Below, piece by piece: positions 1 to 64,000 of a stretch of DNA of 64,000 nucleotides. The DNA lies in assembly GCA_947455725.1 (NCBI GenBank), contig CANGPL010000001.1, forward strand, positions 1-64,000, read 5' to 3'. Origin of the DNA: Hyphomicrobiales bacterium. Its GTDB lineage: Bacteria > Pseudomonadota > Alphaproteobacteria > Rhizobiales > Beijerinckiaceae. The notes beneath the pieces were generated by a model. That model saw only the letters and a program-made list of their open reading frames with translations. It was not told the DNA's origin and ran no database searches. Position 1 is the first letter of the stretch; every line of letters starts with the position of its first letter. Both the position numbers and the translations under genes were made by a program.

Positions 1-32
1 AGCAACGACGGAGCGGGCTTTTTCGTCTCTCT

Positions 33-229
33 TTGCCCTCCAAAGGCAGAGAACCCGAAGAGGCTTGTCCATCTTGCCAACAGTGCGGCGGGGATCTCCC
101 TTCCAATCTAAGGCAGTTCACGCGGTTGACCCGACCCCTCCGGCGTTTCCAACGCGCTGGTGCGGGAAATCGTCGTCCGATGTTCTGTAATAAGAAGCCG
201 TCTGGCTTCGAATAAAGGGAGTTCGTGCC
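33..229 (+). promoter_or_regulatory. 5' leader of the ornithine decarboxylase gene with a start-proximal hairpin
   Basis: About 200 bases without a convincing gene precede the decarboxylase. A perfect 6-bp hairpin (GAAGCC at 194-199, loop GTCT, GGCTTC at 204-209) sits just before the ribosome-binding site (AAAGGGA, 214-220). Alphaproteobacterial speF-type decarboxylase genes are known to carry a structured leader (the speF RNA motif). I infer that this leader may be one, but I could not match its full fold by eye. The 60-residue reading frame at 33-215 has no family resemblance and I do not call it a gene. Confidence 0.3.
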
Positions 230-1360
230 ATGACCGCACGCATTCGTGAATTTTTACGCACCCGACGTGAGGATGGCCCTTGCGTTGTCGTCGACCTCGA
301 CGTCGTTCGCGACAATTATCAGACCTTTGCGCGGGCATTGCCGGATACGAGCGTCTATTACGCCGTGAAGGCCAATCCTGATCCTGCGATTTTGCGTCTG
401 CTCGCCTCGATGGGTTCCTGCTTTGATACCGCCTCGGTTGTAGAAATCGAAATGGCGCTCGCAGCAGGCGCTACGGCTGACCGGATTTCCTTTGGCAATA
501 CGATCAAGAAAGAACGCGATATCGCTACGGCCTACACGCTTGGTGTGCGCCTGTTTGCGGTTGATTGTATTGCTGAAGTGGAAAAAGTTGCTCGTGCCGC
601 TCCTGAAGCGCGCGTGTTCTGCCGTATCCTTTGCGATGGCGCAGGTGCCGAATGGCCGCTTTCGCGCAAGTTTGGTTGCGTTCCAGAAATGGCTGCCGAC
701 GTTCTCGAACATGCGCATCGTCTTGGCCTTGAGGCTTACGGCGTATCGTTCCATGTTGGCTCGCAGCAAGGCAATGTCGAGGCTTGGGATCAGGCGCTCG
801 GTTCTGCTTCGGCGATTTTCCGTGAATGCGCTGAGCGCGGCATGCATCTCTCGATGGTCAATCTCGGCGGTGGTTTCCCGGCTAAATATTTGAAGCCAGT
901 ACCGGGCGTTGAAAGCTATGGGGAAGCGATTTTCCGTGGCCTCGTGAAGCATTTTGGTAATGATTTGCCAGAGACTATCATCGAGCCAGGCCGCGGCATG
1001 GTTGGGGATGCGGGCATTATCGAATCGGAAGTCGTTCTGATTTCGAAGAAATCCGAAGATGACGACGTGCGCTGGGTCTATCTCGATATCGGTAAATTTG
1101 GCGGTCTTGCTGAAACCATGGACGAGTCGATTCGCTATCCGATCCGCACCCGTCATGATGGATCCGAAATGGCGCCGTGCGTGCTCGCTGGACCAACCTG
1201 CGACTCGGCGGATGTTCTCTACGAAAAGGTACCTTATCTTTTGCCCGTCTCGTTGCAGATCGGCGATAAGGTACTGATCGAAGGAACTGGCGCGTATACA
1301 ACGACCTATTCGGCCGTGGCCTTTAACGGCTTCCCGCCTCTGCGATCTTACACGATCTGA
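230..1360 (+). CDS. Ornithine (lysine/ornithine) decarboxylase, PLP fold type III
   Basis: Decarboxylates ornithine (possibly also lysine) to putrescine, the first step toward homospermidine in the cytoplasm. The 376-residue protein has the alanine-racemase-like barrel with the PLP-binding lysine in YYAVKANP (K47), then HVGSQ near 177, GGGFP near 215, the phosphate-binding EPGRG near 254, and the active-site cysteine of the C-terminal domain in CDSADV (C324). The length is typical of bacterial group IV enzymes. ATG at 230 follows AAAGGGA by 9 bases. The gene lies upstream of a GNAT gene and homospermidine synthase on the same strand, which fits a polyamine cluster. Ornithine as the main substrate is inferred from the neighbour, because this family also includes lysine- and dual-specific enzymes. 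Confidence 0.92.
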   Translation: MTARIREFLRTRREDGPCVVVDLDVVRDNYQTFARALPDTSVYYAVKANPDPAILRLLASMGSCFDTASVVEIEMALAAGATADRISFGNTIKKERDIATAYTLGVRLFAVDCIAEVEKVARAAPEARVFCRILCDGAGAEWPLSRKFGCVPEMAADVLEHAHRLGLEAYGVSFHVGSQQGNVEAWDQALGSASAIFRECAERGMHLSMVNLGGGFPAKYLKPVPGVESYGEAIFRGLVKHFGNDLPETIIEPGRGMVGDAGIIESEVVLISKKSEDDDVRWVYLDIGKFGGLAETMDESIRYPIRTRHDGSEMAPCVLAGPTCDSADVLYEKVPYLLPVSLQIGDKVLIEGTGAYTTTYSAVAFNGFPPLRSYTI

Positions 1361-1482
1361 AACGACGCATCAGCGTCAATCCTGAAAGGCTCGGCGGCTT
1401 TGGCTGCCGAACCTATCCTTCTGTCACCCTATTGGACAAACGGAATGGCCTGACCCTCAAACGTCAGGCAAGGAGTTCGGAC

Positions 1483-2043
1483 ATGGTTATTATTCGTGAA
1501 GAAAATGCCGCAGATGTTTCGGCACGGGAAGCTCTGCTCGATGACGTTTTTGGTTTGGAGCGTTTTGAGAAGACCTGTGAGCGGCTGCGTGCAGGACGCC
1601 TCCCAGCCAATGGTCTCTCGCTGATCGCTGAGATCAACGGCGAGGTCGTCGGAACCGTCCGCTTATGGCATGTTAATGCTGGTGGCGTATCGGACGCGCT
1701 GGTTTTGGGTCCGTTAGCGGTCGCAAAGCGTGTTCACTCAAAGGGCATTGGCGCCCGCTTGATGCGGGCAGCGCTTAACCGCGCTTCCCTTGCTGGTCAT
1801 TCGTCCGTCATTTTGGTGGGCGATGCTGCCTATTATAACCGTTTTGGTTTCTCGGCTTCCCTAACAGACGGTCTTTGGTTACCTGGACCCGTCGAGCGCG
1901 AGCGGCTTTTAGCTTTGGAATTAAAGTCTGGCTCGCTTTCACGCGCGTTTGGTTTGGTCAAAGCAACCGGTGACTGGGCCGAAGTGGGCACACTATCCGA
2001 TCTCGTCGGTGAAAGTGCCGAGGGCTTGCGCAAAGCTGCGTAA
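1483..2043 (+). CDS. GNAT N-acetyltransferase, YhbS-like
   Basis: Predicted acetyl-CoA-dependent N-acetyltransferase of 186 residues. The acetyl-CoA pyrophosphate-binding motif A is visible as VHSKGIGARLM in the middle, followed by GDAAYYNRFGF, which is characteristic of the YhbS (COG3153) branch. I chose ATG at 1483 because AGGAG (1471-1475) sits 7 bases before it; an in-frame TTG at 1432 has no such signal. It lies between ornithine decarboxylase and homospermidine synthase. Acetylation of polyamines or their precursors is an attractive guess, but the sequence alone does not show the substrate. Confidence 0.8.
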   Translation: MVIIREENAADVSAREALLDDVFGLERFEKTCERLRAGRLPANGLSLIAEINGEVVGTVRLWHVNAGGVSDALVLGPLAVAKRVHSKGIGARLMRAALNRASLAGHSSVILVGDAAYYNRFGFSASLTDGLWLPGPVERERLLALELKSGSLSRAFGLVKATGDWAEVGTLSDLVGESAEGLRKAA

Positions 2044-2087
2044 TATTTAGGACCGTATGAATTCCTAAAAACGGTCGATATTGATGT

Positions 2088-2116
2088 AACAAGCCGGGAT
2101 AATGAACCGGCTTGTT
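2088..2116 (+). terminator. Perfect 10-bp hairpin between the GNAT and homospermidine synthase genes
   Basis: AACAAGCCGG (2088-2097) pairs perfectly with CCGGCTTGTT (2107-2116) around a 9-base loop. A smaller stem, GACCGT/ACGGTC (2051-2056 and 2071-2076), precedes it. The run of T after the stem is weak, so this may be a partial terminator or an attenuator ahead of the downstream gene, whose ribosome-binding site starts only 10 bases later. Confidence 0.4.
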
Positions 2117-2138
2117 CTTAGTTTAAGAGGTAGAGATC

Positions 2139-3572
2139 TTGGTAGAGAAGAAGATTTTAGCCCGTATTGACGGCCCCGTTGTCCTAATTGGCTTTGGCTC
2201 GATTGGCCGCGGTGTTTTGCCCTTGCTGGAACGCCATATCGACTTCGATCCTAAGCGTCTGGTTGTGATTGATCCATCGGACGCTGATCGCCATCTTCTC
2301 GATGAACGTGGCATCACCTTTATTCAATCGGCGGTAACGCGCGACAATTATCGCGAGTTATTGACGCCCCTCTTAACGGCAGGCGGCGGACAGGGCTTTT
2401 GCATCAATCTCTCGGTTGATACGTCGTCGCATGACATCATGGATTTAGCCCGGTCATTGGGAGCGCTTTATATTGATACGGTGGCAGAGCCTTGGCTCGG
2501 CTTCTATTTTGATCAATCAAAGGGCCCGGGCGATCGATCAAATTACGCGTTACGCGAAGTTGTCCTCGATTTGCGCCGTCGTTCGCCGGGTGGTCCGACA
2601 GCCGTCTCGTGCTGTGGTGCCAATCCGGGGATGGTTTCGTGGTTTGTTAAACAGGCCTTGCTCAATCTGCAAAAAGATATTGGTCTTGATGGCGCGGAGC
2701 CAACGACGAAGGCGGATTGGGCAGCTTTGGCGCAGCGTTTAGGCGTGAAGGGCATTCATATTGCTGAGCGCGATACGCAACGCGCGAATACGCCCAAAAA
2801 GCGTGGCATGTTCGTAAATACATGGTCCGTCGAGGGCTTTATTTCAGAGGGTTTGCAACCAGCAGAACTCGGTTGGGGTACCCACGAAAACTGGATGCCA
2901 GAGAATGGGCGTACCCATTCAACCGGATGCCAGGCTGCGATCTATCTCATGCAGCCGGGCGCCAATACGCGGGTGCGTACGTGGGCGCCGACTCCTGGCC
3001 CACAGTATGGCTTCTTGGTCACCCATAATGAAGCAATCTCGATTGCGGATTATCTCACGGTACATGATGGGTCCGGCAAAGCCATTTATCGCCCAACCTG
3101 CCATTACGCCTATCATCCATGCGATGACGCGGTGCTGTCCTTGCACGAAATGTTCGGACAAGCCGGTCAACGTCAGCCCGAGTGGAAAATCTTTGACGAA
3201 AACGAAATTGTCGACGGTATCGATGAGCTAGGCGTATTGCTCTATGGCCATGGCAAAAATGCTTATTGGTATGGCTCACGTCTTTCGGTCGAAGAAACCC
3301 GAAAGCTTGCCCCGTATCAGAACGCCACGGGCATGCAGGTCACATCTGCGGTGCTCGCAGGCATGGTATGGGCGCTCGAAAATCCGAAGGCTGGAATAGT
3401 CGAAGCAGACGATATGGATTTCCGTCGCTGCCTCGAAGTGCAAACGCCTTATCTCGGTTCCATTGAAGGCCACTACACGGATTGGACACCGCTTGAGGGC
3501 CGTCCCGGATTATTTCCAGAGGATATTGATACGGCCGATCCGTGGCAGTTTAAGAACATACTTGTTCGATAG
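2139..3572 (+). CDS. hss: Homospermidine synthase
   Basis: Makes sym-homospermidine from putrescine by an NAD-dependent aminobutyl transfer. The 477-residue protein starts with a Rossmann dinucleotide-binding motif (VVLIGFGSIGRG, about residues 14-25), followed by LVVIDPSD, a start very like the characterised Blastochloris viridis enzyme. The length matches the family. Translation starts at TTG 2139, 8 bases after AGAGG (2126-2130). The upstream decarboxylase supplies its putrescine, so the two genes form a short complete route from ornithine to homospermidine, the usual major polyamine of many Hyphomicrobiales. Confidence 0.95.
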   Translation: MVEKKILARIDGPVVLIGFGSIGRGVLPLLERHIDFDPKRLVVIDPSDADRHLLDERGITFIQSAVTRDNYRELLTPLLTAGGGQGFCINLSVDTSSHDIMDLARSLGALYIDTVAEPWLGFYFDQSKGPGDRSNYALREVVLDLRRRSPGGPTAVSCCGANPGMVSWFVKQALLNLQKDIGLDGAEPTTKADWAALAQRLGVKGIHIAERDTQRANTPKKRGMFVNTWSVEGFISEGLQPAELGWGTHENWMPENGRTHSTGCQAAIYLMQPGANTRVRTWAPTPGPQYGFLVTHNEAISIADYLTVHDGSGKAIYRPTCHYAYHPCDDAVLSLHEMFGQAGQRQPEWKIFDENEIVDGIDELGVLLYGHGKNAYWYGSRLSVEETRKLAPYQNATGMQVTSAVLAGMVWALENPKAGIVEADDMDFRRCLEVQTPYLGSIEGHYTDWTPLEGRPGLFPEDIDTADPWQFKNILVR

Positions 3573-3647
3573 ACGTCATAATTATGTTTGGCTCACCATG
3601 ATTTAATATCGCTTGGCCATTATCCGAAATTAGCTAAGGCGCCATTC

Positions 3648-4151
3648 ATGGTTGAAATAAGAAAACTTTTCCCAAATGACGGGTCGTCATTTTTGGCGCT
3701 GCGCCAACGCGCATTGCGCGATCATCCGGAAATTTACACGTCGACAGCTGAGGAATGGAATGTTCCCGTCTCTTATGCCGTTGAGCGAATCCAATCTAAC
3801 ACTGTATTCGGTGCTTTTGACGGCGAAGTTTTGGTTGGCGTTGTTACGTTGGCCCTGTCCGCTCGAAAAGCGATCAAGCAACGTCATAAGACTGAAATTT
3901 GGAGCGTTTACACAGCACCAGAATATCGCCGTCGTGGCCTCGCCAAAGCGATGATGCTGGCAGCGATTGATGAAGCGAAAAAGCTCGGTTTTATGGCGGT
4001 GACGCTCAGCGTGGCCGACGGTAATGTTGATGCATTGAAATTATATGAAACATTGGGTTTTGTGCGATTTGGTACCGAGCCGGGGGCTATTCGTATGCCG
4101 GAAAATGGTCGATTGATTGATAATCACTTTTTGAATTTGGATTTGAGGTAA
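3648..4151 (+). CDS. GNAT family N-acetyltransferase
   Basis: Predicted acetyltransferase of 167 residues with unknown substrate. The acetyl-CoA-binding motif A is seen as YRRRGLAKAMM, preceded by the usual strand EIWSVYTAPE, and followed by the C-terminal motif ALKLYETLGFV that is typical of RimI-like GNAT proteins. I prefer ATG 3648 (AAGG at 3636-3639 upstream) to an in-frame TTG at 3588, which would add 20 residues unlike the family start. It lies 75 bases after homospermidine synthase, so co-transcription is possible. Confidence 0.8.
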   Translation: MVEIRKLFPNDGSSFLALRQRALRDHPEIYTSTAEEWNVPVSYAVERIQSNTVFGAFDGEVLVGVVTLALSARKAIKQRHKTEIWSVYTAPEYRRRGLAKAMMLAAIDEAKKLGFMAVTLSVADGNVDALKLYETLGFVRFGTEPGAIRMPENGRLIDNHFLNLDLR

Positions 4152-4190
4152 TTGTCGGCCCAATCACGTTCTTGAAGAAGAATAAAATTT

Positions 4191-4207
4191 AAGCTAGCTT
4201 AAGCTAG
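4191..4207. promoter_or_regulatory. Palindromic candidate operator of the toxin-antitoxin pair
   Basis: AAGCTAGCTT (4191-4200) is a perfect 10-base palindrome, and its half AAGCTAG is repeated directly at 4201-4207. It lies 18 bases upstream of the antitoxin start codon. Antitoxins of the Phd/YefM type normally bind such a site to repress their own operon, so autoregulation here is inferred. Confidence 0.5.
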
Positions 4208-4224
4208 TTTCAAAGGGGGTCATC

Positions 4225-4476
4225 ATGCGTCAATTTTCTGCTTTTGAGGCCAAAAACAAATTTGGCACGCTGCTCGACCTTGTGGAGCAAGGTGAAGAAG
4301 TCGTTGTGACAAGGCACGGCAAGGCTGTGGCTCGTCTCGTAGCAGAGTCATCTGTCAGTAAAAGGCGTACACCTGAAGAGGCCAAATTACTTGTCGAGGA
4401 GTTTAGGCAAATGGCGAAGGGCGTGAGGCTCAACGGTTTGTCGATCAATTCGCTGATTGAGGAGGGGCGTCGTTGA
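4225..4476 (+). CDS. Type II antitoxin, Phd/YefM family
   Basis: An 83-residue protein whose N-terminal half has the Phd/YefM DNA-binding fold (FEAKNKFGTLLDLVEQGEE, then VVVTRHGKAVARLV). The variable C-terminal part would wrap and neutralise the toxin. AAGGGGG (4213-4219) precedes ATG 4225. The stop codon overlaps the toxin start in TTGA, so the two are translationally coupled. The palindrome just upstream suggests self-repression. Confidence 0.88.
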   Translation: MRQFSAFEAKNKFGTLLDLVEQGEEVVVTRHGKAVARLVAESSVSKRRTPEEAKLLVEEFRQMAKGVRLNGLSINSLIEEGRR

Positions 4477-4883
4477 CACTCGCAATTGATGCATCGTTGA
4501 CTCTTGCCTGGCTTTTTGAGGACGAACAAACCGAGGCGATTCTCGCCCTTGTTGATCGTGTCTCGACAGGCGGGGCTATCGTCCCCCCGATTTGGCGATA
4601 TGAGGTTGCGAATGGATTGCAAATGGCAATCCGCCGGAAAAGAATTGATAGCCACTATCGCCTTTCATGCTTTGAAAGATTGAGATCTTTACCGATTGCA
4701 GTTGATACGGATGGAGCCGACGAAATTTGGCTAGCAACCGTTGCCCTAGCCGATCTTTACCAGCTCACAATTTACGACGCCGCTTATCTTGAACTTGCTC
4801 AGCGTATTCGGGTGCCGCTTGCCACGCTGGATGATGCACTCGCGCGCGCCTGTAATTCTTCCGGTGTACCGCTTATTTTTTAG
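4473..4883 (+). CDS. vapC: VapC-like PIN-domain toxin ribonuclease
   Basis: A 136-residue PIN-domain protein, expected to be a Mg2+-dependent RNase that cuts tRNA or rRNA when released from the antitoxin. The four acidic active-site residues can be placed: D6 (in AIDASLT), E44 (in RYEVANGL), D102 (in YDAAYLELA) and D120 (in LDDALA). Translation begins at TTG 4473 inside the antitoxin stop, behind GAGGAGGGG. Length and active site are complete, so the toxin is probably functional. The RNA target cannot be told from sequence. Confidence 0.88.
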   Translation: MTLAIDASLTLAWLFEDEQTEAILALVDRVSTGGAIVPPIWRYEVANGLQMAIRRKRIDSHYRLSCFERLRSLPIAVDTDGADEIWLATVALADLYQLTIYDAAYLELAQRIRVPLATLDDALARACNSSGVPLIF

Positions 4884-4888
4884 TGGTC

Positions 4889-5884
4889 TTAAGGTAACGT
4901 CAGAACACCAGCCGCCCCTTCTTCCGTTCCAAAGATCAAGCGATTGCCCGTCTTGTTCCATCCCATGGATGTAACGCGGCCTTCATTTTGAACGGCAGGG
5001 CGAACGAGCAATTCCGCGCCATCGGTTAAACGGCACAGCAAAATGCATCCATCCTCATAGCCGATAGCGACAACGAGCGCGCGGGGATGAAATGAAACCG
5101 CGCTGACTTTTGAATGTCTCACGCCGCATTCACGCGGTGCCTTACCCATTGGCCCATCTTTATCTTTGAACGGCCATACAATGGCGGCATCTGCTCCGGA
5201 CGTAGCGAGCCAATAGCCATCATGTGACCAAGAGAAGCTGCGAGTCTTTGACGGATAGCCCGACATCCGCATGTCTTTGCCATCCGACAGACGCCATCCA
5301 TGCAAGGTATTTTCCTGCATGGAGGTTACCAAGAACCGGCCATCGGGCGAGAAGGTTACGTCGAGATGGGAGCCTTTCCATTCTCGGAATTCGGGCTTTC
5401 CTTCGGTATTCGGAAACCAGAGGCTCACGCCATTGTAATGGCTGATCGCCAACCGATAGCCTTTATGTGAAAATGAAAGACCCTGCGCCGTTGTTGGTGC
5501 CAGCCATTCTTTCAAACCGCCTTTGCCGTCGCGGGCAACAACTTTCTTGCCTGTCGACCAAGCGGTTGCGCCTGACGGTCCAATGGCGACGGCATCAATC
5601 CATTTGCCTTTTTCGTTACCTAAGATCGAGACACTGCCGTCTGCTTTGGTCGCAACAATTTGACCGTCGTCGCCGCCAGTTAGAAGCATCGTATCATCCG
5701 AGACGGCCACAAGAATCGCACCATTACCGTGTGGTTTAATCCGTAGGGCATTCATACCCAGCAAAACACTGCCATCGGATAAAGCAATGATCGGCTCTTC
5801 GTTCAAAAAGCGGGCTGAAATAACATGTTCACCCGCTTCGAGCGGCTCAACCCGTTGAGTAAGGGACTCCGTCGCATCGATCAT
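4889..5884 (-). CDS. WD40-repeat protein, last gene of the zinc operon
   Basis: A 331-residue protein made of degenerate WD40 repeats: successive blades such as [41 protein letters not shown] and [13 protein letters not shown], which should fold as one seven-bladed propeller. There is no signal peptide, so it is likely cytoplasmic. Its ATG overlaps the CobW stop codon (ATGA), which couples it to the GTPase. It also has a Cys/His segment ([10 protein letters not shown]) that could bind metal. Its role is unknown; the position suggests a scaffold or client-recognition partner of the CobW metallochaperone. It must not be equated with AztD, a periplasmic zinc chaperone with a propeller fold. Confidence 0.82.
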
Positions 5885-6840
5885 ACGCGGCAGGCCTCAA
5901 CCGCTTTCTCAATCGAGGGTCTGTTGAGCTTATGACCGATAAAAACCATTTTAGATTGCCGCACTTCCTCGGGCTTCCAATCGCGCTGCAAATCACCGTC
6001 TAAAATCATGTGCACGCCTTGGAACACAAAGCGTTTGGGCTCATTTTTAAATGCGAGAATACCCTTGCAGCGCAGAATATTTGGGCCCTCGGCTTGTGTA
6101 AATTCATTCAGCCACGGCATAAATTTTTCGGGGTCGATGTCGCCAGGAATATTAATGGCAACCGACTGAACACTCTCATCATGATGCACATGGACGTCTT
6201 CCAGAAATTCCGGTGCAATGTCCAAGATGCGATCAAGATCGAACGCGTTTTTACCGAGCACCGCATCCAGCGAAACCGCGGAGCGCGATGTCTTATGAAT
6301 GGTTGCATAGGCATTAATCGCGCGGATATTTTTTTCCGCCTCTGCGAGTTCTTCTGCGCTAACAAGATCGATTTTATTCAAGACAATCACATCGGCAAAC
6401 GCGATTTGATTTTTGACCTCCGATGCGTCCTTAAGCTGATCTTTTAACCAGCGTGCATCAACCACGGTAATCACGGCGTCAAGCCGTGCGCGGGCAGCGA
6501 CATCGTCGTCAACGAAGAAGGTTTGTGCGACAGGAGCAGGGTCGGCAAGGCCGGTTGTTTCAACGATGATCGCGTCAAACTTGCCCTTACGCTTCATCAA
6601 GCCTTCAATGATCCGGATCAAATCGCCCCGTACGGTGCAGCAAATGCAGCCATTGTTCATTTCAAACACTTCTTCATCGGCGCCGACTACCAGGTCATTA
6701 TCAATACCGATCTCGCCAAACTCGTTCACAATGACCGCAAATTTTTTACCATGAGGTTCGGTCAGAATACGGTTCAAAAGCGTAGTTTTGCCAGCGCCAA
6801 GATAGCCGGTAAGCACGGTGACAGGAATTTTATCGGACAT
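5881..6840 (-). CDS. CobW/COG0523 family GTPase, predicted zinc metallochaperone
   Basis: A G3E-family GTPase of 319 residues. Visible motifs: the P-loop GYLGAGKTT (12-20), the metal-binding CxCC in NGCICCTV (C65, C67, C68), NKID near 155, and a C-terminal CobW domain ([10 protein letters not shown] onward). Zur-controlled members of this family (ZigA/ZagA/YciC type) deliver zinc to client enzymes during zinc starvation. Here it lies 35 bases downstream of the zinc-binding-protein gene in the same operon behind a Zur box, so a zinc role is more likely than cobalt. It is followed by a coupled WD40 gene. Confidence 0.9.
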
Positions 6841-6875
6841 TACATTCTCCGGACGGAATAGTTGGGTTAGCCGGT

Positions 6876-7763
6876 TTACGGCATCAGCGCCTTTGTTAGT
6901 TCTCTTATATTGGCTTTCATCATCGCGATGTAAGTCCCTGCTGGCTCATTTTCCTTGGAAAGCGAGTCAGAAAACAGTTTTCCGCCAATATGGGCGCCGG
7001 ATTCGTGAGCAATTTGATGGGATAGACGTGGATCAGCAATGTTTTCGAGAAAGAGGGCGGGGATATTTTCTGCCTTAATCTGCCGAATAATCCGGGCCAC
7101 GTCTTTTGCTGAGGCCTCCGTTTCGGTCGAAACGCCTTGGGGAGCGATCATTTCTACGCCATAGGCCTTTGAGAAATAGCCAAAGGCGTCATGCGTCGTA
7201 ACAATTTTACGCCTTTGGGCGGGTATAGCGGCAATTGCGGATCGAATGTCGCGATCAAGTGCTGTGAGCTGTTCGTCAAAATGGGCTAAATTGGTTCGAT
7301 AAAAATCGGCCCCATCGGGATCGATTGCGATCAAGGCCTGAGAAATATTGCGTGCATAGAGCCTGACATTGCCAACATCCTGCCAAGCGTGCGGATCAAT
7401 GACATCATGGCCGTCGATGATTGCCCGATGCGTTTGGATGCCCGCTGAAGCGACAACAGGGTAAGCGGAGGCGCCGGAGGCTTTAATCAAACGGTCGATC
7501 CAGCCTTCAAAACCCAATCCATTGATGACAACGAGCTTTGCCGCCGCAATCCGTGCTGCATCCTTGGGGGCTGGATCAAAAACATGCGCGTCTTCCTCGG
7601 GACCCACCAGCGTATCGACCCTAATCCGTTCACCACCAATCTGACGAACGATATCACCCAAGATCGAAAAGCTCGCAACGACCGGAATAGGCTCTGCGGC
7701 ATAGACGGCAGCGTTGATGAACAATCCACAAATAGTTGAAATGGCGATGCGGTTAATCATCAT
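6876..7763 (-). CDS. znuA: Zinc ABC transporter, periplasmic substrate-binding protein
   Basis: Captures zinc in the periplasm and hands it to the permease. The 295-residue protein has a signal peptide (about 1-22, ending in VYAAEP), then the cluster A-I binding-protein fold. Candidate metal ligands are H60 (in EEDAHVF), H125 (in IDPHAW), H191 (in TTHDAFGY) and D266 (in KLFSDSL). It lacks the long His-rich loop of enterobacterial ZnuA and looks closer to AztC-type proteins. The start overlaps the permease stop (ATGA). Zinc rather than manganese is inferred from the Zur box and the CobW neighbour. Confidence 0.88.
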
Positions 7764-8644
7764 GCTGCCAAATGTTTACGCGGAATAAGGCGCAAAATGA
7801 GACCATTTCTTTGGCCGAATAGAATCGACAGAAGATACATAACCCCGGCCGAAAGAATGATCGTCGGACCCGTTGGCGTACCAGCGTGATACGACACGAT
7901 GATCCCAAAGCCGCTCGCAACAATGCCAATGAGCGTTGCAATGGCGATCATACCGTCGAGTGTTGCACTCCAGAAGCGGGCTGCAAAGGCCGGTAACATC
8001 ATCAATCCAACCGATAAAAGTGTACCTAAAGCATGAAATCCGGCGACAAGATTGAGAACGACGAGTGCTAAAAAGCCCAGATGCGAAATGCCGCCGCTTT
8101 TGCCAACGGTACGCAAAAATAGCGGATCAACGCATTCCATAACCAGTGGCCGGAATAGGATCGCCAATGACACCAAACTAATCGATGCCGATGTGGCCAA
8201 TAAAACCAAGGTGGGATCATCAAGTGCGAGCACGGACCCAAATAAAACATGCAGCAAATCAACATTCGATCCCCGCAAGGAGACAAGAACAACGCCGCCT
8301 GCCAATGAAATCAGATAAAACGAAGCAAGCGCCGCATCTTCTTTTAAAACCGTCACGCGCGTTACTAGGCCCGCAAGCAATGCGACGACAAAACCGGCAA
8401 TCAATCCACCCGCCGTCATAAAGCCAAGCGATAGGCCGGCCATAAGATATCCGAGTGCAGCGCCCGGCAAAATAGCATGCGCCATCGCATCCCCGACAAG
8501 GCTCATCCGCCGCAGCATTAAAAATACCCCGATGGGACCAGCCCCGATTGAAAGCGCGATCGAGCCCACCAATGCGCGCCGCATGAAGGAGAATTCGATG
8601 AAGGGCGCAATCAAAAGATCGAAAAGATGGGACGTAATCGTCAT
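7760..8644 (-). CDS. znuB: Zinc ABC transporter, permease
   Basis: Inner-membrane channel subunit of the metal ABC transporter (ABC-3 family), 294 residues with roughly eight hydrophobic segments. The family features RRMSLVGDAMAHAILPG (about 45-61) and the pore segment HALGTLLSVGLMMLPAF are present. The ATG overlaps the ATPase stop and its own stop overlaps the binding-protein start, so all three are made from one message. Confidence 0.9.
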   Translation of the reverse strand: MTITSHLFDLLIAPFIEFSFMRRALVGSIALSIGAGPIGVFLMLRRMSLVGDAMAHAILPGAALGYLMAGLSLGFMTAGGLIAGFVVALLAGLVTRVTVLKEDAALASFYLISLAGGVVLVSLRGSNVDLLHVLFGSVLALDDPTLVLLATSASISLVSLAILFRPLVMECVDPLFLRTVGKSGGISHLGFLALVVLNLVAGFHALGTLLSVGLMMLPAFAARFWSATLDGMIAIATLIGIVASGFGIIVSYHAGTPTGPTIILSAGVMYLLSILFGQRNGLILRLIPRKHLAA

Positions 8645-9390
8645 GCCGCACGCTCACATTCGTCCGCATGCGGATCATTAGCCTCAATCATCGTGCGCGC
8701 TTTTGCAAGATTATCGGGCGTTAAAATATTTGACGTTTGTCCCCAATCAACGCATTCGCGGGCCAGGATCAAACATTCCGGGAAGAAGGCTTCGACGAGG
8801 CCCATATCATGGAGCACTGCAATGATCGTACGCCCCTCGCCATGCCAATGCTGGACCAGCCCCATCAAATCAGTGACCGTCTTGGTATCAATTGCCGCAA
8901 AAGGCTCGTCGATTAAGATGATCTCGGCATTTTGGACTATTAATCGGGCAAACATAACCCGTTGCAATTGACCACCCGAGAGGGTTCCCAAGAGACGCGA
9001 GTTAAAGCCCGATAGTCCGACTTGCTCTAATGCGTCGGCGATCAATTGCTTATTGTCATTCGAATAGCGGCGAAAAGGACCAAGCTGTCGCCACAAACCT
9101 GTGCCGATCAAATCTTCAACCGAGATAGGGAAATCCCTATCAAGTTCCGCCAATTGCGGCAAATAGGCTAAGCGCGCCTTTCCTGATCCCATCGAGATGG
9201 ACCCGCCTAACGGTTGTATTGAGCCAGCGATGGCCTTCAAAAGCGTTGATTTTCCGGCACCATTCGGGCCGATGACGGCGGTTAAGCTACCCGCCTGAAA
9301 ACAACCGTCGAGATGATGCACAGCCGGATGCCGGTCATAGCCAAGGGTCAGATCATGCAATTGAACGGATCCGGCGCGAGATACTGTCAT
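8641..9390 (-). CDS. znuC: Zinc ABC transporter, ATP-binding protein
   Basis: Drives zinc import by ATP hydrolysis. The 249-residue protein has Walker A GPNGAGKSTLL, signature LSGGQLQRVMFARL, Walker B IILIDEPFAAID and the switch histidine in VLHDMG. I set the start at ATG 9390, where it overlaps the stop codon of the preceding small gene in ATGA. An in-frame ATG at 9417 would add nine residues and overlap that gene by 31 bases. The stop overlaps the permease start. Confidence 0.9.
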   Translation of the reverse strand: MTVSRAGSVQLHDLTLGYDRHPAVHHLDGCFQAGSLTAVIGPNGAGKSTLLKAIAGSIQPLGGSISMGSGKARLAYLPQLAELDRDFPISVEDLIGTGLWRQLGPFRRYSNDNKQLIADALEQVGLSGFNSRLLGTLSGGQLQRVMFARLIVQNAEIILIDEPFAAIDTKTVTDLMGLVQHWHGEGRTIIAVLHDMGLVEAFFPECLILARECVDWGQTSNILTPDNLAKARTMIEANDPHADECERAA

Positions 9391-9548
9391 TGCAGCACCG
9401 CCAAAACGCCAATCCAAAGCAAAACAATGAGGCCTAAGGCCCCAGCCAGCCGAGCGGTGGCTGACATCTGCATAAGCGACAGCGTCCAGCCTTGCTCTCC
9501 CAAATGCCTATGTGGCGGATGATGATCGTGGTTATAAATAGGAGACAT
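9387..9548 (-). CDS. His-rich single-span membrane peptide, first gene of the zinc operon
   Basis: A small protein of 53 residues from ATG 9548 (67 from GTG 9590). The N-terminus is rich in histidine (YNHDHHPPHRHLGEQG) and the C-terminal half is one hydrophobic span (LAGALGLIVLLWIGVLAVLQ). Its stop codon overlaps the ATPase start in ATGA, good evidence that it is really translated. It is the first gene after the Zur box. I know no family name. A zinc-binding accessory peptide of the importer is inferred. The start is uncertain because neither candidate has a strong ribosome-binding site. Confidence 0.68.
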   Translation of the reverse strand: MSPIYNHDHHPPHRHLGEQGWTLSLMQMSATARLAGALGLIVLLWIGVLAVLQ

Positions 9549-9604
9549 CGGACCATTGTCACCAGTGAAAAGGGTCCTTTCCTCTATCACTCCACTTCAG
9601 TCAT

Positions 9605-9641
9605 ACAAAGCGAAATGTAATATTATAACATTTCGCTTTGT
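9605..9641. promoter_or_regulatory. Zur box controlling the zinc operon
   Basis: Two perfect 14-base arms, ACAAAGCGAAATGT (9605-9618) and ACATTTCGCTTTGT (9628-9641), flank an AATATTATA core. The inner part matches the alphaproteobacterial Zur operator (ATGT-AAT-ATTATAACAT type). Read leftward, the core contains TATAAT (9622-9627), so Zur would sit on the -10 element and block RNA polymerase when zinc is sufficient. The site is 57 bases upstream of the His-rich peptide gene. Confidence 0.85.
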
Positions 9642-9644
9642 GAA

Positions 9645-9881
9645 TCAGCCGCGAATAGTCTCGAGCGATATAGCGCGCTTCATAAACTCGAAGAGCGCAT
9701 AGAGGCTCACAAGGCCAAAGGCGATCATCAGCACCAATGCGATGGTATTTCCGAGCTGAAACAAGCCCGCAATGGCCCAACCAGCGGCAATTGCTACCCC
9801 AATAAACTCTGTCCCGACGAGAACGCCGACGCTGATCAGCGTGAGCAAATTCTTGATTTTAAAGGAGCCAGACTTCGCCAT
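9645..9881 (-). CDS. Small two-span membrane protein, hypothetical
   Basis: A 78-residue protein with two hydrophobic segments (about 12-40 and 45-66) and a short basic N-terminus. ATG 9881 is preceded by GAGGGA, so it is probably expressed. It lies between the NicO-type permease gene and the Zur box, all leftward, and its stop is 4 bases from the Zur palindrome. I do not recognise the family. The neighbourhood suggests a link to metal transport, but nothing in the protein itself shows it. Confidence 0.6.
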   Translation of the reverse strand: MAKSGSFKIKNLLTLISVGVLVGTEFIGVAIAAGWAIAGLFQLGNTIALVLMIAFGLVSLYALFEFMKRAISLETIRG

Positions 9882-9952
9882 GGTTCACAATCCCTCTATT
9901 TACACCTCCGACCTATCGCGATCTTGCTCAATGTGCAAGCCGCGGTGCGTTC

Positions 9953-10996
9953 TCAAGCGCCGGGCGATTGGATTAAGCCCATAAGGAGCGCGAGCCCCAA
10001 GGCCATAACAAAGGCAGATACCCCTACTTCAAGCACTTTTGCGACGAAAATGGCTCGAGATTGATCCATTCGAGCCGCTAATCTGGTAGCCGCTGATGCC
10101 GCTAAGATCGAAAGCACAGCCAAAAGGCTCGTCGTAAGCGCCGTTCCAATCGCTATCGCGGTTGCCGCAGCAATGCCAATCGGAAACATGCCTTGTGATA
10201 AAGCGAAAACTAAAACGAGTATGGATCCTGAACATGGCCGTATCCCCGCGGCAATCACGGCAGCCGCCGCGCCACGCAGGCCCGAACCTGATGTGGCAAC
10301 CGGTGCGTGATTATGCCCGCAATGCTCATCATGAACATGTTCATGATGTTCTAACTCGGCATGGTGATCATGGTGATGAGTCGATCGTTGATGCGGCAGT
10401 ATTAAATGAGCCAAATCACGTGATTTCTGCCATAAAAGAGCCGCTCCCAGCAGTGCAACAGCACCAAAACTGATGATCTCCACCATTCCTGCGGTTTGCC
10501 GCATGGTTGCGGCGGTGGCGTGTAAGATTACGGCCAATAGGGCAACCAGGCCAATGGCGACGATTCCTTGGAGTAGCGTCGCCGCACTCGCCATGGCGAT
10601 AATTTTTGGCATATCGCGTTGATTGGCAATTCCATATGCCGCAATAATGGCTTTGCCATGCCCGGGGCCAGCGGCATGAAACACGCCATAGGCCAGTGAA
10701 AACCCGAGCAACGTCCATATCGCCCGTGGATCGGATTTCAGCAGATCCAACGCGCTAGTGATCGCGTGGGAAAACTGTGATTGGATTGCGATGATCCAGC
10801 CGGCAATCCCGCTGCTTTGGCCACCCCCTTCGCTAATGCCTACGCCAAAGGGACTTTTGCCCACGGACGGCCCGACCGTGTCGAGCCCGAAAAGGTGCCC
10901 GGCCAAACTGCCAATGAGAAAAATCATCCCCAGCGCCACAAAGGCGATGGCGACGCTCGACCAAAAAATTGGGTTAGATTTTATCGGCTGGTTCAC
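9953..10996 (-). CDS. NicO/RcnA-family metal permease
   Basis: Inner-membrane transporter of the nickel/cobalt (NicO) family, 347 residues with about seven spans. Seen are the first-span motif GVFHAAGPGHGKAII, a cytoplasmic loop very rich in His (THHHDHHAELEHHEHVHDEH, continued by CGHNHAP) and the motif GIRPCSGSIL. Family members export or import Ni2+/Co2+. Pairing with a DUF1007 protein beside a Zur-controlled operon raises the possibility that zinc is the substrate. Start is GTG 10996, 21 bases after the DUF1007 gene. Confidence 0.85.
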   Translation of the reverse strand: MNQPIKSNPIFWSSVAIAFVALGMIFLIGSLAGHLFGLDTVGPSVGKSPFGVGISEGGGQSSGIAGWIIAIQSQFSHAITSALDLLKSDPRAIWTLLGFSLAYGVFHAAGPGHGKAIIAAYGIANQRDMPKIIAMASAATLLQGIVAIGLVALLAVILHATAATMRQTAGMVEIISFGAVALLGAALLWQKSRDLAHLILPHQRSTHHHDHHAELEHHEHVHDEHCGHNHAPVATSGSGLRGAAAAVIAAGIRPCSGSILVLVFALSQGMFPIGIAAATAIAIGTALTTSLLAVLSILAASAATRLAARMDQSRAIFVAKVLEVGVSAFVMALGLALLMGLIQSPGA

Positions 10997-11017
10997 GCTG
11001 TCGCTCTCATTTCTTGC

Positions 11018-11710
11018 TTACGGACACGCGAAAACGATGCGTGATGAGAATTGCGCGCCCACATCGCTGCCCGCCGAAAGCGTATTAAAAAAAGCCTCAT
11101 TCAGGTTTTGCGTCGGCTGAGCGTCCTGCTTAGGCCGAGCGACCGTTAAAGAGCATCCTTTCGGTGAAGTCGGCATGGTTACCGGGTTAGGGCTTTCTGG
11201 AAACGCAAAGGATACGAAATAGGTAGGATCGTAAATTTCCACCATCGTCACTTTACCGGGCTTCATTGGTTCTTTTAGCGGTAGTGTCATATGATAGGTC
11301 ATCACATGGCCATCATAATCGAGCCAATAATCTTTCGGCGCAGCAAGTGATAATTTTTTCCCGTCCATTCTTATGCTGGTGAAGTAGCCAAATTCATCCA
11401 GCGCTTCGGTGTTCGATTTCGCCAAAACATCAAGCGTTTCACGAGCAATCGTCCCGTTCGGTTGCGTTGGGATGCCTTGAACAGCGTAGGCCGAATAACC
11501 CTCGTCAAACGACCATGTATTGGCGACGCCCGTCATTTTTCCGTCTTCGGAAAATAAAATCTCTTCCGTCATCGTAATCCAGACATGTGGATGCGCATTG
11601 GCTGGAACGGGCTTTATCAGGCAAATTGCAGCCGAAAAAAGAACCCAAAGGAAAGACTGAATTCGCACACGATCTACTTTCGACGTCTGAAATAGGCTGT
11701 CCGTCCGCAT
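11018..11710 (-). CDS. DUF1007 family periplasmic protein
   Basis: An exported protein of about 230 residues. After a signal peptide (hydrophobic stretch FLWVLFSAAICLI ending near PANA), the mature part starts HPHVWI, the hallmark of DUF1007, which could bind metal at its N-terminus. DUF1007 genes usually precede NicO-family permeases, as here, and are thought to assist metal delivery. I prefer ATG 11710 to a TTG at 11743; neither has a strong ribosome-binding site. The exact function is unknown. Confidence 0.82.
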   Translation of the reverse strand: MRTDSLFQTSKVDRVRIQSFLWVLFSAAICLIKPVPANAHPHVWITMTEEILFSEDGKMTGVANTWSFDEGYSAYAVQGIPTQPNGTIARETLDVLAKSNTEALDEFGYFTSIRMDGKKLSLAAPKDYWLDYDGHVMTYHMTLPLKEPMKPGKVTMVEIYDPTYFVSFAFPESPNPVTMPTSPKGCSLTVARPKQDAQPTQNLNEAFFNTLSAGSDVGAQFSSRIVFACP

Positions 11711-11909
11711 CGGCAACTCATCGTTACATTCTAATTTATTCAAAGAGAATCGCTGTCAAAAATTGGTGTGCTCAAAAAATATGGCCTTTTTACGCCGTAT
11801 TATCCTTGCCATTCTGATGCAAATCACGCTTTTGAAAATCCAAATGGACGATCAGACGTATGGTTTAATGAGCGTTTTCAATAGGGCTTGCCCTTAAGAG
11901 GTTTTTTTG

Positions 11910-12971
11910 ATGACTGTAATTGCACACCCTCCGGCTCGCCGCGCTGACGTTCAGCTGCCTGCCGACCACCCACCCGTAAAACTGGGTAAGATCGGTGTGT
12001 TATTGCTCAATCTCGGCACGCCTGACGCGACCGATTATTGGTCAATGCGGCGCTATCTCAAGGAATTTCTGTCTGATCGCCGCGTCATCGAGGTTCCTCG
12101 CCTTTTATGGTGGCCCATCCTCAATTTGATCATTCTAACCGTGCGCCCAAGCCGGAAGGGCAAGGATTATGACACAATCTGGAACAAAGAACGGAATGAG
12201 AGCCCCTTAAAGACCATCACGCGCGCGCAATCCGAAAAGCTAGCCGAGCGGCTCAAAAGCGTGGATGATCGCATCGTCGTTGATTGGGGCATGCGGTACG
12301 GTAATCCCTCTACGCCGGATCGGATCAAGGCCTTACAGGCTGAAGGATGTGACCGCATCCTTCTGGTGCCGCTCTATCCGCAGTCTTGTGCTGCGACATC
12401 GGCCACTGCGTGCGATAAGGCATTTGAAACCCTTATGCAGATGCGCTGGCAACCCGCCGTTCGCGTTGCTGCGCCTTGGCATGATGATCCGGCCTATATC
12501 CAGTCGCTGGTAACATCTATCCGCGCAAAACAGGCTGAAATTGATTTTGAACCCGATATGATCGTGGCATCCTTTCATGGCGTTCCGAAATCCTATCTGA
12601 TGAAAGGCGATCCCTATCATTGCCAATGTATGAAGACGGGTCGGCTATTGCGTGAAGCGCTCGGACTCCCAAAAGAAAAATTCATGGTGTGCTTTCAGTC
12701 CCGCTTTGGAACGGAAGAATGGTTGAAGCCTTATTTGATTGATACGATGGGTGAATTGCCCGCAAAAGGTGTCAAGAAAGTTCTCGTCATTGCGCCAGGC
12801 TTTGCTGCCGATTGCCTCGAAACGCTGGAGGAAATCGAAGGCGAAAATTGCGAGCATTTCATGCATCACGGCGGCGAGAAATTCGCCTATGTCCCTTGCT
12901 TGAATGATTCAGAGCCTGGCATTGACGTGATAGAGGAAGTTGTGCGCCGCGAGCTGCAAGGCTGGATCTAA
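11910..12971 (+). CDS. hemH: Ferrochelatase
   Basis: Inserts Fe2+ into protoporphyrin IX, the last step of haem synthesis. The 353-residue protein contains GVLLLNLGTPDA near the start, WGMRYGNPS, the active-site histidine in ASFHGVPKSY, and the acidic pair in PGFAADCLETLEEI. In the usually conserved PLYPQ(Y/F) segment this protein reads PLYPQSCAAT, a local variation. AAGAGG (11896-11901) precedes ATG 11910; a TTG one codon earlier is less likely. It converges on kpsF with no gap. Confidence 0.95.
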   Translation: MTVIAHPPARRADVQLPADHPPVKLGKIGVLLLNLGTPDATDYWSMRRYLKEFLSDRRVIEVPRLLWWPILNLIILTVRPSRKGKDYDTIWNKERNESPLKTITRAQSEKLAERLKSVDDRIVVDWGMRYGNPSTPDRIKALQAEGCDRILLVPLYPQSCAATSATACDKAFETLMQMRWQPAVRVAAPWHDDPAYIQSLVTSIRAKQAEIDFEPDMIVASFHGVPKSYLMKGDPYHCQCMKTGRLLREALGLPKEKFMVCFQSRFGTEEWLKPYLIDTMGELPAKGVKKVLVIAPGFAADCLETLEEIEGENCEHFMHHGGEKFAYVPCLNDSEPGIDVIEEVVRRELQGWI

Positions 12972-13943
12972 TTAAGCTGCACCGATGCGCAAGAGGTCGA
13001 GAAGATGAATAAGCCCAACGGGCTTTTGATCTTCCAAAACCACAAGCGAGCTGATTTTTCGGCTTTCCATAATCTCAAGCGCTTCGGCAATAAGCGTATC
13101 AGGCGTGACCGTTTTCGGTGACTTAGTCATAATGTCATCGACACGTCGTCCAAGCAGATCTGGCGCCATATGACGGCGCAAATCGCCGTCGGTGACTAGT
13201 CCGGCGAGTTTTGAATCGGGTGTTACGACGATCACGCAACCAAGCCCCTTCGAGCTGATGGTGACAATCGCTTCCGACATCATCTTGCCGAGCACGATGA
13301 GCGGCAGCCGATCCCCTGTATGCATAACGGCAGAGACTTGCCGCAACTGTGCGCCAAGCTTGCCGCCGGGGTGATAGCGACGGAAATCCTGCGACGTAAA
13401 ACCACGGCTTTCCAACAAGGCAACGGAGAGTGCATCGCCCAGCGCCAATTGCATCGTGGTTGATGTTGTTGGCGCAAGACCATTCGGGCAAGCTTCCTGC
13501 GCTTTGGGCAGGCACAAGCAAATATCGGCACCAAGCCCAAGCGAGCTATCCGCACGCGAAGTGATCGCAATAAGCTTAACCCTATTGTGACGGGCATAGG
13601 CAATAATGTCGGCTAATTCGGAGGATTCGCCGGACCACGACATTGCCAGAATCACGTCGTCCGGTTGGATCATACCGAGATCGCCATGGCTGGCCTCACC
13701 GGGATGCACGAAATGCGCGGGCGTTCCGGTGGATGCCATTGTTGCGGCAATTTTCCGCCCAACATGGCCCGATTTGCCCATGCCTGAAATGATTACACGG
13801 CCCGGTGCGGTTAAAATCGCTTGAACAGCTTTGGTAAAAGCATCGCCTAGCTCGGCACCCATCGCATCGTGAAGTAATTTAAGACCTGCGACTTCGGTTG
13901 AAAGCGTGCGTTGGGCCGATTGAATTGCCGAGTGTTGAGCCAA
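12972..13943 (-). CDS. kpsF: Arabinose-5-phosphate isomerase (KpsF/GutQ family)
   Basis: Interconverts ribulose-5-phosphate and arabinose-5-phosphate, the first step of Kdo synthesis for lipopolysaccharide. The 323-residue protein has an N-terminal SIS domain (SGMGKSGHVGRKIAATM, then MSWSGESSELADI) and two C-terminal CBS domains. Start is TTG 13943 behind AAGGAA. It lies 12 bases after galU on the same strand, so the two form an envelope-sugar operon. Confidence 0.92.
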   Translation of the reverse strand: MAQHSAIQSAQRTLSTEVAGLKLLHDAMGAELGDAFTKAVQAILTAPGRVIISGMGKSGHVGRKIAATMASTGTPAHFVHPGEASHGDLGMIQPDDVILAMSWSGESSELADIIAYARHNRVKLIAITSRADSSLGLGADICLCLPKAQEACPNGLAPTTSTTMQLALGDALSVALLESRGFTSQDFRRYHPGGKLGAQLRQVSAVMHTGDRLPLIVLGKMMSEAIVTISSKGLGCVIVVTPDSKLAGLVTDGDLRRHMAPDLLGRRVDDIMTKSPKTVTPDTLIAEALEIMESRKISSLVVLEDQKPVGLIHLLDLLRIGAA

Positions 13944-13955
13944 GATTGGTTCCTT

Positions 13956-14822
13956 TTAGATCAATGCCTTAAGCGCCGTGCGAAATTCATCACGCAGATC
14001 GACGCGATCCAACGCATATGCCACGTTTGCCGTTAAAAACCCAAGCTTGGTTCCGGTGTCGTGAACACGGCCTTCAAAGACGTGGGCATAAAACGGTTCG
14101 GAACGTTGCAATGTGACCATTGCATCCGTCAGCTGAATTTCTCCGCCAGCACCACGCGGTTGGCTAGCCAAAAGCTCGAAAATTTTAGGCGATAACAAGT
14201 AGCGCCCCGAAATCGCAAGGTTCGAGGGTGCCGTCCCTTGTTTCGGTTTTTCGACCATGGCCTTAATAGGAAGCGCAGTCGGCGAGCCCTTTTGAACATC
14301 GACAATGCCATATCGATGCGTTTCGTCGTCAGGGACCTGATAAACGCCAATCATATTTCCACCGACGGACGCCTGCGCCTCAATCATCGATTTAAGACAT
14401 GGCTCAGCGCTTTGATGCAACATATCTGGCAGTAAGACCGCAAAAGGTTCATTGCCAACGAGATCGCGCGCGCACCATACCGCGTGTCCAAGACCAAGAG
14501 GTTCTTGTTGCCGCGTAAAGCTCGTTGTACCCGCGATTGGCAAGTCACGGGCGAGTTCGATCAGATCCACGTCGCGGTGCCGGTCTTTCAGCGTCCGGTC
14601 TAACTCGAAGGCGATATCAAAATGATCTTCAATCGACCCCTTATTTCTTCCCGTCACAAAGATGAAGTGCTCGATTCCAGCCGCGCGCGCTTCGTCGACG
14701 ACGTGTTGGATAACAGGTCGATCAACAACCGTGAGCATCTCCTTCGGGATCGCCTTTGTCGCGGGTAAAAAACGGGTACCGAGGCCAGCGACAGGAAAGA
14801 TAGCTTTGCGGATGCGTTGCAT
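13956..14822 (-). CDS. galU: UTP-glucose-1-phosphate uridylyltransferase
   Basis: Makes UDP-glucose for surface polysaccharides. The 288-residue protein starts with the nucleotidyltransferase signature AGLGTRFLPATKAIPKEML and contains VEKPKQG in the sugar-binding region. Start is ATG 14822; an in-frame TTG at 14828 adds two residues. No clear Shine-Dalgarno sequence precedes it. It is followed at 12 bases by kpsF. Confidence 0.95.
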   Translation of the reverse strand: MQRIRKAIFPVAGLGTRFLPATKAIPKEMLTVVDRPVIQHVVDEARAAGIEHFIFVTGRNKGSIEDHFDIAFELDRTLKDRHRDVDLIELARDLPIAGTTSFTRQQEPLGLGHAVWCARDLVGNEPFAVLLPDMLHQSAEPCLKSMIEAQASVGGNMIGVYQVPDDETHRYGIVDVQKGSPTALPIKAMVEKPKQGTAPSNLAISGRYLLSPKIFELLASQPRGAGGEIQLTDAMVTLQRSEPFYAHVFEGRVHDTGTKLGFLTANVAYALDRVDLRDEFRTALKALI

Positions 14823-14995
14823 GATCAAGCCGATTCGGAGGAGCTAGAGGACCGATATATCCCAACCCGTCTAACTTATTTTCGCTCCAACGGAAATATT
14901 ACTACCCGGGGGAGAGGGTAAAAGTTCGAATGATCAAGAAAAAATAAACGATTCAACGCTCACTATGTTCCCGATCGAACCGAATTGGGAACAAA

Positions 14996-16225
14996 ATGTC
15001 GATAATTTTTGGTCGTTTTACATTAGTTGCAGCCTTGGCTTGGACACTGACCTCCGTGTCACCGACGGTATCAGCCTATGCCGCTGGCGCTCAAAAGCTC
15101 GAAGTGGCGTCAAAAACGTCCCAATTCCGCGCTTATATCGACCGGCTTTGGCCAATCGCTCAATCCCGTGGTGTCACGCGCGAAACCTTTTTGAGCGCCT
15201 TTAATGGCATAACAGCGGATCAAGAGGTAATCGATCTCACAAAAAAGCAATCCGAATTTGTAAAACCGATTTGGGACTATCTCGCCAGTGCGGTTTCTGC
15301 CAACCGATTGGAGCGGGGCGCGAAATTGGCCAATGTAAATTCGGCCACGCTCGATGCGATTGAGCGGCGCTTTGGTGTTGATCGCGAAGTCGTGCTTGGT
15401 GTTTGGGGTATGGAAACCAATTTTGGCGGCTTTACGGGCGGCAAAGATATCATCCGCTCGCTCGCTACATTGGCATCCGTTGGTTACCGCGGCACCTATT
15501 TTCGCGATGAACTCATAAGCGCGCTTCTGATTTTACAACAGTATCACGTTGCACGCTCAGATTTTAAAGGCTCGTGGGCCGGTGCAATGGGACAGACGCA
15601 ATTCATGCCGTCGTCCTTCCAGAAATTCGCCGTCGATTTTGACGGTGATGGCAAAAAAGATATTTGGACCAATGTCCCCGATGCTCTGGCTTCAACGGCA
15701 AATTATTTGAAGCAGAACGGGTGGCAGCCCGGCCTTCCATGGGGATTTGAAGTCACGATACCGCATGGCTTCGATTACCACATCCATCACGCAACCTTTG
15801 AGGATTGGTCACGCCAGGGTGTCCGAACGGCGGATGGAAAACCGATGCCGCGCTCGGGCGAGGCCAATCTCTTTTTCCCAGCAGGCGCAGATGGCCCGGC
15901 CTTTCTCGTCACAAGCAATTATGACGTGATCAAACGTTATAATAATTCGGATGCCTATGCGCTGGGTGTCGCAATGCTTGGGGATCGAATTTTTGGCGCA
16001 AGCCCATTGCACGCGTCTTGGCCGGTTGAAGATCCAATTTTAGGCTTGCAACAACGAATTGAACTTCAACAAGCGCTCAGCGCTTTGGGCTATGATGTGG
16101 GCGAACCTAATGGCCGCATTGGCTCGCGCACACGGGATGCAATCCGCGATTTTCAAGACAAGCGCGGGTTGCGGCCGGATGCATATGCCGGCCGCAGGGT
16201 GCTTGAGGCGTTACGGGTAAGATAA
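14996..16225 (+). CDS. Lytic murein transglycosylase, MltB-like with peptidoglycan-binding domain
   Basis: A 409-residue exported enzyme that cleaves peptidoglycan with formation of 1,6-anhydro ends. It has a signal peptide (about 1-30), then the SLT_2/MltB domain with the catalytic Glu in GVWGMETNFGG and the motif GSWAGAMGQTQFMPSS, and a C-terminal PG_binding_1 domain (LQQALSALGYDVGEPNGRIG onward). No lipobox is seen, so it is probably soluble in the periplasm. It lies divergent from galU across about 170 bases with no other recognisable feature. Confidence 0.92.
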   Translation: MSIIFGRFTLVAALAWTLTSVSPTVSAYAAGAQKLEVASKTSQFRAYIDRLWPIAQSRGVTRETFLSAFNGITADQEVIDLTKKQSEFVKPIWDYLASAVSANRLERGAKLANVNSATLDAIERRFGVDREVVLGVWGMETNFGGFTGGKDIIRSLATLASVGYRGTYFRDELISALLILQQYHVARSDFKGSWAGAMGQTQFMPSSFQKFAVDFDGDGKKDIWTNVPDALASTANYLKQNGWQPGLPWGFEVTIPHGFDYHIHHATFEDWSRQGVRTADGKPMPRSGEANLFFPAGADGPAFLVTSNYDVIKRYNNSDAYALGVAMLGDRIFGASPLHASWPVEDPILGLQQRIELQQALSALGYDVGEPNGRIGSRTRDAIRDFQDKRGLRPDAYAGRRVLEALRVR

Positions 16226-16254
16226 CGAATAGAATAATTTTATCCGCTCCGTGA

Positions 16255-17673
16255 TTACCGCGGCAGTGTCGTGCTTCCCATCAAATGCTTGTCGACACTG
16301 TGAGCTGCTTGGCGCCCTTCGCGGATTGCCCAGACAACAAGCGACTGTCCACGGCGCATATCGCCACACGCGAAAATCTTCTCGACACTTGATTTGTAAG
16401 CGACCATATCAGCCGCCACATTGCCGCGCGGATCGAGTTTGACTTCTGCCTCTGCCAACATGCCTTCCGCAATCGGGGACACAAAGCCCATTGCAAGAAG
16501 AACAAGATCAGCCTTCAACTCAAATTCTGAGCCGGGAATAGGCTGGAATTTTTCGTCAACGCGCACGCAATGCAGCGCCTTTACCGCGCCATCTTCGCCG
16601 GAGAAGGAAACGGTATTAACCGCGAAATCGCGCTCGGCACCTTCTTCTTGGCTGGACGAGGTGCGCATTTTCATGGGCCAATTCGGCCATGTCATGAGCT
16701 TGTTTTCTTTCTCGGGTGGACACGGCATGATTTCGATCTGCGTGACCGAAAGCGCACCCTGACGGATCGACGTGCCGATGCAATCCGAGCCCGTATCACC
16801 ACCGCCGATGACAACAACATGTTTGCCATTCGCCAGGATTGGCTCGTTGGACTTCAACGGCTCATGCGAGACGCGGCGGTTTTGCTGTGGCAGGAAATCC
16901 ATCGCGAAATGGATACCGTGTAGATCGCGCCCCGGCACGGGTAGATCACGCGGCTTTTCTGAACCACCGGCCAAGATAACAGCATCATAGGATGCCTTGA
17001 GATCTTGGAGCGATTTATCGACGCCAACGTGAACATTATAGTGGAAGACAACCCCTTCGGCTTCCATCTGCGCCACGCGGCGGTCGATAAGATGCTTTTC
17101 CATTTTAAAGTCAGGAATGCCGTAGCGCATCAAGCCGCCTGCTTTGCTGTTCTTCTCAAACACATGAACTTCATGTCCCGCACGCGCCAATTGCTGCGCG
17201 CTGGCTAGGCCAGCTGGGCCGGAACCGATTACGGCAACCCGCTTACCGGTGAGTTTGGCGGCTGGTTCTGGCGCAATCCAGCCTTCTTCCCACGCGCGGT
17301 CAACAATGGCGCATTCGATCGATTTGATCGTAACAGGGCTATCATTGAGGTTCAGCGTGCAGCTTGCTTCACAAGGCGCTGGGCAGATGCGGCCTGTAAA
17401 TTCCGGGAAGTTGTTCGTCGAGTGAAGATTGCGCGACGCCTCCTGCCAATCCCCATGATAAACAAGATCATTCCAGTCCGGGATCTGATTGTTCACCGGG
17501 CAGCCATTATGGCAATAAGGAATACCGCAATTCATGCAACGTGCGGCTTGATCCTTGGTCGCTTCTTCCGAAAGCGGGATCACAAATTCCTTATAATGGC
17601 GGATACGATCAGCCGCCGGTGCATAGCGCCGATCGCGACGATCGATTTCAAGAAAGCCTGTTACCTTGCCCAT
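16255..17673 (-). CDS. gltD: Glutamate synthase, small subunit
   Basis: The NADPH-oxidising beta subunit of glutamate synthase, 472 residues. The N-terminal cysteine clusters for 4Fe-4S centres are present ([14 protein letters not shown] and CPAPCEASC), followed by FAD-binding [17 protein letters not shown] and NAD(P)-binding [12 protein letters not shown] set the start at ATG 17673 behind GGGAGAG; five more residues are possible from 17688. It begins one base after the gltB stop, so the two subunits are co-translated. Confidence 0.95.
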
Positions 17674-17674
17674 C

Positions 17675-20600
17675 TTACTCTCCCGCAACCGCTAAAGGTT
17701 GGTTCTCATTCTCGGCCATCAATTCCTTGAGTGCGCGGCGATATTCAACCGGCATCACTTTGCGGAACTTGCCTTTGTAATCGTCCCAATGATCAAGAAT
17801 CTCGCGGGCACGGGTCGAGCCTGTGTAACGCGCGTGATTTTCGATCAGCATATGCAGACGTTCGGCGTCATGACGCGTCATGTCACCCATAACGTCGACG
17901 CGACCATGACCTTCGAGATCGCCGGAGGAGTGGTTGAGACGCTGGTTGAGCTCCTCTTCTTCCGCCACTGGCTCAAGTTCCACCATCGCCATGTTGCAAC
18001 GCTCGGCGAAATTACCTTCTTCATCGAGCACATAAGCGATACCACCCGACATGCCGGCGGCGAAATTGCGCCCCGTCTTGCCGAGCACAACAACAATGCC
18101 GCCCGTCATATATTCGCAACCATGATCGCCTGTGCCTTCGACAACCGCGATGGCACCAGAGTTACGAACCGCAAAACGCTCGCCCGCAACACCGCGGAAA
18201 TAGCATTCACCCTGGATCGCACCATAGAGCACGGTATTGCCAACGATGATCGACTCATGCGGCACGATCTGCGTAGCGTGCTTTGGCGGATAGATGATGA
18301 GCTTGCCGCCCGAAAGACCCTTGCCAACATAGTCATTGGCCTCGCCTTCGAGTTCCATGGTCACGCCGCGCGCCACCCATGCGCCGAAGCTCTGGCCAGC
18401 GGTACCCTTCAGCGACACATGGATTGTGTCATCCGGCAGGCCCTTATTGCCATAGCGCTTCGCCACTTCACCCGACAGCATCGCGCCTGCCGTGCGGTTG
18501 AGGCTCTTGATTGTCGTTTCGATCTTCACCGGTGTGCGATGCTCAAGCGCCGAAGAAGCCTTCTCGATCAGCGTGCGGTCGAGCACCGATTCCAAGTGAT
18601 GATCTTGTAGCATCGAGTGATGAATGTCGGTTGGCTTCTCGGCATGCGGCTTCAAGAACAGTTTCGAGAAGTCGAGACCCTTGGCCTTCCAATGATCGAT
18701 CGCTGTATCACGATCAAGCATCTGCATCTGGCCGACCATTTCATCGAAATTGCGATAGCCGAGACGTGCCATTTCTTCGCGCACTTCTTCAGCTACGAAG
18801 AAGAAGAAATTGATGACATGCTCGGGCAGGCCAACAAAGCGCTTGCGCAACACAGGATCCTGCGTCGCAACACCCACAGGGCAGGTGTTGAGATGGCATT
18901 TGCGCATCATGATGCAGCCCGCCGCAATCAACGGTGCGGTTGCGAAGCCGAATTCATCGGCACCGAGCAAGGCACCAACGATCACGTCGCGGCCGGTACG
19001 AATACCGCCATCGACCTGCACGGCAATACGCGAGCGCAGATTATTTTTCACCAGCGTTTGATGTGTTTCAGCGAGACCGATTTCCCATGGGCTACCGGTA
19101 TGCTTAATCGAAGTGAGTGGAGAAGCTCCCGTGCCCCCCTCAAAGCCCGAAATCGTCACATGATCGGCGCGTGCTTTCGAGACGCCTGCAGCGACCGTAC
19201 CAACGCCAATTTCAGAGACGAGCTTCACTGAGACTTGCGCCGCCGGATTCACATTCTTCAAATCGTAAATCAGCTGCGCCAAATCTTCGATCGAATAGAT
19301 GTCATGATGCGGCGGTGGCGAAATCAAGCCCACGCCTTGCGTCGAGTGGCGCACTTTCGCAATCACCGCATCGACCTTGTGACCGGGCAATTGTCCGCCT
19401 TCGCCGGGCTTTGCACCCTGCGCCATTTTGATCTGCATCATGTCGGAATTGACGAGATATTCCGTCGTCACGCCGAAGCGACCCGACGCCACTTGCTTAA
19501 TCGCCGAGCGCATGGAGTCGCCATTCGCCAATGGCTTGAAACGATCGGCTTCTTCGCCACCTTCGCCCGTGTTCGACTTGCCGCCAATGCGGTTCATCGC
19601 AATCGCGAGTGTTGTGTGCGCTTCGCGCGAGATTGAGCCGAAGGACATCGCGCCGGTCGCAAACCGCTTCACGATCGAGCTTGCATTTTCAACTTCGTCC
19701 AAAGGCACAGGCTTGCGGCTGTCTTCTTCCGCACTCTTGATGCGGAAGAGGCCACGAATCGTCAAAAGCCGTTCCGATTGCTCGTTCAAGAGCTTCGCAT
19801 ATTCGCGATATTTGTCTTGCGCATTGCCACGCACCGCGTGCTGCAAGAGCGAAACAGATTGTGGAGACCAAGCATGCGCTTCGCCGCGCATACGGAAGGC
19901 ATATTCACCACCCACATCAAGCGCATCGCGCAACACAGGCGAATTGCCAAATGCGTCTGAATGACGGCTTACGGTTTCTTGCGCAACTTCGGGGAGGCCT
20001 ACGCCACCAATTCGCGAATGTGTACCTGCGAAGTATTTTGCAACAAAGTCATCCGCCAAACCAATAGCGTCGAAAATCTGTGCGCCACAATAGGATTGGT
20101 AGGTCGAGATGCCCATCTTGGACATAACCTTCAAAATGCCTTTACCGACCGACTTGATGAAGCGCTTCTCGACTTCATAGGCCGAGACGTCATCTTGCAA
20201 GCCCTTCGCCATGTCGCCAAGTGTTTCGAACGCAAGCCATGGATTGATGGCTTCGGCGCCATAGCCAGCAAGGCAGGCAAAATGATGCACTTCACGTGCT
20301 TCACCGGTTTCCACGACAAGGCCAACCGAGGTGCGCAAGCCCTTGCGGATCAAATGATGATGCACGGCGGCGGTTGCGAGCAGTGCCGGAATTGGAATCC
20401 GGTCGGGGCCGACCATACGGTCAGAGAGCACAATGATATTGTAGCGTCCCTTCACGGCGGCTTCAGCACGCTCGCAAAGACGCTCAAGCGCTTCTTCCAT
20501 ACCATCCGCGCCTTGCTCGGTCGGATAGGTGATATCGAGCGTTTTGGTATCGAAGCTGTCTTCGATATGCCCAATCGAACGTATCTTTTCGAGATCGCCA

Positions 20601-22390
20601 TTGGTCAGAATCGGCTGACGCACTTCAAGCCGCTTGCGGCGTGAATTGCCTTCAAGATCAAAGATGTTCGGGCGCGGTCCTATGAAGGACACGAGGCTCA
20701 TCACCAATTCTTCGCGGATCGGATCAATCGGCGGATTGGTCACTTGCGCGAAGTTCTGCTTGAAATAGGTGTAGAGCAGTTTCGACTTGTCCGACATCGC
20801 CGAAATAGGCGTATCCGTGCCCATTGAGCCAACGGCCTCTTGACCCGTTGTCGCCATAGGCTCGAGCAAAATGTCGAGGTCTTCACGCGTGTAGCCAAAG
20901 GCTTGCTGACGGTCGAGCAGTGACACATCGGTGCGTGGCGCGCGTGGCTCAACAGGCCGCAAATCTTCGAGAACAATTTGTGTGTTCTTCAACCATGCAG
21001 CATAGGGGCTTGCGGTTGCGAGGCTTTCCTTGATCTCTTCGTCGGAGACAATACGACCTTCTTCCAAATCAACGAGCAACATCTTGCCCGGTTGCAAACG
21101 CCATTTTGTGACGATTTTTTCTTCCGGTACAGGCAACACGCCCATCTCAGATGCCATCACGACAAGGCCTTCGTCGGTGACATAATAGCGGGCTGGACGC
21201 AGACCATTACGATCAAGCGTTGCGCCGATCTGGCGGCCATCCGTGAAGGCGACGGCGGCAGGGCCGTCCCATGGTTCCATGAGCGCTGCGTAATATTCAT
21301 AAAACGCGCGGCGCTGCTCATCCATGAGCGGATTACCAGCCCATGCTTCAGGGATCAGCATCATCATCGCATGAGCGAGCGAGTAGCCGCCCTGAACCAA
21401 AAATTCGAGCGCATTGTCAAAGCATGCGGTATCGGACTGGCCTTCGTAAGAAATCGGCCAAAGCTTCGAGATTTCGGTGCCGAAAAGCTCCGAGTCGACA
21501 GAGGCCTGACGCGCCGCCATCCAGTTCACATTGCCGCGCAGCGTGTTGATTTCGCCATTATGGGCGACCATCCGATAAGGGTGCGCGAGTGACCAGGTCG
21601 GGAATGTGTTGGTCGAGAAGCGTTGATGCACCAGCGCAACCGCTGACTCCAAACGCTCATCGCGCAAATCAGGGAAGTAATCGCCCAACTGCGTCGCGAG
21701 CAACATGCCCTTATAAACAAGTGTGCGTGCCGAGAGCGAAACCGGATAAAAACCCTTCGTCGCTGGGTTGCCGAGATTATAGATCGTGTTTGAAATCACC
21801 TTGCGCAGAATGAACAGGCGACGCTCGAACGAATCCGTGTCTGCAATGCCTGCACCACGGCCAATAAAGATCTGGCGATGGGTAGGCTCGGTTGGCTTTA
21901 CGCTTTCGCCCAAGCAGGAACTATCCACAGGCACATCGCGCCAGCCCAAGAAAATCTGGCCTTCTTCGACGACAACGCGCTCAATAATGGCTTCGCAGAG
22001 CTTACGGCCTTCCGCATCGTGCGGCAAAAACACGTGACCAACGGCATATTGCTCTGGTGCCGGCAGTGTGAAGCCAAGCTTCGCGCATTCTTCTGACAAA
22101 AACCGATGCGGAATTTGCACCAGCATACCGCAACCGTCGCCAGCCTTAGGGTCTGCGCCGACAGCGCCGCGATGGTCGAGGTTCAACAAGATTTGCAAGC
22201 CCATCTCGACAACAGAATGGGACTTGCCACGCTTCATATCGGCGACAAAGCCTACGCCGCAGGAATCTTTTTCAAGCGAGGGGTCATAGGAGCCAGAGGC
22301 TTCCGGTAGGCCTGCATTACGCAGCACATCCGCTTTCGACGGGGCAACCATCGCTGAAGATGATAAAACGCCACTCGTTTCCGTGCTCAT
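17675..22390 (-). CDS. gltB: Glutamate synthase, large subunit
   Basis: The alpha subunit of NADPH-glutamate synthase, converting glutamine and 2-oxoglutarate into two glutamates. The 1571 residues comprise an N-terminal propeptide, class II glutaminase starting at the nucleophile C44 (in KDSCGVGF), a central domain, the FMN-binding synthase domain ([28 protein letters not shown]) with its 3Fe-4S cysteines in [15 protein letters not shown], and the C-terminal GXGXG domain. ATG 22390 follows GGGGAGAG. The length is full. Long reading frames on the opposite strand are shadows of this gene. Confidence 0.97.
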
Positions 22391-22488
22391 AGCTCTCTCC
22401 CCGGTCTAGATGCGCCTTTGCCGATGATCGACAAACCCGCTGGTTTGGGGGGCCGTTTTTGAGGAGGAGGTGGGTCGCGCCCCTTCTT

Positions 22489-22556
22489 GCGCCCGCTTCC
22501 TGCGGGCGCGACCAGCTAGAAGCTGATAAGCGCCCTACGCCCGCGTTTTGCGGGCG
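22489..22556. repeat. Two similar GC-rich hairpins in the gltB/threonine aldolase intergenic region
   Basis: The 438-base gap between gltB and threonine aldolase holds two hairpins: GCGCCCGC/GCGGGCGC (22489-22496 with 22502-22509, loop TTCCT) and CGCCCGC/GCGGGCG (22538-22544 with 22550-22556, loop GTTTT). They share the same stem core, which suggests a duplicated palindromic element. They may affect gltB transcription or act as a terminator. A leftward 65-residue reading frame (22535-22732) crosses the region but has no recognisable features. I see nothing else in the gap. Confidence 0.4.
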
Positions 22557-22828
22557 GCACGTTTAACGCCGCCAAGGGTGGTGCGCTTTTGCGTCGTCGA
22601 CGAATGAAGAGTGCCGTTCAGCCGCATGGAACTTCCAAACCCTACTGGCAACGCCAGAATAATAATCTTGAAAATGGGACAGTAAGGCTGTCCTATTTCG
22701 CGCCGACAATTACATGTTTTTTTAGACTGCACAAGAGGGCAGCTAGGTGAATCTTTTTAGATACGCCTCGCCCTTTTCAATGGATCCGTCTAAGTGCAGT
22801 CTCAACGCCAGAATCGGAGTGGAAAATA

Positions 22829-23893
22829 ATGATCAATCTAGCGAGTGATAATGTCGTCGGTGCTTCAAAGCAGGTTTTAGAGGCTTTAATTGCGGCCAAT
22901 TCAGGGGCGGAAGCAGCCTATGGCTCGGATCATTATACGAATGAGGCCGAAGCGATGTTGGCCGAAATTTTCGAGCACGAAGTCAAAGTATTTCTCGTAG
23001 CAACGGGTACAGGGGCAAACGCGCTCGCTTTGGCCGCGCTCTCGCCGCCTTGGGGAGCCATTTTCTGCCATGAAGAAAGCCATGTCGCAGATGACGAGTG
23101 CGGCGCGCCGGAAATGTTCACCGATGGCGCGAAGCTCATCGGTTTGCCGGGGATCAATGGCAAAATCACCGCCGAGCGCCTCGAAACCGCCATCGCCCGC
23201 TATCCGAAAGGGGTAGTCAAGGCCGTGCAGCCTGCGGCCGTTTCCATTTCGCAGGTTACCGAGTCCGGAACGATCTACACTTTGGAAGAGATCGCCCGGA
23301 TCGGCGAAGTAGCCCGTCGGCACGATTTAGGCTTCCATTTAGACGGAGCTCGCTTTGCCAATGCACTCGTCGCGCTCAATTGCACGCCGGCTGAAATGAC
23401 TTGGAAGGCGGGCGTCGACATTGTTTCCTTTGGTGCCACAAAAAATGGCGGCCTTGCTTGCGAGGCCGTTGTCTTTTTTGATCCGGCCAGAGCCGAGCAT
23501 TTCGGCTTCCGGCGGAAGCGGTCGGGACATACGGTGTCGAAAGGCCGCCTTTTGGGGGCCCAAATGTCCGCCTATCTCAAGAATCACCATTGGCTGGATA
23601 ATGCCCGCCATGCCAACGCAATGGCGGCGCGTTTGGTCCAAGGCCTTAGCGGATTGCCGGGCGTTCGTCTGCCTTGGCCGTCTCAAGCGAACGAAGTTTT
23701 TGCTATTTTGCCGAAAGGAACCGCGAAAAGCTTGGCAGATGCGGGCGTTCGCGCGGCACCTTGGTACGAATTGAGCGTCAGCCTACCGCCTCATGAAAAG
23801 ATTAGCGGCGACGAAGTTTTTTGGCGCTTTGTGACGAGTTTTGAAACGAAGGCCGAGGAAATCGATCAGGTAATTAAATTGGCACGAGGATAA
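22829..23893 (+). CDS. ltaE: L-threonine aldolase (low-specificity)
   Basis: PLP enzyme that splits threonine or allo-threonine into glycine and acetaldehyde. The 354-residue protein has the fold type I pattern: SDNVVGAS at the start, GTGANALAL, HLDGARFANAL with the cofactor-pairing Asp, and the Schiff-base lysine in SFGATKNGGLA. ATG 22829 lies behind GGAGTGG. It stands alone between two intergenic repeat elements. Confidence 0.9.
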   Translation: MINLASDNVVGASKQVLEALIAANSGAEAAYGSDHYTNEAEAMLAEIFEHEVKVFLVATGTGANALALAALSPPWGAIFCHEESHVADDECGAPEMFTDGAKLIGLPGINGKITAERLETAIARYPKGVVKAVQPAAVSISQVTESGTIYTLEEIARIGEVARRHDLGFHLDGARFANALVALNCTPAEMTWKAGVDIVSFGATKNGGLACEAVVFFDPARAEHFGFRRKRSGHTVSKGRLLGAQMSAYLKNHHWLDNARHANAMAARLVQGLSGLPGVRLPWPSQANEVFAILPKGTAKSLADAGVRAAPWYELSVSLPPHEKISGDEVFWRFVTSFETKAEEIDQVIKLARG

Positions 23894-23900
23894 AACGAAA

Positions 23901-23990
23901 GTCCTTCGACAAGGGCCTGAAAGCCAGGCTCAGGATGAGGAATAATCAATCCACCTCACCCTGAGCCACGGCGAAGCCGTGAATCGAAGG
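23901..23990. repeat. Imperfect intergenic palindrome
   Basis: CCTTCGA (23903-23909) pairs with TCGAAGG (23984-23990), and GGCTCAGGATGAGG (23927-23940) pairs, with one mismatch, with CCTCACCCTGAGCC (23954-23967). The CCTTCGA...CTCAGGATGAGG pattern resembles palindromic intergenic repeats common in alphaproteobacterial genomes. It separates the convergent threonine aldolase and hsp20 genes and could also act as a bidirectional terminator. Confidence 0.55.
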
Positions 23991-24005
23991 GTCTTATTAA
24001 ACCCC

Positions 24006-24464
24006 TTACGCCGCGTTGGCCTCAAGCACCTTGGCTTGTGAATTAGCTGCGATCGGAATGACCCGAGGCTTCTTGGCTTCTGGTACCTCGCGCACTAAAT
24101 CGACGTGTAATAGGCCGTTCTCTAAGCTTGCACCGGTAACTTGGACATGATCAGCAAGCTGGAACCGGCGGACAAAGGCCCGCGCCGCAATGCCTTGATG
24201 CAAGACCTCGCGCTTCGCGTTTTCCGCTTCGGCCTGCTTTTCTCCCGAAATCGTTAGGGTGTTTTCTTTGACTTCGATCGATAATTCGGGCTCCGCAAAA
24301 CCGGCAACTGCAACTGTAATTCGGTAAGCGTTGTCGTCGGTTCGCTCAATATTATAGGGCGGATAGGTCGTGGCTTCCGGCCCCGTTGCTTGATCTAACA
24401 GAGAAAAGATACGGTCAAAGCCGATGGTTGACCGATAAAGGGGGGAGAGATCAAAGTGACGCAT
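24006..24464 (-). CDS. Small heat-shock protein, Hsp20 family
   Basis: ATP-independent chaperone that holds unfolded proteins. The 152-residue protein starts MRHFDLSPLYRSTIGFDR, as in rhizobial HspA-type proteins, has the alpha-crystallin domain in the middle (YNIERTDDNAYRITVAVAG to LENGLLHVDLVRE) and a C-terminal anchoring motif with PRVIPI. I chose ATG 24464 because GGAGG stands 9 bases before it; ATG 24470 is too close. The leader looks like a ROSE-type RNA thermometer. Confidence 0.92.
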   Translation of the reverse strand: MRHFDLSPLYRSTIGFDRIFSLLDQATGPEATTYPPYNIERTDDNAYRITVAVAGFAEPELSIEVKENTLTISGEKQAEAENAKREVLHQGIAARAFVRRFQLADHVQVTGASLENGLLHVDLVREVPEAKKPRVIPIAANSQAKVLEANAA

Positions 24465-24557
24465 ATGCATATCCTCCAATTGAAGCGACATGAAGTCATG
24501 AGGTTCGTCCCATTGGGCCCGAGCCTTTAGACAGGCAACCGGAATGGTCTGCCTGTC
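24465..24557 (-). promoter_or_regulatory. Candidate ROSE-type RNA thermometer of hsp20
   Basis: Read leftward, the hsp20 leader has a perfect 8-bp hairpin (arms 24550-24557 and 24530-24537, GACAGGCA/TGCCTGTC), a central weak stem, and a start-proximal segment in which TCGCTTC stands four bases before GGAGGAT, the ribosome-binding site. A (U)CGCU segment facing AGGA across a short loop is the hallmark of ROSE elements, which mask the ribosome-binding site at low temperature in rhizobial small heat-shock genes. The identification rests on these motifs; folding was done by eye. Confidence 0.6.
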
Positions 24558-24594
24558 ACTGAGGTAGGTAGTGTGAAGCTGGGCTTCAAGGGGT

Positions 24595-25554
24595 GTGTTG
24601 GAGGATCGTGTGAAGCATTTGGTTCGGCAAAATCTTGTATCCATTCCCGACAATCCGATACCGGATGGTGCTCTGGTTGAGCGCGTTGAAACGAGGGATG
24701 GTGTAACGCTTCGCGCTGCCATTTGGCGGCCGAGGACACTTGAAAACGGTAAAGTTATCCTTGTTTTGCAAGGTCGAACCGAATTTGTTGAACGCTACGC
24801 TGAGACAGTGCGCGAGCTGCTTAATCGCGGCTTTCACGTCATTGCTTTTGATTGGCGCGGGCAGGGCGGATCAGAGCGGCTGCTTGCCAATCCCCGCAAA
24901 GGCCATGTTGGCCGCTTTGACGATTATAGGTCTGATCTCGCAGCCATAATCGACCAAATTATGCCCCGATTTAACGGGCTTCGGCGCATGGCCTTGGCCC
25001 ATTCCATGGGTGGGGCGGTGCTGCTGAGCGCGTTAGCTCAGGATGACAATTTGTTTGATCGATGCGTCTTATCGGCCCCAATGATCGGCCTTTCTATGGT
25101 TAAACGCCCCGAACTCGCTCATTTCTCCGCGCGCCTCTTGGCAGGCCTTGGCCTTTCGCGCTCTTATGTGCCGGGTGGCTCGGATGGCGCGACCTTTCCT
25201 TTTGAGGATAACCCGTTAACGCAGGATGAGCACCGCCACGGTATTGCGGCCAAAGTCTTTGAAATTGCTCCGGATTTGGCCATTGGCAGCCCAACCATCG
25301 GCTGGACGTCGACGAGTTTCAGCGCCATGGCCGATTTACAAGATCCGTCAACACCGGCCCGGATAGGCACGCCGATTTTGATCGCGGCGGGGCCCCAGGA
25401 TCGGATTACGTCAACGCTTGCTGCACGCGTTTTTGCCGAGCGCCTTAAAAACGGACAATTCCTTGCCATTGACGGGGCAGAGCACGAGGTTTTGTTAGAA
25501 ATTGAACCAATTCGCCAAGCCTTTTGGTCGGCTTTTGATCAATTTACCGCCTAA
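24595..25554 (+). CDS. Alpha/beta hydrolase, lysophospholipase (PldB)-like
   Basis: A 319-residue serine hydrolase of the COG2267 type, likely acting on lysophospholipids or monoacylglycerols. The nucleophile elbow is AHSMGGAVLL, the oxyanion region is FDWRGQGGS, and the terminal catalytic histidine is in GAEHEVLLE. Start GTG 24595 is provisional: GTG 24610, five bases after GGAGG, is also likely and would shorten it by five residues. It is divergent from hsp20. No signal peptide is evident. Confidence 0.85.
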   Translation: MLEDRVKHLVRQNLVSIPDNPIPDGALVERVETRDGVTLRAAIWRPRTLENGKVILVLQGRTEFVERYAETVRELLNRGFHVIAFDWRGQGGSERLLANPRKGHVGRFDDYRSDLAAIIDQIMPRFNGLRRMALAHSMGGAVLLSALAQDDNLFDRCVLSAPMIGLSMVKRPELAHFSARLLAGLGLSRSYVPGGSDGATFPFEDNPLTQDEHRHGIAAKVFEIAPDLAIGSPTIGWTSTSFSAMADLQDPSTPARIGTPILIAAGPQDRITSTLAARVFAERLKNGQFLAIDGAEHEVLLEIEPIRQAFWSAFDQFTA

Positions 25555-25556
25555 TA

Positions 25557-26339
25557 TCAGGCGTTTAGCAACTCCATTGCGGCCGCATGCGTACGCTTGT
25601 CGCCCGCCGCAATAATCGAGCCGCCATTGACGGGTGAGCCACCATCCCAGGTCGTTACAATGCCGCCAGCGCCTTCAATGATGGGGATGAGCGCGACAAT
25701 ATCGTAAGGCTTTAAATTGGATTCAATCACCAAATCGATAAATCCGGCAGCAACCATACAAAAAGCATAGCAATCGTAGCCAAACCGCGTCAGACGGACC
25801 GCTTTTTCGACCTTTTGAAAGGATTTCAACTCTTTGGCGTCGAACATCGTTGTCGAGGTGCAGGACAAAGTAGCGTCCGCCAAATTGGCGCAAGCGCGGG
25901 TTTTGAGGGGCCTGTCGCCCGCGGGCGTCCGCAAGGTGGCCGCACCGCCATCTCCAAAAAAGCGCTCTTTGGTGTAAGGCTGGTTCATCATACCAAAGGC
26001 GGGATGGCCGTTCCGGGTAAGCCCGATCAGGGTTCCCCACAAAGGAAGTCCCGAAATAAAGGCTTTGGTCCCGTCAATCGGGTCGAGCACCCAGACAAAT
26101 TCCGCATCGGGCTTTTCCGAACCAAATTCCTCGCCAATAATGCCGTGGTCGGGGAAGGTTGTTTTAATCCGCGAGCGCATAACCGCTTCGCTGGCGCGAT
26201 CCGCTTCCGTCACGGGGTCGAACGCGCCGCCATTCGATTTATCAACCGCACTTAACGATGACCGGAAAAAAGGCAAAATAGCCGCACCGGATAGGGAGGC
26301 GAGCTCATCTACAAAGGCTGAAAAGTCGACGGCGGACAT
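25557..26339 (-). CDS. hisN: Histidinol-phosphatase, inositol monophosphatase family
   Basis: A Mg2+-dependent phosphatase of 260 residues. The metal-binding motifs are IGEEFG (near 71), DPIDGTKAF (near 87-95) and KPYDIVALIPI. This sequence pattern matches HisN-type histidinol-phosphatases, which replace HisB phosphatase in many alphaproteobacteria; inositol monophosphatase is the alternative. ATG 26339 has GGAG at 6 bases; ATG 26345 is adjacent to that motif and less likely. Its stop lies 2 bases from the stop of the convergent hydrolase gene. Confidence 0.85.
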   Translation of the reverse strand: MSAVDFSAFVDELASLSGAAILPFFRSSLSAVDKSNGGAFDPVTEADRASEAVMRSRIKTTFPDHGIIGEEFGSEKPDAEFVWVLDPIDGTKAFISGLPLWGTLIGLTRNGHPAFGMMNQPYTKERFFGDGGAATLRTPAGDRPLKTRACANLADATLSCTSTTMFDAKELKSFQKVEKAVRLTRFGYDCYAFCMVAAGFIDLVIESNLKPYDIVALIPIIEGAGGIVTTWDGGSPVNGGSIIAAGDKRTHAAAMELLNA

Positions 26340-26446
26340 ACTCATCTCCGGTCAAAATTGAGTGTGTTCTGATAGCTTGGCTGGGCCGGATTCGCAATTC
26401 GGCGAAAAACAAGCTGCAAAGGATCGGTATTTTACCGAAATTCACA

Positions 26447-26478
26447 TTTTGCATAGCTTGCAAAGCAGCTATGCAAAA
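26447..26478. repeat. Perfect 12-bp inverted repeat upstream of hisN
   Basis: TTTTGCATAGCT (26447-26458) and AGCTATGCAAAA (26467-26478) form perfect 12-base arms around 8 bases. The site lies about 110 bases upstream of hisN and about 90 bases before the candidate sRNA. It could be an operator for a dimeric regulator or a stem in a transcript. The 26340-26714 gap otherwise holds A+T-rich sequence and the sRNA candidate. Confidence 0.5.
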
Positions 26479-26570
26479 TATAAAGTAATCCCCTATCTTA
26501 TTGATATTTATATATTTTTAATAAGTTTACACTAACCATTGATCCTATTGGTAAAATTTTTGCCAATAAC

Positions 26571-26697
26571 GCTCTTGCATTTTGTGCAGCGCAAGAGCAT
26601 TTTGTTGCAGTGCGATATCGCTGGATCAGTGATATCCGCGGCCCTTCTTGGGCGTTTCCTCCCTAGACTTGGGCCGCCCTTTGGGCGGCCTCTTTTT
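26571..26697 (+). ncRNA. Candidate small RNA with anti-Shine-Dalgarno motif and intrinsic terminator
   Basis: This non-coding stretch shows three successive hairpins: GCTCTTGC/GCAAGAGC (26571-26578, 26591-26598), GATATC/GATATC (26614-26619, 26631-26636) and GCCC/GGGC (26641-26644, 26650-26653). An unpaired TTTCCTCCCTAG follows, then a strong terminator. A CU-rich anti-Shine-Dalgarno motif just before a terminator is typical of trans-acting sRNAs in rhizobia. A promoter lies presumably in the A+T-rich sequence upstream, but I could not define it. No reading frame of note crosses it. Confidence 0.5.
26672..26697 (+). terminator. Rho-independent terminator of the candidate sRNA
   Basis: GGCCGCCC (26672-26679) pairs with GGGCGGCC (26683-26690) around TTT, followed by TCTTTTTTT. 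The T-run is on the plus strand, so it ends a rightward transcript, yet no rightward gene lies upstream of it; this is the main evidence for the sRNA. Confidence 0.85.
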
Positions 26698-26714
26698 TTG
26701 TCTATTGGTTGGAA

Positions 26715-27605
26715 TTATTCGGCGGCAAGGTCCAGCGGCTGGCATTCCGCGTCGATAAAAGCGATGAGTTGACCCGCCATAATTGTTAAATTCCGTTGCA
26801 ATTCCTCAAATTCGGGCAGGTGCTCGAGGCGCCTTTCGTTCAAATAAAGCCCGCGGTTAATTTCAATTTGCACCGCATGAATGCCCGTTTCGGGATTACC
26901 ATAGTGTTCGGTAATGTAACCACCGGCATAGGGCCTGTTACGGGCAACCACATAGCCTAAATCGCGTAAACTCGCTTCAATAAAGTCCGGAATGGACGGA
27001 TCGGCGCTCGTTCCAAATCGATCACCAATCACGATATCGCAATCAAAGCTTTCTGAGCGGGCCACCGCCGCAGAAGGCATGGAGTGGCAATCGACCAGCA
27101 CTGCTAGCCCGTGCCGACGCTGAGCCGTAATCAATGCTCGCGCCAGCGCGCGATGATAGGGCTTATATAGCGTCTCGATCCGCTCAAGCGCTTCATCAAT
27201 CGTTAAAGGGTGCCGATAAATGTCATGGCCGTCGCCCACCGTGCGAGGAATTGTCCCCAATCCGCTTGCGACCCTCAACGACCGCGTATTCACAAAAGGC
27301 GGCAGCCGGCTGCTAAACATCCGCGGATCGAGCTCGTAGGGCTCGCGATTAACGTCGATATAGGCGCGGGGAAACTCTACTTTCATTAGTGAGCCGCCAA
27401 TAGCCGTGACATGATCGAATAAAGCGTCGACATCCACATCTTCCGAGCGCCGCAGAGAGAGTGGGTCTAATCGAGAGGCCGAAAGAAACGCTTCCGGATA
27501 GTTGGCCCCCGAATGCGGCGAGTTAAATAGCACGGCGGCTGGCCCCGAAAGCGGGTGTACAAGCCGAAAAGCGGGCTCAAACTGGCAGGTTAGCTCGTTT
27601 GTCAT
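26715..27605 (-). CDS. N-formylglutamate amidohydrolase
   Basis: Hydrolyses N-formylglutamate or a related N-formyl amino acid to formate and the amino acid. The 296-residue protein shows the family start VLFNSPHSGANYP (His metal ligand), SEDVDVDALFD, AYIDVNREPYELD, VDCHSMPS and the C-terminal QIEINRGLYL. The enzyme often completes histidine degradation, but no hut genes are here, and in Hyphomicrobiales it commonly sits divergent from cpdR, as in this window. Confidence 0.92.
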   Translation of the reverse strand: MTNELTCQFEPAFRLVHPLSGPAAVLFNSPHSGANYPEAFLSASRLDPLSLRRSEDVDVDALFDHVTAIGGSLMKVEFPRAYIDVNREPYELDPRMFSSRLPPFVNTRSLRVASGLGTIPRTVGDGHDIYRHPLTIDEALERIETLYKPYHRALARALITAQRRHGLAVLVDCHSMPSAAVARSESFDCDIVIGDRFGTSADPSIPDFIEASLRDLGYVVARNRPYAGGYITEHYGNPETGIHAVQIEINRGLYLNERRLEHLPEFEELQRNLTIMAGQLIAFIDAECQPLDLAAE

Positions 27606-27774
27606 CCCAATCCGTGCCTTTTGAGAAATAGGGTGGATAGGTTATTTTTATCTCATAACGCTTAAGGCCATTAATTTGATCAGATCTTAAGATCATTGTC
27701 CAATTTCGGTCCTATTTTCACGGGTTGTTTACCAAATCCGTTTCATAAGACGATGTGAAACGGAGTGAGGCGAG

Positions 27775-28155
27775 ATGATCGGTGGCGAGCTTTCAAGGCG
27801 TATCCTATTGGCGGAAGACGATAATGATATGCGTCGGTTCTTGGTCCGGGCGCTTGAACAGGCCGGATATCAGGTTGCCTCCTTCGATAATGGCCTTGCA
27901 GCCTATCACCGTCTGCGGGAAGAGCCGTTTGAACTACTCCTCACGGATATCGTAATGCCAGAAATGGACGGTATCGAGCTTGCCCGCCGCGCGACCGAGC
28001 TTGATCCGGAAATAAAGGTCATGTTTATCACTGGTTTTGCCGCTGTGGCGCTCAATCCGGATTCGGATGCGCCCAAGGATGCCAAGATACTGTCAAAGCC
28101 TTTCCATCTCAAAGACTTGGTCAACGAGGTCCAAAAGCTGCTCATCGCGGCCTAA
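27775..28155 (+). CDS. cpdR: Cell-cycle response regulator CpdR
   Basis: Single-domain receiver protein of 126 residues. Unphosphorylated CpdR primes ClpXP for degradation of cell-cycle proteins; phosphorylation by the CckA-ChpT relay switches it off. Acidic pocket AEDDND, phospho-acceptor D58 (in LLTDIVMPEMDG), the Thr/Ser switch in FITGFAAVAL and the conserved lysine in SKPFHLKDL are all present. The sequence is very close to the alphaproteobacterial CpdR consensus. ATG 27775 has GGAGTGAGG upstream. Confidence 0.95.
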   Translation: MIGGELSRRILLAEDDNDMRRFLVRALEQAGYQVASFDNGLAAYHRLREEPFELLLTDIVMPEMDGIELARRATELDPEIKVMFITGFAAVALNPDSDAPKDAKILSKPFHLKDLVNEVQKLLIAA

Positions 28156-28252
28156 TACCGACTTCTGGACAGAAATTTACCGGATACGGCTTGCAACTGG
28201 CGGCATCTGCCGCTATACGCTCGCCACACCTTAAAGCGGGCTTGCCCGTTCA

Positions 28253-28327
<75 letters not shown>

Positions 28328-28431
28328 TTTGGTGACGGAATTTGAGGATTTGGCGCTGGTAACGGCACAGATTCTAGGTTATGGAAGACGCAAAGCGGGA
28401 AACCGCGCAGAATTTTGGATAGGATACGGTT

Positions 28432-28557
28432 ATGAAAATCCGCAACAGCTTAAAGAGCCTCCGCGAGCGTCACCGCGATAACCAGCTGGTTCGCCGCAAG
28501 GGCCGCGTTTATATCATCAACAAGACCCAGCCACGCTACAAGGCTCGTCAGGGCTAA
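28432..28557 (+). CDS. rpmJ: 50S ribosomal protein L36, cysteine-free type
   Basis: A 41-residue ribosomal protein beginning [16 protein letters not shown] and ending in YKARQG. It is the C-minus form, which lacks the zinc-ribbon cysteines, and therefore does not need zinc. Start ATG 28432 follows GGATACGGTT. The gene ends at 28557 and is followed by an intrinsic terminator. Four degenerate copies of parts of this gene lie within the next 9 kb, which makes this gene the left boundary of an accessory region. Confidence 0.95.
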
Positions 28558-28608
28558 TCGCCGAAGGCTGCTTTGTCGCGGCCCGTCCGGTTGATGTATT
28601 GAATTGTT

Positions 28609-28636
28609 AAAGCCTCGCGTAAGCGGGGCTTTTTGC
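28609..28636 (+). terminator. Rho-independent terminator of rpmJ
   Basis: AAGCCTCGC (28610-28618) pairs with GCGGGGCTT (28623-28631), loop GTAA, followed by TTTTGCG. Related terminator sequences follow the decayed rpmJ copies at 29842-29867 and 32680-32707, showing that the copied segment included this region. Confidence 0.85.
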
Positions 28637-28751
28637 GTTTTAGCTTGCGCAAGTCTGGCCTATCCATCGGGGTAGACATAGAGAGCCGATGGATTAAAGA
28701 TAAAGTCAAGTGTAGCTGATGTCATTGTTACGGAATTGTTGAGGCGTCAAA

Positions 28752-29672
28752 GTGGTGTATCGTCGTAGTTTATTATTTGGTTGGTTCATCGTATTCGCTG
28801 GCATCGCTACGGCCCAGTGCAAGGACAAAACCGTCAATGCAGCAGATCCTAAGAAACAAACATTTGATGGCTTTGCTTCGATTGCCATAACCAAAGATGA
28901 TATGAGTTATCCGGGTAGAGAATTTTCGCTTGGCCGTAGCGCTCTCGTCGGAAACGCAGTGGTGTTTTATCCACTTTCAAATGATTTCGGAATTCAGACG
29001 GACGTAGAATTAAATCAATTCAAATATGATAATAACGCCATCGATGGCAACTCCATGAATGGGGCTATTGGCTTTCATGGTTTCTGGCGTGATCCCGATA
29101 AGGGCCTTTTTGGTATTCAGGCAAATGCAGCGCGTACCCGAACTGATATAACCGGAGCACGTTACCAGAACGAAAGGTATCTTATTGGGCCTGAGGCTGC
29201 TTATTTTTCTGACCGCCATTCATTTTACGGCCGTGCAAATTACCTCTCATCTTCTTTAACACTCGATGCCGGATCTTTTAACCAGACCGCTCCGGCAACT
29301 GGCTTCTCACTGGAAAGCGAATGGCGTTATTTCATGTCCGATCATTTGATGGTTTCTGCTCTTGTAGGCTATGAAAGATTTTCCCGTTCTGCGCCCGGCC
29401 GCGTTGGATATACCTATGATTTTTACAGAGCTGGGATTATGGCTGAATATCAGATTCAGTCCAGTCCGATAAGCCTGTTTTCTCAGGCAAGTTTTCACAG
29501 GATTAGCTATATTAGCGATAAAGATATATCGAGTATCGAACTTGATGAATCCAGATTACTTATGGGCATAAAATATAGTATTAGCGATAAAACTCTTTTT
29601 CTTCGCGAGCGTTCTGGCGCTTCGTTAAAAAACTTTCCTGAATTTCACTATGTTGATGATATTGGAGGGTGA
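28752..29672 (+). CDS. Predicted outer-membrane beta-barrel protein
   Basis: A 306-residue exported protein. The N-terminus has a signal peptide (LLFGWFIVFAGIATAQC), followed by amphipathic alternating segments with frequent aromatic residues (GIQTDVELNQFKYD, FYGRANYLSSSLTLDAG, FSLESEWRYFM, FYRAGIMAEYQI), as in outer-membrane barrels. The extreme C-terminus (YVDDIGG) lacks the usual final Phe. Start is GTG 28752 (or 28755) behind GAGG. It forms the first module between rpmJ and its first decayed copy. I do not recognise a named family; a porin-like or autoaggregation role is only a guess. Confidence 0.6.
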   Translation: MVYRRSLLFGWFIVFAGIATAQCKDKTVNAADPKKQTFDGFASIAITKDDMSYPGREFSLGRSALVGNAVVFYPLSNDFGIQTDVELNQFKYDNNAIDGNSMNGAIGFHGFWRDPDKGLFGIQANAARTRTDITGARYQNERYLIGPEAAYFSDRHSFYGRANYLSSSLTLDAGSFNQTAPATGFSLESEWRYFMSDHLMVSALVGYERFSRSAPGRVGYTYDFYRAGIMAEYQIQSSPISLFSQASFHRISYISDKDISSIELDESRLLMGIKYSISDKTLFLRERSGASLKNFPEFHYVDDIGG

Positions 29673-29704
29673 TCGAGACAAAAAATTTTATTGAACAATC
29701 TCTC

Positions 29705-29801
29705 CTAGCGGTACCCCGATAACCATTTGTTTCGCCGCAGGGGTCACGTTTATATTATCAACAAGACCCAGAAGCAATACAAAGCGCGGCGGGGGTTATA
29801 A
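29705..29801 (+). pseudogene. rpmJ: Decayed rpmJ copy 1
   Basis: The segment from CGATAACC (29717) to the TAA at 29799-29801 aligns with the second half of rpmJ without gaps up to the tail. Its translation includes [16 protein letters not shown], very close to L36. The first half is scrambled and has no start codon. It is followed by a terminator-like stem (29842-29867) resembling that of rpmJ. Substitutions throughout show that it is an old copy or one from another strain. Confidence 0.8.
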
Positions 29802-30026
29802 TTAGCCGCTGATTGAGTTCAGAGTTTTGTGCGACCTTTGAAGCCCCGTTTACGCGGGACTTTTTGCGCTTCATGAACAGTCGGCCAGCCGCCAGTGTTA
29901 CCTGTGCAATTAAGAACGTTCGATAAGTACTATAAAAAAATTCATATTTGGAAATAACTTTAATTTGTTCTAAGATTGGGGATTATATTCGGACCGTTCT
30001 GTTCACAAGTGAGTTGGGTATTTCGT

Positions 30027-31763
30027 GTGATCCGATTAAGTTTAATAGTCTCTTTTCTCGCAATTCTGATGTTCAGCGGTGGTGTTTCGAAGGTTGCGTC
30101 GGCTGCTAATATAATATGTCCGGGGCAAGCTGTATCGGTGGTGACTTGGGGTGCAGATCACAAAACGAGGACCACCACTGTGACAGCCTGTAACGGCTCG
30201 GTCACCAAGTCCGTCGCGGTCATCCAACCCACAGCTGTTGAAACATGGGCCGTCGATCATATTACAAAAACCACTACCTTTACCTTCGGGGACGGGACGA
30301 CTACGCGCACTGTTGCTACCGTACAGCCGACTTCGGTCGTAACATGGGGGACGGACCGCATTACAAAGACGACGAAACTGATCTACGGCGATGGAACCAT
30401 TATCAGATCGACGACGGCCATACAGCCCACCATAACAGGAGGTGTTTATTCCGCACCTGTGTATGCTTCGGATTGGGCCCAATCTGGCTCGTTAACAAAG
30501 CCATCGGTTAGCCCGATGAGTTATGTCTACGGCGATGGTACGACCGGACAAATTGGAGCGGGTACGGCCTTGCTCCCCTTTGATCAATCCGCCCTTTCTG
30601 CGCGCAGCATCACGGATCCAAACGCTGTGGTTAAGTCGTCGACCAATAGAGTTTATGATTTGAGCTGGGGAACGCCTGACAAGATGGGACCGACATATGC
30701 GGCTATGTTCACCTCCGGTTCCTACACGTATCCGTCCGAATTTACGATGATGGGACACACGATCTCCGGACAATGCGTCGATGGCCCAGCTAATGGGGGA
30801 TGCGCTAACGGATTTGTCCTAGCGGCACCGCTATCAGACGTGATCGACGCGTATAATCAAGGATGGACGGGAAAGAACGTTAACGTTTTGATGTTTGATC
30901 AATATCACTGGACGATCGGGAATGGCGTTGCTGGTGGAGATTCCCATGGTATTACGACTATGTTTATTGCGAAACGCTATGCCATGGGCGCTAACTTACT
31001 CGGCTTGGACTTTTCTCTTGATTTGAATACCGGAAAGCCTCTCGGCGTCATTCGAGATTTTTCAGGTAGCGTTGCTGCAGGCGCAGCGATCCAAGTCATC
31101 AATATGAGTTTTGGAACAAATTATTGGAGTATCGTTGGCCGGACAGGCTCATCGATCCGTCGATACGATATTACTTATGTTGACAATGTAACGCGCTCAT
31201 ATGTTGCGGAAATCAATAACGTCATCGATGGAAGCATATCAATGACCGGGTTTAATGTCCGTGATGCCGTAGTTATTAAAGCTGCTGGTAATGACTCAAT
31301 ACCAGGAAATTTGGAAAATTATGCCAAAGCGCTGTCGGCCAATGCAACAATTTCACCCCGCCTCCTTATTGTGGGTGCTCTGACTAAAGCTGGTTCAGTC
31401 AGTTATCCTGCACGTATGGCCTCCTATTCGAACTATGCTGGCACGGTTACCGCCGTTCAAGACAGGTTTCTCGTCGCGAGCGGCACGGTGCCTTTTGCTG
31501 ATGGCGCGTTGGCCATCGATGGATATCCTGTCAGCTCCACGGGGAATGAGGGAACGTCTTATGCCGCACCTCGGGTGGCCGGATACGTCGCAGTCGTTCG
31601 TCAGAAATTTCCTAATTTGACCGCTGCGCGAACCGCCGATATCCTTTTATCGACTGCACGTTACGATACGCTCTCGTGTTATCCTTATTGTAACAAGGCT
31701 ATCTATGGTCAGGGGGAGGCCAGCCTTGGCCGTGCGCTGGCACCTGTCGGATATTTACGATAG
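30027..31763 (+). CDS. Secreted subtilisin-like serine peptidase (S8) with N-terminal 33-residue repeats
   Basis: A 578-residue exported protein: signal peptide (to about VASA), three 33-residue repeats in near-perfect 99-base phase (TWG/TWA motifs encoded at 30144, 30243 and 30342; consensus with DHITKTTT and GDGTT), a linker, then an S8 domain. Candidate triad: D291 (VLMFDQYHW), H307 (DSHGITTMFIA), S511 (EGTSYAAPRVAGY), with oxyanion N in KAAGND. D and H are only 16 residues apart, closer than usual. The protein ends YGQGEASLGRALAPVGYLR, the sequence that in S8 autotransporters precedes the barrel, but no barrel follows. I chose GTG 30027 by homology with the second S8 gene's leader; TTG 29976 would extend it. 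Confidence 0.82.
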   Translation: MIRLSLIVSFLAILMFSGGVSKVASAANIICPGQAVSVVTWGADHKTRTTTVTACNGSVTKSVAVIQPTAVETWAVDHITKTTTFTFGDGTTTRTVATVQPTSVVTWGTDRITKTTKLIYGDGTIIRSTTAIQPTITGGVYSAPVYASDWAQSGSLTKPSVSPMSYVYGDGTTGQIGAGTALLPFDQSALSARSITDPNAVVKSSTNRVYDLSWGTPDKMGPTYAAMFTSGSYTYPSEFTMMGHTISGQCVDGPANGGCANGFVLAAPLSDVIDAYNQGWTGKNVNVLMFDQYHWTIGNGVAGGDSHGITTMFIAKRYAMGANLLGLDFSLDLNTGKPLGVIRDFSGSVAAGAAIQVINMSFGTNYWSIVGRTGSSIRRYDITYVDNVTRSYVAEINNVIDGSISMTGFNVRDAVVIKAAGNDSIPGNLENYAKALSANATISPRLLIVGALTKAGSVSYPARMASYSNYAGTVTAVQDRFLVASGTVPFADGALAIDGYPVSSTGNEGTSYAAPRVAGYVAVVRQKFPNLTAARTADILLSTARYDTLSCYPYCNKAIYGQGEASLGRALAPVGYLR

Positions 31764-31949
31764 GGTGTCCCTCTCGCTTAGATTATTTATTATGATCTCG
31801 GGCATGTATTGAAGATTTAGAAAAAGCAACTTTTTCAAAAAATAATAGGGCGGCATTTTTTGTTGGTGATTAAGTTATCGTTAAAACGTTATACTAATCA
31901 ATATTAGAGCTTACTTGGAGAAGTAAGGCCTTAGCTGGATGATCGACGG

Positions 31950-32569
31950 GTTGCGGTGGTAAAGTCACTTGCGGAGTTTTTGTCGCGCAGGCAGCTACAA
32001 TCCCTCTTCGCGCCAAATACGCTCAACCTTCTTGCGATTGATCAATTAACCTTCGCTTCCCAAAAGCTCACAGATCTTGCCGTATCCGTATCGGCCATTT
32101 TATTCGACAAGCCTGATAACAGCTAAACGCTGATCGTCATCATTCTTTTATAAGGCAGCCCGATGCGGGCCGCCTCAAGAATCTCATATGTCCGTCGCTC
32201 GGATGTGCCGAGCTTTTGAGAAACTTGGACGACTGTACCCCTAAGTTTGCCGACGTTCAGATCTTAGGTTTAAAAAATCGTGGATTTCCTTTAGATCATT
32301 TTATCCGAATCCAGATCCACAACGATACTCTTAAGCCGCCGGTTCTCTTTCTCTATGACCTTCAACTCTGTCAGCTGTGGTCTTGCCTTCCCACCAAACT
32401 TCTTACACCAAGTATATAATAGGTCGCGTCGCCTCTCCCAGCAGTCCCGCAAGCCTTGGCAACATCCACCCCCAACTACCAAGTCCAGATCGACCTGCCG
32501 CAAAATCTGCAAACAGTCCTCGTCTGAAACCCGCTTCCGAGCCATCTCATCCCCCTCTATTGTTACCAA
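31950..32569 (-). mobile_element. IS3-family insertion sequence remnant
   Basis: Leftward reading shows OrfA starting MARKRVSDEDCLQILRQVDL (32545 downward), with KKFGGKARPQLTELKVIEKE and ENRRLKSIVVDLDSDKMI after a disturbed centre. OrfB fragments follow in shifted frames: QKLGTSERRTYEIL, GRYGYGKICELL and NRKKVERIWREEGL. Several frameshifts and stops, and loss of the catalytic DDE part, show that it is dead. I could not identify terminal inverted repeats. Confidence 0.8.
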
Positions 32570-32600
32570 TATGGTGGCTTAACTTTAGAGAACTAAGATA

Positions 32601-32645
32601 ATCAACACGTCCCAACCATGCTATAAGGCTCGTAAGGGCTAATCG
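32601..32645 (+). pseudogene. rpmJ: Decayed rpmJ copy 2 (3' end only)
   Basis: These 45 bases align without gaps to rpmJ 28516-28560, covering the last 13 codons, stop codon and three more bases; I count 39 of 45 identical. The sequence that follows (32646-32707) resembles what follows copy 1, including GAAGCCTCGTTTAC with a terminator-like stem. It stands directly between the IS3 remnant and the second S8 gene. Confidence 0.82.
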
Positions 32646-32813
32646 GCTAATGATAGAGTTTAGAGTGCTGCGCGAAGTTTGAAGCCTCGTTTACCCGGGG
32701 CATTTTACATTTCTAGATGATTATCAGATTGTAAATTTGAAAAATACGCTTAAAATAAAGAAAATTTGGATTTTTTATAAACTATATGCGTAAGTGAGTT
32801 CGGTTGTAAAATT

Positions 32814-35519
32814 ATGAATTTTCATGAAAAAATACCGAAACTAATTCTCGCAGTTTATCTTGTTTGTTTAGCATCCAAATCATTTGCTGCTGGCACCGTT
32901 GTTAAAAGAAATTATAACGTTGATAAAGAAACGGTCTACTATTCGGATAATACGAAAGTAATTTTAAGTTCTACCAGTAACGCTAAATCTTATAGCGGCT
33001 CGAATGAAATTGTAACCTATACGTTTGCGGACGGCACCGTGAATGTGGTGACAAATATCTCAAAGAGTAATGTAAAGTCTTTTAGTGGCTCGAATGAAGT
33101 CATAACCTATAAGTTTATGGACGGTACGACCAATGTGGTAAGCAATTCCTATACGAGCAGTGCGAAAACTTATAGCGGCTCAAGCGAAGTCCTAACCTAT
33201 AAATTTGCGGACGGCATGAAGAATGTGGTGATCAAACCTTTTATAAGTTTCATGAAATTATATAATGGTGGCAACGAGTCTGTAACCTATAACTTCGCAG
33301 ATGGTTCATCCAATTCTATAATAAATGCTGCTATAGACAGCACGAAATCTTATATTGGTTCTCAGGAATACGTAACTTATAAGTTTGCCGACGGAACGAG
33401 CAATCTGACAGTCAAATCAGCTATAGATAGCGCCATTTCATGGCGTTCAGACCATATCACTAAGACGACGGTATATAATTTCGCTGACGGTACAACTAAT
33501 AGGGTTCTAACGAAGGTACCTGGCAGCATTGGACTTCCGAGTTATTCTGGCGGTGTTGAGACGAAGGTAACTACGTATGGTGACGGAACAACGTCAACTG
33601 CCACTTTTAATGCAACACGCAAAGTAACGACCTATAGTGGACCATCTGAAATAATTACTTATCAGTTCAGTGACGGAACCATTAATCAGGTACTCAATAC
33701 TGCTTTGAGTAATACGACCACTTGGGCTGACGATCACGTCACAATGATAACAACTTATATCTTCTCTGACAGCACGACTAATCGAGTTTCATCGACGGTA
33801 CCTGGCAACATTGGACTTCCGAGTTATTCTGGCGGCGTTGAGACGAAGGTCACTACGTATGGTGACGGAACAGCGTCAACTGCCACTTTTAATGCAACAG
33901 GCCGGATAACGACCTATAGTGGATCGTCTGAAATAATTACTTATCAGTTCAGTGACGGTACCACTAATCAAGTAGTCAATACTGCTTTGAGTAATACGAC
34001 CACTTGGGCTGACGATCACGTCACGATGACTACAACTTATATCTTTCCTGACAGCACGACTAATCGAGTTTCATCGATAGTACCTGGTAGCATTGGACTT
34101 CCGAGTTATTCTCGCGGGGTTGAGACAAAGGTCACTACTTATGGTGATGGGACAACGTCAACTGCAACTTTCAACGCCATAGGCGCAACAACGACCTATA
34201 GCGGTTCTACTGCAATAGTTACTTATCAGTTCGCCGATGGCACGACAAATATCGTAACTAATATCGGGCAATTAACTTATAAGGCGCCAATCTTTACTGC
34301 TGCAATTTATCCGAATGATTGGAGTACTAACGGCGGCGTGAGCTTTCCTTCTACATCTGCCGCAACTAATACTGACGGAGACGCCAACTCAATCATAATT
34401 GAAGATGGATCCATATCACATCCCTTTAATCAATCGACGCTAACACCTAACGGTCCAACAGGTTCTGGCGCTATCAATGATCCAAATGCTGTAGTTAAAA
34501 CAGCGAATATAATTTATAATTTAACGTGGGGTAATCCAGATAAAAATGGTCCTTCGTACTCACTTATATTTCCGAGATCGACGACGAGATTGCCAAGTAA
34601 TTTTAATTGGCTTGGTATTTCTCTCAACGGCAGTAATACCTCCATCGGTGCAGCGCTTCTGCAACCAAATTTAGATGTTCTCACGGCGTGGAATCATGGA
34701 TGGACTGGGAAGGGTGAAAATTTACTCGTCCTTGATGATTTAAACGGATTAAATGCTGGAACTTCTTCACACGCTTTTGCTACTACTTTTATTGCAGGCT
34801 ATTATACGGCACACGGTTCAAACACATATATTTTAGATTATAATTTGACGGGTAATATTTATGCAACTAGCCCGTCCAAAATGACAGCAACACCCGCGTC
34901 AACATCGATTCAAATCATAAATGCGAGTTATGAAGTATTACCTTCAACAACGGTCGCTACTTCCCATATTAATTTTTATAATGGTGCCAGAAGTGTAGCT
35001 GATTTATCAGTTACTGACGCGACTATCGTTATGGCTGCTGGAAATGCTCCGAGCGGTTCGAGTGCCTCCGCAACAAGCGATAACGCCACCAGAATGGCAA
35101 TGGTAAATGACAGCAGCATAAACCCACGTTTAATTTTGGTTGGAGCAACAAATCTAAGCTTTCTTGGTTTTCCACAATTAGCTTCTTATAGCAACTATGC
35201 TGGACCTAAAATTGATGTTCAGTCGCGATTTTTGGTAGCTTCCGGCAATGTTCCATGGGCTTATACTGCTACAACAATTGGAAATAATATGCCGTCTTCA
35301 ACGTATGGTACGTCGTATGCTGCCCCATTAGTTGCAGGCTATGCTGCAATTGTTAGACAGAAATTTCCTAATCTAAGCGGTGCGAACGCAGCCGACATAC
35401 TTTTAGCTACAGCACGTTATGATACGCTCTCATGCTATCCTAATTGTGATAAAGCTCAATATGGTCAGGGAGAAGCTAGTCTAAGTCGTGCTTTAGCACC
35501 TGTCGGATATTTAAGATAG
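32814..35519 (+). CDS. Large secreted subtilisin-like peptidase (S8) with extensive N-terminal repeats
   Basis: A 901-residue exported protein. After a signal peptide (ending near SFAA) come five 30-residue repeats (pattern KSYSGSNE..TY.FADGT.N), then a longer unit repeated with a 282-base (94-residue) period, then an S8 domain. Candidate triad: D641 (LLVLDDLNG), H653 (TSSHAFATTFIA), S834 (YGTSYAAPLVAGY), oxyanion N in MAAGNAPSG. The Asp-His distance is very short (12 residues). It ends GQGEASLSRALAPVGYLR, nearly identical to the first S8 protein, again without a barrel. The gene is A+T-rich compared with the core genes. ATG 32814 lacks a strong ribosome-binding site. Confidence 0.82.
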   Translation: MNFHEKIPKLILAVYLVCLASKSFAAGTVVKRNYNVDKETVYYSDNTKVILSSTSNAKSYSGSNEIVTYTFADGTVNVVTNISKSNVKSFSGSNEVITYKFMDGTTNVVSNSYTSSAKTYSGSSEVLTYKFADGMKNVVIKPFISFMKLYNGGNESVTYNFADGSSNSIINAAIDSTKSYIGSQEYVTYKFADGTSNLTVKSAIDSAISWRSDHITKTTVYNFADGTTNRVLTKVPGSIGLPSYSGGVETKVTTYGDGTTSTATFNATRKVTTYSGPSEIITYQFSDGTINQVLNTALSNTTTWADDHVTMITTYIFSDSTTNRVSSTVPGNIGLPSYSGGVETKVTTYGDGTASTATFNATGRITTYSGSSEIITYQFSDGTTNQVVNTALSNTTTWADDHVTMTTTYIFPDSTTNRVSSIVPGSIGLPSYSRGVETKVTTYGDGTTSTATFNAIGATTTYSGSTAIVTYQFADGTTNIVTNIGQLTYKAPIFTAAIYPNDWSTNGGVSFPSTSAATNTDGDANSIIIEDGSISHPFNQSTLTPNGPTGSGAINDPNAVVKTANIIYNLTWGNPDKNGPSYSLIFPRSTTRLPSNFNWLGISLNGSNTSIGAALLQPNLDVLTAWNHGWTGKGENLLVLDDLNGLNAGTSSHAFATTFIAGYYTAHGSNTYILDYNLTGNIYATSPSKMTATPASTSIQIINASYEVLPSTTVATSHINFYNGARSVADLSVTDATIVMAAGNAPSGSSASATSDNATRMAMVNDSSINPRLILVGATNLSFLGFPQLASYSNYAGPKIDVQSRFLVASGNVPWAYTATTIGNNMPSSTYGTSYAAPLVAGYAAIVRQKFPNLSGANAADILLATARYDTLSCYPNCDKAQYGQGEASLSRALAPVGYLR
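33517..34270 (+). repeat. 282-bp tandem coding repeats
   Basis: The sequence TACCTGG followed by (C/T)A(G/A)CATTGGACTTCC begins at 33517, 33799 and 34081, exactly 282 bases apart. The first two units are near-identical and the third is partial. Each unit encodes 94 residues with PSYSGGVETKVTTYGDGT and TTTWADDHVTM segments. The near-identity at DNA level points to recent duplication or ongoing homogenisation, so unit number may vary between strains. Confidence 0.85.
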
Positions 35520-35529
35520 CAGAGCCGTC

Positions 35530-36180
35530 GTGATTAGATTGGCCATTCTGATCCTGAATTTATTGAGTATCATGACGCTAGTGGCTCATGCCGATATTTT
35601 AGAACCAATCAATACGGTAATTCCGTTATCCGTTAAGCCATACTTTTTAATGGGCGAACGCATACCGCGGCAGGAATGGTGGGCTTTTGATCAAAAAGCC
35701 TATTTTGCAATTACAAGTATCTCACATGATAGAAATACAATCTACCTAAATGGACAGTCACTAATATCAAAGCCATCAAGAGCCTGTTCCATCTATGATT
35801 CAACTGTTTGTTATAACGTTTCAAATTTTTATAACGCGTCCTATCCGCAATTCATTGCCTCAGGGTTTTATTCACCTAACGCTGACACAATAATTAGTGC
35901 GGGAATAAATTCAGGATATGCTTCTCCGAAGTTAACAGTTAGCCCACACGTCATGGTTGGTATAGCTAAACGCTTTTATATTGGTGATGTAGAAAGAAGA
36001 AATAGCCACATAATCGTTGAAGCTAATTCGTGGCTTGGAGGGTCATTAAAACATCGACCATGTTACGATAGCTTCGATCGTACTTATTACTGTGCAAACC
36101 TATCGGCATGGAGTGATTTTAATTATCAATTGTCAGAGCAATCTTACAGCATATTTATTTGGTATGAAAAATTATTTTAA
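35530..36180 (+). CDS. Exported protein of unknown function, coupled to the second S8 gene
   Basis: A 216-residue protein with a signal peptide (LAILILNLLSIMTLVAHA, cleavage about 22). The mature part is rich in Tyr, Ser and Asn, has cysteine pairs (RACSIYDSTVCY; RPCYDSFDRTYYC), and ends SIFIWYEKLF; the alternating pattern with terminal Phe resembles the insertion signal of outer-membrane barrels. It starts (GTG 35530) 10 bases after the S8 stop, so it is probably co-transcribed. I do not recognise a family. A small barrel or surface partner of the peptidase is inferred. Confidence 0.6.
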   Translation: MIRLAILILNLLSIMTLVAHADILEPINTVIPLSVKPYFLMGERIPRQEWWAFDQKAYFAITSISHDRNTIYLNGQSLISKPSRACSIYDSTVCYNVSNFYNASYPQFIASGFYSPNADTIISAGINSGYASPKLTVSPHVMVGIAKRFYIGDVERRNSHIIVEANSWLGGSLKHRPCYDSFDRTYYCANLSAWSDFNYQLSEQSYSIFIWYEKLF

Positions 36181-36246
36181 GCAATTATCGATGCCAAAAT
36201 AGCCCGAGTATTTACTCGCATAATTCCCATTCATCGCGACCATATC

Positions 36247-36600
36247 GTGAGTGGATTAGCCATCCAGCGACAACTTACCAGCCGTTATCTACAAGCACTT
36301 GCGAACATCGCGTGCGTGACTGTTTGTGCCAGCATGCGTACCGGAGATTGGCAGGTTACTGCTAAATTAGCCATGGCATGGTATCTGGAAATAAAGCATA
36401 AAGTGTCACGCGGTGAGCAACCGCGTGCTGTGGGCTGGCAGCAGTTGGTTGCCATCTATGTGGAACAGTTGGGTTAGCGTGCACGGCGCAGCTATCACAT
36501 GTATACCATATGTAGACATCTCAATCTGTTCTTCGGGCAGTTTAAGGATGTGCCCATGATCCCACCCGTTGTGATATTGGATTATTTGGCCCATAGGATA
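36247..36600 (+). pseudogene. Broken tyrosine-recombinase (integrase) N-terminus
   Basis: One frame, interrupted only by TAG at 36475-36477, reads RTGDWQVTAKLAMAWYLEI, KVSRGEQP, GWQQLVAIYVEQLG, then after the stop YHMYTICRHLNLFFGQFKDV. This is the pattern of the arm and core-binding (SAM-like) part of phage-type integrases. The catalytic domain is missing: the frame runs into the rpmJ copy at 36.6 kb. The assignment is by eye and moderately certain. If right, it is a relic of the enzyme that inserted these modules. Confidence 0.45.
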
Positions 36601-36605
36601 TGGTT

Positions 36606-36726
36606 ATGCAAATTCGCAACAGCGTCGAGAGCCTGCGTAGCCGCCTCCGTGAAACCGGCTAGTTCGCCGCAAAGGCCGCGTTTATATCATCAAAAAGACC
36701 CAACGACGCTGAAAAGTTCGTCAGAG
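36606..36726 (+). pseudogene. rpmJ: Decayed rpmJ copy 3 (near full length)
   Basis: The copy includes the rpmJ ribosome-binding region (GGATATGGTT) and start ATG 36606, reads MQIRNSVESLRSRLRETG and stops at TAG by a one-base loss. In the next frame it continues [15 protein letters not shown] to a TGA at 36709-36711. From 36662 to 36702 I count 39 of 41 bases identical to rpmJ. It is the best-preserved copy, so probably the most recent or the original displaced gene. Confidence 0.85.
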
Positions 36727-36883
36727 CTTTGCGAACATTCGACAGTCTTGCAAGTATTGCATTGATCTTGATTACTTTGGCATTAATTCAAGCTCCGGTC
36801 CGTAGCGGCTTTTTTTGACGACGAGAGATTTAACGATTTAGAATCTCGACTTCTCTAGCCAAAAGGGACATGGCCGACATGGC

Positions 36884-37189
36884 GTGGGCAATCAAATGAG
36901 ACTGACTGCTGAGATTGCTATTCGATCTGTCTTTGATGCATCCGATGCTGGCCGTATCCACTTCGTACAAGTCATAGTGCGGCTGGTGGATGCTCAGTTT
37001 GAAGCCTACAATGTTGATTACCGTACGGGCCGGATCTCTTGTTACCGGTACGGTGATTCCGTTGTTGAGCTTGGATCCGATCGAACGATAATAAAGATCG
37101 CTGATCGTTTTGATGTTAATGCGTCAAAAGCAGTAATTTGCAATGCACACGAGGGGCGTGTTAAATTTTCTGACTTCTTAGTGCTATGA
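36884..37189 (+). CDS. Hypothetical protein between decayed rpmJ copies 3 and 4
   Basis: A 101-residue reading frame from GTG 36884 (or ATG 36896, 97 residues). There are no spans, signal peptide or motif that I recognise; it looks like a small soluble mixed alpha/beta protein (FVQVIVRLVDAQFEAYNVDY, IIKIADRFDVNASKAVI). A possible ribosome-binding site is absent for GTG and weak for ATG. It may be a genuine cassette gene or a gene remnant. Downstream, 37205-37290 contains a short rightward fragment without a start. Confidence 0.35.
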   Translation: MGNQMRLTAEIAIRSVFDASDAGRIHFVQVIVRLVDAQFEAYNVDYRTGRISCYRYGDSVVELGSDRTIIKIADRFDVNASKAVICNAHEGRVKFSDFLVL

Positions 37190-37324
37190 CAACAGACCAG
37201 ATGCATAGGCTATATGGTCTGGATTGCGGGAAGGCTTGTCACCTATCTAGATGAACGCGGCGAAATGCATATTGAGTGTTTCCCACAATAAAAAATGCGG
37301 CGCCTATTTTTTAGCTAATGGTAA

Positions 37325-37386
37325 GTGCCGTTTTTATTTCATCGTGAAGACTTAGCCGGACTAGGAGGCTCGTTAGGACTTATCCG
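37325..37386 (+). pseudogene. rpmJ: Decayed rpmJ copy 4
   Basis: The stretch reads GKCRFYFIVKT before a stop, against [11 protein letters not shown] in L36. From 37347 onward, 28 of 39 aligned bases match the last part of rpmJ by my count, including GGCTCGT.AGG at the same relative position. It is the most degraded copy and closes the fourth module. The remainder of the 37190-37522 gap shows no gene that I can support. Confidence 0.6.
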
Positions 37387-37522
37387 TTATTTTGCACTCT
37401 ATAAAGCCTTGGTTTAATTCAGTTTGCGATATGATTGCAAAAGATCCTACTCATTAGAAAATTTTTTCATTTTAACTATCGTCCTGTAATAGTGGCGGTA
37501 TAAATTTTCCGGAGAGGATCAA

Positions 37523-37910
37523 ATGAAGCTCGGTTACACCATTTTTTATGTTAACGATGTAGAGGCCTCATTGACCTTCTTTGAAAAGGCATTTGGCTTA
37601 CCAAGGCGATTTTATCACGAAAGCGGCTATGGAGAGGTGGAAACAGGGAGTACCGCGTTAGGCTTCGCTAGCCATGATTTTTGATCTTCTAATCTTCCGG
37701 CGGGGTATATAACGGCATATGGTTCATCTATTCCTCTCGGAATGGAAATCGCATTGGTTACCGATGATGTAGAAGCGGCTTTTCATAAGGCAATATCTGC
37801 AGGAGCGACACTTCTCAAAAAAGTCAATTAAAAAGCCTTGGGGTCAAACAGTCGCTTATGTTCGTTGCCCCGATGGTTTGTTGGTCGAATTGTGTTCACC
37901 TCTTGGGTAA
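37523..37910 (+). pseudogene. Broken VOC (glyoxalase-like) family gene
   Basis: From ATG 37523, behind GGAGAGG, the frame reads MKLGYTIFYVNDVEASLTFF with EKAFGLPRRFYHESGYGEVE, a typical glyoxalase/bleomycin-resistance (VOC) start. TGA at 37682-37684 interrupts it. The same frame then continues with [18 protein letters not shown] and [10 protein letters not shown], and near 37828 a frameshift moves the C-terminal part ([16 protein letters not shown]) out of frame. Two independent lesions make it a pseudogene. Its decay and position mark the right edge of the disturbed region. Confidence 0.85.
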
Positions 37911-37970
37911 CAAAGGAACAATCTGATCTTTAAAACAGAAGTAGCACAACACTTCGTGTTGCCCACGTCG

Positions 37971-38882
37971 TTAACCTGGCGATGACGCTAAAACCACCCC
38001 CACAAAGGTAATCGCCGTGCCGATAGCCATTGCGATGGACAGAGGCTCGTTGAACATGGCCCAAGCCCAAACCATCGTCATCGGCGGGCTAAGATAAACG
38101 GCGCTGCTCACTCGTGCCGGCGGATAATGACGCAGAAGAACATAATAAACGCCATAGCCGAGATAGGTTGTAAGGCCCACCAACCACACAATACCAATCA
38201 AAAAATGATATCCTTCCGGCGGAAGAATAGACCCTTCGCTTAAAGCCCATGGCGCAAAAAAGTACGATGCGGTCAAGCATTGAATCGCAAGGCTTTGATG
38301 GATGGGTGTTGCAATTGCTTTGAGGCGCTTCTGCATCACCGTCATCGTCGCAAATAAAACCATGCCGGCCACGGGGATGAAATAAGCCAATAAAGGCGCA
38401 TGGCCGAAGCTAAGGCTATCCATTGAGACAAAGACGATGCCGGCAACGCCGATGCCGGTTCCGATCCATTGTCGAACAGTGAGCCGCTGGCCAAGGATGG
38501 GCTGCGATAAAACGGCGATTGCAAGCGGCACAAGATCGGCAATCAGCGCAACAAGGCCGGTAGGAACGCGATAGGCGATCGCGATAGAAAAGCTTGCGAG
38601 ATAGAGAAACATACCCGCAATACCCATACCCACCTGGTGCAGGAACGCGGTAGCGCTAATTTTCGGACCCCAAAAAACGGCGAAGGGCAGCAGTAAAATC
38701 CCAGCAACAAAATTTCGCCAGAACAGCACAAGCGCGATAGGTGCATTCTCGCTCGCAAAACGAATCCCGACAAAACCGGAACTCCAAGTGATAACCAGTA
38801 ACGCGAACAGGATTATAGAGGTGAAGGTGGAAAATGTTTTTCTTGCTTCCGTCATCTTGCGGCATGTAACGCATGAGCTCAT
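37971..38882 (-). CDS. DMT-family (EamA) transporter coupled to bluB
   Basis: A 303-residue inner-membrane protein with ten hydrophobic spans and the two EamA halves (first near SSGFVGIRFASENAP, second near AGMVLFATMTVMQKRL). Its ATG 38882 overlaps the bluB stop codon in ATGA, so it is expressed with bluB under the cobalamin riboswitch. DMT transporters move small metabolites. The position suggests export or uptake of a corrinoid-pathway intermediate such as dimethylbenzimidazole, but the substrate is unproven. ATG 38855 is an alternative start. Confidence 0.85.
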   Translation of the reverse strand: MSSCVTCRKMTEARKTFSTFTSIILFALLVITWSSGFVGIRFASENAPIALVLFWRNFVAGILLLPFAVFWGPKISATAFLHQVGMGIAGMFLYLASFSIAIAYRVPTGLVALIADLVPLAIAVLSQPILGQRLTVRQWIGTGIGVAGIVFVSMDSLSFGHAPLLAYFIPVAGMVLFATMTVMQKRLKAIATPIHQSLAIQCLTASYFFAPWALSEGSILPPEGYHFLIGIVWLVGLTTYLGYGVYYVLLRHYPPARVSSAVYLSPPMTMVWAWAMFNEPLSIAMAIGTAITFVGVVLASSPG

Positions 38883-39568
38883 AGAAAGGCAAATAAACCA
38901 TCTAAAGCCGTCTCATTGTTCCAATGATTAATGCTGACATGGGAACTCAGCGTGTGGCGCTTGGCCCAGCCCCGTTGCTCAAGCTCTGGCGATTTATAAA
39001 ACGACGAAACATATCCGACGCAAAGATAGGCTATCGGAACGATATGTTCTGGGATTGAAAGAATATTTTTTAATTCTTGCGGATTAATAATGCTCATCCA
39101 ACCGACGCCAATCCCCTCGGCGCGTGCAGCAAGCCAAAAATTCTGGACAGCACATACCGTACTATAAAGATCCATATCGGCTTGATGGGTTCGGCCCAGA
39201 ACAACCTCGCCGCCGCGTGTTCTATCGCAGGTAATACAGACTCCGATGGGGGCTTCGCGAATCCCCTCCAATTTGAGGCTACGGTATGTTTCGGATCGCT
39301 CGCCTTGAAATTTAATGGCCGCCTCTTCGCTGGCTTTGACGTATCCCGCATGAATTTTGGCATGAAGGGCAGCGTCGCGCACGATGATAAAATTCCAAGG
39401 CTGCGAAAGCCCCACCGAAGGGGCTTGATGCGCCGCCATCAGAATTTTGGCGAGCTTTGCTTGCGGAATAGGATCACTCAGAAATTCGCTGCGTACATCG
39501 CGCCGTTCCGCAATGCATTTATAAATGGCCGCCCGTTCGGCTTCTGAAAACGCGTGTTCGCTATCCAT
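38879..39568 (-). CDS. bluB: 5,6-dimethylbenzimidazole synthase
   Basis: Flavin-destroying enzyme that converts FMNH2 to 5,6-dimethylbenzimidazole, the lower ligand of vitamin B12. The 229-residue nitroreductase-fold protein has ERRDVRSEFLSDPIP, then HQAPSVGLSQPWNFI (the BluB flavin pocket), and GVGWMSIINP. I set the start at ATG 39568 behind GAGGGGAA; the longer frame runs back through the riboswitch and is not real. A cobalamin riboswitch precedes it. Confidence 0.93.
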   Translation of the reverse strand: MDSEHAFSEAERAAIYKCIAERRDVRSEFLSDPIPQAKLAKILMAAHQAPSVGLSQPWNFIIVRDAALHAKIHAGYVKASEEAAIKFQGERSETYRSLKLEGIREAPIGVCITCDRTRGGEVVLGRTHQADMDLYSTVCAVQNFWLAARAEGIGVGWMSIINPQELKNILSIPEHIVPIAYLCVGYVSSFYKSPELEQRGWAKRHTLSSHVSINHWNNETALDGLFAFL

Positions 39569-39570
39569 GG

Positions 39571-39725
39571 TTCCCCTCACGGATTGGTACTGGCGCTGCC
39601 CAGTCCATGAGCATCGCCCTATGCGATCAGGCCGGTCTTCTGGCTTGGGCTCAACCGTTTCAAGCGCCTTCCCGGTATAAACCAGTGGCACAAGCTTGAA
39701 ACGTCCCCCTTACAGCGTTGGGCAC
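39571..39725 (-). promoter_or_regulatory. Cobalamin riboswitch upstream of bluB
   Basis: Read leftward, the B12 box AAGCCAGAAGACCGGCCT lies at 39646-39629. Upstream are the conserved GCCACTGG and GGGAAGGCG elements (about 39695-39660), and the paired GTTTCAAGC/GCTTGAAAC arms that close the core. The region between the B12 box and bluB contains ATCGC/GCGAT and CTGGGC stems next to the GAGGGG ribosome-binding site, so adenosylcobalamin would probably block translation. The outer limits are approximate. Confidence 0.9.
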
Positions 39726-39857
39726 GCGACGGATTTTAACCGTCTTCCCGATTCTCCCCGCTTGCGCTGGGCACCTGATACGCATAGCTATGCCATCGAG
39801 GCGGCCAAAGGGCCAGATTTTTTATCCCTTATGTGTCAATATTACCAGGATATGCCT

Positions 39858-40319
39858 ATGGTCAGCGATGCAACGGGTGCCAATCAACTTGGCAAACAAA
39901 CGGAAACGCCACAGTCACCGGAGGAAGCGGTACTCGACCGCGTCCCCAATCCGCACGTCGATATTGATTATCTGGCTCGCTTCACAGCTCCCGAATTTAC
40001 GTCGCTTTGCCCGGTAACGGGCCAGCCTGATTTTGCGCATTTGGTTATCGATTATGTGCCCGATCAATGGCTCGTCGAGTCGAAATCACTGAAACTGTTT
40101 TTAACCTCCTTCCGCAATCACGGTTCCTTTCATGAAGACTGCACCATTGCGATTGCACGCCGCCTCGTTGATCTTCTAAAGCCGCGCTGGCTTCGGATTG
40201 GTGGCTATTGGTATCCGCGCGGCGGTATTCCCATTGATGTGTTCTGGCAGACAAATGAGGCCCCCAAGGGCGTCTGGATTCCAGATCAAGGCGTTGCGAC
40301 CTATCGCGAGCGCGGCTGA
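39858..40319 (+). CDS. queF: NADPH-dependent 7-cyano-7-deazaguanine reductase
   Basis: Reduces preQ0 to preQ1 in queuosine synthesis. The 153-residue T-fold protein has the nucleophilic Cys in [15 protein letters not shown], the substrate Glu/His region [12 protein letters not shown], and a C-terminal [11 protein letters not shown] set the start at ATG 39858 (AGGA 7 bases upstream); 39852 is possible, and the frame from 39696 reaches into the riboswitch region. No preQ1 riboswitch is visible. A weak GGCC/GGCC stem with T-run (39804-39823) precedes it. Confidence 0.92.
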
Positions 40320-40364
40320 TTGATAGATCTCGCGCTTCACTTATTTCCATGAAAGAGAAATTCC

Positions 40365-40721
40365 GTGCCTTACATCTCTATTACGGGTCTTAAAATGAAG
40401 AGCTTTTTTCACGCTCCTCGCTTCTGGTGGCACGCCATCCGATCCATGACGCAAGCTCGCCGTGATCCGCAGTGCCAATTGGCCATTGCCCGTAATATCA
40501 ACGGCATCGCGCATACGGTTACCGTTTGGAGCAGCCGAAAAGACATGCTCAATTTCTTGAGGAGTGGATCTCACCGCGAAGCCATGCGGGTATTTCCAAA
40601 AATCGGTACCGGGTATGGTTTTGGAAGTGACATGGAGACCGTTCCCACTTGGCAAGAGGTCCATCAGCTTTGGCTTGAAAAAGGTAAAGTGTCTAACGCT
40701 GAAGCACCTCTTGGTAATTGA
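40365..40721 (+). CDS. Conserved hypothetical protein, ABM-fold (monooxygenase-like)
   Basis: A 118-residue soluble protein, starting at GTG 40365. The pattern of FFHAPRFWWHAIRSMTQA, then INGIAHTVTVWSSRKDML and NFLRSGSHREAM, resembles dimeric alpha+beta-barrel (ABM/DUF3291-like) proteins, where the Trp/His pair lines a ligand cavity. The function is not known and the family link is by eye. It ends 3 bases before the LysE-type gene, so the two are probably co-transcribed. Confidence 0.65.
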   Translation: MPYISITGLKMKSFFHAPRFWWHAIRSMTQARRDPQCQLAIARNINGIAHTVTVWSSRKDMLNFLRSGSHREAMRVFPKIGTGYGFGSDMETVPTWQEVHQLWLEKGKVSNAEAPLGN

Positions 40722-40724
40722 AAT

Positions 40725-41327
40725 ATGATATCTGCAATTATTGATGGGTTTCTTCTCGGTGGCAGTCTGATCGTTGCGATTGGCGCGCAAAATGCCTTTG
40801 TTATTCGGCAAGGAATCTTAGCACATTTTATTGTTTGGATTTGTTTGTTCTGCGCGGTGTCCGATGCGATATTGATATGGGGTGGTGTTTTTGGCCTGTC
40901 TTTACTTGCCGATATATTGCCCCTCTTCGTGCCGATCATGACCTATGGTGGGGCATGTTTTCTTGCGTGGTTCGGCTTTTCGGCGATGCGGCGCGCTATC
41001 AAGCCGGTTGTTAAAAATATCGAGACGATTGAGGCGCCCTCGCTTCAATCAGCATTGCTGATTTGCGCCGGCTTCACCTTTCTCAACCCGCATGTGTATC
41101 TCGACACAGTGATCCTTGTTGGCAGTGTTGCGCAGGAGAGACCTTTCGAAGAGCGGAGCTTCTTTGCACTTGGTGCAAGCACGGCATCCTTCCTTTGGTT
41201 CTTCGGCCTTGGCTTAGGTGCAAAAGCCTTCAAGCCCTGGCTTGATCGACCAAGCGTATGGCGCATCATCGATGGCATTATTGCCGTCATCATGATGTGG
41301 TTGAGTATTAAATTGCCGTTGAGCTAA
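40725..41327 (+). CDS. LysE/ArgO-family amino acid exporter
   Basis: A 200-residue inner-membrane protein with six hydrophobic spans. The N-terminal GAQNAFVIRQGI and the central FLNPHVYLDTVILVG are the family signatures of LysE/ArgO basic amino acid exporters, so lysine or arginine export is probable. The stop TAA (41325-41327) overlaps the stop of the convergent gene. Confidence 0.9.
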   Translation: MISAIIDGFLLGGSLIVAIGAQNAFVIRQGILAHFIVWICLFCAVSDAILIWGGVFGLSLLADILPLFVPIMTYGGACFLAWFGFSAMRRAIKPVVKNIETIEAPSLQSALLICAGFTFLNPHVYLDTVILVGSVAQERPFEERSFFALGASTASFLWFFGLGLGAKAFKPWLDRPSVWRIIDGIIAVIMMWLSIKLPLS

Positions 41328-42169
41328 TCGGACTTAACACGTACTCGTGGTGTCGCGCTCAGTGCCCGACGCGCAATATCGTGAATCTTCTTAAAAGTAC
41401 CTTGCGTGAACATCGATGTCTCTCGCTCAATTTCTTGAAGCGCAGCTCGAAGATTTTCTATTTCTATAGTGGCATTTCCTAACGGTGCCATATTTATCGA
41501 AGCAGATATTGAATTATTTTCATGCAACTGGCCTCGTTGCAAAAGGCAATCAACAAACTCGGCTAAGAGCCGATGATGTTTTAAGTCATGCCAAGCAGAT
41601 CTCATCGTTTGTGATTGGTACCAACCCAACTCGCTTTCTAGATGGCATCCGATTAAGCCAACATTCCCCGTAATGATGGCCATCGGATCACCATTAGCGT
41701 AGGTGGCGTATGTCTCAATACTCGGATCTGAATCAATAAATGTACACCCATCATAAAAATAAAATTTTTCTGATTGGCCTTGCCATTCAGCCCGCACCAC
41801 CGTCGGAAAGGATCGTCTAATTTCTGCTTTCGGACGCGTAATATATTGGACACATCGTGTCTCGCCGATGAGGTCAAAATAGATTTGATCCGCCCAATAG
41901 GCACCCATACAAATACCAAGATAGGTACCACCCTGTTCAAGATAGGCTTTAAGAATTGGTCGTTTGCTTTTTAGAAGATGCTTAAAATCATTTGCATCGC
42001 CGCGCCCGCCTGGAAAGATCACCATATTGTAATGGGACAAATGATCTAAACTTAGATCATGACGCGTGATGATCGTGATCTCATGAAGCCCCGATAACGC
42101 GCTCAGCACGCCGGCACCGCAGTCTCGCGAGCAATAGGGCTCAAACTGAAAGAGTGCGATAGCGGCCAC
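41324..42169 (-). CDS. BPL_N / class I glutamine-amidotransferase-like protein
   Basis: A 281-residue protein whose first 200 residues have the amidotransferase-like (BPL_N) fold: FPGGRGDAND, then GICMGAYWADQIYFD with a possible nucleophilic Cys, and YFYDGCTF. Such domains occur in the N-terminal part of eukaryotic biotin-protein ligase, but no ligase domain follows here; the C-terminus is instead a helical tail (IEIENLRAALQEIERE). A cofactor-linked function cannot be assigned. It converges on the LysE-type gene with overlapping stops (CTAA). Confidence 0.75.
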   Translation of the reverse strand: MAAIALFQFEPYCSRDCGAGVLSALSGLHEITIITRHDLSLDHLSHYNMVIFPGGRGDANDFKHLLKSKRPILKAYLEQGGTYLGICMGAYWADQIYFDLIGETRCVQYITRPKAEIRRSFPTVVRAEWQGQSEKFYFYDGCTFIDSDPSIETYATYANGDPMAIITGNVGLIGCHLESELGWYQSQTMRSAWHDLKHHRLLAEFVDCLLQRGQLHENNSISASINMAPLGNATIEIENLRAALQEIERETSMFTQGTFKKIHDIARRALSATPRVRVKSD

Positions 42170-42251
42170 TTAAAACCTCGATACGGATCAACCCGTCTTT
42201 TCCCAATGCAACTTTATCAATAGCCTATGCCAAATCATCAGCGATTTGGCC

Positions 42252-43625
42252 TCATCTATCTTTCGTTGAAAACACTTTTGTAAGCGCCCGATTTGTACTT
42301 GAAGGCGGCAATAATTTTCGCACCGAAGGTGAGGCGATCACGTCACCGCGCCCGACATAGGCCTCGTGATTGGCCTCAATCGAGGTGAGATCATATAAAT
42401 AATTGACCATTAATCCATAAGATTGGTGTAATCCTTTTTTGGATCGGTCGCCGATCATATTCAATCGCTCAAGACGAGCGCCATTGCCTAAATGGAAACG
42501 GGATACGGGATCGGATGCTCTGCCATTTTTATCCCGTTCAATCAGAAAATAATGAGCAGCCAATGGAAGCATTGTTTTCGATATATTTTCAATCAGCTGC
42601 GGATTTTCAATCCAATTCATTGTATTTAAATGCGATAAGATTTCTCGCTCTGTTGAAGTAATCAATGGATTTTCAGGCTCTGCCATGACTTGCAAGAGCC
42701 ATTTAGCAAATCCGGGAACAGGTGAAAGCGTCACGAAGGTTTCGAGCTGCGACATCTCTCGCTTTAATTCTTCAACCACCTGCTTAATAAGAAAATTACC
42801 AAATGAAACACCGGCTAAACCGGGCTGCGCATTTGATATGGAATAAAAAACAGCCGTTGTGAATTTGTTGGATGCACGCGATCCGGAGTCGGCCGTCAAC
42901 AAAGGCGCAATTGCGTTCGGGATATCAGCCATTAGGGCAACTTCGACAAAGATAAGTGGCTCATCAACCAAGGCGGGGTGAAAAAAGGCATAAAGCCGCC
43001 GATCATTCGGCTCAAGTCGACGTCTTAAATCGTCCCAGCTTTCAATCGCGTGAACCGCTTCATAATGAATGATCTTCTCGAGAATGTTTGCGGGTGTTGA
43101 CCAATCGATACGGCGCAGAACCAAAAAGCCGCGATTAAACCAGGATGAAAAAAGATGGATGAAATCTTGATCGAGCGCTGCGAGTGTCGGGTGGGCTTTC
43201 AAACGTGCCTGCACATCTTCACGTATTTTTACCAAGGCATAGGTTCCATTAGGCGCGAGATTAAGCCTCCGTATCAGCTCTTGGCGTTTAGGTTCGGAAG
43301 CCGCATGAAGGGCATCGGCATTTCGAGCGTCGGGTTTCTTTTGATAGGCCTCAATCGCTTTATGGATTTTGTCGAGATCGGGTCCGAATTGATCATTGAT
43401 CCCGAGTAAAAATTCCGTTCGATCATCGGCTGAAAGCGATGCGTAGCGCGAAAGTATATCGCTGGCCAGCGCCACGCCTGTCGCTTCACCTCGGCCGGAA
43501 ATAAGCGCGTTCGCTAGCTTGAGGAGCTCATCGGGAGTAGTCGCTTTGGTACGGGGATATCCCAGAAAACTTCGGCCCCGGCTTGAAATATTCTGCAGTA
43601 ACCCAGAAAGAAAGCTTGTCTCCAT
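42252..43625 (-). CDS. Malonyl-CoA decarboxylase
   Basis: Converts malonyl-CoA to acetyl-CoA and CO2. The 457-residue protein has a helical N-terminal domain and a GNAT-like C-terminal catalytic domain; visible family motifs are IHYEAVHAIESWDDL, RRLYAFFHPALVDEPLIF, FYSISNAQPGLAGVSFGNFL and VSRFHLGNGARLERLN, the latter holding the catalytic His. The length matches bacterial MatA/MCD. No malonyl-CoA synthetase (matB) lies next to it. ATG 43625 is the start. Confidence 0.93.
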   Translation of the reverse strand: METSFLSGLLQNISSRGRSFLGYPRTKATTPDELLKLANALISGRGEATGVALASDILSRYASLSADDRTEFLLGINDQFGPDLDKIHKAIEAYQKKPDARNADALHAASEPKRQELIRRLNLAPNGTYALVKIREDVQARLKAHPTLAALDQDFIHLFSSWFNRGFLVLRRIDWSTPANILEKIIHYEAVHAIESWDDLRRRLEPNDRRLYAFFHPALVDEPLIFVEVALMADIPNAIAPLLTADSGSRASNKFTTAVFYSISNAQPGLAGVSFGNFLIKQVVEELKREMSQLETFVTLSPVPGFAKWLLQVMAEPENPLITSTEREILSHLNTMNWIENPQLIENISKTMLPLAAHYFLIERDKNGRASDPVSRFHLGNGARLERLNMIGDRSKKGLHQSYGLMVNYLYDLTSIEANHEAYVGRGDVIASPSVRKLLPPSSTNRALTKVFSTKDR

Positions 43626-43795
43626 CGGATCGTCCTTTGAGAAAAGGCGGGGCTGGTGCCTTGGCGCGTAAGATTGCAGGAAACGCTGATTTTATAAAGC
43701 GTAATTCCGGCAAGGCGCAAAAGATCGCTGCTCCCCCTTGCACTTGGACGGAGAAGAGAGCCCATCAAAAAAACGCTTCAAGAGCCTTTTTTCAC

Positions 43796-44047
43796 TTAAC
43801 CAGCAACGGCCTTCACAAAGGCATTCCATAGGCCTTGCTTGCCCTCGCGCCGCTCGCGTTCTTCTTTTTCCTGCAAGGCGCGTGCTTGGGCCTCGCGTGA
43901 AATGGTCACATTTACCGCTTCAACTTCGTTTTCATCGAGATCATCGATCTTGGCAGCCGACCGAGCGCTATATTTCGGCAACACGCGCCGAATAGGCGTA
44001 ACCCGTGCGACATTGGGATTGAAGGTGACTCTCACATCCGGCCTCAT
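43796..44047 (-). CDS. Hypothetical protein with charged helical C-terminus
   Basis: An 83-residue protein from ATG 44047 (a TTG at 44104 would add 19). The N-terminal part is basic (RVTFNPNVARVTPIRRV). The C-terminal part is a strongly charged helix (QARALQEKEERERREGKQG), ending in WNAFVKAVAG. I know no family. It lies between malonyl-CoA decarboxylase and ybaK on the same strand. Confidence 0.5.
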   Translation of the reverse strand: MRPDVRVTFNPNVARVTPIRRVLPKYSARSAAKIDDLDENEVEAVNVTISREAQARALQEKEERERREGKQGLWNAFVKAVAG

Positions 44048-44133
44048 GCTCGTTACGGAATGAGAACGGCTATGGGGCGCATTTCTATAGCGCTTTTCTT
44101 TCAATCATACGGTTCATCCCATAGAGCCTCCGC

Positions 44134-44592
44134 TTATTGTGCCACGTCCACCCATTCGGCCTTCGCAAGGTCAACGAGGCGCTGCGGGGCTATTTTAAGC
44201 GCGCATTGCACCCCGCCAGCCGCTGGAATGATGAAAGGAAACGCCTGGAGCGAAAGATCGGCAAACACCCTCAAGGGCTGAGGCAGTCCAAACGGACAAA
44301 CACCGCCAACCGGATGCCCCGTCCGCTCAACAATATCCTCGGCATTTAACATGCGCGCCTTCTGGCCAAACTGTGTCCGGTATTTTTGGTTATCGAGCCG
44401 TGCGCTTCCGCTCATCACAATCAAAATGGCTTCCTCGCCCAGCCAAAGTCCAAGTGTTTTGGCAATTTGTGCCGGTTCCACGCCATGGGCGGCGGCGGCC
44501 TCGGCAACGGTCGCGGAGCTCACGGGTGTATCGATGATGGTGATGTCGGGTGCGTAGACTTCTAGGAAGGCTTGGACGGAATCGCGACTCAT
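44134..44592 (-). CDS. YbaK/EbsC-family aminoacyl-tRNA deacylase
   Basis: A 152-residue protein of the YbaK/ProX superfamily, which hydrolyses mischarged aminoacyl-tRNA (Cys- or Ala-tRNA-Pro). The conserved lysine is in IAKTLGLWLG, and the C-terminal GHPVGGVCPFGLPQPL is characteristic. The exact substrate cannot be told. ATG 44592 is the start. Confidence 0.9.
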   Translation of the reverse strand: MSRDSVQAFLEVYAPDITIIDTPVSSATVAEAAAAHGVEPAQIAKTLGLWLGEEAILIVMSGSARLDNQKYRTQFGQKARMLNAEDIVERTGHPVGGVCPFGLPQPLRVFADLSLQAFPFIIPAAGGVQCALKIAPQRLVDLAKAEWVDVAQ

Positions 44593-44769
44593 TAAGAATT
44601 GCCCTGTTTAAACGAGAATAGAGAGTGGATAGGGCGGTATTTGCGCCACCAAATCGATGCGATGCAAGGCCTCATCGGAAAACCCGCGCGTTCTTTTGTG
44701 GTTAGACGCTGAGCTGACCCTCGCCTGGATCTCGCGTGAGACAAGCGTCAGAGGCCATGCTACGAGGGG

Positions 44770-45702
44770 ATGCCTGTTTGGAAAATAATGTCGATGAAAC
44801 CGCGTGATCTAGCCGATTATCTGTTTTTAGCCTTGGCTTGGGGCTTTTCTTTTCTGTTTGTTCGTCTTGTGAGCCATTCTTTCGGCTGGATCGGTGCCGT
44901 TTCCTTAAGGGCGCTTGTCGCCACGGCGGCCGTCTGGCTCATGGCAAAGGCGACGCGTCGCACGCTTAAGTTCAATGCCGGCTGGCGGCCATTCGCGGTG
45001 GTTGGCGCAACGGCCGTTGCCGGACAATTACTCGGAATTTCCTTCGCCATACCGCGAATCGGCACCGCAATGGCCGCCATCATCGTTGCCACTATCCCAC
45101 TTTTTGCCATGCTGATTGGTCAGGTATGGGGCTTGGAAAAGATCAGCCTGCGCGGGCTCGTCGGTCTGCTCATGGGCTTCGCGGGCATTATCTTGCTCGT
45201 GGGCTTTCCCGTTGTCACCATTGATGGCGACTTTTTGCTCGGCTCTGCATCTTGCCTTTTGGGCTGCATCTCTGCGGCCTATGGCAGCAACTACGCCAGC
45301 CATCGGCTCAAAGGCACCGGGTCATGGGAAGTCACCATCGGGTCTTTTCTCTTTGGCGGCCTCTTAAGCCTGCCTTTGCTCTATTTCGTACCCGTCCCTA
45401 TCGTACCCGGACCTATGGACTATGTGGCTCTGATTTTTCTTGGCTGCGTGATGAGCGGCATGACCTATGTTCGGTTCTATCGGCTTATTGTTGCCATCGG
45501 TGCCACCAAGGCGATCAGCGTTGAATTCGTTGTGACGATTGTTGCCGCTTTGGTCGGCGTCGCCTTTTTGGGCGAGCAATTATCTCTCGTCCAGAGTTTG
45601 GGCGCGGCAATTATTTTATTCGGTTGTGCGCTTGTTCTCGGGCTTATCCCCGCTTGGTCGACCGAGACGCATAAAAAAAGCCCCGCCGAAGCGGGGCTTT
45701 AA
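44770..45702 (+). CDS. DMT-family (EamA) transporter
   Basis: An inner-membrane protein of 310 residues with ten spans in two EamA repeats (LALAWGFSFLFVRLV at the start; ISAAYGSNYASHRL in the second). The substrate is unknown. In-frame ATGs at 44788 and 44794 are plausible starts; GAGGGG is directly adjacent to ATG 44770. The last codons (KKSPAEAGL) are encoded by a terminator hairpin shared with the convergent gene. Confidence 0.85.
   Translation: MPVWKIMSMKPRDLADYLFLALAWGFSFLFVRLVSHSFGWIGAVSLRALVATAAVWLMAKATRRTLKFNAGWRPFAVVGATAVAGQLLGISFAIPRIGTAMAAIIVATIPLFAMLIGQVWGLEKISLRGLVGLLMGFAGIILLVGFPVVTIDGDFLLGSASCLLGCISAAYGSNYASHRLKGTGSWEVTIGSFLFGGLLSLPLLYFVPVPIVPGPMDYVALIFLGCVMSGMTYVRFYRLIVAIGATKAISVEFVVTIVAALVGVAFLGEQLSLVQSLGAAIILFGCALVLGLIPAWSTETHKKSPAEAGL
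45677..45700. terminator. Bidirectional terminator embedded in the end of the DMT gene
   Basis: AAAGCCCCGC (45677-45686) pairs perfectly with GCGGGGCTTT (45691-45700) around CGAA, which reads TTCG on the minus strand, a stable tetraloop. On the minus strand the stem is followed by TTTTAT, so it is a good terminator for the leftward gene at 45736-46104. On the plus strand it overlaps the stop codon of the DMT gene. Confidence 0.88.
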
Positions 45703-45735
45703 AGACTGTCTCAGACTGTTGGGGCTGAAGCCAGA

Positions 45736-46104
45736 TTACTTCGAGGCAACAGCAGCTGCTGCGCCAACAGCGCCAACGCCAGCGCCGATAAGGGCGCTGT
45801 TCTGCACCGTTGCAGCAACCGTCGTGCTGCCCGCAACCGATGCGCCGCCCCAAACGGCTGCATAGCCAGCTGCGACGCCGATGACGGTGCCGTCAATGAG
45901 CGAGCCGATCACGCGGTCCTGCGTGGAGCAATGGGCTGGAACAACCCAAAGGCCGCAAACAAGGAAGCCATCGCTGGCTGGAGCAGGCGCTGCAACAGGA
46001 GCAACAGCCTTCTTAGGAGCAGCCTTTGCCTTCATGTTCGTCGCTTCTGCTGGCAGAGCGGCCAAAGTGGCGATAGCGGCGAGCGCCAATGCGATCTTTT
46101 TCAT
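45736..46104 (-). CDS. Small exported alanine-rich protein
   Basis: A 122-residue protein. A clear signal peptide (MKKIALALAAIATLAALPAEA) is followed by a Lys/Ala/Pro-rich segment, a Cys pair (VCGLWVVPAHCS), and a hydrophobic Gly/Ala/Val-rich C-terminus that may associate with the membrane. ATG 46104 lies behind AAAGG; 21 more residues upstream are not real. I know no function; similar short proteins occur in many Hyphomicrobiales. It ends in an efficient terminator, so it may be well expressed. Confidence 0.72.
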   Translation of the reverse strand: MKKIALALAAIATLAALPAEATNMKAKAAPKKAVAPVAAPAPASDGFLVCGLWVVPAHCSTQDRVIGSLIDGTVIGVAAGYAAVWGGASVAGSTTVAATVQNSALIGAGVGAVGAAAAVASK

Positions 46105-46285
46105 GATAGTACCTTTCTTTGAGTGAAAATCGAAATTCTGGGTCAGCCCGCCCGATGGAAAAAGCAATCGCTTCCTATCACGAGCTAAAATGGCCAGAAG
46201 ACGCTCTCCTTAGCAAAATGAATTTTGTACGTCTATCTCGTTACGCAAGTATTTTACCTAATAATTAGAGTAATTTTTTTCATCT

Positions 46286-47044
46286 TTACTCGGCCAGCTC
46301 CCATCGGTCTCGCCAATCGGGTGCGACATAATTGACGATCAGTGATTTTCTTATCCCGTTGATGTCCCGCCGATGGAAGCCATGCCAAGTATCGGCACTG
46401 GGTACAAAGATCAGCCCGCCATTAAACGCATAAGGCGCCGTGTGAACAAGGGTGTGATCGGGCGTCGCGTCATAAATGTCGGTTCCGCAATTCGTCAAAG
46501 CCGGATCGTCGGAAAGGTAAATGAGCATTGTAAATTTCTTGACCGAAATATCCGTATGCGGCTCCAGCCAAAAGCTTCCCGTATCTTGGCAATATTCCAC
46601 TCGGAGCAAGGCATCATCGAGATCTGCCCCGGTCATGCTATGGAGAAACTCGCGCATCGAGGTGCTGTTGAATGCTTCGACAAAATCAGCACAGACTTGG
46701 AATTGCCTTTGGTGCGCACGGTTAAAATAGATCCGCTTGGTGTTGTTGGTTTCCCGCCTTCCATCATGGGTCATCCGGTCAGGTGCCGGAAAGGGAAGGG
46801 CGGCAAGCAGACGTGCGAAAGGATCGGGCAAGGCGTGCCGCATTAGCCAATGCCGGTAGGGATATGCCTTTTCATCAGAGAGTAAGAAAGATCTCACAAA
46901 ACAGGCGGCGATCTCATTGGCCTGCTTGGATGCTAATATAACGGGCTCAGCGAGCATGGTCATGAGTGTTTTTCTCTCACCGACAAGAGACATTTTTGCA
47001 ACGTGCTTAAGCTCAATCGCCTCAAAATGAAGTAAATCCCTCAT
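46286..47044 (-). CDS. 2-oxoglutarate/Fe(II)-dependent oxygenase family protein
   Basis: A 252-residue protein with the double-stranded beta-helix iron site: HxD in EPHTDISVKKFTMLIYL, the distal His in SADTWHGFHRR, and the 2-oxoglutarate-binding Arg in GIRKSLIVNYV. The substrate is unknown; proline or peptide hydroxylation is a possibility. No other gene is co-directional and close. The 256 bases upstream hold no feature that I recognise. Confidence 0.8.
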   Translation of the reverse strand: MRDLLHFEAIELKHVAKMSLVGERKTLMTMLAEPVILASKQANEIAACFVRSFLLSDEKAYPYRHWLMRHALPDPFARLLAALPFPAPDRMTHDGRRETNNTKRIYFNRAHQRQFQVCADFVEAFNSTSMREFLHSMTGADLDDALLRVEYCQDTGSFWLEPHTDISVKKFTMLIYLSDDPALTNCGTDIYDATPDHTLVHTAPYAFNGGLIFVPSADTWHGFHRRDINGIRKSLIVNYVAPDWRDRWELAE

Positions 47045-47300
47045 CGGTAACGGCCCTGAACTTTATCGCTCAACTATACGCATGTTCACCGAGGTAACTT
47101 TGACCTGCATCAAAGACCGCAGGGCTCAGCATAAGCCACCGATTTTAAAAATTCTAAGCTCGTCCCTTAAGTGCATCAAAAAAGAAGAGATTAGCGAAAT
47201 ATCTAGAATTAGAAAAATTCCAAGGAAAGAATTCCCGCTTTACGGCAATAATTTTTAACTCTAAGCGCGGTAGCTGAATGACAAAAAATAAGGAATATGG

Positions 47301-48539
47301 ATGACAACGATCTCAATCTCCCGCCCGTTTTCATGGAAGCGGTTTGCCATTGTTGCGGGGCCGGGCTTGGCTGTCATGCTCGCCGATACAGATGCTGGAT
47401 GCATTATCACGGCGGCCCAAAGCGGTGCGCAATGGGGCTATAAGCTGCTTATTCTCCAATTCATTCTGATGCCCGTTCTTTACATCGTGCAAGAGCTTAC
47501 GGTGCGTCTCGGTATCGTTACGGGGCAGGGGCATGCCCAGCTCATCCATCGCCATTTCGGACGCTTCTGGGCGTGGGTATCCGCTGGTACGCTCATCATC
47601 TCCTGTATTGGTGCTTTATTAACCGAGCTATCGGGCTTGGCGGGTGTTGGCGCGCTTTTAAATATTCCACCATCGATCACCGTATCGCTCGTGGTCATTG
47701 CCTTGCTCACAATGGCCTATGCCCATACCTATCTCACCGTTGAGCGGATTGCGATCGGGCTTGGATTGTTCGAATTGGTTTTCTTGCTGGTTGCCTGGTT
47801 GGCGCAACCGGATGGAACCGAGATCGCGGCCGATATTGTCTCAATGCCTTTGGGCGATAGCAAATATCTCTTTCTCTTATCCGCGAATATCGGTGCCGTT
47901 GTGATGCCGTGGATGGTGTTTTTCCAACAATCGTCTGTCGTTGAAAGACGCCTAACGACCGATGATTTGACCTTCGCCCGCCTTGATACGGCCATCGGCT
48001 CGGTTCTAACGCAATTGATCATGGCTGCCGTCATCGTCGCAACCGCTGCGACAATCGGCAAGGCAGGCGGTGATCAATCCTTGGATACCGTTGAGCAGAT
48101 CAGCGGCGCTATCACACCATTCTTAGGCGAGTTTGGCGGTAAGCTTCTCTTCGGTCTCGGAATGTCGGGTGCTGCCATGGTGGGTGCTATCGTCGTTACG
48201 CTGACTGCCGCACGCACGTTGAGCGAGGTACTGGGCGTCAACCATAGCCTCGAACATGAGCCCAAAGAAGCCGTGTGGTTTTACGGTATCTATACCGCAA
48301 CGCTGATCATCGCATCGTTCGTTGTCTTGTCAGGTATTAATCTGATCACGCTGAGTGTTGGCGTTCAGGTTTTAAACGCGCTGTCCCTGCCTATCGTTCT
48401 TGGCTTTCTCTTTCTGCTCGCCCAAAGATTGCCCGAGCCCTTTCGTCTAAAAGGAGCCTATGCGGCCGTATGCTTTGTGATTATGGCAATCACAACGCTG
48501 CTTGGTGTTTATTCAGGAATCGTTGGCGTTTGGACTTAG
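47301..48539 (+). CDS. Nramp-like divalent metal transporter with atypical ion site
   Basis: A 412-residue inner-membrane protein with eleven hydrophobic spans and the Nramp (SLC11) fold. In span 1 the usual DPGN is replaced by LADTDAGC, and in span 6 the usual MPH is MPW (IGAVVMPWMVFFQQSS). Such changes at the metal ligands imply a substrate other than Mn2+/Fe2+; Nramp-related Mg2+ transporters also deviate here. The actual ion cannot be told. The stop overlaps that of the convergent ABC permease. Confidence 0.85.
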   Translation: MTTISISRPFSWKRFAIVAGPGLAVMLADTDAGCIITAAQSGAQWGYKLLILQFILMPVLYIVQELTVRLGIVTGQGHAQLIHRHFGRFWAWVSAGTLIISCIGALLTELSGLAGVGALLNIPPSITVSLVVIALLTMAYAHTYLTVERIAIGLGLFELVFLLVAWLAQPDGTEIAADIVSMPLGDSKYLFLLSANIGAVVMPWMVFFQQSSVVERRLTTDDLTFARLDTAIGSVLTQLIMAAVIVATAATIGKAGGDQSLDTVEQISGAITPFLGEFGGKLLFGLGMSGAAMVGAIVVTLTAARTLSEVLGVNHSLEHEPKEAVWFYGIYTATLIIASFVVLSGINLITLSVGVQVLNALSLPIVLGFLFLLAQRLPEPFRLKGAYAAVCFVIMAITTLLGVYSGIVGVWT

Positions 48540-49420
48540 CCGTTACTGTCGTTGAGCGCCGGTGGCCGCCAGCGGGCAAGGCGCTCTTCGATGCGGGTCA
48601 TAATCCACTCGGCCCCTAGAACAACAACGACGATAATCACAATCGCTGCATACATCTCTGCCGTGTCATGCACGCCTCGAGCGGTTTGAATAATAAACCC
48701 GATGCCGTAGCGCGAGCCGATAAATTCACCCACAATCGCGCCCACAATCGCGAACCCGAAGCTGATATGTAGGCTCGCAAAAATCCAGCTCATCGCGGAT
48801 GGAATGATCACATCGCGCGTCAGTGCCCATTTCGACGCCCCTAAGATTTGTGCATTGGCAATCATGGCACGATCGGCTTCACGCACGCCTTGAAAAGCGT
48901 TAGAAAAGACAACGAAAAACACCATGACGAAAGATAGCGCGACTTTCGACCATAGCCCAAAGCCAAATAGCAAAATAAAAATTGGCGCCAACACAACACG
49001 CGGAATAGCATTCAAGACTTTGATGTAGACGGATAACACATCAGAAGCCATTTTATTGCGGCCAAGCGCTACGCCGAAAAGCACGCCAAAGACTGATCCG
49101 AACAGAAACCCGATCAGTGCTTCTTCCATCGTGATATAGAGATGATACCAAAGCGGCGCTTCGTCAGTTCCTTCGGTAATCAGCTCATAGAGCCGCGCGG
49201 CAATCGCCGAGGGATAGGAATAAAAAAATGAATCAATAATGCCCGTGCGCGCAAAAACTTCCCATGTGCCGAGCAATACCGCCAGAATGACGAGCCGCCA
49301 AGTAATGACCAATCGGCGATGCCGCAACGCGGCTGCAACGGCTGCCGCTTCAATCTCCGCGTCCGATGTACCGGGTGCATAAACAATGGCACCACCATTT
49401 CCAATTGCAATATTGCTCAT
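48536..49420 (-). CDS. NitT/TauT-family ABC transporter, permease
   Basis: Inner-membrane subunit of 294 residues with about six spans. The EAA-like loop for ATPase contact is QGVREADRAMIANAQILGAS, and the family pattern is that of SsuC/TauC. It lies 11 bases after the ATPase gene; an ABC operon of binding protein, ATPase and permease runs leftward from 51331. Confidence 0.9.
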   Translation of the reverse strand: MSNIAIGNGGAIVYAPGTSDAEIEAAAVAAALRHRRLVITWRLVILAVLLGTWEVFARTGIIDSFFYSYPSAIAARLYELITEGTDEAPLWYHLYITMEEALIGFLFGSVFGVLFGVALGRNKMASDVLSVYIKVLNAIPRVVLAPIFILLFGFGLWSKVALSFVMVFFVVFSNAFQGVREADRAMIANAQILGASKWALTRDVIIPSAMSWIFASLHISFGFAIVGAIVGEFIGSRYGIGFIIQTARGVHDTAEMYAAIVIIVVVVLGAEWIMTRIEERLARWRPPALNDSNG

Positions 49421-49431
49421 CGTTATCTGTC

Positions 49432-50253
49432 CTATGCCGCTTCGCTTGCATCGGCGCCGAATTGAACTTCTTCGCGAAGGTCTTGCCAGATACGTTTCGA
49501 GATTTCGATGAAATTCGGTTGATAGCGCAAATCCGCAAGCACGCGCGGCCTTGGAATATCGATCGTATGAACAGCCTTCACGGTTGCAGGTCTCGCGGTC
49601 AAGACATAGACTTTATCGGCTAAGGCAATCGCCTCTTCCAAATCATGGGTCACGAAGACAACGGCAGCTTTGGTGGTCGACCATAGCTTCAACAATTCTT
49701 CATGCATTAATACGCGCGTCTGCGCATCCAGCGCCGAGAAGGGCTCGTCCATCAGGAGGATTTCAGGTCCATTGATAAAGGTCTGCGCCAACGCCACGCG
49801 CTTGCGCATTCCGCCTGATAACTGATGCGGGAAATGCTGTTCAAATTTATCAAGACCTACGCGTTTCAGCCAATCTCTTGCGGCGGCATAGGCATCCGCT
49901 TTGCTTTTACCGCGAAAGAGCGGACCAGCCACCACATTGTCGATAACGGTCCGCCAAGGAAACAGCGCATCTGCCTGAAACACAAAACCAATTCTCGGAT
50001 CAATACCGTTTACAGGCTGCCCCATCACGCGAACTTCGCCACTCGATGGTTTGCCCAGTCCCGTTATGAGATTGAGCGTTGTCGATTTTCCGCAGCCCGT
50101 TGGTCCGACAAGCGCCACAAATTCGCCGCGCGCCACGCTGATGTTAAACTCGTTCAGCGTTGCAAAGGATTTTCCTTCAGGGCTTAAAAATCGGCGGTTG
50201 ACATTGATGAGCTCAATGGCAGGCGATGCGTCGGATTGGGGCGAGTCGCTCAT
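49432..50253 (-). CDS. NitT/TauT-family ABC transporter, ATP-binding protein
   Basis: A 273-residue ATPase like SsuB/TauB. Walker A GPTGCGKSTTL, Q-loop VFQADALFPW, signature LSGGMRKRVALAQTF, Walker B ILLMDEPFSALD and the switch His in VTHDLEEA are present. It follows the binding-protein gene after a hairpin attenuator, and is followed by the permease. Confidence 0.92.
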   Translation of the reverse strand: MSDSPQSDASPAIELINVNRRFLSPEGKSFATLNEFNISVARGEFVALVGPTGCGKSTTLNLITGLGKPSSGEVRVMGQPVNGIDPRIGFVFQADALFPWRTVIDNVVAGPLFRGKSKADAYAAARDWLKRVGLDKFEQHFPHQLSGGMRKRVALAQTFINGPEILLMDEPFSALDAQTRVLMHEELLKLWSTTKAAVVFVTHDLEEAIALADKVYVLTARPATVKAVHTIDIPRPRVLADLRYQPNFIEISKRIWQDLREEVQFGADASEAA

Positions 50254-50283
50254 CGGGTTCCTTTATTGAACAGAGCAAGAAAA

Positions 50284-50317
50284 AGCGCGCCGGTCGTTTC
50301 TGCGTCCGGCGCGCTTA
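50284..50317 (-). terminator. Intra-operon hairpin after the ABC binding-protein gene
   Basis: Arms AAGCGCGCCGG (50284-50294) and CCGGCGCGCTT (50307-50317) pair perfectly over 11 bases with a 12-base loop. Read leftward, the stem is followed by TTTTTCTTG. It starts 3 bases after the binding-protein stop. Partial termination here would leave the abundant binding protein in excess over the membrane subunits. Confidence 0.8.
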
Positions 50318-50320
50318 AAA

Positions 50321-51331
50321 TTACTTCGCTGCTTTAGCGAATTCGGTTGTATAGGTCTTAGACAAATCGATGGTCTTACCCTTCACGTTTTTCGAGAAGC
50401 CCGAGAGCACCGACAAAACCGTTTCGGGTCCACCTTCAGGCATAATGCCGTCCTTGGTGTACATGCCCTTGCCACCTTCCAGCGCCTTCACATAGCCATC
50501 GCGATCGCCAACGAGATATTCTTTTGGCATCTGGTCAGCAATTTCGCTGGCGCTGTGCGTATCAATATAATGCAGTGTTTTGACGATGGCATTTACGAGC
50601 TTTTGAACTTCGTCTCTGTGTTTTTCAATATAGTCCGTTGCCATATAAAGCGATGTTGCTGGATAAGGTCCGCCAAGCGCTACTTTGGTGTCGGCATTGG
50701 AGCGTAAATCAACAAGAATTTTTGCCTCGCCCGTTTTGAGCAAACGTGAAATCGTAGGCTCCGTTGTCATACCAGCTTGAATCTTGTCTTGCTGCATGGC
50801 TGCGATAAAAGTGTCGCCCGCACCAACGGCTACGGAACTGAATTCGCCAAGCTTCACGCCATTTTTAACCGCCAGATATTGCGTCAAGAAATTGGTCGAT
50901 GAACCAAGACCTGTTACGCCCAAACTTTTATCTTTGAAATCGGCAGGTGATTGAATTTCAGGATGCTTGGTTGAAACAAGTTCCACTTCACCGGGAGAAC
51001 CATTGATCTGCACAACGGATTGGGCAAACTTTCCTTTAGACTGCAAGTCAACGCAGTGATCATAAAATCCGCCCACGCCCTGCACGGCGCCCGCCAGCAT
51101 TTCATCCTCAGCGTCCACTCCTGATGGCTCGCTCAGCAGCTCAACATCAAGGCCTTGCTCGGTGAAATAGCCCAAGCGTTGGGTCAACATAAAAGGAAGA
51201 TAGATTTGCTTTTCCAAACCACCCACCATGATCCGGATTTTGTCGGCCGCTTGGGCACCCGAGGCGAGAGCGGTTGCGCCTAACATGGCAGCGATGAATA
51301 CGGCGCGAAGGCCGGTAGACGGTTTCTTCAA
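50321..51331 (-). CDS. NitT/TauT-family ABC transporter, substrate-binding protein
   Basis: A 336-residue periplasmic protein. A signal peptide (GLRAVFIAAMLGATALASGA) is followed by an NMT1/SsuA-type binding fold (KIRIMVGGLEKQIYLPFML, FKDKSLGVTGLGSSTNFL). I set the start at TTG 51331, which has GGGAGGA 5 bases upstream; the 42-residue extension to 51457 is unlike a signal peptide. The substrate could be a sulfonate, taurine-like compound, nitrate or a thiamin precursor; sequence does not decide. Confidence 0.88.
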   Translation of the reverse strand: MKKPSTGLRAVFIAAMLGATALASGAQAADKIRIMVGGLEKQIYLPFMLTQRLGYFTEQGLDVELLSEPSGVDAEDEMLAGAVQGVGGFYDHCVDLQSKGKFAQSVVQINGSPGEVELVSTKHPEIQSPADFKDKSLGVTGLGSSTNFLTQYLAVKNGVKLGEFSSVAVGAGDTFIAAMQQDKIQAGMTTEPTISRLLKTGEAKILVDLRSNADTKVALGGPYPATSLYMATDYIEKHRDEVQKLVNAIVKTLHYIDTHSASEIADQMPKEYLVGDRDGYVKALEGGKGMYTKDGIMPEGGPETVLSVLSGFSKNVKGKTIDLSKTYTTEFAKAAK

Positions 51332-51607
51332 GACTTCCTCCCTTATTTCCTTTTTACCCCACGATGCGATTGGGGCGCCCCGGCTTTGCCGAGACGTAAA
51401 GAGTGTACTCGGATTTTGACGGGTTACAATCGCATCAGCAGGCCCACCTATGCCCATTTTTTAGGCCCCACCATTCCATAAATATTTTGACATGCCTCAA
51501 TGCTTAATACTCGGAACGGCTTAGTCTCAGCATCAAGCCGCCCATCGTGTCGCCTGAAGAGCGATTGCAATCATCCTTGAAAGCATGGCGGCTGAAGGAG
51601 GCTCACG

Positions 51608-51964
51608 ATGAGACGTGTTTTACTTGTAACGATCGGTCTGCTCGGTGGCTTAACGGCCCATGCGTTTGCTGAGGATTTGGATGCCGGAAAAACCCTTTAC
51701 GCGGCCAATTGCCAGAAATGCCACGGTGCTAATGGCCAAGGCGGCATCGGTAAGAAATTGGTCGGCGACGCTACGAAATGGGAATTTGCCGCATTTAAAA
51801 ATGCTGTCCTTAACGGATTGGATGATGAGGGGCACAAGCTTAAACAGCCCATGCCGCTTTTTGGCAAAGTCGGCCTCACGGATCCTAAAGGCAAAGTGCC
51901 CGATGACACGGATCTCCAGAATATCTACGCCTATGTCAAAACCCTATCGGGCAAGAAGGGCTAA
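51608..51964 (+). CDS. Periplasmic class I c-type cytochrome
   Basis: A 118-residue electron carrier. A signal peptide (about 1-21, ending AFA) is followed by haem-binding CQKCH (C35, C38, H39) and the axial ligand Met in QPMPLFG (M82). ATG 51608 follows AAGGAGG. It stands alone between the ABC operon and uppP, so its redox partner is not evident. Confidence 0.92.
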   Translation: MRRVLLVTIGLLGGLTAHAFAEDLDAGKTLYAANCQKCHGANGQGGIGKKLVGDATKWEFAAFKNAVLNGLDDEGHKLKQPMPLFGKVGLTDPKGKVPDDTDLQNIYAYVKTLSGKKG

Positions 51965-51984
51965 CCAGTCCTAACCCGCGTTCA

Positions 51985-52842
51985 TCAGGCCGCCATGGAC
52001 AAAAGCAAAATGCCCATGGCTGCTCGATAAATCACAAAGGGCCACGCCGACATGCGCTCGAAAAAGCGCAACAATCCCCAAACGGCCGCAAAGGCCGACA
52101 GCGACCCTGCGATAAGGCCGACGCCCAAAATTTCCCACGCCTCAGCGCTTAATCCGGCATGCGACAGCACCCATAATTCTTTCAAGCCCGCAAGTGTGAT
52201 GGCGGGTAGTCCGATGAGGAAGGAAAGCCGCGCCGCGTCCTCGCGCTTGAAGCCCAGGAGGAGGCCCGCCGTCAAGGTTGAGCCCGAGCGCGATACGCCA
52301 GGGATAAGCGCGCCAACTTGCGCAAGGCCAATCAGCACGCAGTCCATAATGGTCACGTGCGACGATGTTCGACGATGCGTGCTTACCAATTCCGTAATCG
52401 CCAACAGTACCGCCATGGTGAGCGAGGCCGCACCAATCACCCATGGTGCGCGTAGCGATGTGCCGCATGCATTCAACCAAGAGGAAAGTGCGATACCCGC
52501 AAGCCCAATCGGGATAGTCGCAAGAATAATACCGATGGCTAGGCGCAAGGATGGGTTTTGAAAATTGCCTCGCCCAATCGCTGATAATGAGCCGATCGTT
52601 AGATCAAGAATATCGCGCCGGAAATAGGTAACGACAGCAAAGAGGGCAGCAAGCTGCATGGCAGCCGAGAAGGCAGAACCCGGATCAGGCCAGCCCGACA
52701 AAAGCGGCACCAGCCGCATATGCGCCGTGGATGAAATCGGCAAGAGTTCCGTAATGCCTTGCACAAGCCCTAATATAGCGGCTTGCGCAACATTCAACTG
52801 AGCAAAGCCCGTATCAATTCCGCCGCTGCATACATCGGACAT
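51985..52842 (-). CDS. uppP: Undecaprenyl-diphosphatase
   Basis: Recycles the lipid carrier of cell-wall synthesis by dephosphorylating undecaprenyl pyrophosphate. The 285-residue membrane protein has the family motifs QGITELLPISSTAHM (about 29-43) and PGVSRSGSTLTAGLLLG. The length is typical. It confers bacitracin resistance when abundant. Confidence 0.95.
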   Translation of the reverse strand: MSDVCSGGIDTGFAQLNVAQAAILGLVQGITELLPISSTAHMRLVPLLSGWPDPGSAFSAAMQLAALFAVVTYFRRDILDLTIGSLSAIGRGNFQNPSLRLAIGIILATIPIGLAGIALSSWLNACGTSLRAPWVIGAASLTMAVLLAITELVSTHRRTSSHVTIMDCVLIGLAQVGALIPGVSRSGSTLTAGLLLGFKREDAARLSFLIGLPAITLAGLKELWVLSHAGLSAEAWEILGVGLIAGSLSAFAAVWGLLRFFERMSAWPFVIYRAAMGILLLSMAA

Positions 52843-52975
52843 CTTGGCCGGTCCCTTTTAAAAATTGGATAAACCTTGAGCATAAGTTTGGTATGATCAA
52901 AGTCAGTATTCGTGTTCGCAGCCGATATCAATCATCGGATGGGATCATAGGTAGTTGCAGCTAGGCTTAAGCCCT

Positions 52976-53875
52976 TCAGGCTCGGATGGGTCGTGCGGCC
53001 ATAAATGCACCGATTGAGACAAGGGCTAAGCCTGCCACAAGCCATCCGCTTAATGGTTCATCCAGAAGCGGCACTGCCGCGAGCCCTGCAATAATCGGAA
53101 CCAGCGAGATTAAGGCTCCCGTGCGCTCGGCACCCAAGAGGCGCACGGCACGCAGAAAAAACAACATCGCCAAAATGGTTGGCCCAATGCCTTGATAAAG
53201 ACCCTGCAAGGCCAACATGCCATAGGAGACCTGATCGATCCCCTTGGGTAGAAAGAGCAGATAGACCGGTAAATAAACAAGCGCTGAGGCTACTGCGAGA
53301 AAGCGGGTGAGCAGCCACGCATCATAGCTCCATTTTTTGGCTAACACGCTATAAAGCGCCCAAATGCTCGATGATGCCAATAAAAGCGCATCACCCATCA
53401 AGGTTGATAGGTCCGGTTGCAGTCCCGTTATCGTCGGCATCGCCACGCAGGTCACGCCCAACGCGATGGGGATTAACGCGATAAGGCGCTGCCTTGGTGG
53501 CGGGGTTTTTAAAATGCCCCACGCCAAAATCGTAACCAGAAAAGGCTGCATGCCCGGAACCAAAATTCCGCCATGCGCCGCAGGGGCGAGCTTAAGCCCG
53601 CTATAAATCAGCACCAAAAAAATCGCCCCGCCCGATAGCGCCAAAACCCACAGCTTGAGATCGCGCCAGAAATTCCATCCCAATCGAAGGGAAAAAGGCA
53701 ACAAGAGTGCCGAGCCAACACCAAGGCGTAAGGCCGCAATATCCCAGCCCGTTAAGGCCGTTTTACCGCCAAGCCGAGAAATAACGAGAAAGGCAGCCCA
53801 AATCGCCACCGTACCGAGTGCCGCCAAATATCCGCTCGTGGATTTGCCGGTCGTGCTTTCGAGAGAGAGGTCCAT
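52976..53875 (-). CDS. DMT-family (EamA) transporter
   Basis: A 299-residue membrane protein with ten spans and the two EamA halves (LGTVAIWAAFLVISRLGG; SSSIWALYSVLAKKW). The substrate is unknown. It lies 42 bases after the nickel/cobalt permease gene on the same strand and may be read through from it. It is the third EamA protein in this window. Confidence 0.88.
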   Translation of the reverse strand: MDLSLESTTGKSTSGYLAALGTVAIWAAFLVISRLGGKTALTGWDIAALRLGVGSALLLPFSLRLGWNFWRDLKLWVLALSGGAIFLVLIYSGLKLAPAAHGGILVPGMQPFLVTILAWGILKTPPPRQRLIALIPIALGVTCVAMPTITGLQPDLSTLMGDALLLASSSIWALYSVLAKKWSYDAWLLTRFLAVASALVYLPVYLLFLPKGIDQVSYGMLALQGLYQGIGPTILAMLFFLRAVRLLGAERTGALISLVPIIAGLAAVPLLDEPLSGWLVAGLALVSIGAFMAARPIRA

Positions 53876-53916
53876 ACGTACTTTCTAAACCGGTGGCCGT
53901 GCTGAGCCATTCATCC

Positions 53917-54984
53917 TTATTCGGCGGCCGATGGACGAATATCGAGTTCTGCATAACCCTTTAGCCGATAGACGATCATCGACAAAATCCAGCTCGCGAC
54001 AAATACGCCAATGATGACATAGCCCAAAAGGCCGAAATTATCGTCCAATGCCACGACAGCCTCCCAAAAGCCACCCTCAAGCCCGAGCTTATCGCCAATA
54101 AGCCCCAATGTCTCAATGCCGCCGACCAAAAGGGCGACGATAATCGAAATGGCCGTTATCGTGAGATTATAAAACAATTTCCGAATAGGACGTTGATAGG
54201 CCCAGCCATAGGCCCCGATCATCAAGATACCGTCGGTGGTATCGACCAATGACATAGCGGCGGTAAACAAAGCCGGAAAAACCAAAATCGTACTGAAAGA
54301 CAGGCCATTGGTCGCCTGCGCGGCTGAGATGCCAAACAAGGCAACTTCAGTTGCGGTATCAAATCCGAGACCAAAGAGAAAACCAATCGGGAAGAGATGC
54401 CAGCTTTTAGATACCATTTGAAAAAGGGCGCGGAAGAGCCGCGTTAAAAATCCCGTGCCGTTCAACAATAAATCCATTTCGGCGGAGGCTACATTTTCAC
54501 CCGCCTGCACTTTTTTGAATGTGCGATAGACCGAGCGGAAAAGCATGATGTTGAAAACGGCCAGAAAAAACAGAAAGCTTGCCGAAGCCATTGTGCCAAT
54601 GACACCGCCGACCTGCTTTAGCTCCGGCACCGTCTCGCCGAGATTGGATGCCGTGAAGCCGACAAGTGTCGACATCATGATCACAATGGACGAATGTCCG
54701 AGCGAGAAGAAAAGCCCCAAGGCCAAGGGGCGCTCGCCCTGTTGCATTAATTTACGGGTCGCATTGTCGATGGCGGCGATATGGTCAGCGTCCACCGCAT
54801 GTCTCAGGCCAAATGTGTAGGCCAATAGGGCGGTGCCGAGCAGAACGGGATTATCCCGTAAGACGATCAGCGCCCAAATCCACACGACAATATTGGCACC
54901 AATCAAGGATAGGAAAAGGCCAAAGAGTCTTTGGCGAAAGCCTATACCGTGCCGCCCAAAGGCAGCGGATAGAAAACCGGACAT
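53917..54984 (-). CDS. NiCoT-family nickel/cobalt permease (HoxN/NixA type)
   Basis: High-affinity Ni2+/Co2+ importer of 355 residues and eight spans. The signature HX4DH is in RHAVDADHIAAIDN, with FSLGHSS and LFGLGFDTATE further on. A cobalamin riboswitch precedes it, so cobalt for B12 synthesis is the likely substrate. ATG 54984 is the start. Confidence 0.93.
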   Translation of the reverse strand: MSGFLSAAFGRHGIGFRQRLFGLFLSLIGANIVVWIWALIVLRDNPVLLGTALLAYTFGLRHAVDADHIAAIDNATRKLMQQGERPLALGLFFSLGHSSIVIMMSTLVGFTASNLGETVPELKQVGGVIGTMASASFLFFLAVFNIMLFRSVYRTFKKVQAGENVASAEMDLLLNGTGFLTRLFRALFQMVSKSWHLFPIGFLFGLGFDTATEVALFGISAAQATNGLSFSTILVFPALFTAAMSLVDTTDGILMIGAYGWAYQRPIRKLFYNLTITAISIIVALLVGGIETLGLIGDKLGLEGGFWEAVVALDDNFGLLGYVIIGVFVASWILSMIVYRLKGYAELDIRPSAAE

Positions 54985-55039
54985 GACACCCTCGCATGGT
55001 CCTTTGGTATGGATGCGACGGTTCCGGATAGCCCGATTC

Positions 55040-55250
55040 CGCCGCGCGGGTGATAGCAGGTCTCCTGACTTCGCGGGTCGTCACCTTCTATCGGCCTTCC
55101 CAGGTAATCCCAGTGGCCCAATCGTGTAGAAGGCTCGTCGCTCACAGTTGCGGGGGCAGTCACGGCCTCGGAGTTTCCTCCTCACCGTGTTCCCTTTTAA
55201 TCCCCGTGAGGGGAACTATCATCTGCTACGCTATCAGCAGTAGCCGCGCC
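55040..55250 (-). promoter_or_regulatory. Cobalamin riboswitch upstream of the cobalt permease
   Basis: Read leftward, the B12 box AGTCAGGAGACCTGCTA lies at 55070-55054, preceded by CCACTGGG and GGGAAGGCC (about 55117-55093), and by the P1-P3 arms with GAGGAAACTCCGAGG (about 55180-55166). It occupies most of the 420-base gap between the permease and fsr. High adenosylcobalamin would turn the permease off. The outer limits are approximate. The remaining 150 bases before fsr hold no recognisable feature. Confidence 0.9.
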
Positions 55251-55405
55251 TCGCCAGACCGGATGCGACCTTTTTAACGATCATTTGGCCATTTGAGAAA
55301 ACCAATCCGGTGCTCGACGCAACGGAGCTTTGCGCAAGACCCCATCGTCAAGCGGGCTGAATTGGCTTAATTCTTCGCCACGCCTACTCGATCATGGGGA
55401 ATTCA

Positions 55406-56608
55406 ATGACAACGGCAAGCGGAACGGCAGGGGATGTGCGGCCTGAGGTACAGACCACGGTTTTCCAAATCCTGATCGCCATTTCGCTCGGGCACCTCCT
55501 CAACGATATGATCCAGTCGTTGGTGCCCTCGATCTATCCCATTTTAAAGCAATCTTACGGGTTAAGCTTTGCCGAAATTGGCCTCATAACCCTCACATGG
55601 CAGGGTACGGCCTCCATCCTCCAGCCCATCGTCGGATTTATCACGGATCGTAAAGGCCAGCCTTTCTCGCTTCCCGTTGGGATGGGCTTTACGCTAACCG
55701 GTCTTTTGATCCTCTCGGTCGCGACAAGTTTCCCTCTCATTCTCCTTGCCGTGGGATGTATCGGCATAGGCTCATCGATCTTCCATCCCGAATCGTCGCG
55801 GGTTGCGCGAATGGCCTCGGGTGGGCGGCATGGTATGGCGCAATCGCTCTTTCAAGTTGGCGGCAATATTGGCTCAGCGGCCGGTCCCTTGGTTGCGGCC
55901 TTCATTATTTTGCCAGGCGGGCAGGGGGCCGTGGCTTGGTTCGCTCTCGTGGCTTTGGCGGGCATCATCCTGCTGACCCGCGTCAGCTTCTGGTACAGTA
56001 AGAAACAAAAGGCGATGGCGGCACGCGCGCAAAACAAGCCTTTTATCCGCTATCCCCACGCCAAAGTCGGCCTATCGCTGATCATCCTCTCACTGCTCGT
56101 CTTTTCAAAATTTCTCTATATGGCGAGCCTATCAAATTATTACACCTTCTACCTCATCGAGACTTTCGGCGTTTCCGTTCGTGATGCGCAGATCTATCTA
56201 TTTGTCTATTTGGGTGCTGTGGCGACCGGCACCATTTTAGGTGGCCCAATCGGTGATCGGTTTGGCCGCCGCACCGTGATCTGGTTATCAGTTCTTGGCG
56301 TGCTGCCGTTCACTCTGATTCTGCCTTATGCCAATCTGCAATGGACGATTGGGCTCAGCATCATCATAGGCCTCATCCTGTCATCGGCCTTTCCCGCCAT
56401 TGTGGTTTTCGCGCAAGAATTGGTGCCTACAAAAGTCGGTGCGGTATCGGGTCTCTTTTTTGGCTTCGCCTTCGGAATGGGCGGCCTTGGCGCCGCTATG
56501 TTGGGCGCGTTAGCGGATCATACGAGTATCGATTTCGTCTATCACGTCGTGTCATTTCTGCCCGCTGTGGGCCTCTTAACCATCTTCCTCCCGCGTGACA
56601 GAAGTTAA
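55406..56608 (+). CDS. fsr: MFS transporter, fosmidomycin-resistance (Fsr) type
   Basis: A drug/metabolite exporter of 400 residues with twelve spans. Family features include [42 protein letters not shown] and [11 protein letters not shown], all typical of Fsr. I prefer ATG 55406, 6 bases after GGGGA, to ATG 55394. Its stop overlaps the stop of the convergent ATPase gene. Confidence 0.9.
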
Positions 56609-57288
56609 GATACAATCCGACCATCCACCACTTGAATAATCCGATCGCATTGCCGTCCAAGATTGTGATTATGCGTGATCAACAAAATGCTCGTTCCGCT
56701 GGTACGATTTACCTCGCGCATCAATTCAAAAATGCTCTTGGTGCTTTCGGTATCGAGATTACCCGTTGGCTCATCAGCCAATAAAAGATCGGGATTCATC
56801 GCCAATCCACGCGCAATGGCTACCCGTTGTTGCTGGCCGCCCGACATATTGTTCGAGCGATGATGCGCAACATGGCTAAGCCCAACTTTTTGAATAAGCT
56901 CTGTTGCCCGTTGCTCAGCCTGTTCGGTTTGAAAACCGTGATCCGCCAACATCGGCATCATCACATTTTCGAGCGCGGTGAAAGCAGAAATAAGATAATG
57001 ATATTGGAACACAAAGCCGATCTTATGGCCTCTTAAATGGGTCAGCTCCGCATCCTCTAAGCCGCTCGTATCTTGTCCATGGATGGATAGTTGACCCGAT
57101 GTCGGTCGGTCGAGAAGTCCGATTATATTGAGCAAGGTACTTTTGCCCGAGCCGGATGGTCCCATAATGGCGACAAATTCGCCCTTTTTCATTTCCATAT
57201 CAATGTCATGCAACACGGCCACTTCCGATGGCTCGCCCGGATTATAGATTTTGTTGATTTTGTTGAGGGTAAGAATGGAATTATCCAC
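56605..57288 (-). CDS. ABC exporter ATPase, MacB/LolD type
   Basis: A 227-residue ATPase. Walker [12 protein letters not shown], signature [16 protein letters not shown], Walker [13 protein letters not shown] and switch HNH are present. I set the start at GTG 57288, overlapping the permease stop by 8 bases, because the longer frame from 57402 runs inside the permease gene. With the permease and the fusion protein it forms a tripartite exporter. Confidence 0.9.
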
Positions 57289-58507
57289 GGATTGCCACCA
57301 CTGGATCAAGTTTGGCCGCACGCAAGGCCGGCGCCATGGCCGCGAGTAGGCCGGTAAAGGTTGCAAGAAGGGCAGTCCATCCAAAGAGTTGATATTCAAC
57401 AATCAGCGGGAACAATTCCGAGCCATCCGCCTGCCTTGCGGTTGCATGCCAATAGATGAGCGCAAAGCCACCAAGCGCCGAGCCAATCAGCGAACCAAAA
57501 AAGCCAAGCACACCGCCTTGGATAAGAAAGAGCCGCATGATCTGCCCACGCGATGTACCCATCGCACGAAGAATCCCAATGTCACGCGAACGTTGAATGA
57601 CCGAAACAACGAGAACCGCCGCAATACCAAAAGCCACCGATAGACCAACAAAAACCCGGATGAGCATATTGGTTAGATTTTGCGCCCGAATGGCTGTGAA
57701 AAATTGCGCATTTGTTTTGATCCAACTATCGGCAATTACATCATCGGAAGATTGGATATTTTGTGCGATATCTTCGGCAGCGTAAATGTCCTTCACGCTT
57801 AAATCGATGGTCGCAACACCGCCCAACATGCCAAGCAATGATTGTGCGGTGCGGAGCGAAACAAACGTGCTGCGCGAATTAGCGCCCTTATTACCAAAAT
57901 CGAGCAAGCCTATGATCGTTAGAATACGTCCCCCGCCACTTGATGTCGTGACATTCAGCTTATCGCCAACCGTTGCGCCTAAATCTTTGGCTAGTTCGAT
58001 ACCAACCAGAATATCATCGCTCAAAAGCCGAGCTTGGCCTTGAATAAGAAAGTCGGGAATCCGAACCACCGAAAAATAGGTTTCCGGCTCAACGCCATTC
58101 AGCGTAATCGCCCGGCTCGCATCGCCGCGCTTTGCAAGAGCAGAGCCTGTAGCGGTGGGTGCTACAACGGATATTTCAGGCATGGCTTCAAGTTGCCGTC
58201 GTATTTTCTGCCATTGGTCGATGGAGACTAAACGTTGGCTTGGTCTTTGGATGATCGCATCTTCAATCTCGTGCAGCCCATGACGTTGCGGCCTTGCTAA
58301 TTGATCAGGCGGCAAGATTTGAATATGCGCCTGCGAGGTCAATACACGCTTGATGAAATTGGCTTGTAAGCCCGTGAGCATAGCCGACATAAACACAATC
58401 ACGCCGACACCAATCGAAATACCAACGATAATAAAAATACTCTGCAGCTTGCCTTCCAGTAAAAATCGAATAGCAACAATCCATTCGAAAGGCAGCCACC
58501 GTTTCAT
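57281..58507 (-). CDS. FtsX-like ABC permease, MacB/LolC type
   Basis: A 408-residue membrane protein with one N-terminal span ([20 protein letters not shown]), a large periplasmic domain, and three C-terminal spans containing the FtsX motif ([17 protein letters not shown]). It is separate from its ATPase, as in LolCDE, but adjacency to a MacA-type fusion protein suggests export of a peptide, drug or lipid across the envelope. The start overlaps the fusion-protein stop (ATGA). Confidence 0.9.
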
Positions 58508-59754
58508 AACACAACGGCCCGAATGCGTTGGCCCGACACCACGCCGGAGAGGGATGGAATAATCTTATCCTCAACCGTCAAGCCATCGATAATTTCAACA
58601 TCGTTTAAGCCGCGCAAACCGGTCTTGACGTTACGCTTCACGGCGCGTCCATTAACAACGGCGAGCACCCACGGCGTCTCGGTTTGTAAATCATGCACAA
58701 AGCGCGTGCCGACGACGATCACATTGTCTCGTCGTCCCACTTCGATATCAACCGAAACCGTCATATCTTGTCGGAGGAAAGAGGGCGGTTGCGCCACATC
58801 CAATTTAACCTCGACGGAGGCCCGCGTAATATCAACGGACGGGTTGATATAGCTTACTTTGCTTTCGAATTTCTGATCCGGAAAAGCATCCGCCGAGGCA
58901 AGCGCAGGCTCGCCTAATTCGATCAATCCCAGATTTCGTTCATCCACACCCACTACCAATTGGCTGATGCCGTTGGGCGCCAACACCAGAAGCGTTTTAC
59001 CGGGTTGAACGACGGAGCCTTTTTCAACGCTACGATTGATGAGGATACCATCCCGCGGCGCGCTAATCGTCGTATAGGCAAGGCGAGACTGCGCGGCTTC
59101 CACATTGGCCAGCGCTTGGTTGACCTGCGTTTCAGCCACAACATAATCGCTGCCACCGGGGCTTGCGGTAAACACCTGTAATTCAGCGCTTCTTACTTGC
59201 GCCTTGGCAACATCAAGATTTTTCTGCGCCTCATCCAAAGCCGAGTTTGGCGAGAAGCCGCTTTTGAAAAGCGAAGAGGTTCGGTCAAATGTATTTTGGG
59301 CGTCCGTCAACGAGGCTTTGGCTTGCGCCAAGGTTTCGCGCGCAGCGGGCAGCGTGAGCTCGTTTAACTGCCTAAGCCGCGCCTCGGCTTGCGCTAACAC
59401 GCCTTGGGATTGAATCATCGCGGCCTTGATCTCGCGTGCATCTAAATGGATGAGTTCCTGCCCCGCTTTTACGGTCTGGCCTTCTTCGACTAAAACCTCC
59501 GTCACGATGCCGGTCATCTGGCTTCCGATCTCGACCCGAAACGGCGTCTCAAAATGGCCGCTGGCGACGACCGTCTTTACGAGATTGCCGCGTTTGGCCT
59601 GTTCCACAATGACTTCCGGCCCAAGCACGAGCCGCGGTCCGGCAAAGCCTGCCGCTATCAAGATCGCAATAAGGGCCAGCGCAAACCAACGATGCCGCCA
59701 AACGCCATTGAGTAGGCCAAAAAGAGGTGATGAGGGGCGCGTAACTGTCTCCAT
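58504..59754 (-). CDS. Periplasmic membrane-fusion protein, MacA/HlyD type
   Basis: A 416-residue adaptor. One N-terminal anchor (WFALALIAILIAAGFAG), a biotinyl-lipoyl domain (GHFETPFRVEIGSQMTGIV), a long coiled-coil hairpin (about 105-200, rich in Ala/Glu/Leu), and beta-barrel and membrane-proximal domains are visible. It is the first gene of the exporter operon. No TolC gene lies nearby, so an outer-membrane channel encoded elsewhere is assumed. Confidence 0.9.
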   Translation of the reverse strand: METVTRPSSPLFGLLNGVWRHRWFALALIAILIAAGFAGPRLVLGPEVIVEQAKRGNLVKTVVASGHFETPFRVEIGSQMTGIVTEVLVEEGQTVKAGQELIHLDAREIKAAMIQSQGVLAQAEARLRQLNELTLPAARETLAQAKASLTDAQNTFDRTSSLFKSGFSPNSALDEAQKNLDVAKAQVRSAELQVFTASPGGSDYVVAETQVNQALANVEAAQSRLAYTTISAPRDGILINRSVEKGSVVQPGKTLLVLAPNGISQLVVGVDERNLGLIELGEPALASADAFPDQKFESKVSYINPSVDITRASVEVKLDVAQPPSFLRQDMTVSVDIEVGRRDNVIVVGTRFVHDLQTETPWVLAVVNGRAVKRNVKTGLRGLNDVEIIDGLTVEDKIIPSLSGVVSGQRIRAVVL

Positions 59755-59901
59755 AGTCCCGATTCATAAGCGCAATCGAAGCGCGCTGGTTTGATTTGGA
59801 ACAATTCGGCACGGAGACTTTTCTGCTTTCCGCGGAGTTGACCTTATTGGTGCGAGGCCTAAAGGTGCCGCCATTCGATTTGACCGATGAGGAGAGACGC
59901 C

Positions 59902-60606
59902 ATGGCAGACAAAAAAGTAGCGCTGATTACCGCAGGCGGTAGCGGCATGGGCGCAGAAGCCGCTCGTCGCTTGGCTGCCGATGGATTTGAAGTCGCGATA
60001 CTGTCGTCATCGGGCAAAGGCGAGGCGCTGGCGAAAGAATTAGGCGGCTTGGGCGTAACCGGTTCCAATCAATCGCCTGAAGACCTCAAGCGTTTTGTCG
60101 ATCTTGCCGTGTCGTGCTGGTCGCGGATCGATGTTCTGGTCAATAGCGCCGGCCACGGCCCCCGCGCCCCGTTGCTCGAGATTACCGACGAGCAATGGCA
60201 TACGGGCATGGATATCTACCTCATGAACGTCATCCGCGCGACGCGGCTGGTAACGCCTTATATGCAGTCCCAAAAATCTGGCGCGATCATCAATATATCA
60301 ACCGCTTGGGTTGCCGAACCGAGCCCGATGTTCCCTACCTCCGCCGTTTTCCGAGCCGGTCTCGCCGCCTTCACCAAGCTGTTCGCCGATCAATACGCCG
60401 CCGATAATGTCCGGATGAACAATGTCTTGCCGGGCTGGATCGACAGCCTCCCGCAAATGGACGAGCGCCGCGCGGGCGTGCCTATGAAACGCTATGGCAC
60501 AAGCGCCGAAATTGCGGCGACGGTCTCGTTTCTGGCGTCCGAGGGAGCCGGTTACATCACCGGTCAAAGCCTGCGGGTCGATGGCGGCTTAATGCGGTCT
60601 GTTTAA
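59902..60606 (+). CDS. Short-chain dehydrogenase/reductase-like protein with altered active site
   Basis: A 234-residue Rossmann protein: cofactor motif TAGGSGMGAEAARRL, VNSAGHGP, IINIST and the C-terminal ITGQSLRVDGG of the classical SDR family. The catalytic YxxxK, expected just before AGL, is SAVFR (in PTSAVFRAGL), so both Tyr and Lys are missing. It may be a non-catalytic binding protein or use other residues. ATG 59902 follows GGAGAG. It is divergent from the exporter operon. Confidence 0.85.
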   Translation: MADKKVALITAGGSGMGAEAARRLAADGFEVAILSSSGKGEALAKELGGLGVTGSNQSPEDLKRFVDLAVSCWSRIDVLVNSAGHGPRAPLLEITDEQWHTGMDIYLMNVIRATRLVTPYMQSQKSGAIINISTAWVAEPSPMFPTSAVFRAGLAAFTKLFADQYAADNVRMNNVLPGWIDSLPQMDERRAGVPMKRYGTSAEIAATVSFLASEGAGYITGQSLRVDGGLMRSV

Positions 60607-60638
60607 GCGTTTTACCGCAATTCAACTGATTTCAGCCA

Positions 60639-60717
60639 CTTTGGCCTAGTTTAAGTTAACAAGTTAGGCCAAAGAGCCAATTATAAATTCAAGTTAATAA
60701 TTATGGCTTTTTTTAGG
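60639..60717 (+). terminator. Stem-loops between the SDR gene and kup
   Basis: Two elements stand in the 203-base gap. First, CTTTGGCCTA (60639-60648) and TAGGCCAAAG (60665-60674) are perfect 10-bp arms around 16 A+T-rich bases. Second, AGCCA... pairs imperfectly with ...TGGCT (60675-60712), followed by TTTTTTAG, an intrinsic terminator for the SDR gene. The first hairpin could be regulatory for kup, or part of a compound terminator. Confidence 0.55.
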
Positions 60718-60809
60718 GAAAGTTGGGCCTAGAACCATTGCGCATCGAATGCCAAAGGACTAAGGATCTGCCGCGTTAGAGTGTAGGCGTTTCTCCGGAG
60801 TAGCGGTGC

Positions 60810-62699
60810 ATGGTTAAGTTCCACTCAACCTATGACCACATCAAATCCAGTACATCGGCCAGAACGGCGATGGTGGCTGCCTTGGGTGTGGTTTACGGCG
60901 ACATCGGCACCAGCCCGCTCTACGCCTTCAAGCAATCTGTCCTTGCCGCTGGCGGCGTGTCCGAAGGCAATGTTTACGCCATCCTGTCCCTGATCTTCTG
61001 GTCCTTGCTGATGGTGGTGACGATTAAATATGTCACGGTCATCATGCGCGCCGATAACAAAGGCGAGGGCGGCACCTTCGCCTTAACCGCTTTGGCGCTG
61101 GATTATGTGAAGTCGCCTGCCGTCCGCCTCTTTGTACTCGGCGCCGGTCTGTTTGGTGCAGCGCTTTTTTATGGCGATAGCGTCATCACGCCGGCCATTT
61201 CGGTGCTCAGCGCCATTGAAGGCCTCGAGGTCGCCACAACCGCCTTTCACGGCCTAAGTGTTCCAGTTACCCTGATCTTGATTGCCGGCCTGTTCATGAT
61301 TGAGCGCTACGGTACCGCCGTTGTCGGCAAATTATTTGGCCCTGTCATGGTCGTCTGGTTTGCGACCATCGCGGTCACAGGTATCTCGTCCATCATCCAT
61401 CATCCGACGATCTTTTTTGCGCTCGACCCTCGCTACGGGTTGAGCTTTCTGATCAATCATACTGCGCTTTCGACGGGTGTCTTAGGTGCGGTTGTTTTGG
61501 CCGTAACCGGCGGTGAGGCGCTCTTTGCCGATATGGGCCATTTCGGGCGCGATCCGATTAACAGAACTTGGCTTTGGTTCGTATTCCCAAGTCTCGTGTT
61601 GAATTATTTTGGTCAAGGCGCGCTTGTATTGGGCGATGCATCAACCATCGAGAATCCGTTTTATTTGCTCGCGCCGTCTTGGACTCTGTTCCCGATGGTT
61701 ATCCTCGCGGCTGCGGCAACCATTATTGCGTCGCAGGCTGTTATCTCGGGTGCGTTCTCAATTACCAATCAGGCCGTCCAGCTTGGCTATATCCCGCGCA
61801 TTCGCGTACGCCACACCTCAGCCGAGGAAGTCGGCCAAATCTATGTCAGCAAGGTCAATGTGATCCTCTTCCTGATCGTTGAAGCCTTAGTCGTGACGTT
61901 CCGCACCTCGGATAATCTTGGCTCGGCCTATGGCATTGCCGTTACTGGCACGATGGCGGTTGTTACGATTCTCGCCGGTATCGTGATGATTAAGCGCAAT
62001 AAATGGTCGCCCATTCTGGCGCTTCCACTGTTCGGCATGTTCTTGGTGATCGATATTGTTTTCTTTGGCACCAACCTTCTCAAATTCTTGGATGGTGGTT
62101 GGTTCCCGCTCTGCCTAGCAGGCTTCTTGTTCTTCGTGATGGCTGTCTGGATCAATGGCAGAAGCAGGCTTTTGAAGGCCCGCTGGCGCGATGCCGTTCC
62201 ACTCGAATCCTTCTTGAAAAGCATTTTGTCGCGGCCGCCTATCCGCGTACCGGGTACGGCAATTTTCATGGTCGCGCATACCGATGTCGTGCCGATCGCG
62301 TTGTTGCATAACCTCAAGCACAACCGCATTTTGCATGAGCGTGTATTGCTCATGAAGGTCGAGTTCGTATCGGCACCAACGGTTCCCGATAAGGATCGGA
62401 TCGAGATCGCGCATCTCGATGGCAATTTCCATGTCGTGAAATTGCGCTACGGCTTCTTTGAAGAGCCTAAGATCCTGCGCGTATTGGCACAGCTTCGTAT
62501 TCAGGAATTCCGGTTTAAGCTTGCTGAAGTGTCCTTCTTTGTCGGCAGTGAAACGCTCACCTCACGGCATCATAGTTTCTGGGATTCAATCACAACGAAA
62601 CTCTTTATCGCGCTGCATCGGAACATGATGACAGCTACGGATTATTTCCGCATTCCTCCGGGCCATGTCGTCGAGCTAGGTGGCCATCTCGAAATGTAA
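60810..62699 (+). CDS. kup: Low-affinity potassium transporter Kup
   Basis: K+/H+ symporter of 629 residues with twelve spans and a C-terminal cytoplasmic domain. Family features are GVVYGDIGTSPLYAFK near the start, NKGEGGTFAL, GGEALFADMGHFG and [14 protein letters not shown] 60810 lies 8 bases after GGAG. A second kup gene converges on it across a strong hairpin. Confidence 0.96.
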   Translation: MVKFHSTYDHIKSSTSARTAMVAALGVVYGDIGTSPLYAFKQSVLAAGGVSEGNVYAILSLIFWSLLMVVTIKYVTVIMRADNKGEGGTFALTALALDYVKSPAVRLFVLGAGLFGAALFYGDSVITPAISVLSAIEGLEVATTAFHGLSVPVTLILIAGLFMIERYGTAVVGKLFGPVMVVWFATIAVTGISSIIHHPTIFFALDPRYGLSFLINHTALSTGVLGAVVLAVTGGEALFADMGHFGRDPINRTWLWFVFPSLVLNYFGQGALVLGDASTIENPFYLLAPSWTLFPMVILAAAATIIASQAVISGAFSITNQAVQLGYIPRIRVRHTSAEEVGQIYVSKVNVILFLIVEALVVTFRTSDNLGSAYGIAVTGTMAVVTILAGIVMIKRNKWSPILALPLFGMFLVIDIVFFGTNLLKFLDGGWFPLCLAGFLFFVMAVWINGRSRLLKARWRDAVPLESFLKSILSRPPIRVPGTAIFMVAHTDVVPIALLHNLKHNRILHERVLLMKVEFVSAPTVPDKDRIEIAHLDGNFHVVKLRYGFFEEPKILRVLAQLRIQEFRFKLAEVSFFVGSETLTSRHHSFWDSITTKLFIALHRNMMTATDYFRIPPGHVVELGGHLEM

Positions 62700-62700
62700 A

Positions 62701-62738
62701 TGGGGTATAGGTCGACGCTATCGTCGACCTATACCCCA
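62701..62738. terminator. 17-bp perfect hairpin between convergent kup genes
   Basis: Arms TGGGGTATAGGTCGACG (62701-62717) and CGTCGACCTATACCCCA (62722-62738) pair over 17 bases around CTAT. It starts 2 bases after the first kup stop and contains the stop codon and last codons (IGV) of the second kup. The T-run is short (AATTTG), so it may act mainly to separate the two transcripts or block polymerase. Confidence 0.7.
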
Positions 62739-64000
62739 ATTTGCGTTCCAACTTCCACGGCGCGGTCAGACGGAATATGAAAATAGGCCGAGGCGTCATG
62801 CGCACGCCGTGCAAGCCAAATGAAAAGTTGATCTTGCCAGCCCGGCATATCGGAATGCGCGGCGCGCTTTAACATGCGGCGCGATAAGAAAAACGATGTT
62901 TGCATCACATCAAATTTCAGCCCCAGCTTTTTCAAGGCCGGAATAGCCTTCGGAATATTGGGCTCATCCATAAAGCCGAATTTCAATTTCACGACGTAAA
63001 AAGTTTCCGAAATCTGTTCAACGACCGCGCGATCTTGCGCATGAACATAAGGAACATCCGCCGTCTCAATCGACATGATCACATTCTGCATATGAAGGAC
63101 TTTATTGTGTTTCAAATTATGCAGCAACGCGCTTGGTACGCGGCCCGCATGGCCGGTTAGAAATACTGCCGTGCCCGATGCCCGATTGGGTGGTCGCTTT
63201 TCGAGCATTTCGACAAAGCCTTTAAGCTCCACCTCATCACGATGCGTGCGTTGTGAGAGAATAGCCGAGCCCCGACGCCAGGTGATCATAATCACCATGA
63301 GACTGATGCCGACGAGAACCGGCAACCACCCACCTTCGAAAATCTTGATTAAATTGGCAGACAAAAACAGCAAATCGATGATCAAAAAAGGCAAGATCAT
63401 CCCGGCTGCCAACCAGATCGGCATGCGCCATAATTTCCACGCCACAATAAAAGCGAGGATCACGGTAATCACCATCGTTCCCGTCACCGCAATACCATAG
63501 GCAGCCGCTAGGCTCGCCGATGATCGGAAGAGCTGAACGAGCAAAAGAACCGCACCCAATAAGAGCCAATTAATGCCCGGAATATAAATTTGGCCGCGCT
63601 CCAATTCCGATGTTGCGCGAATATCAAAGCGCGGCAAAAGTCCCAATTGTACCGCTTGTTGGGTCAGCGAAAATGCCCCCGTAATCACCGCTTGGCTCGC
63701 GATGATGGTGGCAACCGTTGCCAAGATAACCATCGGCACAAGCGCCCAGTCGGGATACAAAAGAAAGAACGGGTTTTCGAGCGTTTCTGGTGAGGCAATC
63801 ACCAATGCACCTTGTCCGAGATAGTTAAGGGCGAGGCAGGGAAACGCGATATAGAGCCAGGCCGTGCGAATGGGGCCGCGCCCAAAATGCCCCAGATCCG
63901 CATACAGCGCTTCAGCACCCGTTACCGCCAAGAAAACGGATCCAAGGGTCAGAAAACTATTAAAGCCATGATGGAGCAGAAAATGCAGCCCGCTTAGCGG
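62729..64000 (-). CDS. kup: Second Kup potassium transporter (5' part beyond the window)
   Basis: A second K+ transporter of the Kup family, truncated by the window end; 423 codons are visible in frame. The visible part has [40 protein letters not shown] and the C-terminal cytoplasmic domain ([15 protein letters not shown]). It is clearly diverged from the first copy, so the pair is not a recent duplication. The frame continues upstream as [20 protein letters not shown], so the TTG at 63931 is not the true start. Confidence 0.93.

What the first reader, a model, noticed from the sequence alone, without database searches (positions are those of the whole stretch)
28432..37386. Serial accessory modules bounded by decayed copies of rpmJ
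One intact rpmJ (28432-28557) is followed by four degenerate copies of parts of it: 29705-29801, 32601-32645, 36606-36726 and 37325-37386. Counted by eye, copy 2 matches 39/45 bases, part of copy 3 39/41, and copy 4 28/39. Copies 1 and 2 also carry the terminator-like region behind the gene. The copies separate four modules: an outer-membrane protein; an S8 peptidase and IS3 remnant; a second S8 peptidase with a small exported protein and integrase relic; and a hypothetical gene. This is what repeated integration at the rpmJ 3' end would leave, each event restoring the gene and displacing the older tail. Alternative: repeated segmental duplication.
Basis: partly seen in the sequence, partly recalled or inferred. 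Interest (0 to 1): 0.8.

Follow-up and report, generated by a model that had tools for sequence, protein, structure and literature searches.

The report
Displaced rpmJ copies mark serial insertions
Behind one ribosomal-protein gene this bacterium seems to have stacked up gene blocks one after another, each arrival leaving a decaying copy of that gene as a boundary mark; stacking of this kind is known, but here the mark is a ribosomal-protein gene.

Summary
Behind intact rpmJ (28432-28557) lie four decayed same-strand copies, near 29700-29871, 32598-32715, 36593-36814 and 37323-37384. Each scores above the best chance match in 60 shuffles. They separate four modules.

Relatives show the empty site. 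In G007 and G001, rpmJ and its terminator are followed directly by a glyoxalase-like (VOC) gene; the window has that gene, broken, just behind the last copy. G009 and G002 each carry one decayed copy with other cargo. The eight readable genus genomes, the window's included, have six kinds of first gene behind rpmJ. Three of the eight have other cargo but no detectable copy.

Copies 1-3 carry terminator types that the intact gene lacks, and the two S8 proteins are only 49% identical. Separate arrivals fit better than segmental duplication, though the rpmJ coding parts alone do not tell lineages apart.

I favour recombination anchored on the conserved rpmJ side with a non-homologous second joint. 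A site-specific recombinase is not excluded.

The parts
27775..28155 (+). response regulator, part of the conserved left side
   Evidence: Pfam Response_reg E 8.2e-23; reported upstream of rpmJ in G003, G004, G005, G006, G007 and G009, not reported in the ORF lists of G001 and G002, not seen in G010 whose contig starts at the tRNA
28253..28327 (+). tRNA-Val(gac), part of the conserved left side
   Evidence: ARAGORN; found before rpmJ in all 10 genus genomes in which rpmJ was found, in G007 cut by a contig end
28432..28557 (+). intact rpmJ (ribosomal protein L36), head of the array
   Evidence: the only intact copy found in the genome
28609..28639 (+). terminator-like stretch of the intact rpmJ, unlike that of G006, G007 and G009
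   Evidence: sequence, alignment
28752..29672 (+). module 1: outer-membrane beta-barrel protein
   Evidence: Pfam OMP_b-brl E 8.1e-8; distant homologs in G001 (35%) and G004 (31%) only, of 12 genus genomes
29700..29871 (+). rpmJ copy 1 with terminator
   Evidence: 128 bits to G006 rpmJ plus terminator, 78 to the own one, chance maximum 32.6
29976..31763 (+). module 2: S8 peptidase A
   Evidence: Pfam Peptidase_S8 E 6.5e-17
32291..32569 (-). transposase relic next to copy 2
   Evidence: Pfam HTH_Tnp_1 E 1.1e-4, below the curated cut-off
32598..32715 (+). rpmJ copy 2 (3' part) with terminator
   Evidence: 94 bits to G009, 52.5 to the own gene
32814..35519 (+). module 3: S8 peptidase B with N-terminal repeats
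   Evidence: Pfam Peptidase_S8 E 5.9e-11
35530..36180 (+). module 3: 216-aa partner of the S8 gene, probably exported
   Evidence: homologs lie beside the S8 gene at its other locus in G003, G004, G006, G007, G010 and contig 19 of this genome; export is inferred from the N-terminus
36253..36594 (+). module 3: N-terminal relic of a tyrosine integrase, ending at copy 3
   Evidence: 32% to residues 45-158 of the 422-aa G002 integrase, E 1.1e-12, one TAG inside
36593..36814 (+). rpmJ copy 3, whole gene from -13, with a G001/G005-type terminator
   Evidence: 121 bits to the own gene, G009 and G010 over 36593-36728, and 121 bits to G005 over 36606-36814; no similarity left of -13
36884..37189 (+). 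module 4: 101-aa hypothetical protein
   Evidence: only a sub-threshold Pfam match (DUF1398, E 0.062)
37323..37384 (+). rpmJ copy 4 (3' part), the most decayed
   Evidence: 42.5 bits, chance maximum 32.6 in 60 shuffles
37523..37907 (+). decayed VOC (glyoxalase-like) gene, the ancestral right neighbour of rpmJ
   Evidence: 75% to the G007 protein, with stops inside; in G007 and G001 the gene follows rpmJ directly

Best explanation
This is a displacement array, an additive genomic island with a constant left side (tRNA-Val, rpmJ) and a variable right side. Ancestrally rpmJ and its terminator were followed directly by the VOC gene. Several times, DNA from relatives with their own rpmJ, terminator and following cargo entered. 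It recombined on the conserved side, in or upstream of rpmJ, and joined without homology at its other end, in or just before the resident rpmJ. The incoming rpmJ part became the working gene behind the resident upstream region; the old copy was pushed downstream, lost its promoter and decayed. Shown: the empty site, the copies, their differing terminators, the variable cargo and the variable left ends. Inferred: that homologous recombination on one side drives it (linear DNA with an illegitimate second joint, or a circle with one crossover), the donors, and the order of events.
For: Empty site in G007 and G001. Four copies above chance in the window, one each in G009 and G002. tRNA-Val constant before rpmJ in 10 of 10 genomes, six kinds of first gene behind it in 8 readable ones. 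Copies 1 and 2 carry the terminator type of G006, G007 and G009, copy 3 that of G001/G005, the intact gene neither. Left ends differ, from -13 to +82. The integrase relic is cut at the copy 3 joint. The S8 pair also exists at another fixed locus in six genus genomes, so that cargo belongs to the genus's own gene pool. The same pattern and explanations of this kind are in print for T6SS and rhs loci (PMC5361080, PMC2935791, passages).
Against: rpmJ alone shows tail-only copies among 417 gene ends tested in 483 kb; a general recombination process should hit other genes too. Three of 8 readable genomes (G003, G005, G010) have other cargo without a detectable copy (for G003 only about 1 kb is readable). 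In the coding part copy 1 matches the own rpmJ best (87 of 121 against 85 of 121 for G001 and G005), and the other copies do not single out a lineage. Identities do not fall in order along the array. No genome with rpmJ followed by this OMP or S8 gene, the expected donor, was found in the genus. No uptake or recombination was observed; ComEC in 11 of 12 genomes is only permissive, as it also rings in E. coli.
Confidence: 0.5

Rival explanations
1. Site-specific integration: small islands, perhaps served in trans by tyrosine recombinases, use rpmJ as attachment site, bring a replacement rpmJ end or a whole gene, and leave the old one at the other junction.
For: Only rpmJ is affected among 417 gene ends. 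G002 has two phage-type integrase genes behind rpmJ, and the window has an integrase relic in module 3. rpmJ holds the palindrome AACCAGCTGGTT (+49 to +60), near the left ends of copy 1 and the G009 copy. Additive islands with repeats of a tRNA end are known (PMC10872708, passages).
Against: Left ends are not at one place, and copy 3 includes the whole gene and Shine-Dalgarno region. Duplicated stretches run on through the terminator. The modules nearest the intact gene in the window and in G009 hold one gene and no recognisable integrase. The integrase relic breaks off at the joint instead of lying whole beside it. The phage and plasmid searches showed no carrier: matches in 5 of 50,697 phage records, all below 60% identity, and in 54 of 72,556 plasmid records, of which the 20 listed are mostly large replicons or distant genes.
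Confidence: 0.3
2. One transfer of a ready-made array: the stack was built in another lineage and arrived here in one piece between rpmJ and VOC.
For: No relative carries an intermediate with a subset of these same modules at rpmJ. Copy identities show no clear age order.
Against: It only moves the stepwise build-up to a donor. No genome with the array was found among the 12 of the genus. Copy 4 next to VOC fits the resident gene.
Confidence: 0.12
3. Segmental duplication within the genome, with the modules being duplicated and diverged blocks.
For: Two modules both hold S8 genes behind an rpmJ copy; the last 129 bases of the two S8 genes are 80% identical.
Against: Copies 1-3 have terminators unlike that of the intact gene. 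Over their last 420 residues the S8 proteins are 49% identical, within the 38-52% range to S8 genes elsewhere in the genus, and the tree does not make them sisters (split support 90/89, not at the tool's starred level). The other modules share no cargo with each other. The empty site in relatives does not speak for it or against it.
Confidence: 0.06
4. Chance similarity or an assembly artefact of a metagenome assembly.
For: The genome is a 128-contig draft, 90.5% complete.
Against: Scores lie above every shuffle. Copies are decayed and differ from the intact gene, and independent genomes G009 and G002 show the same kind of copy.
Confidence: 0.02

Closest known systems
Sequential displacement of T6SS effector-immunity modules in Vibrio (PMC5361080; abstract and passages seen)
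   Same: Conserved upstream anchor, new module inserted behind it, older gene ends shifted downstream; one-sided homologous recombination with an illegitimate joint was proposed there
   Different: There the displaced parts are effector ends and immunity genes; here the displaced part is a ribosomal-protein gene and the cargo is unrelated to it
C-terminal tip displacement of rhs genes (PMC2935791; passages seen)
   Same: Strings of displaced gene fragments of varying length behind an intact gene, each with other cargo
   Different: rhs cargo is part of the protein, and the core fragments are nearly identical; here the cargo genes are separate and the copies are decayed
Additive flexible genomic islands with tRNA-end repeats in Methylophilaceae (PMC10872708; passages seen)
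   Same: Variable stacked cargo at one site, marked by repeats of the end of a host gene
   Different: There 20 bases of a tRNA gene; here 48 to about 220 bases of a protein gene, with its terminator
Tycheposons (the word seen in PMC10872708 passages; otherwise recalled)
   Same: Cargo at a fixed chromosomal site
   Different: Bounded by a tRNA and with a tyrosine recombinase; not seen here as a working gene

Membership tests
additive genomic island | same junction empty in some relatives and filled with different cargo in others | tested here: met
   empty in G007 and G001, filled in G000, G002, G003, G005, G009 and G010
additive genomic island | repeats of the site's host gene between modules | tested here: met
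   four copies in the window, one each in G009 and G002; none detected in G003, G005 and G010
site-specific integrative element | one core sequence at the left end of all displaced copies | tested here: not met
   left ends from -13 to +82; decay may hide part of this, but not for copy 3
site-specific integrative element | integrase gene in the element | tested here: inconclusive
   two integrase genes behind rpmJ in G002, a relic in window module 3, none recognised in the other window modules or the G009 module
displacement array of the T6SS or rhs kind | conserved upstream anchor and displaced gene ends of varying length downstream | tested here: met
displacement array of the T6SS or rhs kind | anchor is a toxin or effector gene whose end varies | tested here: not met
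   the anchor is rpmJ, so it is not a member of those families; it may work like them
displacement array of the T6SS or rhs kind | homologous recombination on the anchor side shown by experiment | not testable with these tools
   sequence comparison only
tandem segmental duplication | modules are copies of each other with copies of the present rpmJ and terminator | tested here: not met
   terminators differ; S8 proteins 49% identical

The most novel reading that the evidence does not exclude
A dedicated cassette site: in this genus rpmJ works as the entry point for small, often single-gene cassettes, each carrying its own rpmJ and terminator, inserted by an unidentified recombinase acting in or beside rpmJ, so that the cell always keeps one working ribosomal gene at the head of a growing array.
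Probability: 0.2. Interest if true: 0.7.

Novelty: new variant of a known kind. Interest (0 to 1): 0.45.

Why it matters
Stacked islands known to me are marked by tRNA ends or toxin-gene tails. Here a ribosomal-protein gene serves as the boundary mark. The marks give each module an edge, a hint of the donor lineage and a rough age, so the build-up of an accessory region can be read step by step. If the driver is plain recombination at a conserved-to-variable border, similar arrays should exist behind other conserved genes and can be searched for by their displaced gene ends.

Tried and rejected
Mobile carriers of rpmJ: tblastn of the 41-aa protein gave 5 of 50,697 phage records, all below 60% identity, and 54 of 72,556 plasmid records, of which 20 were listed: the best (80-90%) are replicons of 2.8 to 4.6 Mb of Methylobacterium, Sinorhizobium and Shinella. 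Nothing there points to a carrier.

Insertion at tRNA-Val: no displaced tRNA pieces in the window or in the ten relative loci searched.

Similar arrays elsewhere in the family: of 397 genomes 377 had a match and only G000, G002, G009 and G402 had two, but only two candidates per genome were scored and other genera are about 80% identical, so decayed copies there could be missed. The second G402 match is 32 bases on another contig. In 61 loci of other genera (several from one genome; 41 of them only about 3 kb long) I saw no convincing copy. Two weak matches in G122 (E 0.002 and 0.024) were put down to chance by eye; 14 loci gave minus-strand matches at E about 0.001 inside rpmJ itself, from its palindrome; other matches were weaker.

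Left ends: for the G009 copy an extension to about -7 is suggestive at one of seven lengths tried (2 of 400 random positions; 7 to 173 of 400 at the others), and the MAPEG gene's own downstream sequence in G001 gives a partial match as well. For the G002 copy 15 to 155 of 400 random positions did as well, for copy 1 77 to 192; copies 2 and 4 gave nothing.

Papers: none held rpmJ, integration site and genomic island together; none held four of five terms on ribosomal-protein integration hotspots; four held rpmJ, hotspot and horizontal gene transfer, none about this by title; a looser search listed 12 of 5,902 papers, none relevant by title.

Full report
What is there. The window lies in a 125.5-kb contig of a 2.98-Mb, 128-contig genome, 90.5% complete. 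Two relatives of the same genus can be named by inference: records JAPJMW010000010 (Beijerinckiaceae bacterium MAG11) and CANGLU010000039 (Hyphomicrobiales bacterium) have the contig lengths, 30,900 and 25,336 bases, of G009 contig 58 and G007 contig 39. Intact rpmJ is at 28432-28557, 104 bases behind tRNA-Val. Three decayed copies were found by a plain search of the own genome. With nine genus rpmJ genes plus the 104 bases behind each as queries, four copies are found, at 29700-29871, 32598-32715, 36593-36814 and 37323-37384, with best scores of 128, 94, 121 and 42.5 bits. The best chance score in 60 dinucleotide shuffles of the window was 32.6.

Control for generality. In 483 kb of this genome I tested the last 130 bases of 417 genes (100 aa or more, plus rpmJ added by hand) for same-strand copies within 12 kb downstream. 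Five genes had one. Three are tandem paralogs, one is the S8 pair, and only rpmJ has copies without a paralogous gene. So the pattern belongs to rpmJ in the part that I saw, about a sixth of the genome.

Empty and alternative sites. G007 and G001 have rpmJ, a terminator and directly the VOC gene; in G001 the next gene reads as the homolog of window 40365. In the window the VOC gene, broken by stops, starts at 37523, about 140 bases behind copy 4. So close to 8.8 kb was added between rpmJ and VOC. G010 has about 5 kb of other genes between rpmJ and VOC (two LysR regulators, a short-chain dehydrogenase and a glutathione S-transferase among them) and no detectable rpmJ copy. G009 has rpmJ, a MAPEG gene, a decayed rpmJ copy with terminator (77.8% of 162 bases), and an ALTTAQ-repeat protein running to the contig end. 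G002 has rpmJ on contig 64, followed by a 142-aa gene, a PepSY protein and two integrase genes, and a decayed copy (89% of 113 bases) on contig 42, on the same contig as the homolog of window gene 40725; that the two contigs join is inferred. G003 and G005 share their first gene (81% of 124 aa; DUF305 is my reading, from no call). G004 and G006 end at or just behind rpmJ. In G008 and G011 no rpmJ was found: their only matches are terminator-like stretches and one of 27 bases in G011. So 8 of 12 genus genomes are readable, the window's own included: 3 of 8 have decayed copies, 2 of 8 are empty, 3 of 8 (G003, G005, G010) have other cargo and no detectable copy, and by my reading there are six kinds of first gene. 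tRNA-Val precedes rpmJ in all 10 genomes where rpmJ was found. In sister genera g46 and g48 the genes behind rpmJ are mostly shared within the genus; G056 of g46 shared none.

Where the copies come from. The terminator of the intact gene differs from that of G006, G007 and G009. Copies 1 and 2 carry their type and therefore score higher against them (128 and 94 bits) than against the own gene (78 and 52). Copy 3 scores the same, 121 bits, against the own gene, G009, G010 and G005, but its terminator is of the G001/G005 type. Copy 1 reads Lys-Gln where the own gene reads Pro-Arg and G001, G003 and G005 read Lys-Arg. In the coding part alone the copies do not single out a lineage: copy 1 matches the own gene at 87 of 121 positions and G001 and G005 at 85. 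So the terminators, not the coding parts, show that the copies are not simple duplicates of the present gene.

The S8 genes. Over their last 420 residues the two proteins are 49% identical, within the range of 38 to 52% that they show to S8 proteins elsewhere in the genus. Those lie at another fixed locus in G003, G004, G006, G007, G010 and contig 19 of this genome (I read its neighbours as ubiB and coaBC, names recalled). The tree does not make the two sisters, with split support 90/89, below the tool's starred level. Their last 129 bases, however, are 80% identical. Rpm copies at about 80% would be younger than a split at 49% protein identity unless the S8 genes evolve very fast (inference); this speaks against tandem duplication of rpmJ with S8.

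How it works. If a recombinase cut at one core, all copies should begin there. Copy 3 begins sharply at -13: to its left, similarity to the rpmJ upstream region is below the random mean at all seven lengths tried. Copy 1 can be followed to about +19 to +28, the G009 copy to +37, the G002 copy to +63, copy 4 to +67, and copy 2 to +82, where a transposase relic abuts. Decay can shorten a copy but cannot lengthen copy 3. The integrase relic before copy 3 stops at that joint, at residue 158 of 422 of its relative, as if a broken end had been joined there, although a later deletion would look the same. I therefore favour recombination on the conserved side with a non-homologous second joint. For Vibrio T6SS arrays one-sided recombination was proposed (PMC5361080, passages), for rhs loci a circular intermediate (PMC2935791, passages). 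Against it stands that rpmJ alone is affected, which a recombinase explains better. The question is open, and a confidence of one half says so.

Likely function. The cargo (S8 peptidases with a partner, outer-membrane barrel; elsewhere MAPEG, VOC, GST, PepSY) looks like ordinary accessory genes. The site may be tolerated because rpmJ is a one-gene unit with its own terminator (inference).

Novelty. Stacked islands marked by the end of a host gene are known, for example with tRNA-Lys repeats in Methylophilaceae (PMC10872708, passages). A ribosomal-protein gene in this role was not found in the searches, which cover only open-licence papers. I call it a new variant of a known kind.

Noticed in passing
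window 29976-31763 and 32814-36180; L140-L143, L145, L146: A fast-diverging S8 peptidase family with a 216-aa partner sits at another fixed locus in six genus genomes; in this genome's contig 19 the partner there is split into two frames while the copies behind rpmJ are open. The C-terminal end (YGQGEASLSRALAPVGYLR or close to it) is shared by 9 of the 11 S8 pieces read, one of the other two being altered (G003) and one a piece without the C-terminus.
   Followed up: partly
window 32814-34280: S8 peptidase B has a long N-terminal stretch of repeats (tyrosine, serine, glycine and FADGT-like motifs) that peptidase A has in shorter form.
   Followed up: no
window 28480-28491: rpmJ holds the perfect 12-base palindrome AACCAGCTGGTT, near the left ends of copy 1 and of the G009 copy; a possible core if a recombinase is involved.
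   Followed up: no
L036 13616-15901 (G009 contig 58): At least 762 aa of ALTTAQ repeats (PF20080) run into the contig end behind the displaced rpmJ copy.
   Followed up: no
L040 (G002 contig 42), upstream of the displaced rpmJ copy: Genes with PRTase_2/TRSP, StiP/PELOTA_1 and C-C_Bond_Lyase domains (Pfam describes StiP as tellurite-like stress resistance) lie before the displaced copy, probably cargo of a larger insertion.
   Followed up: no
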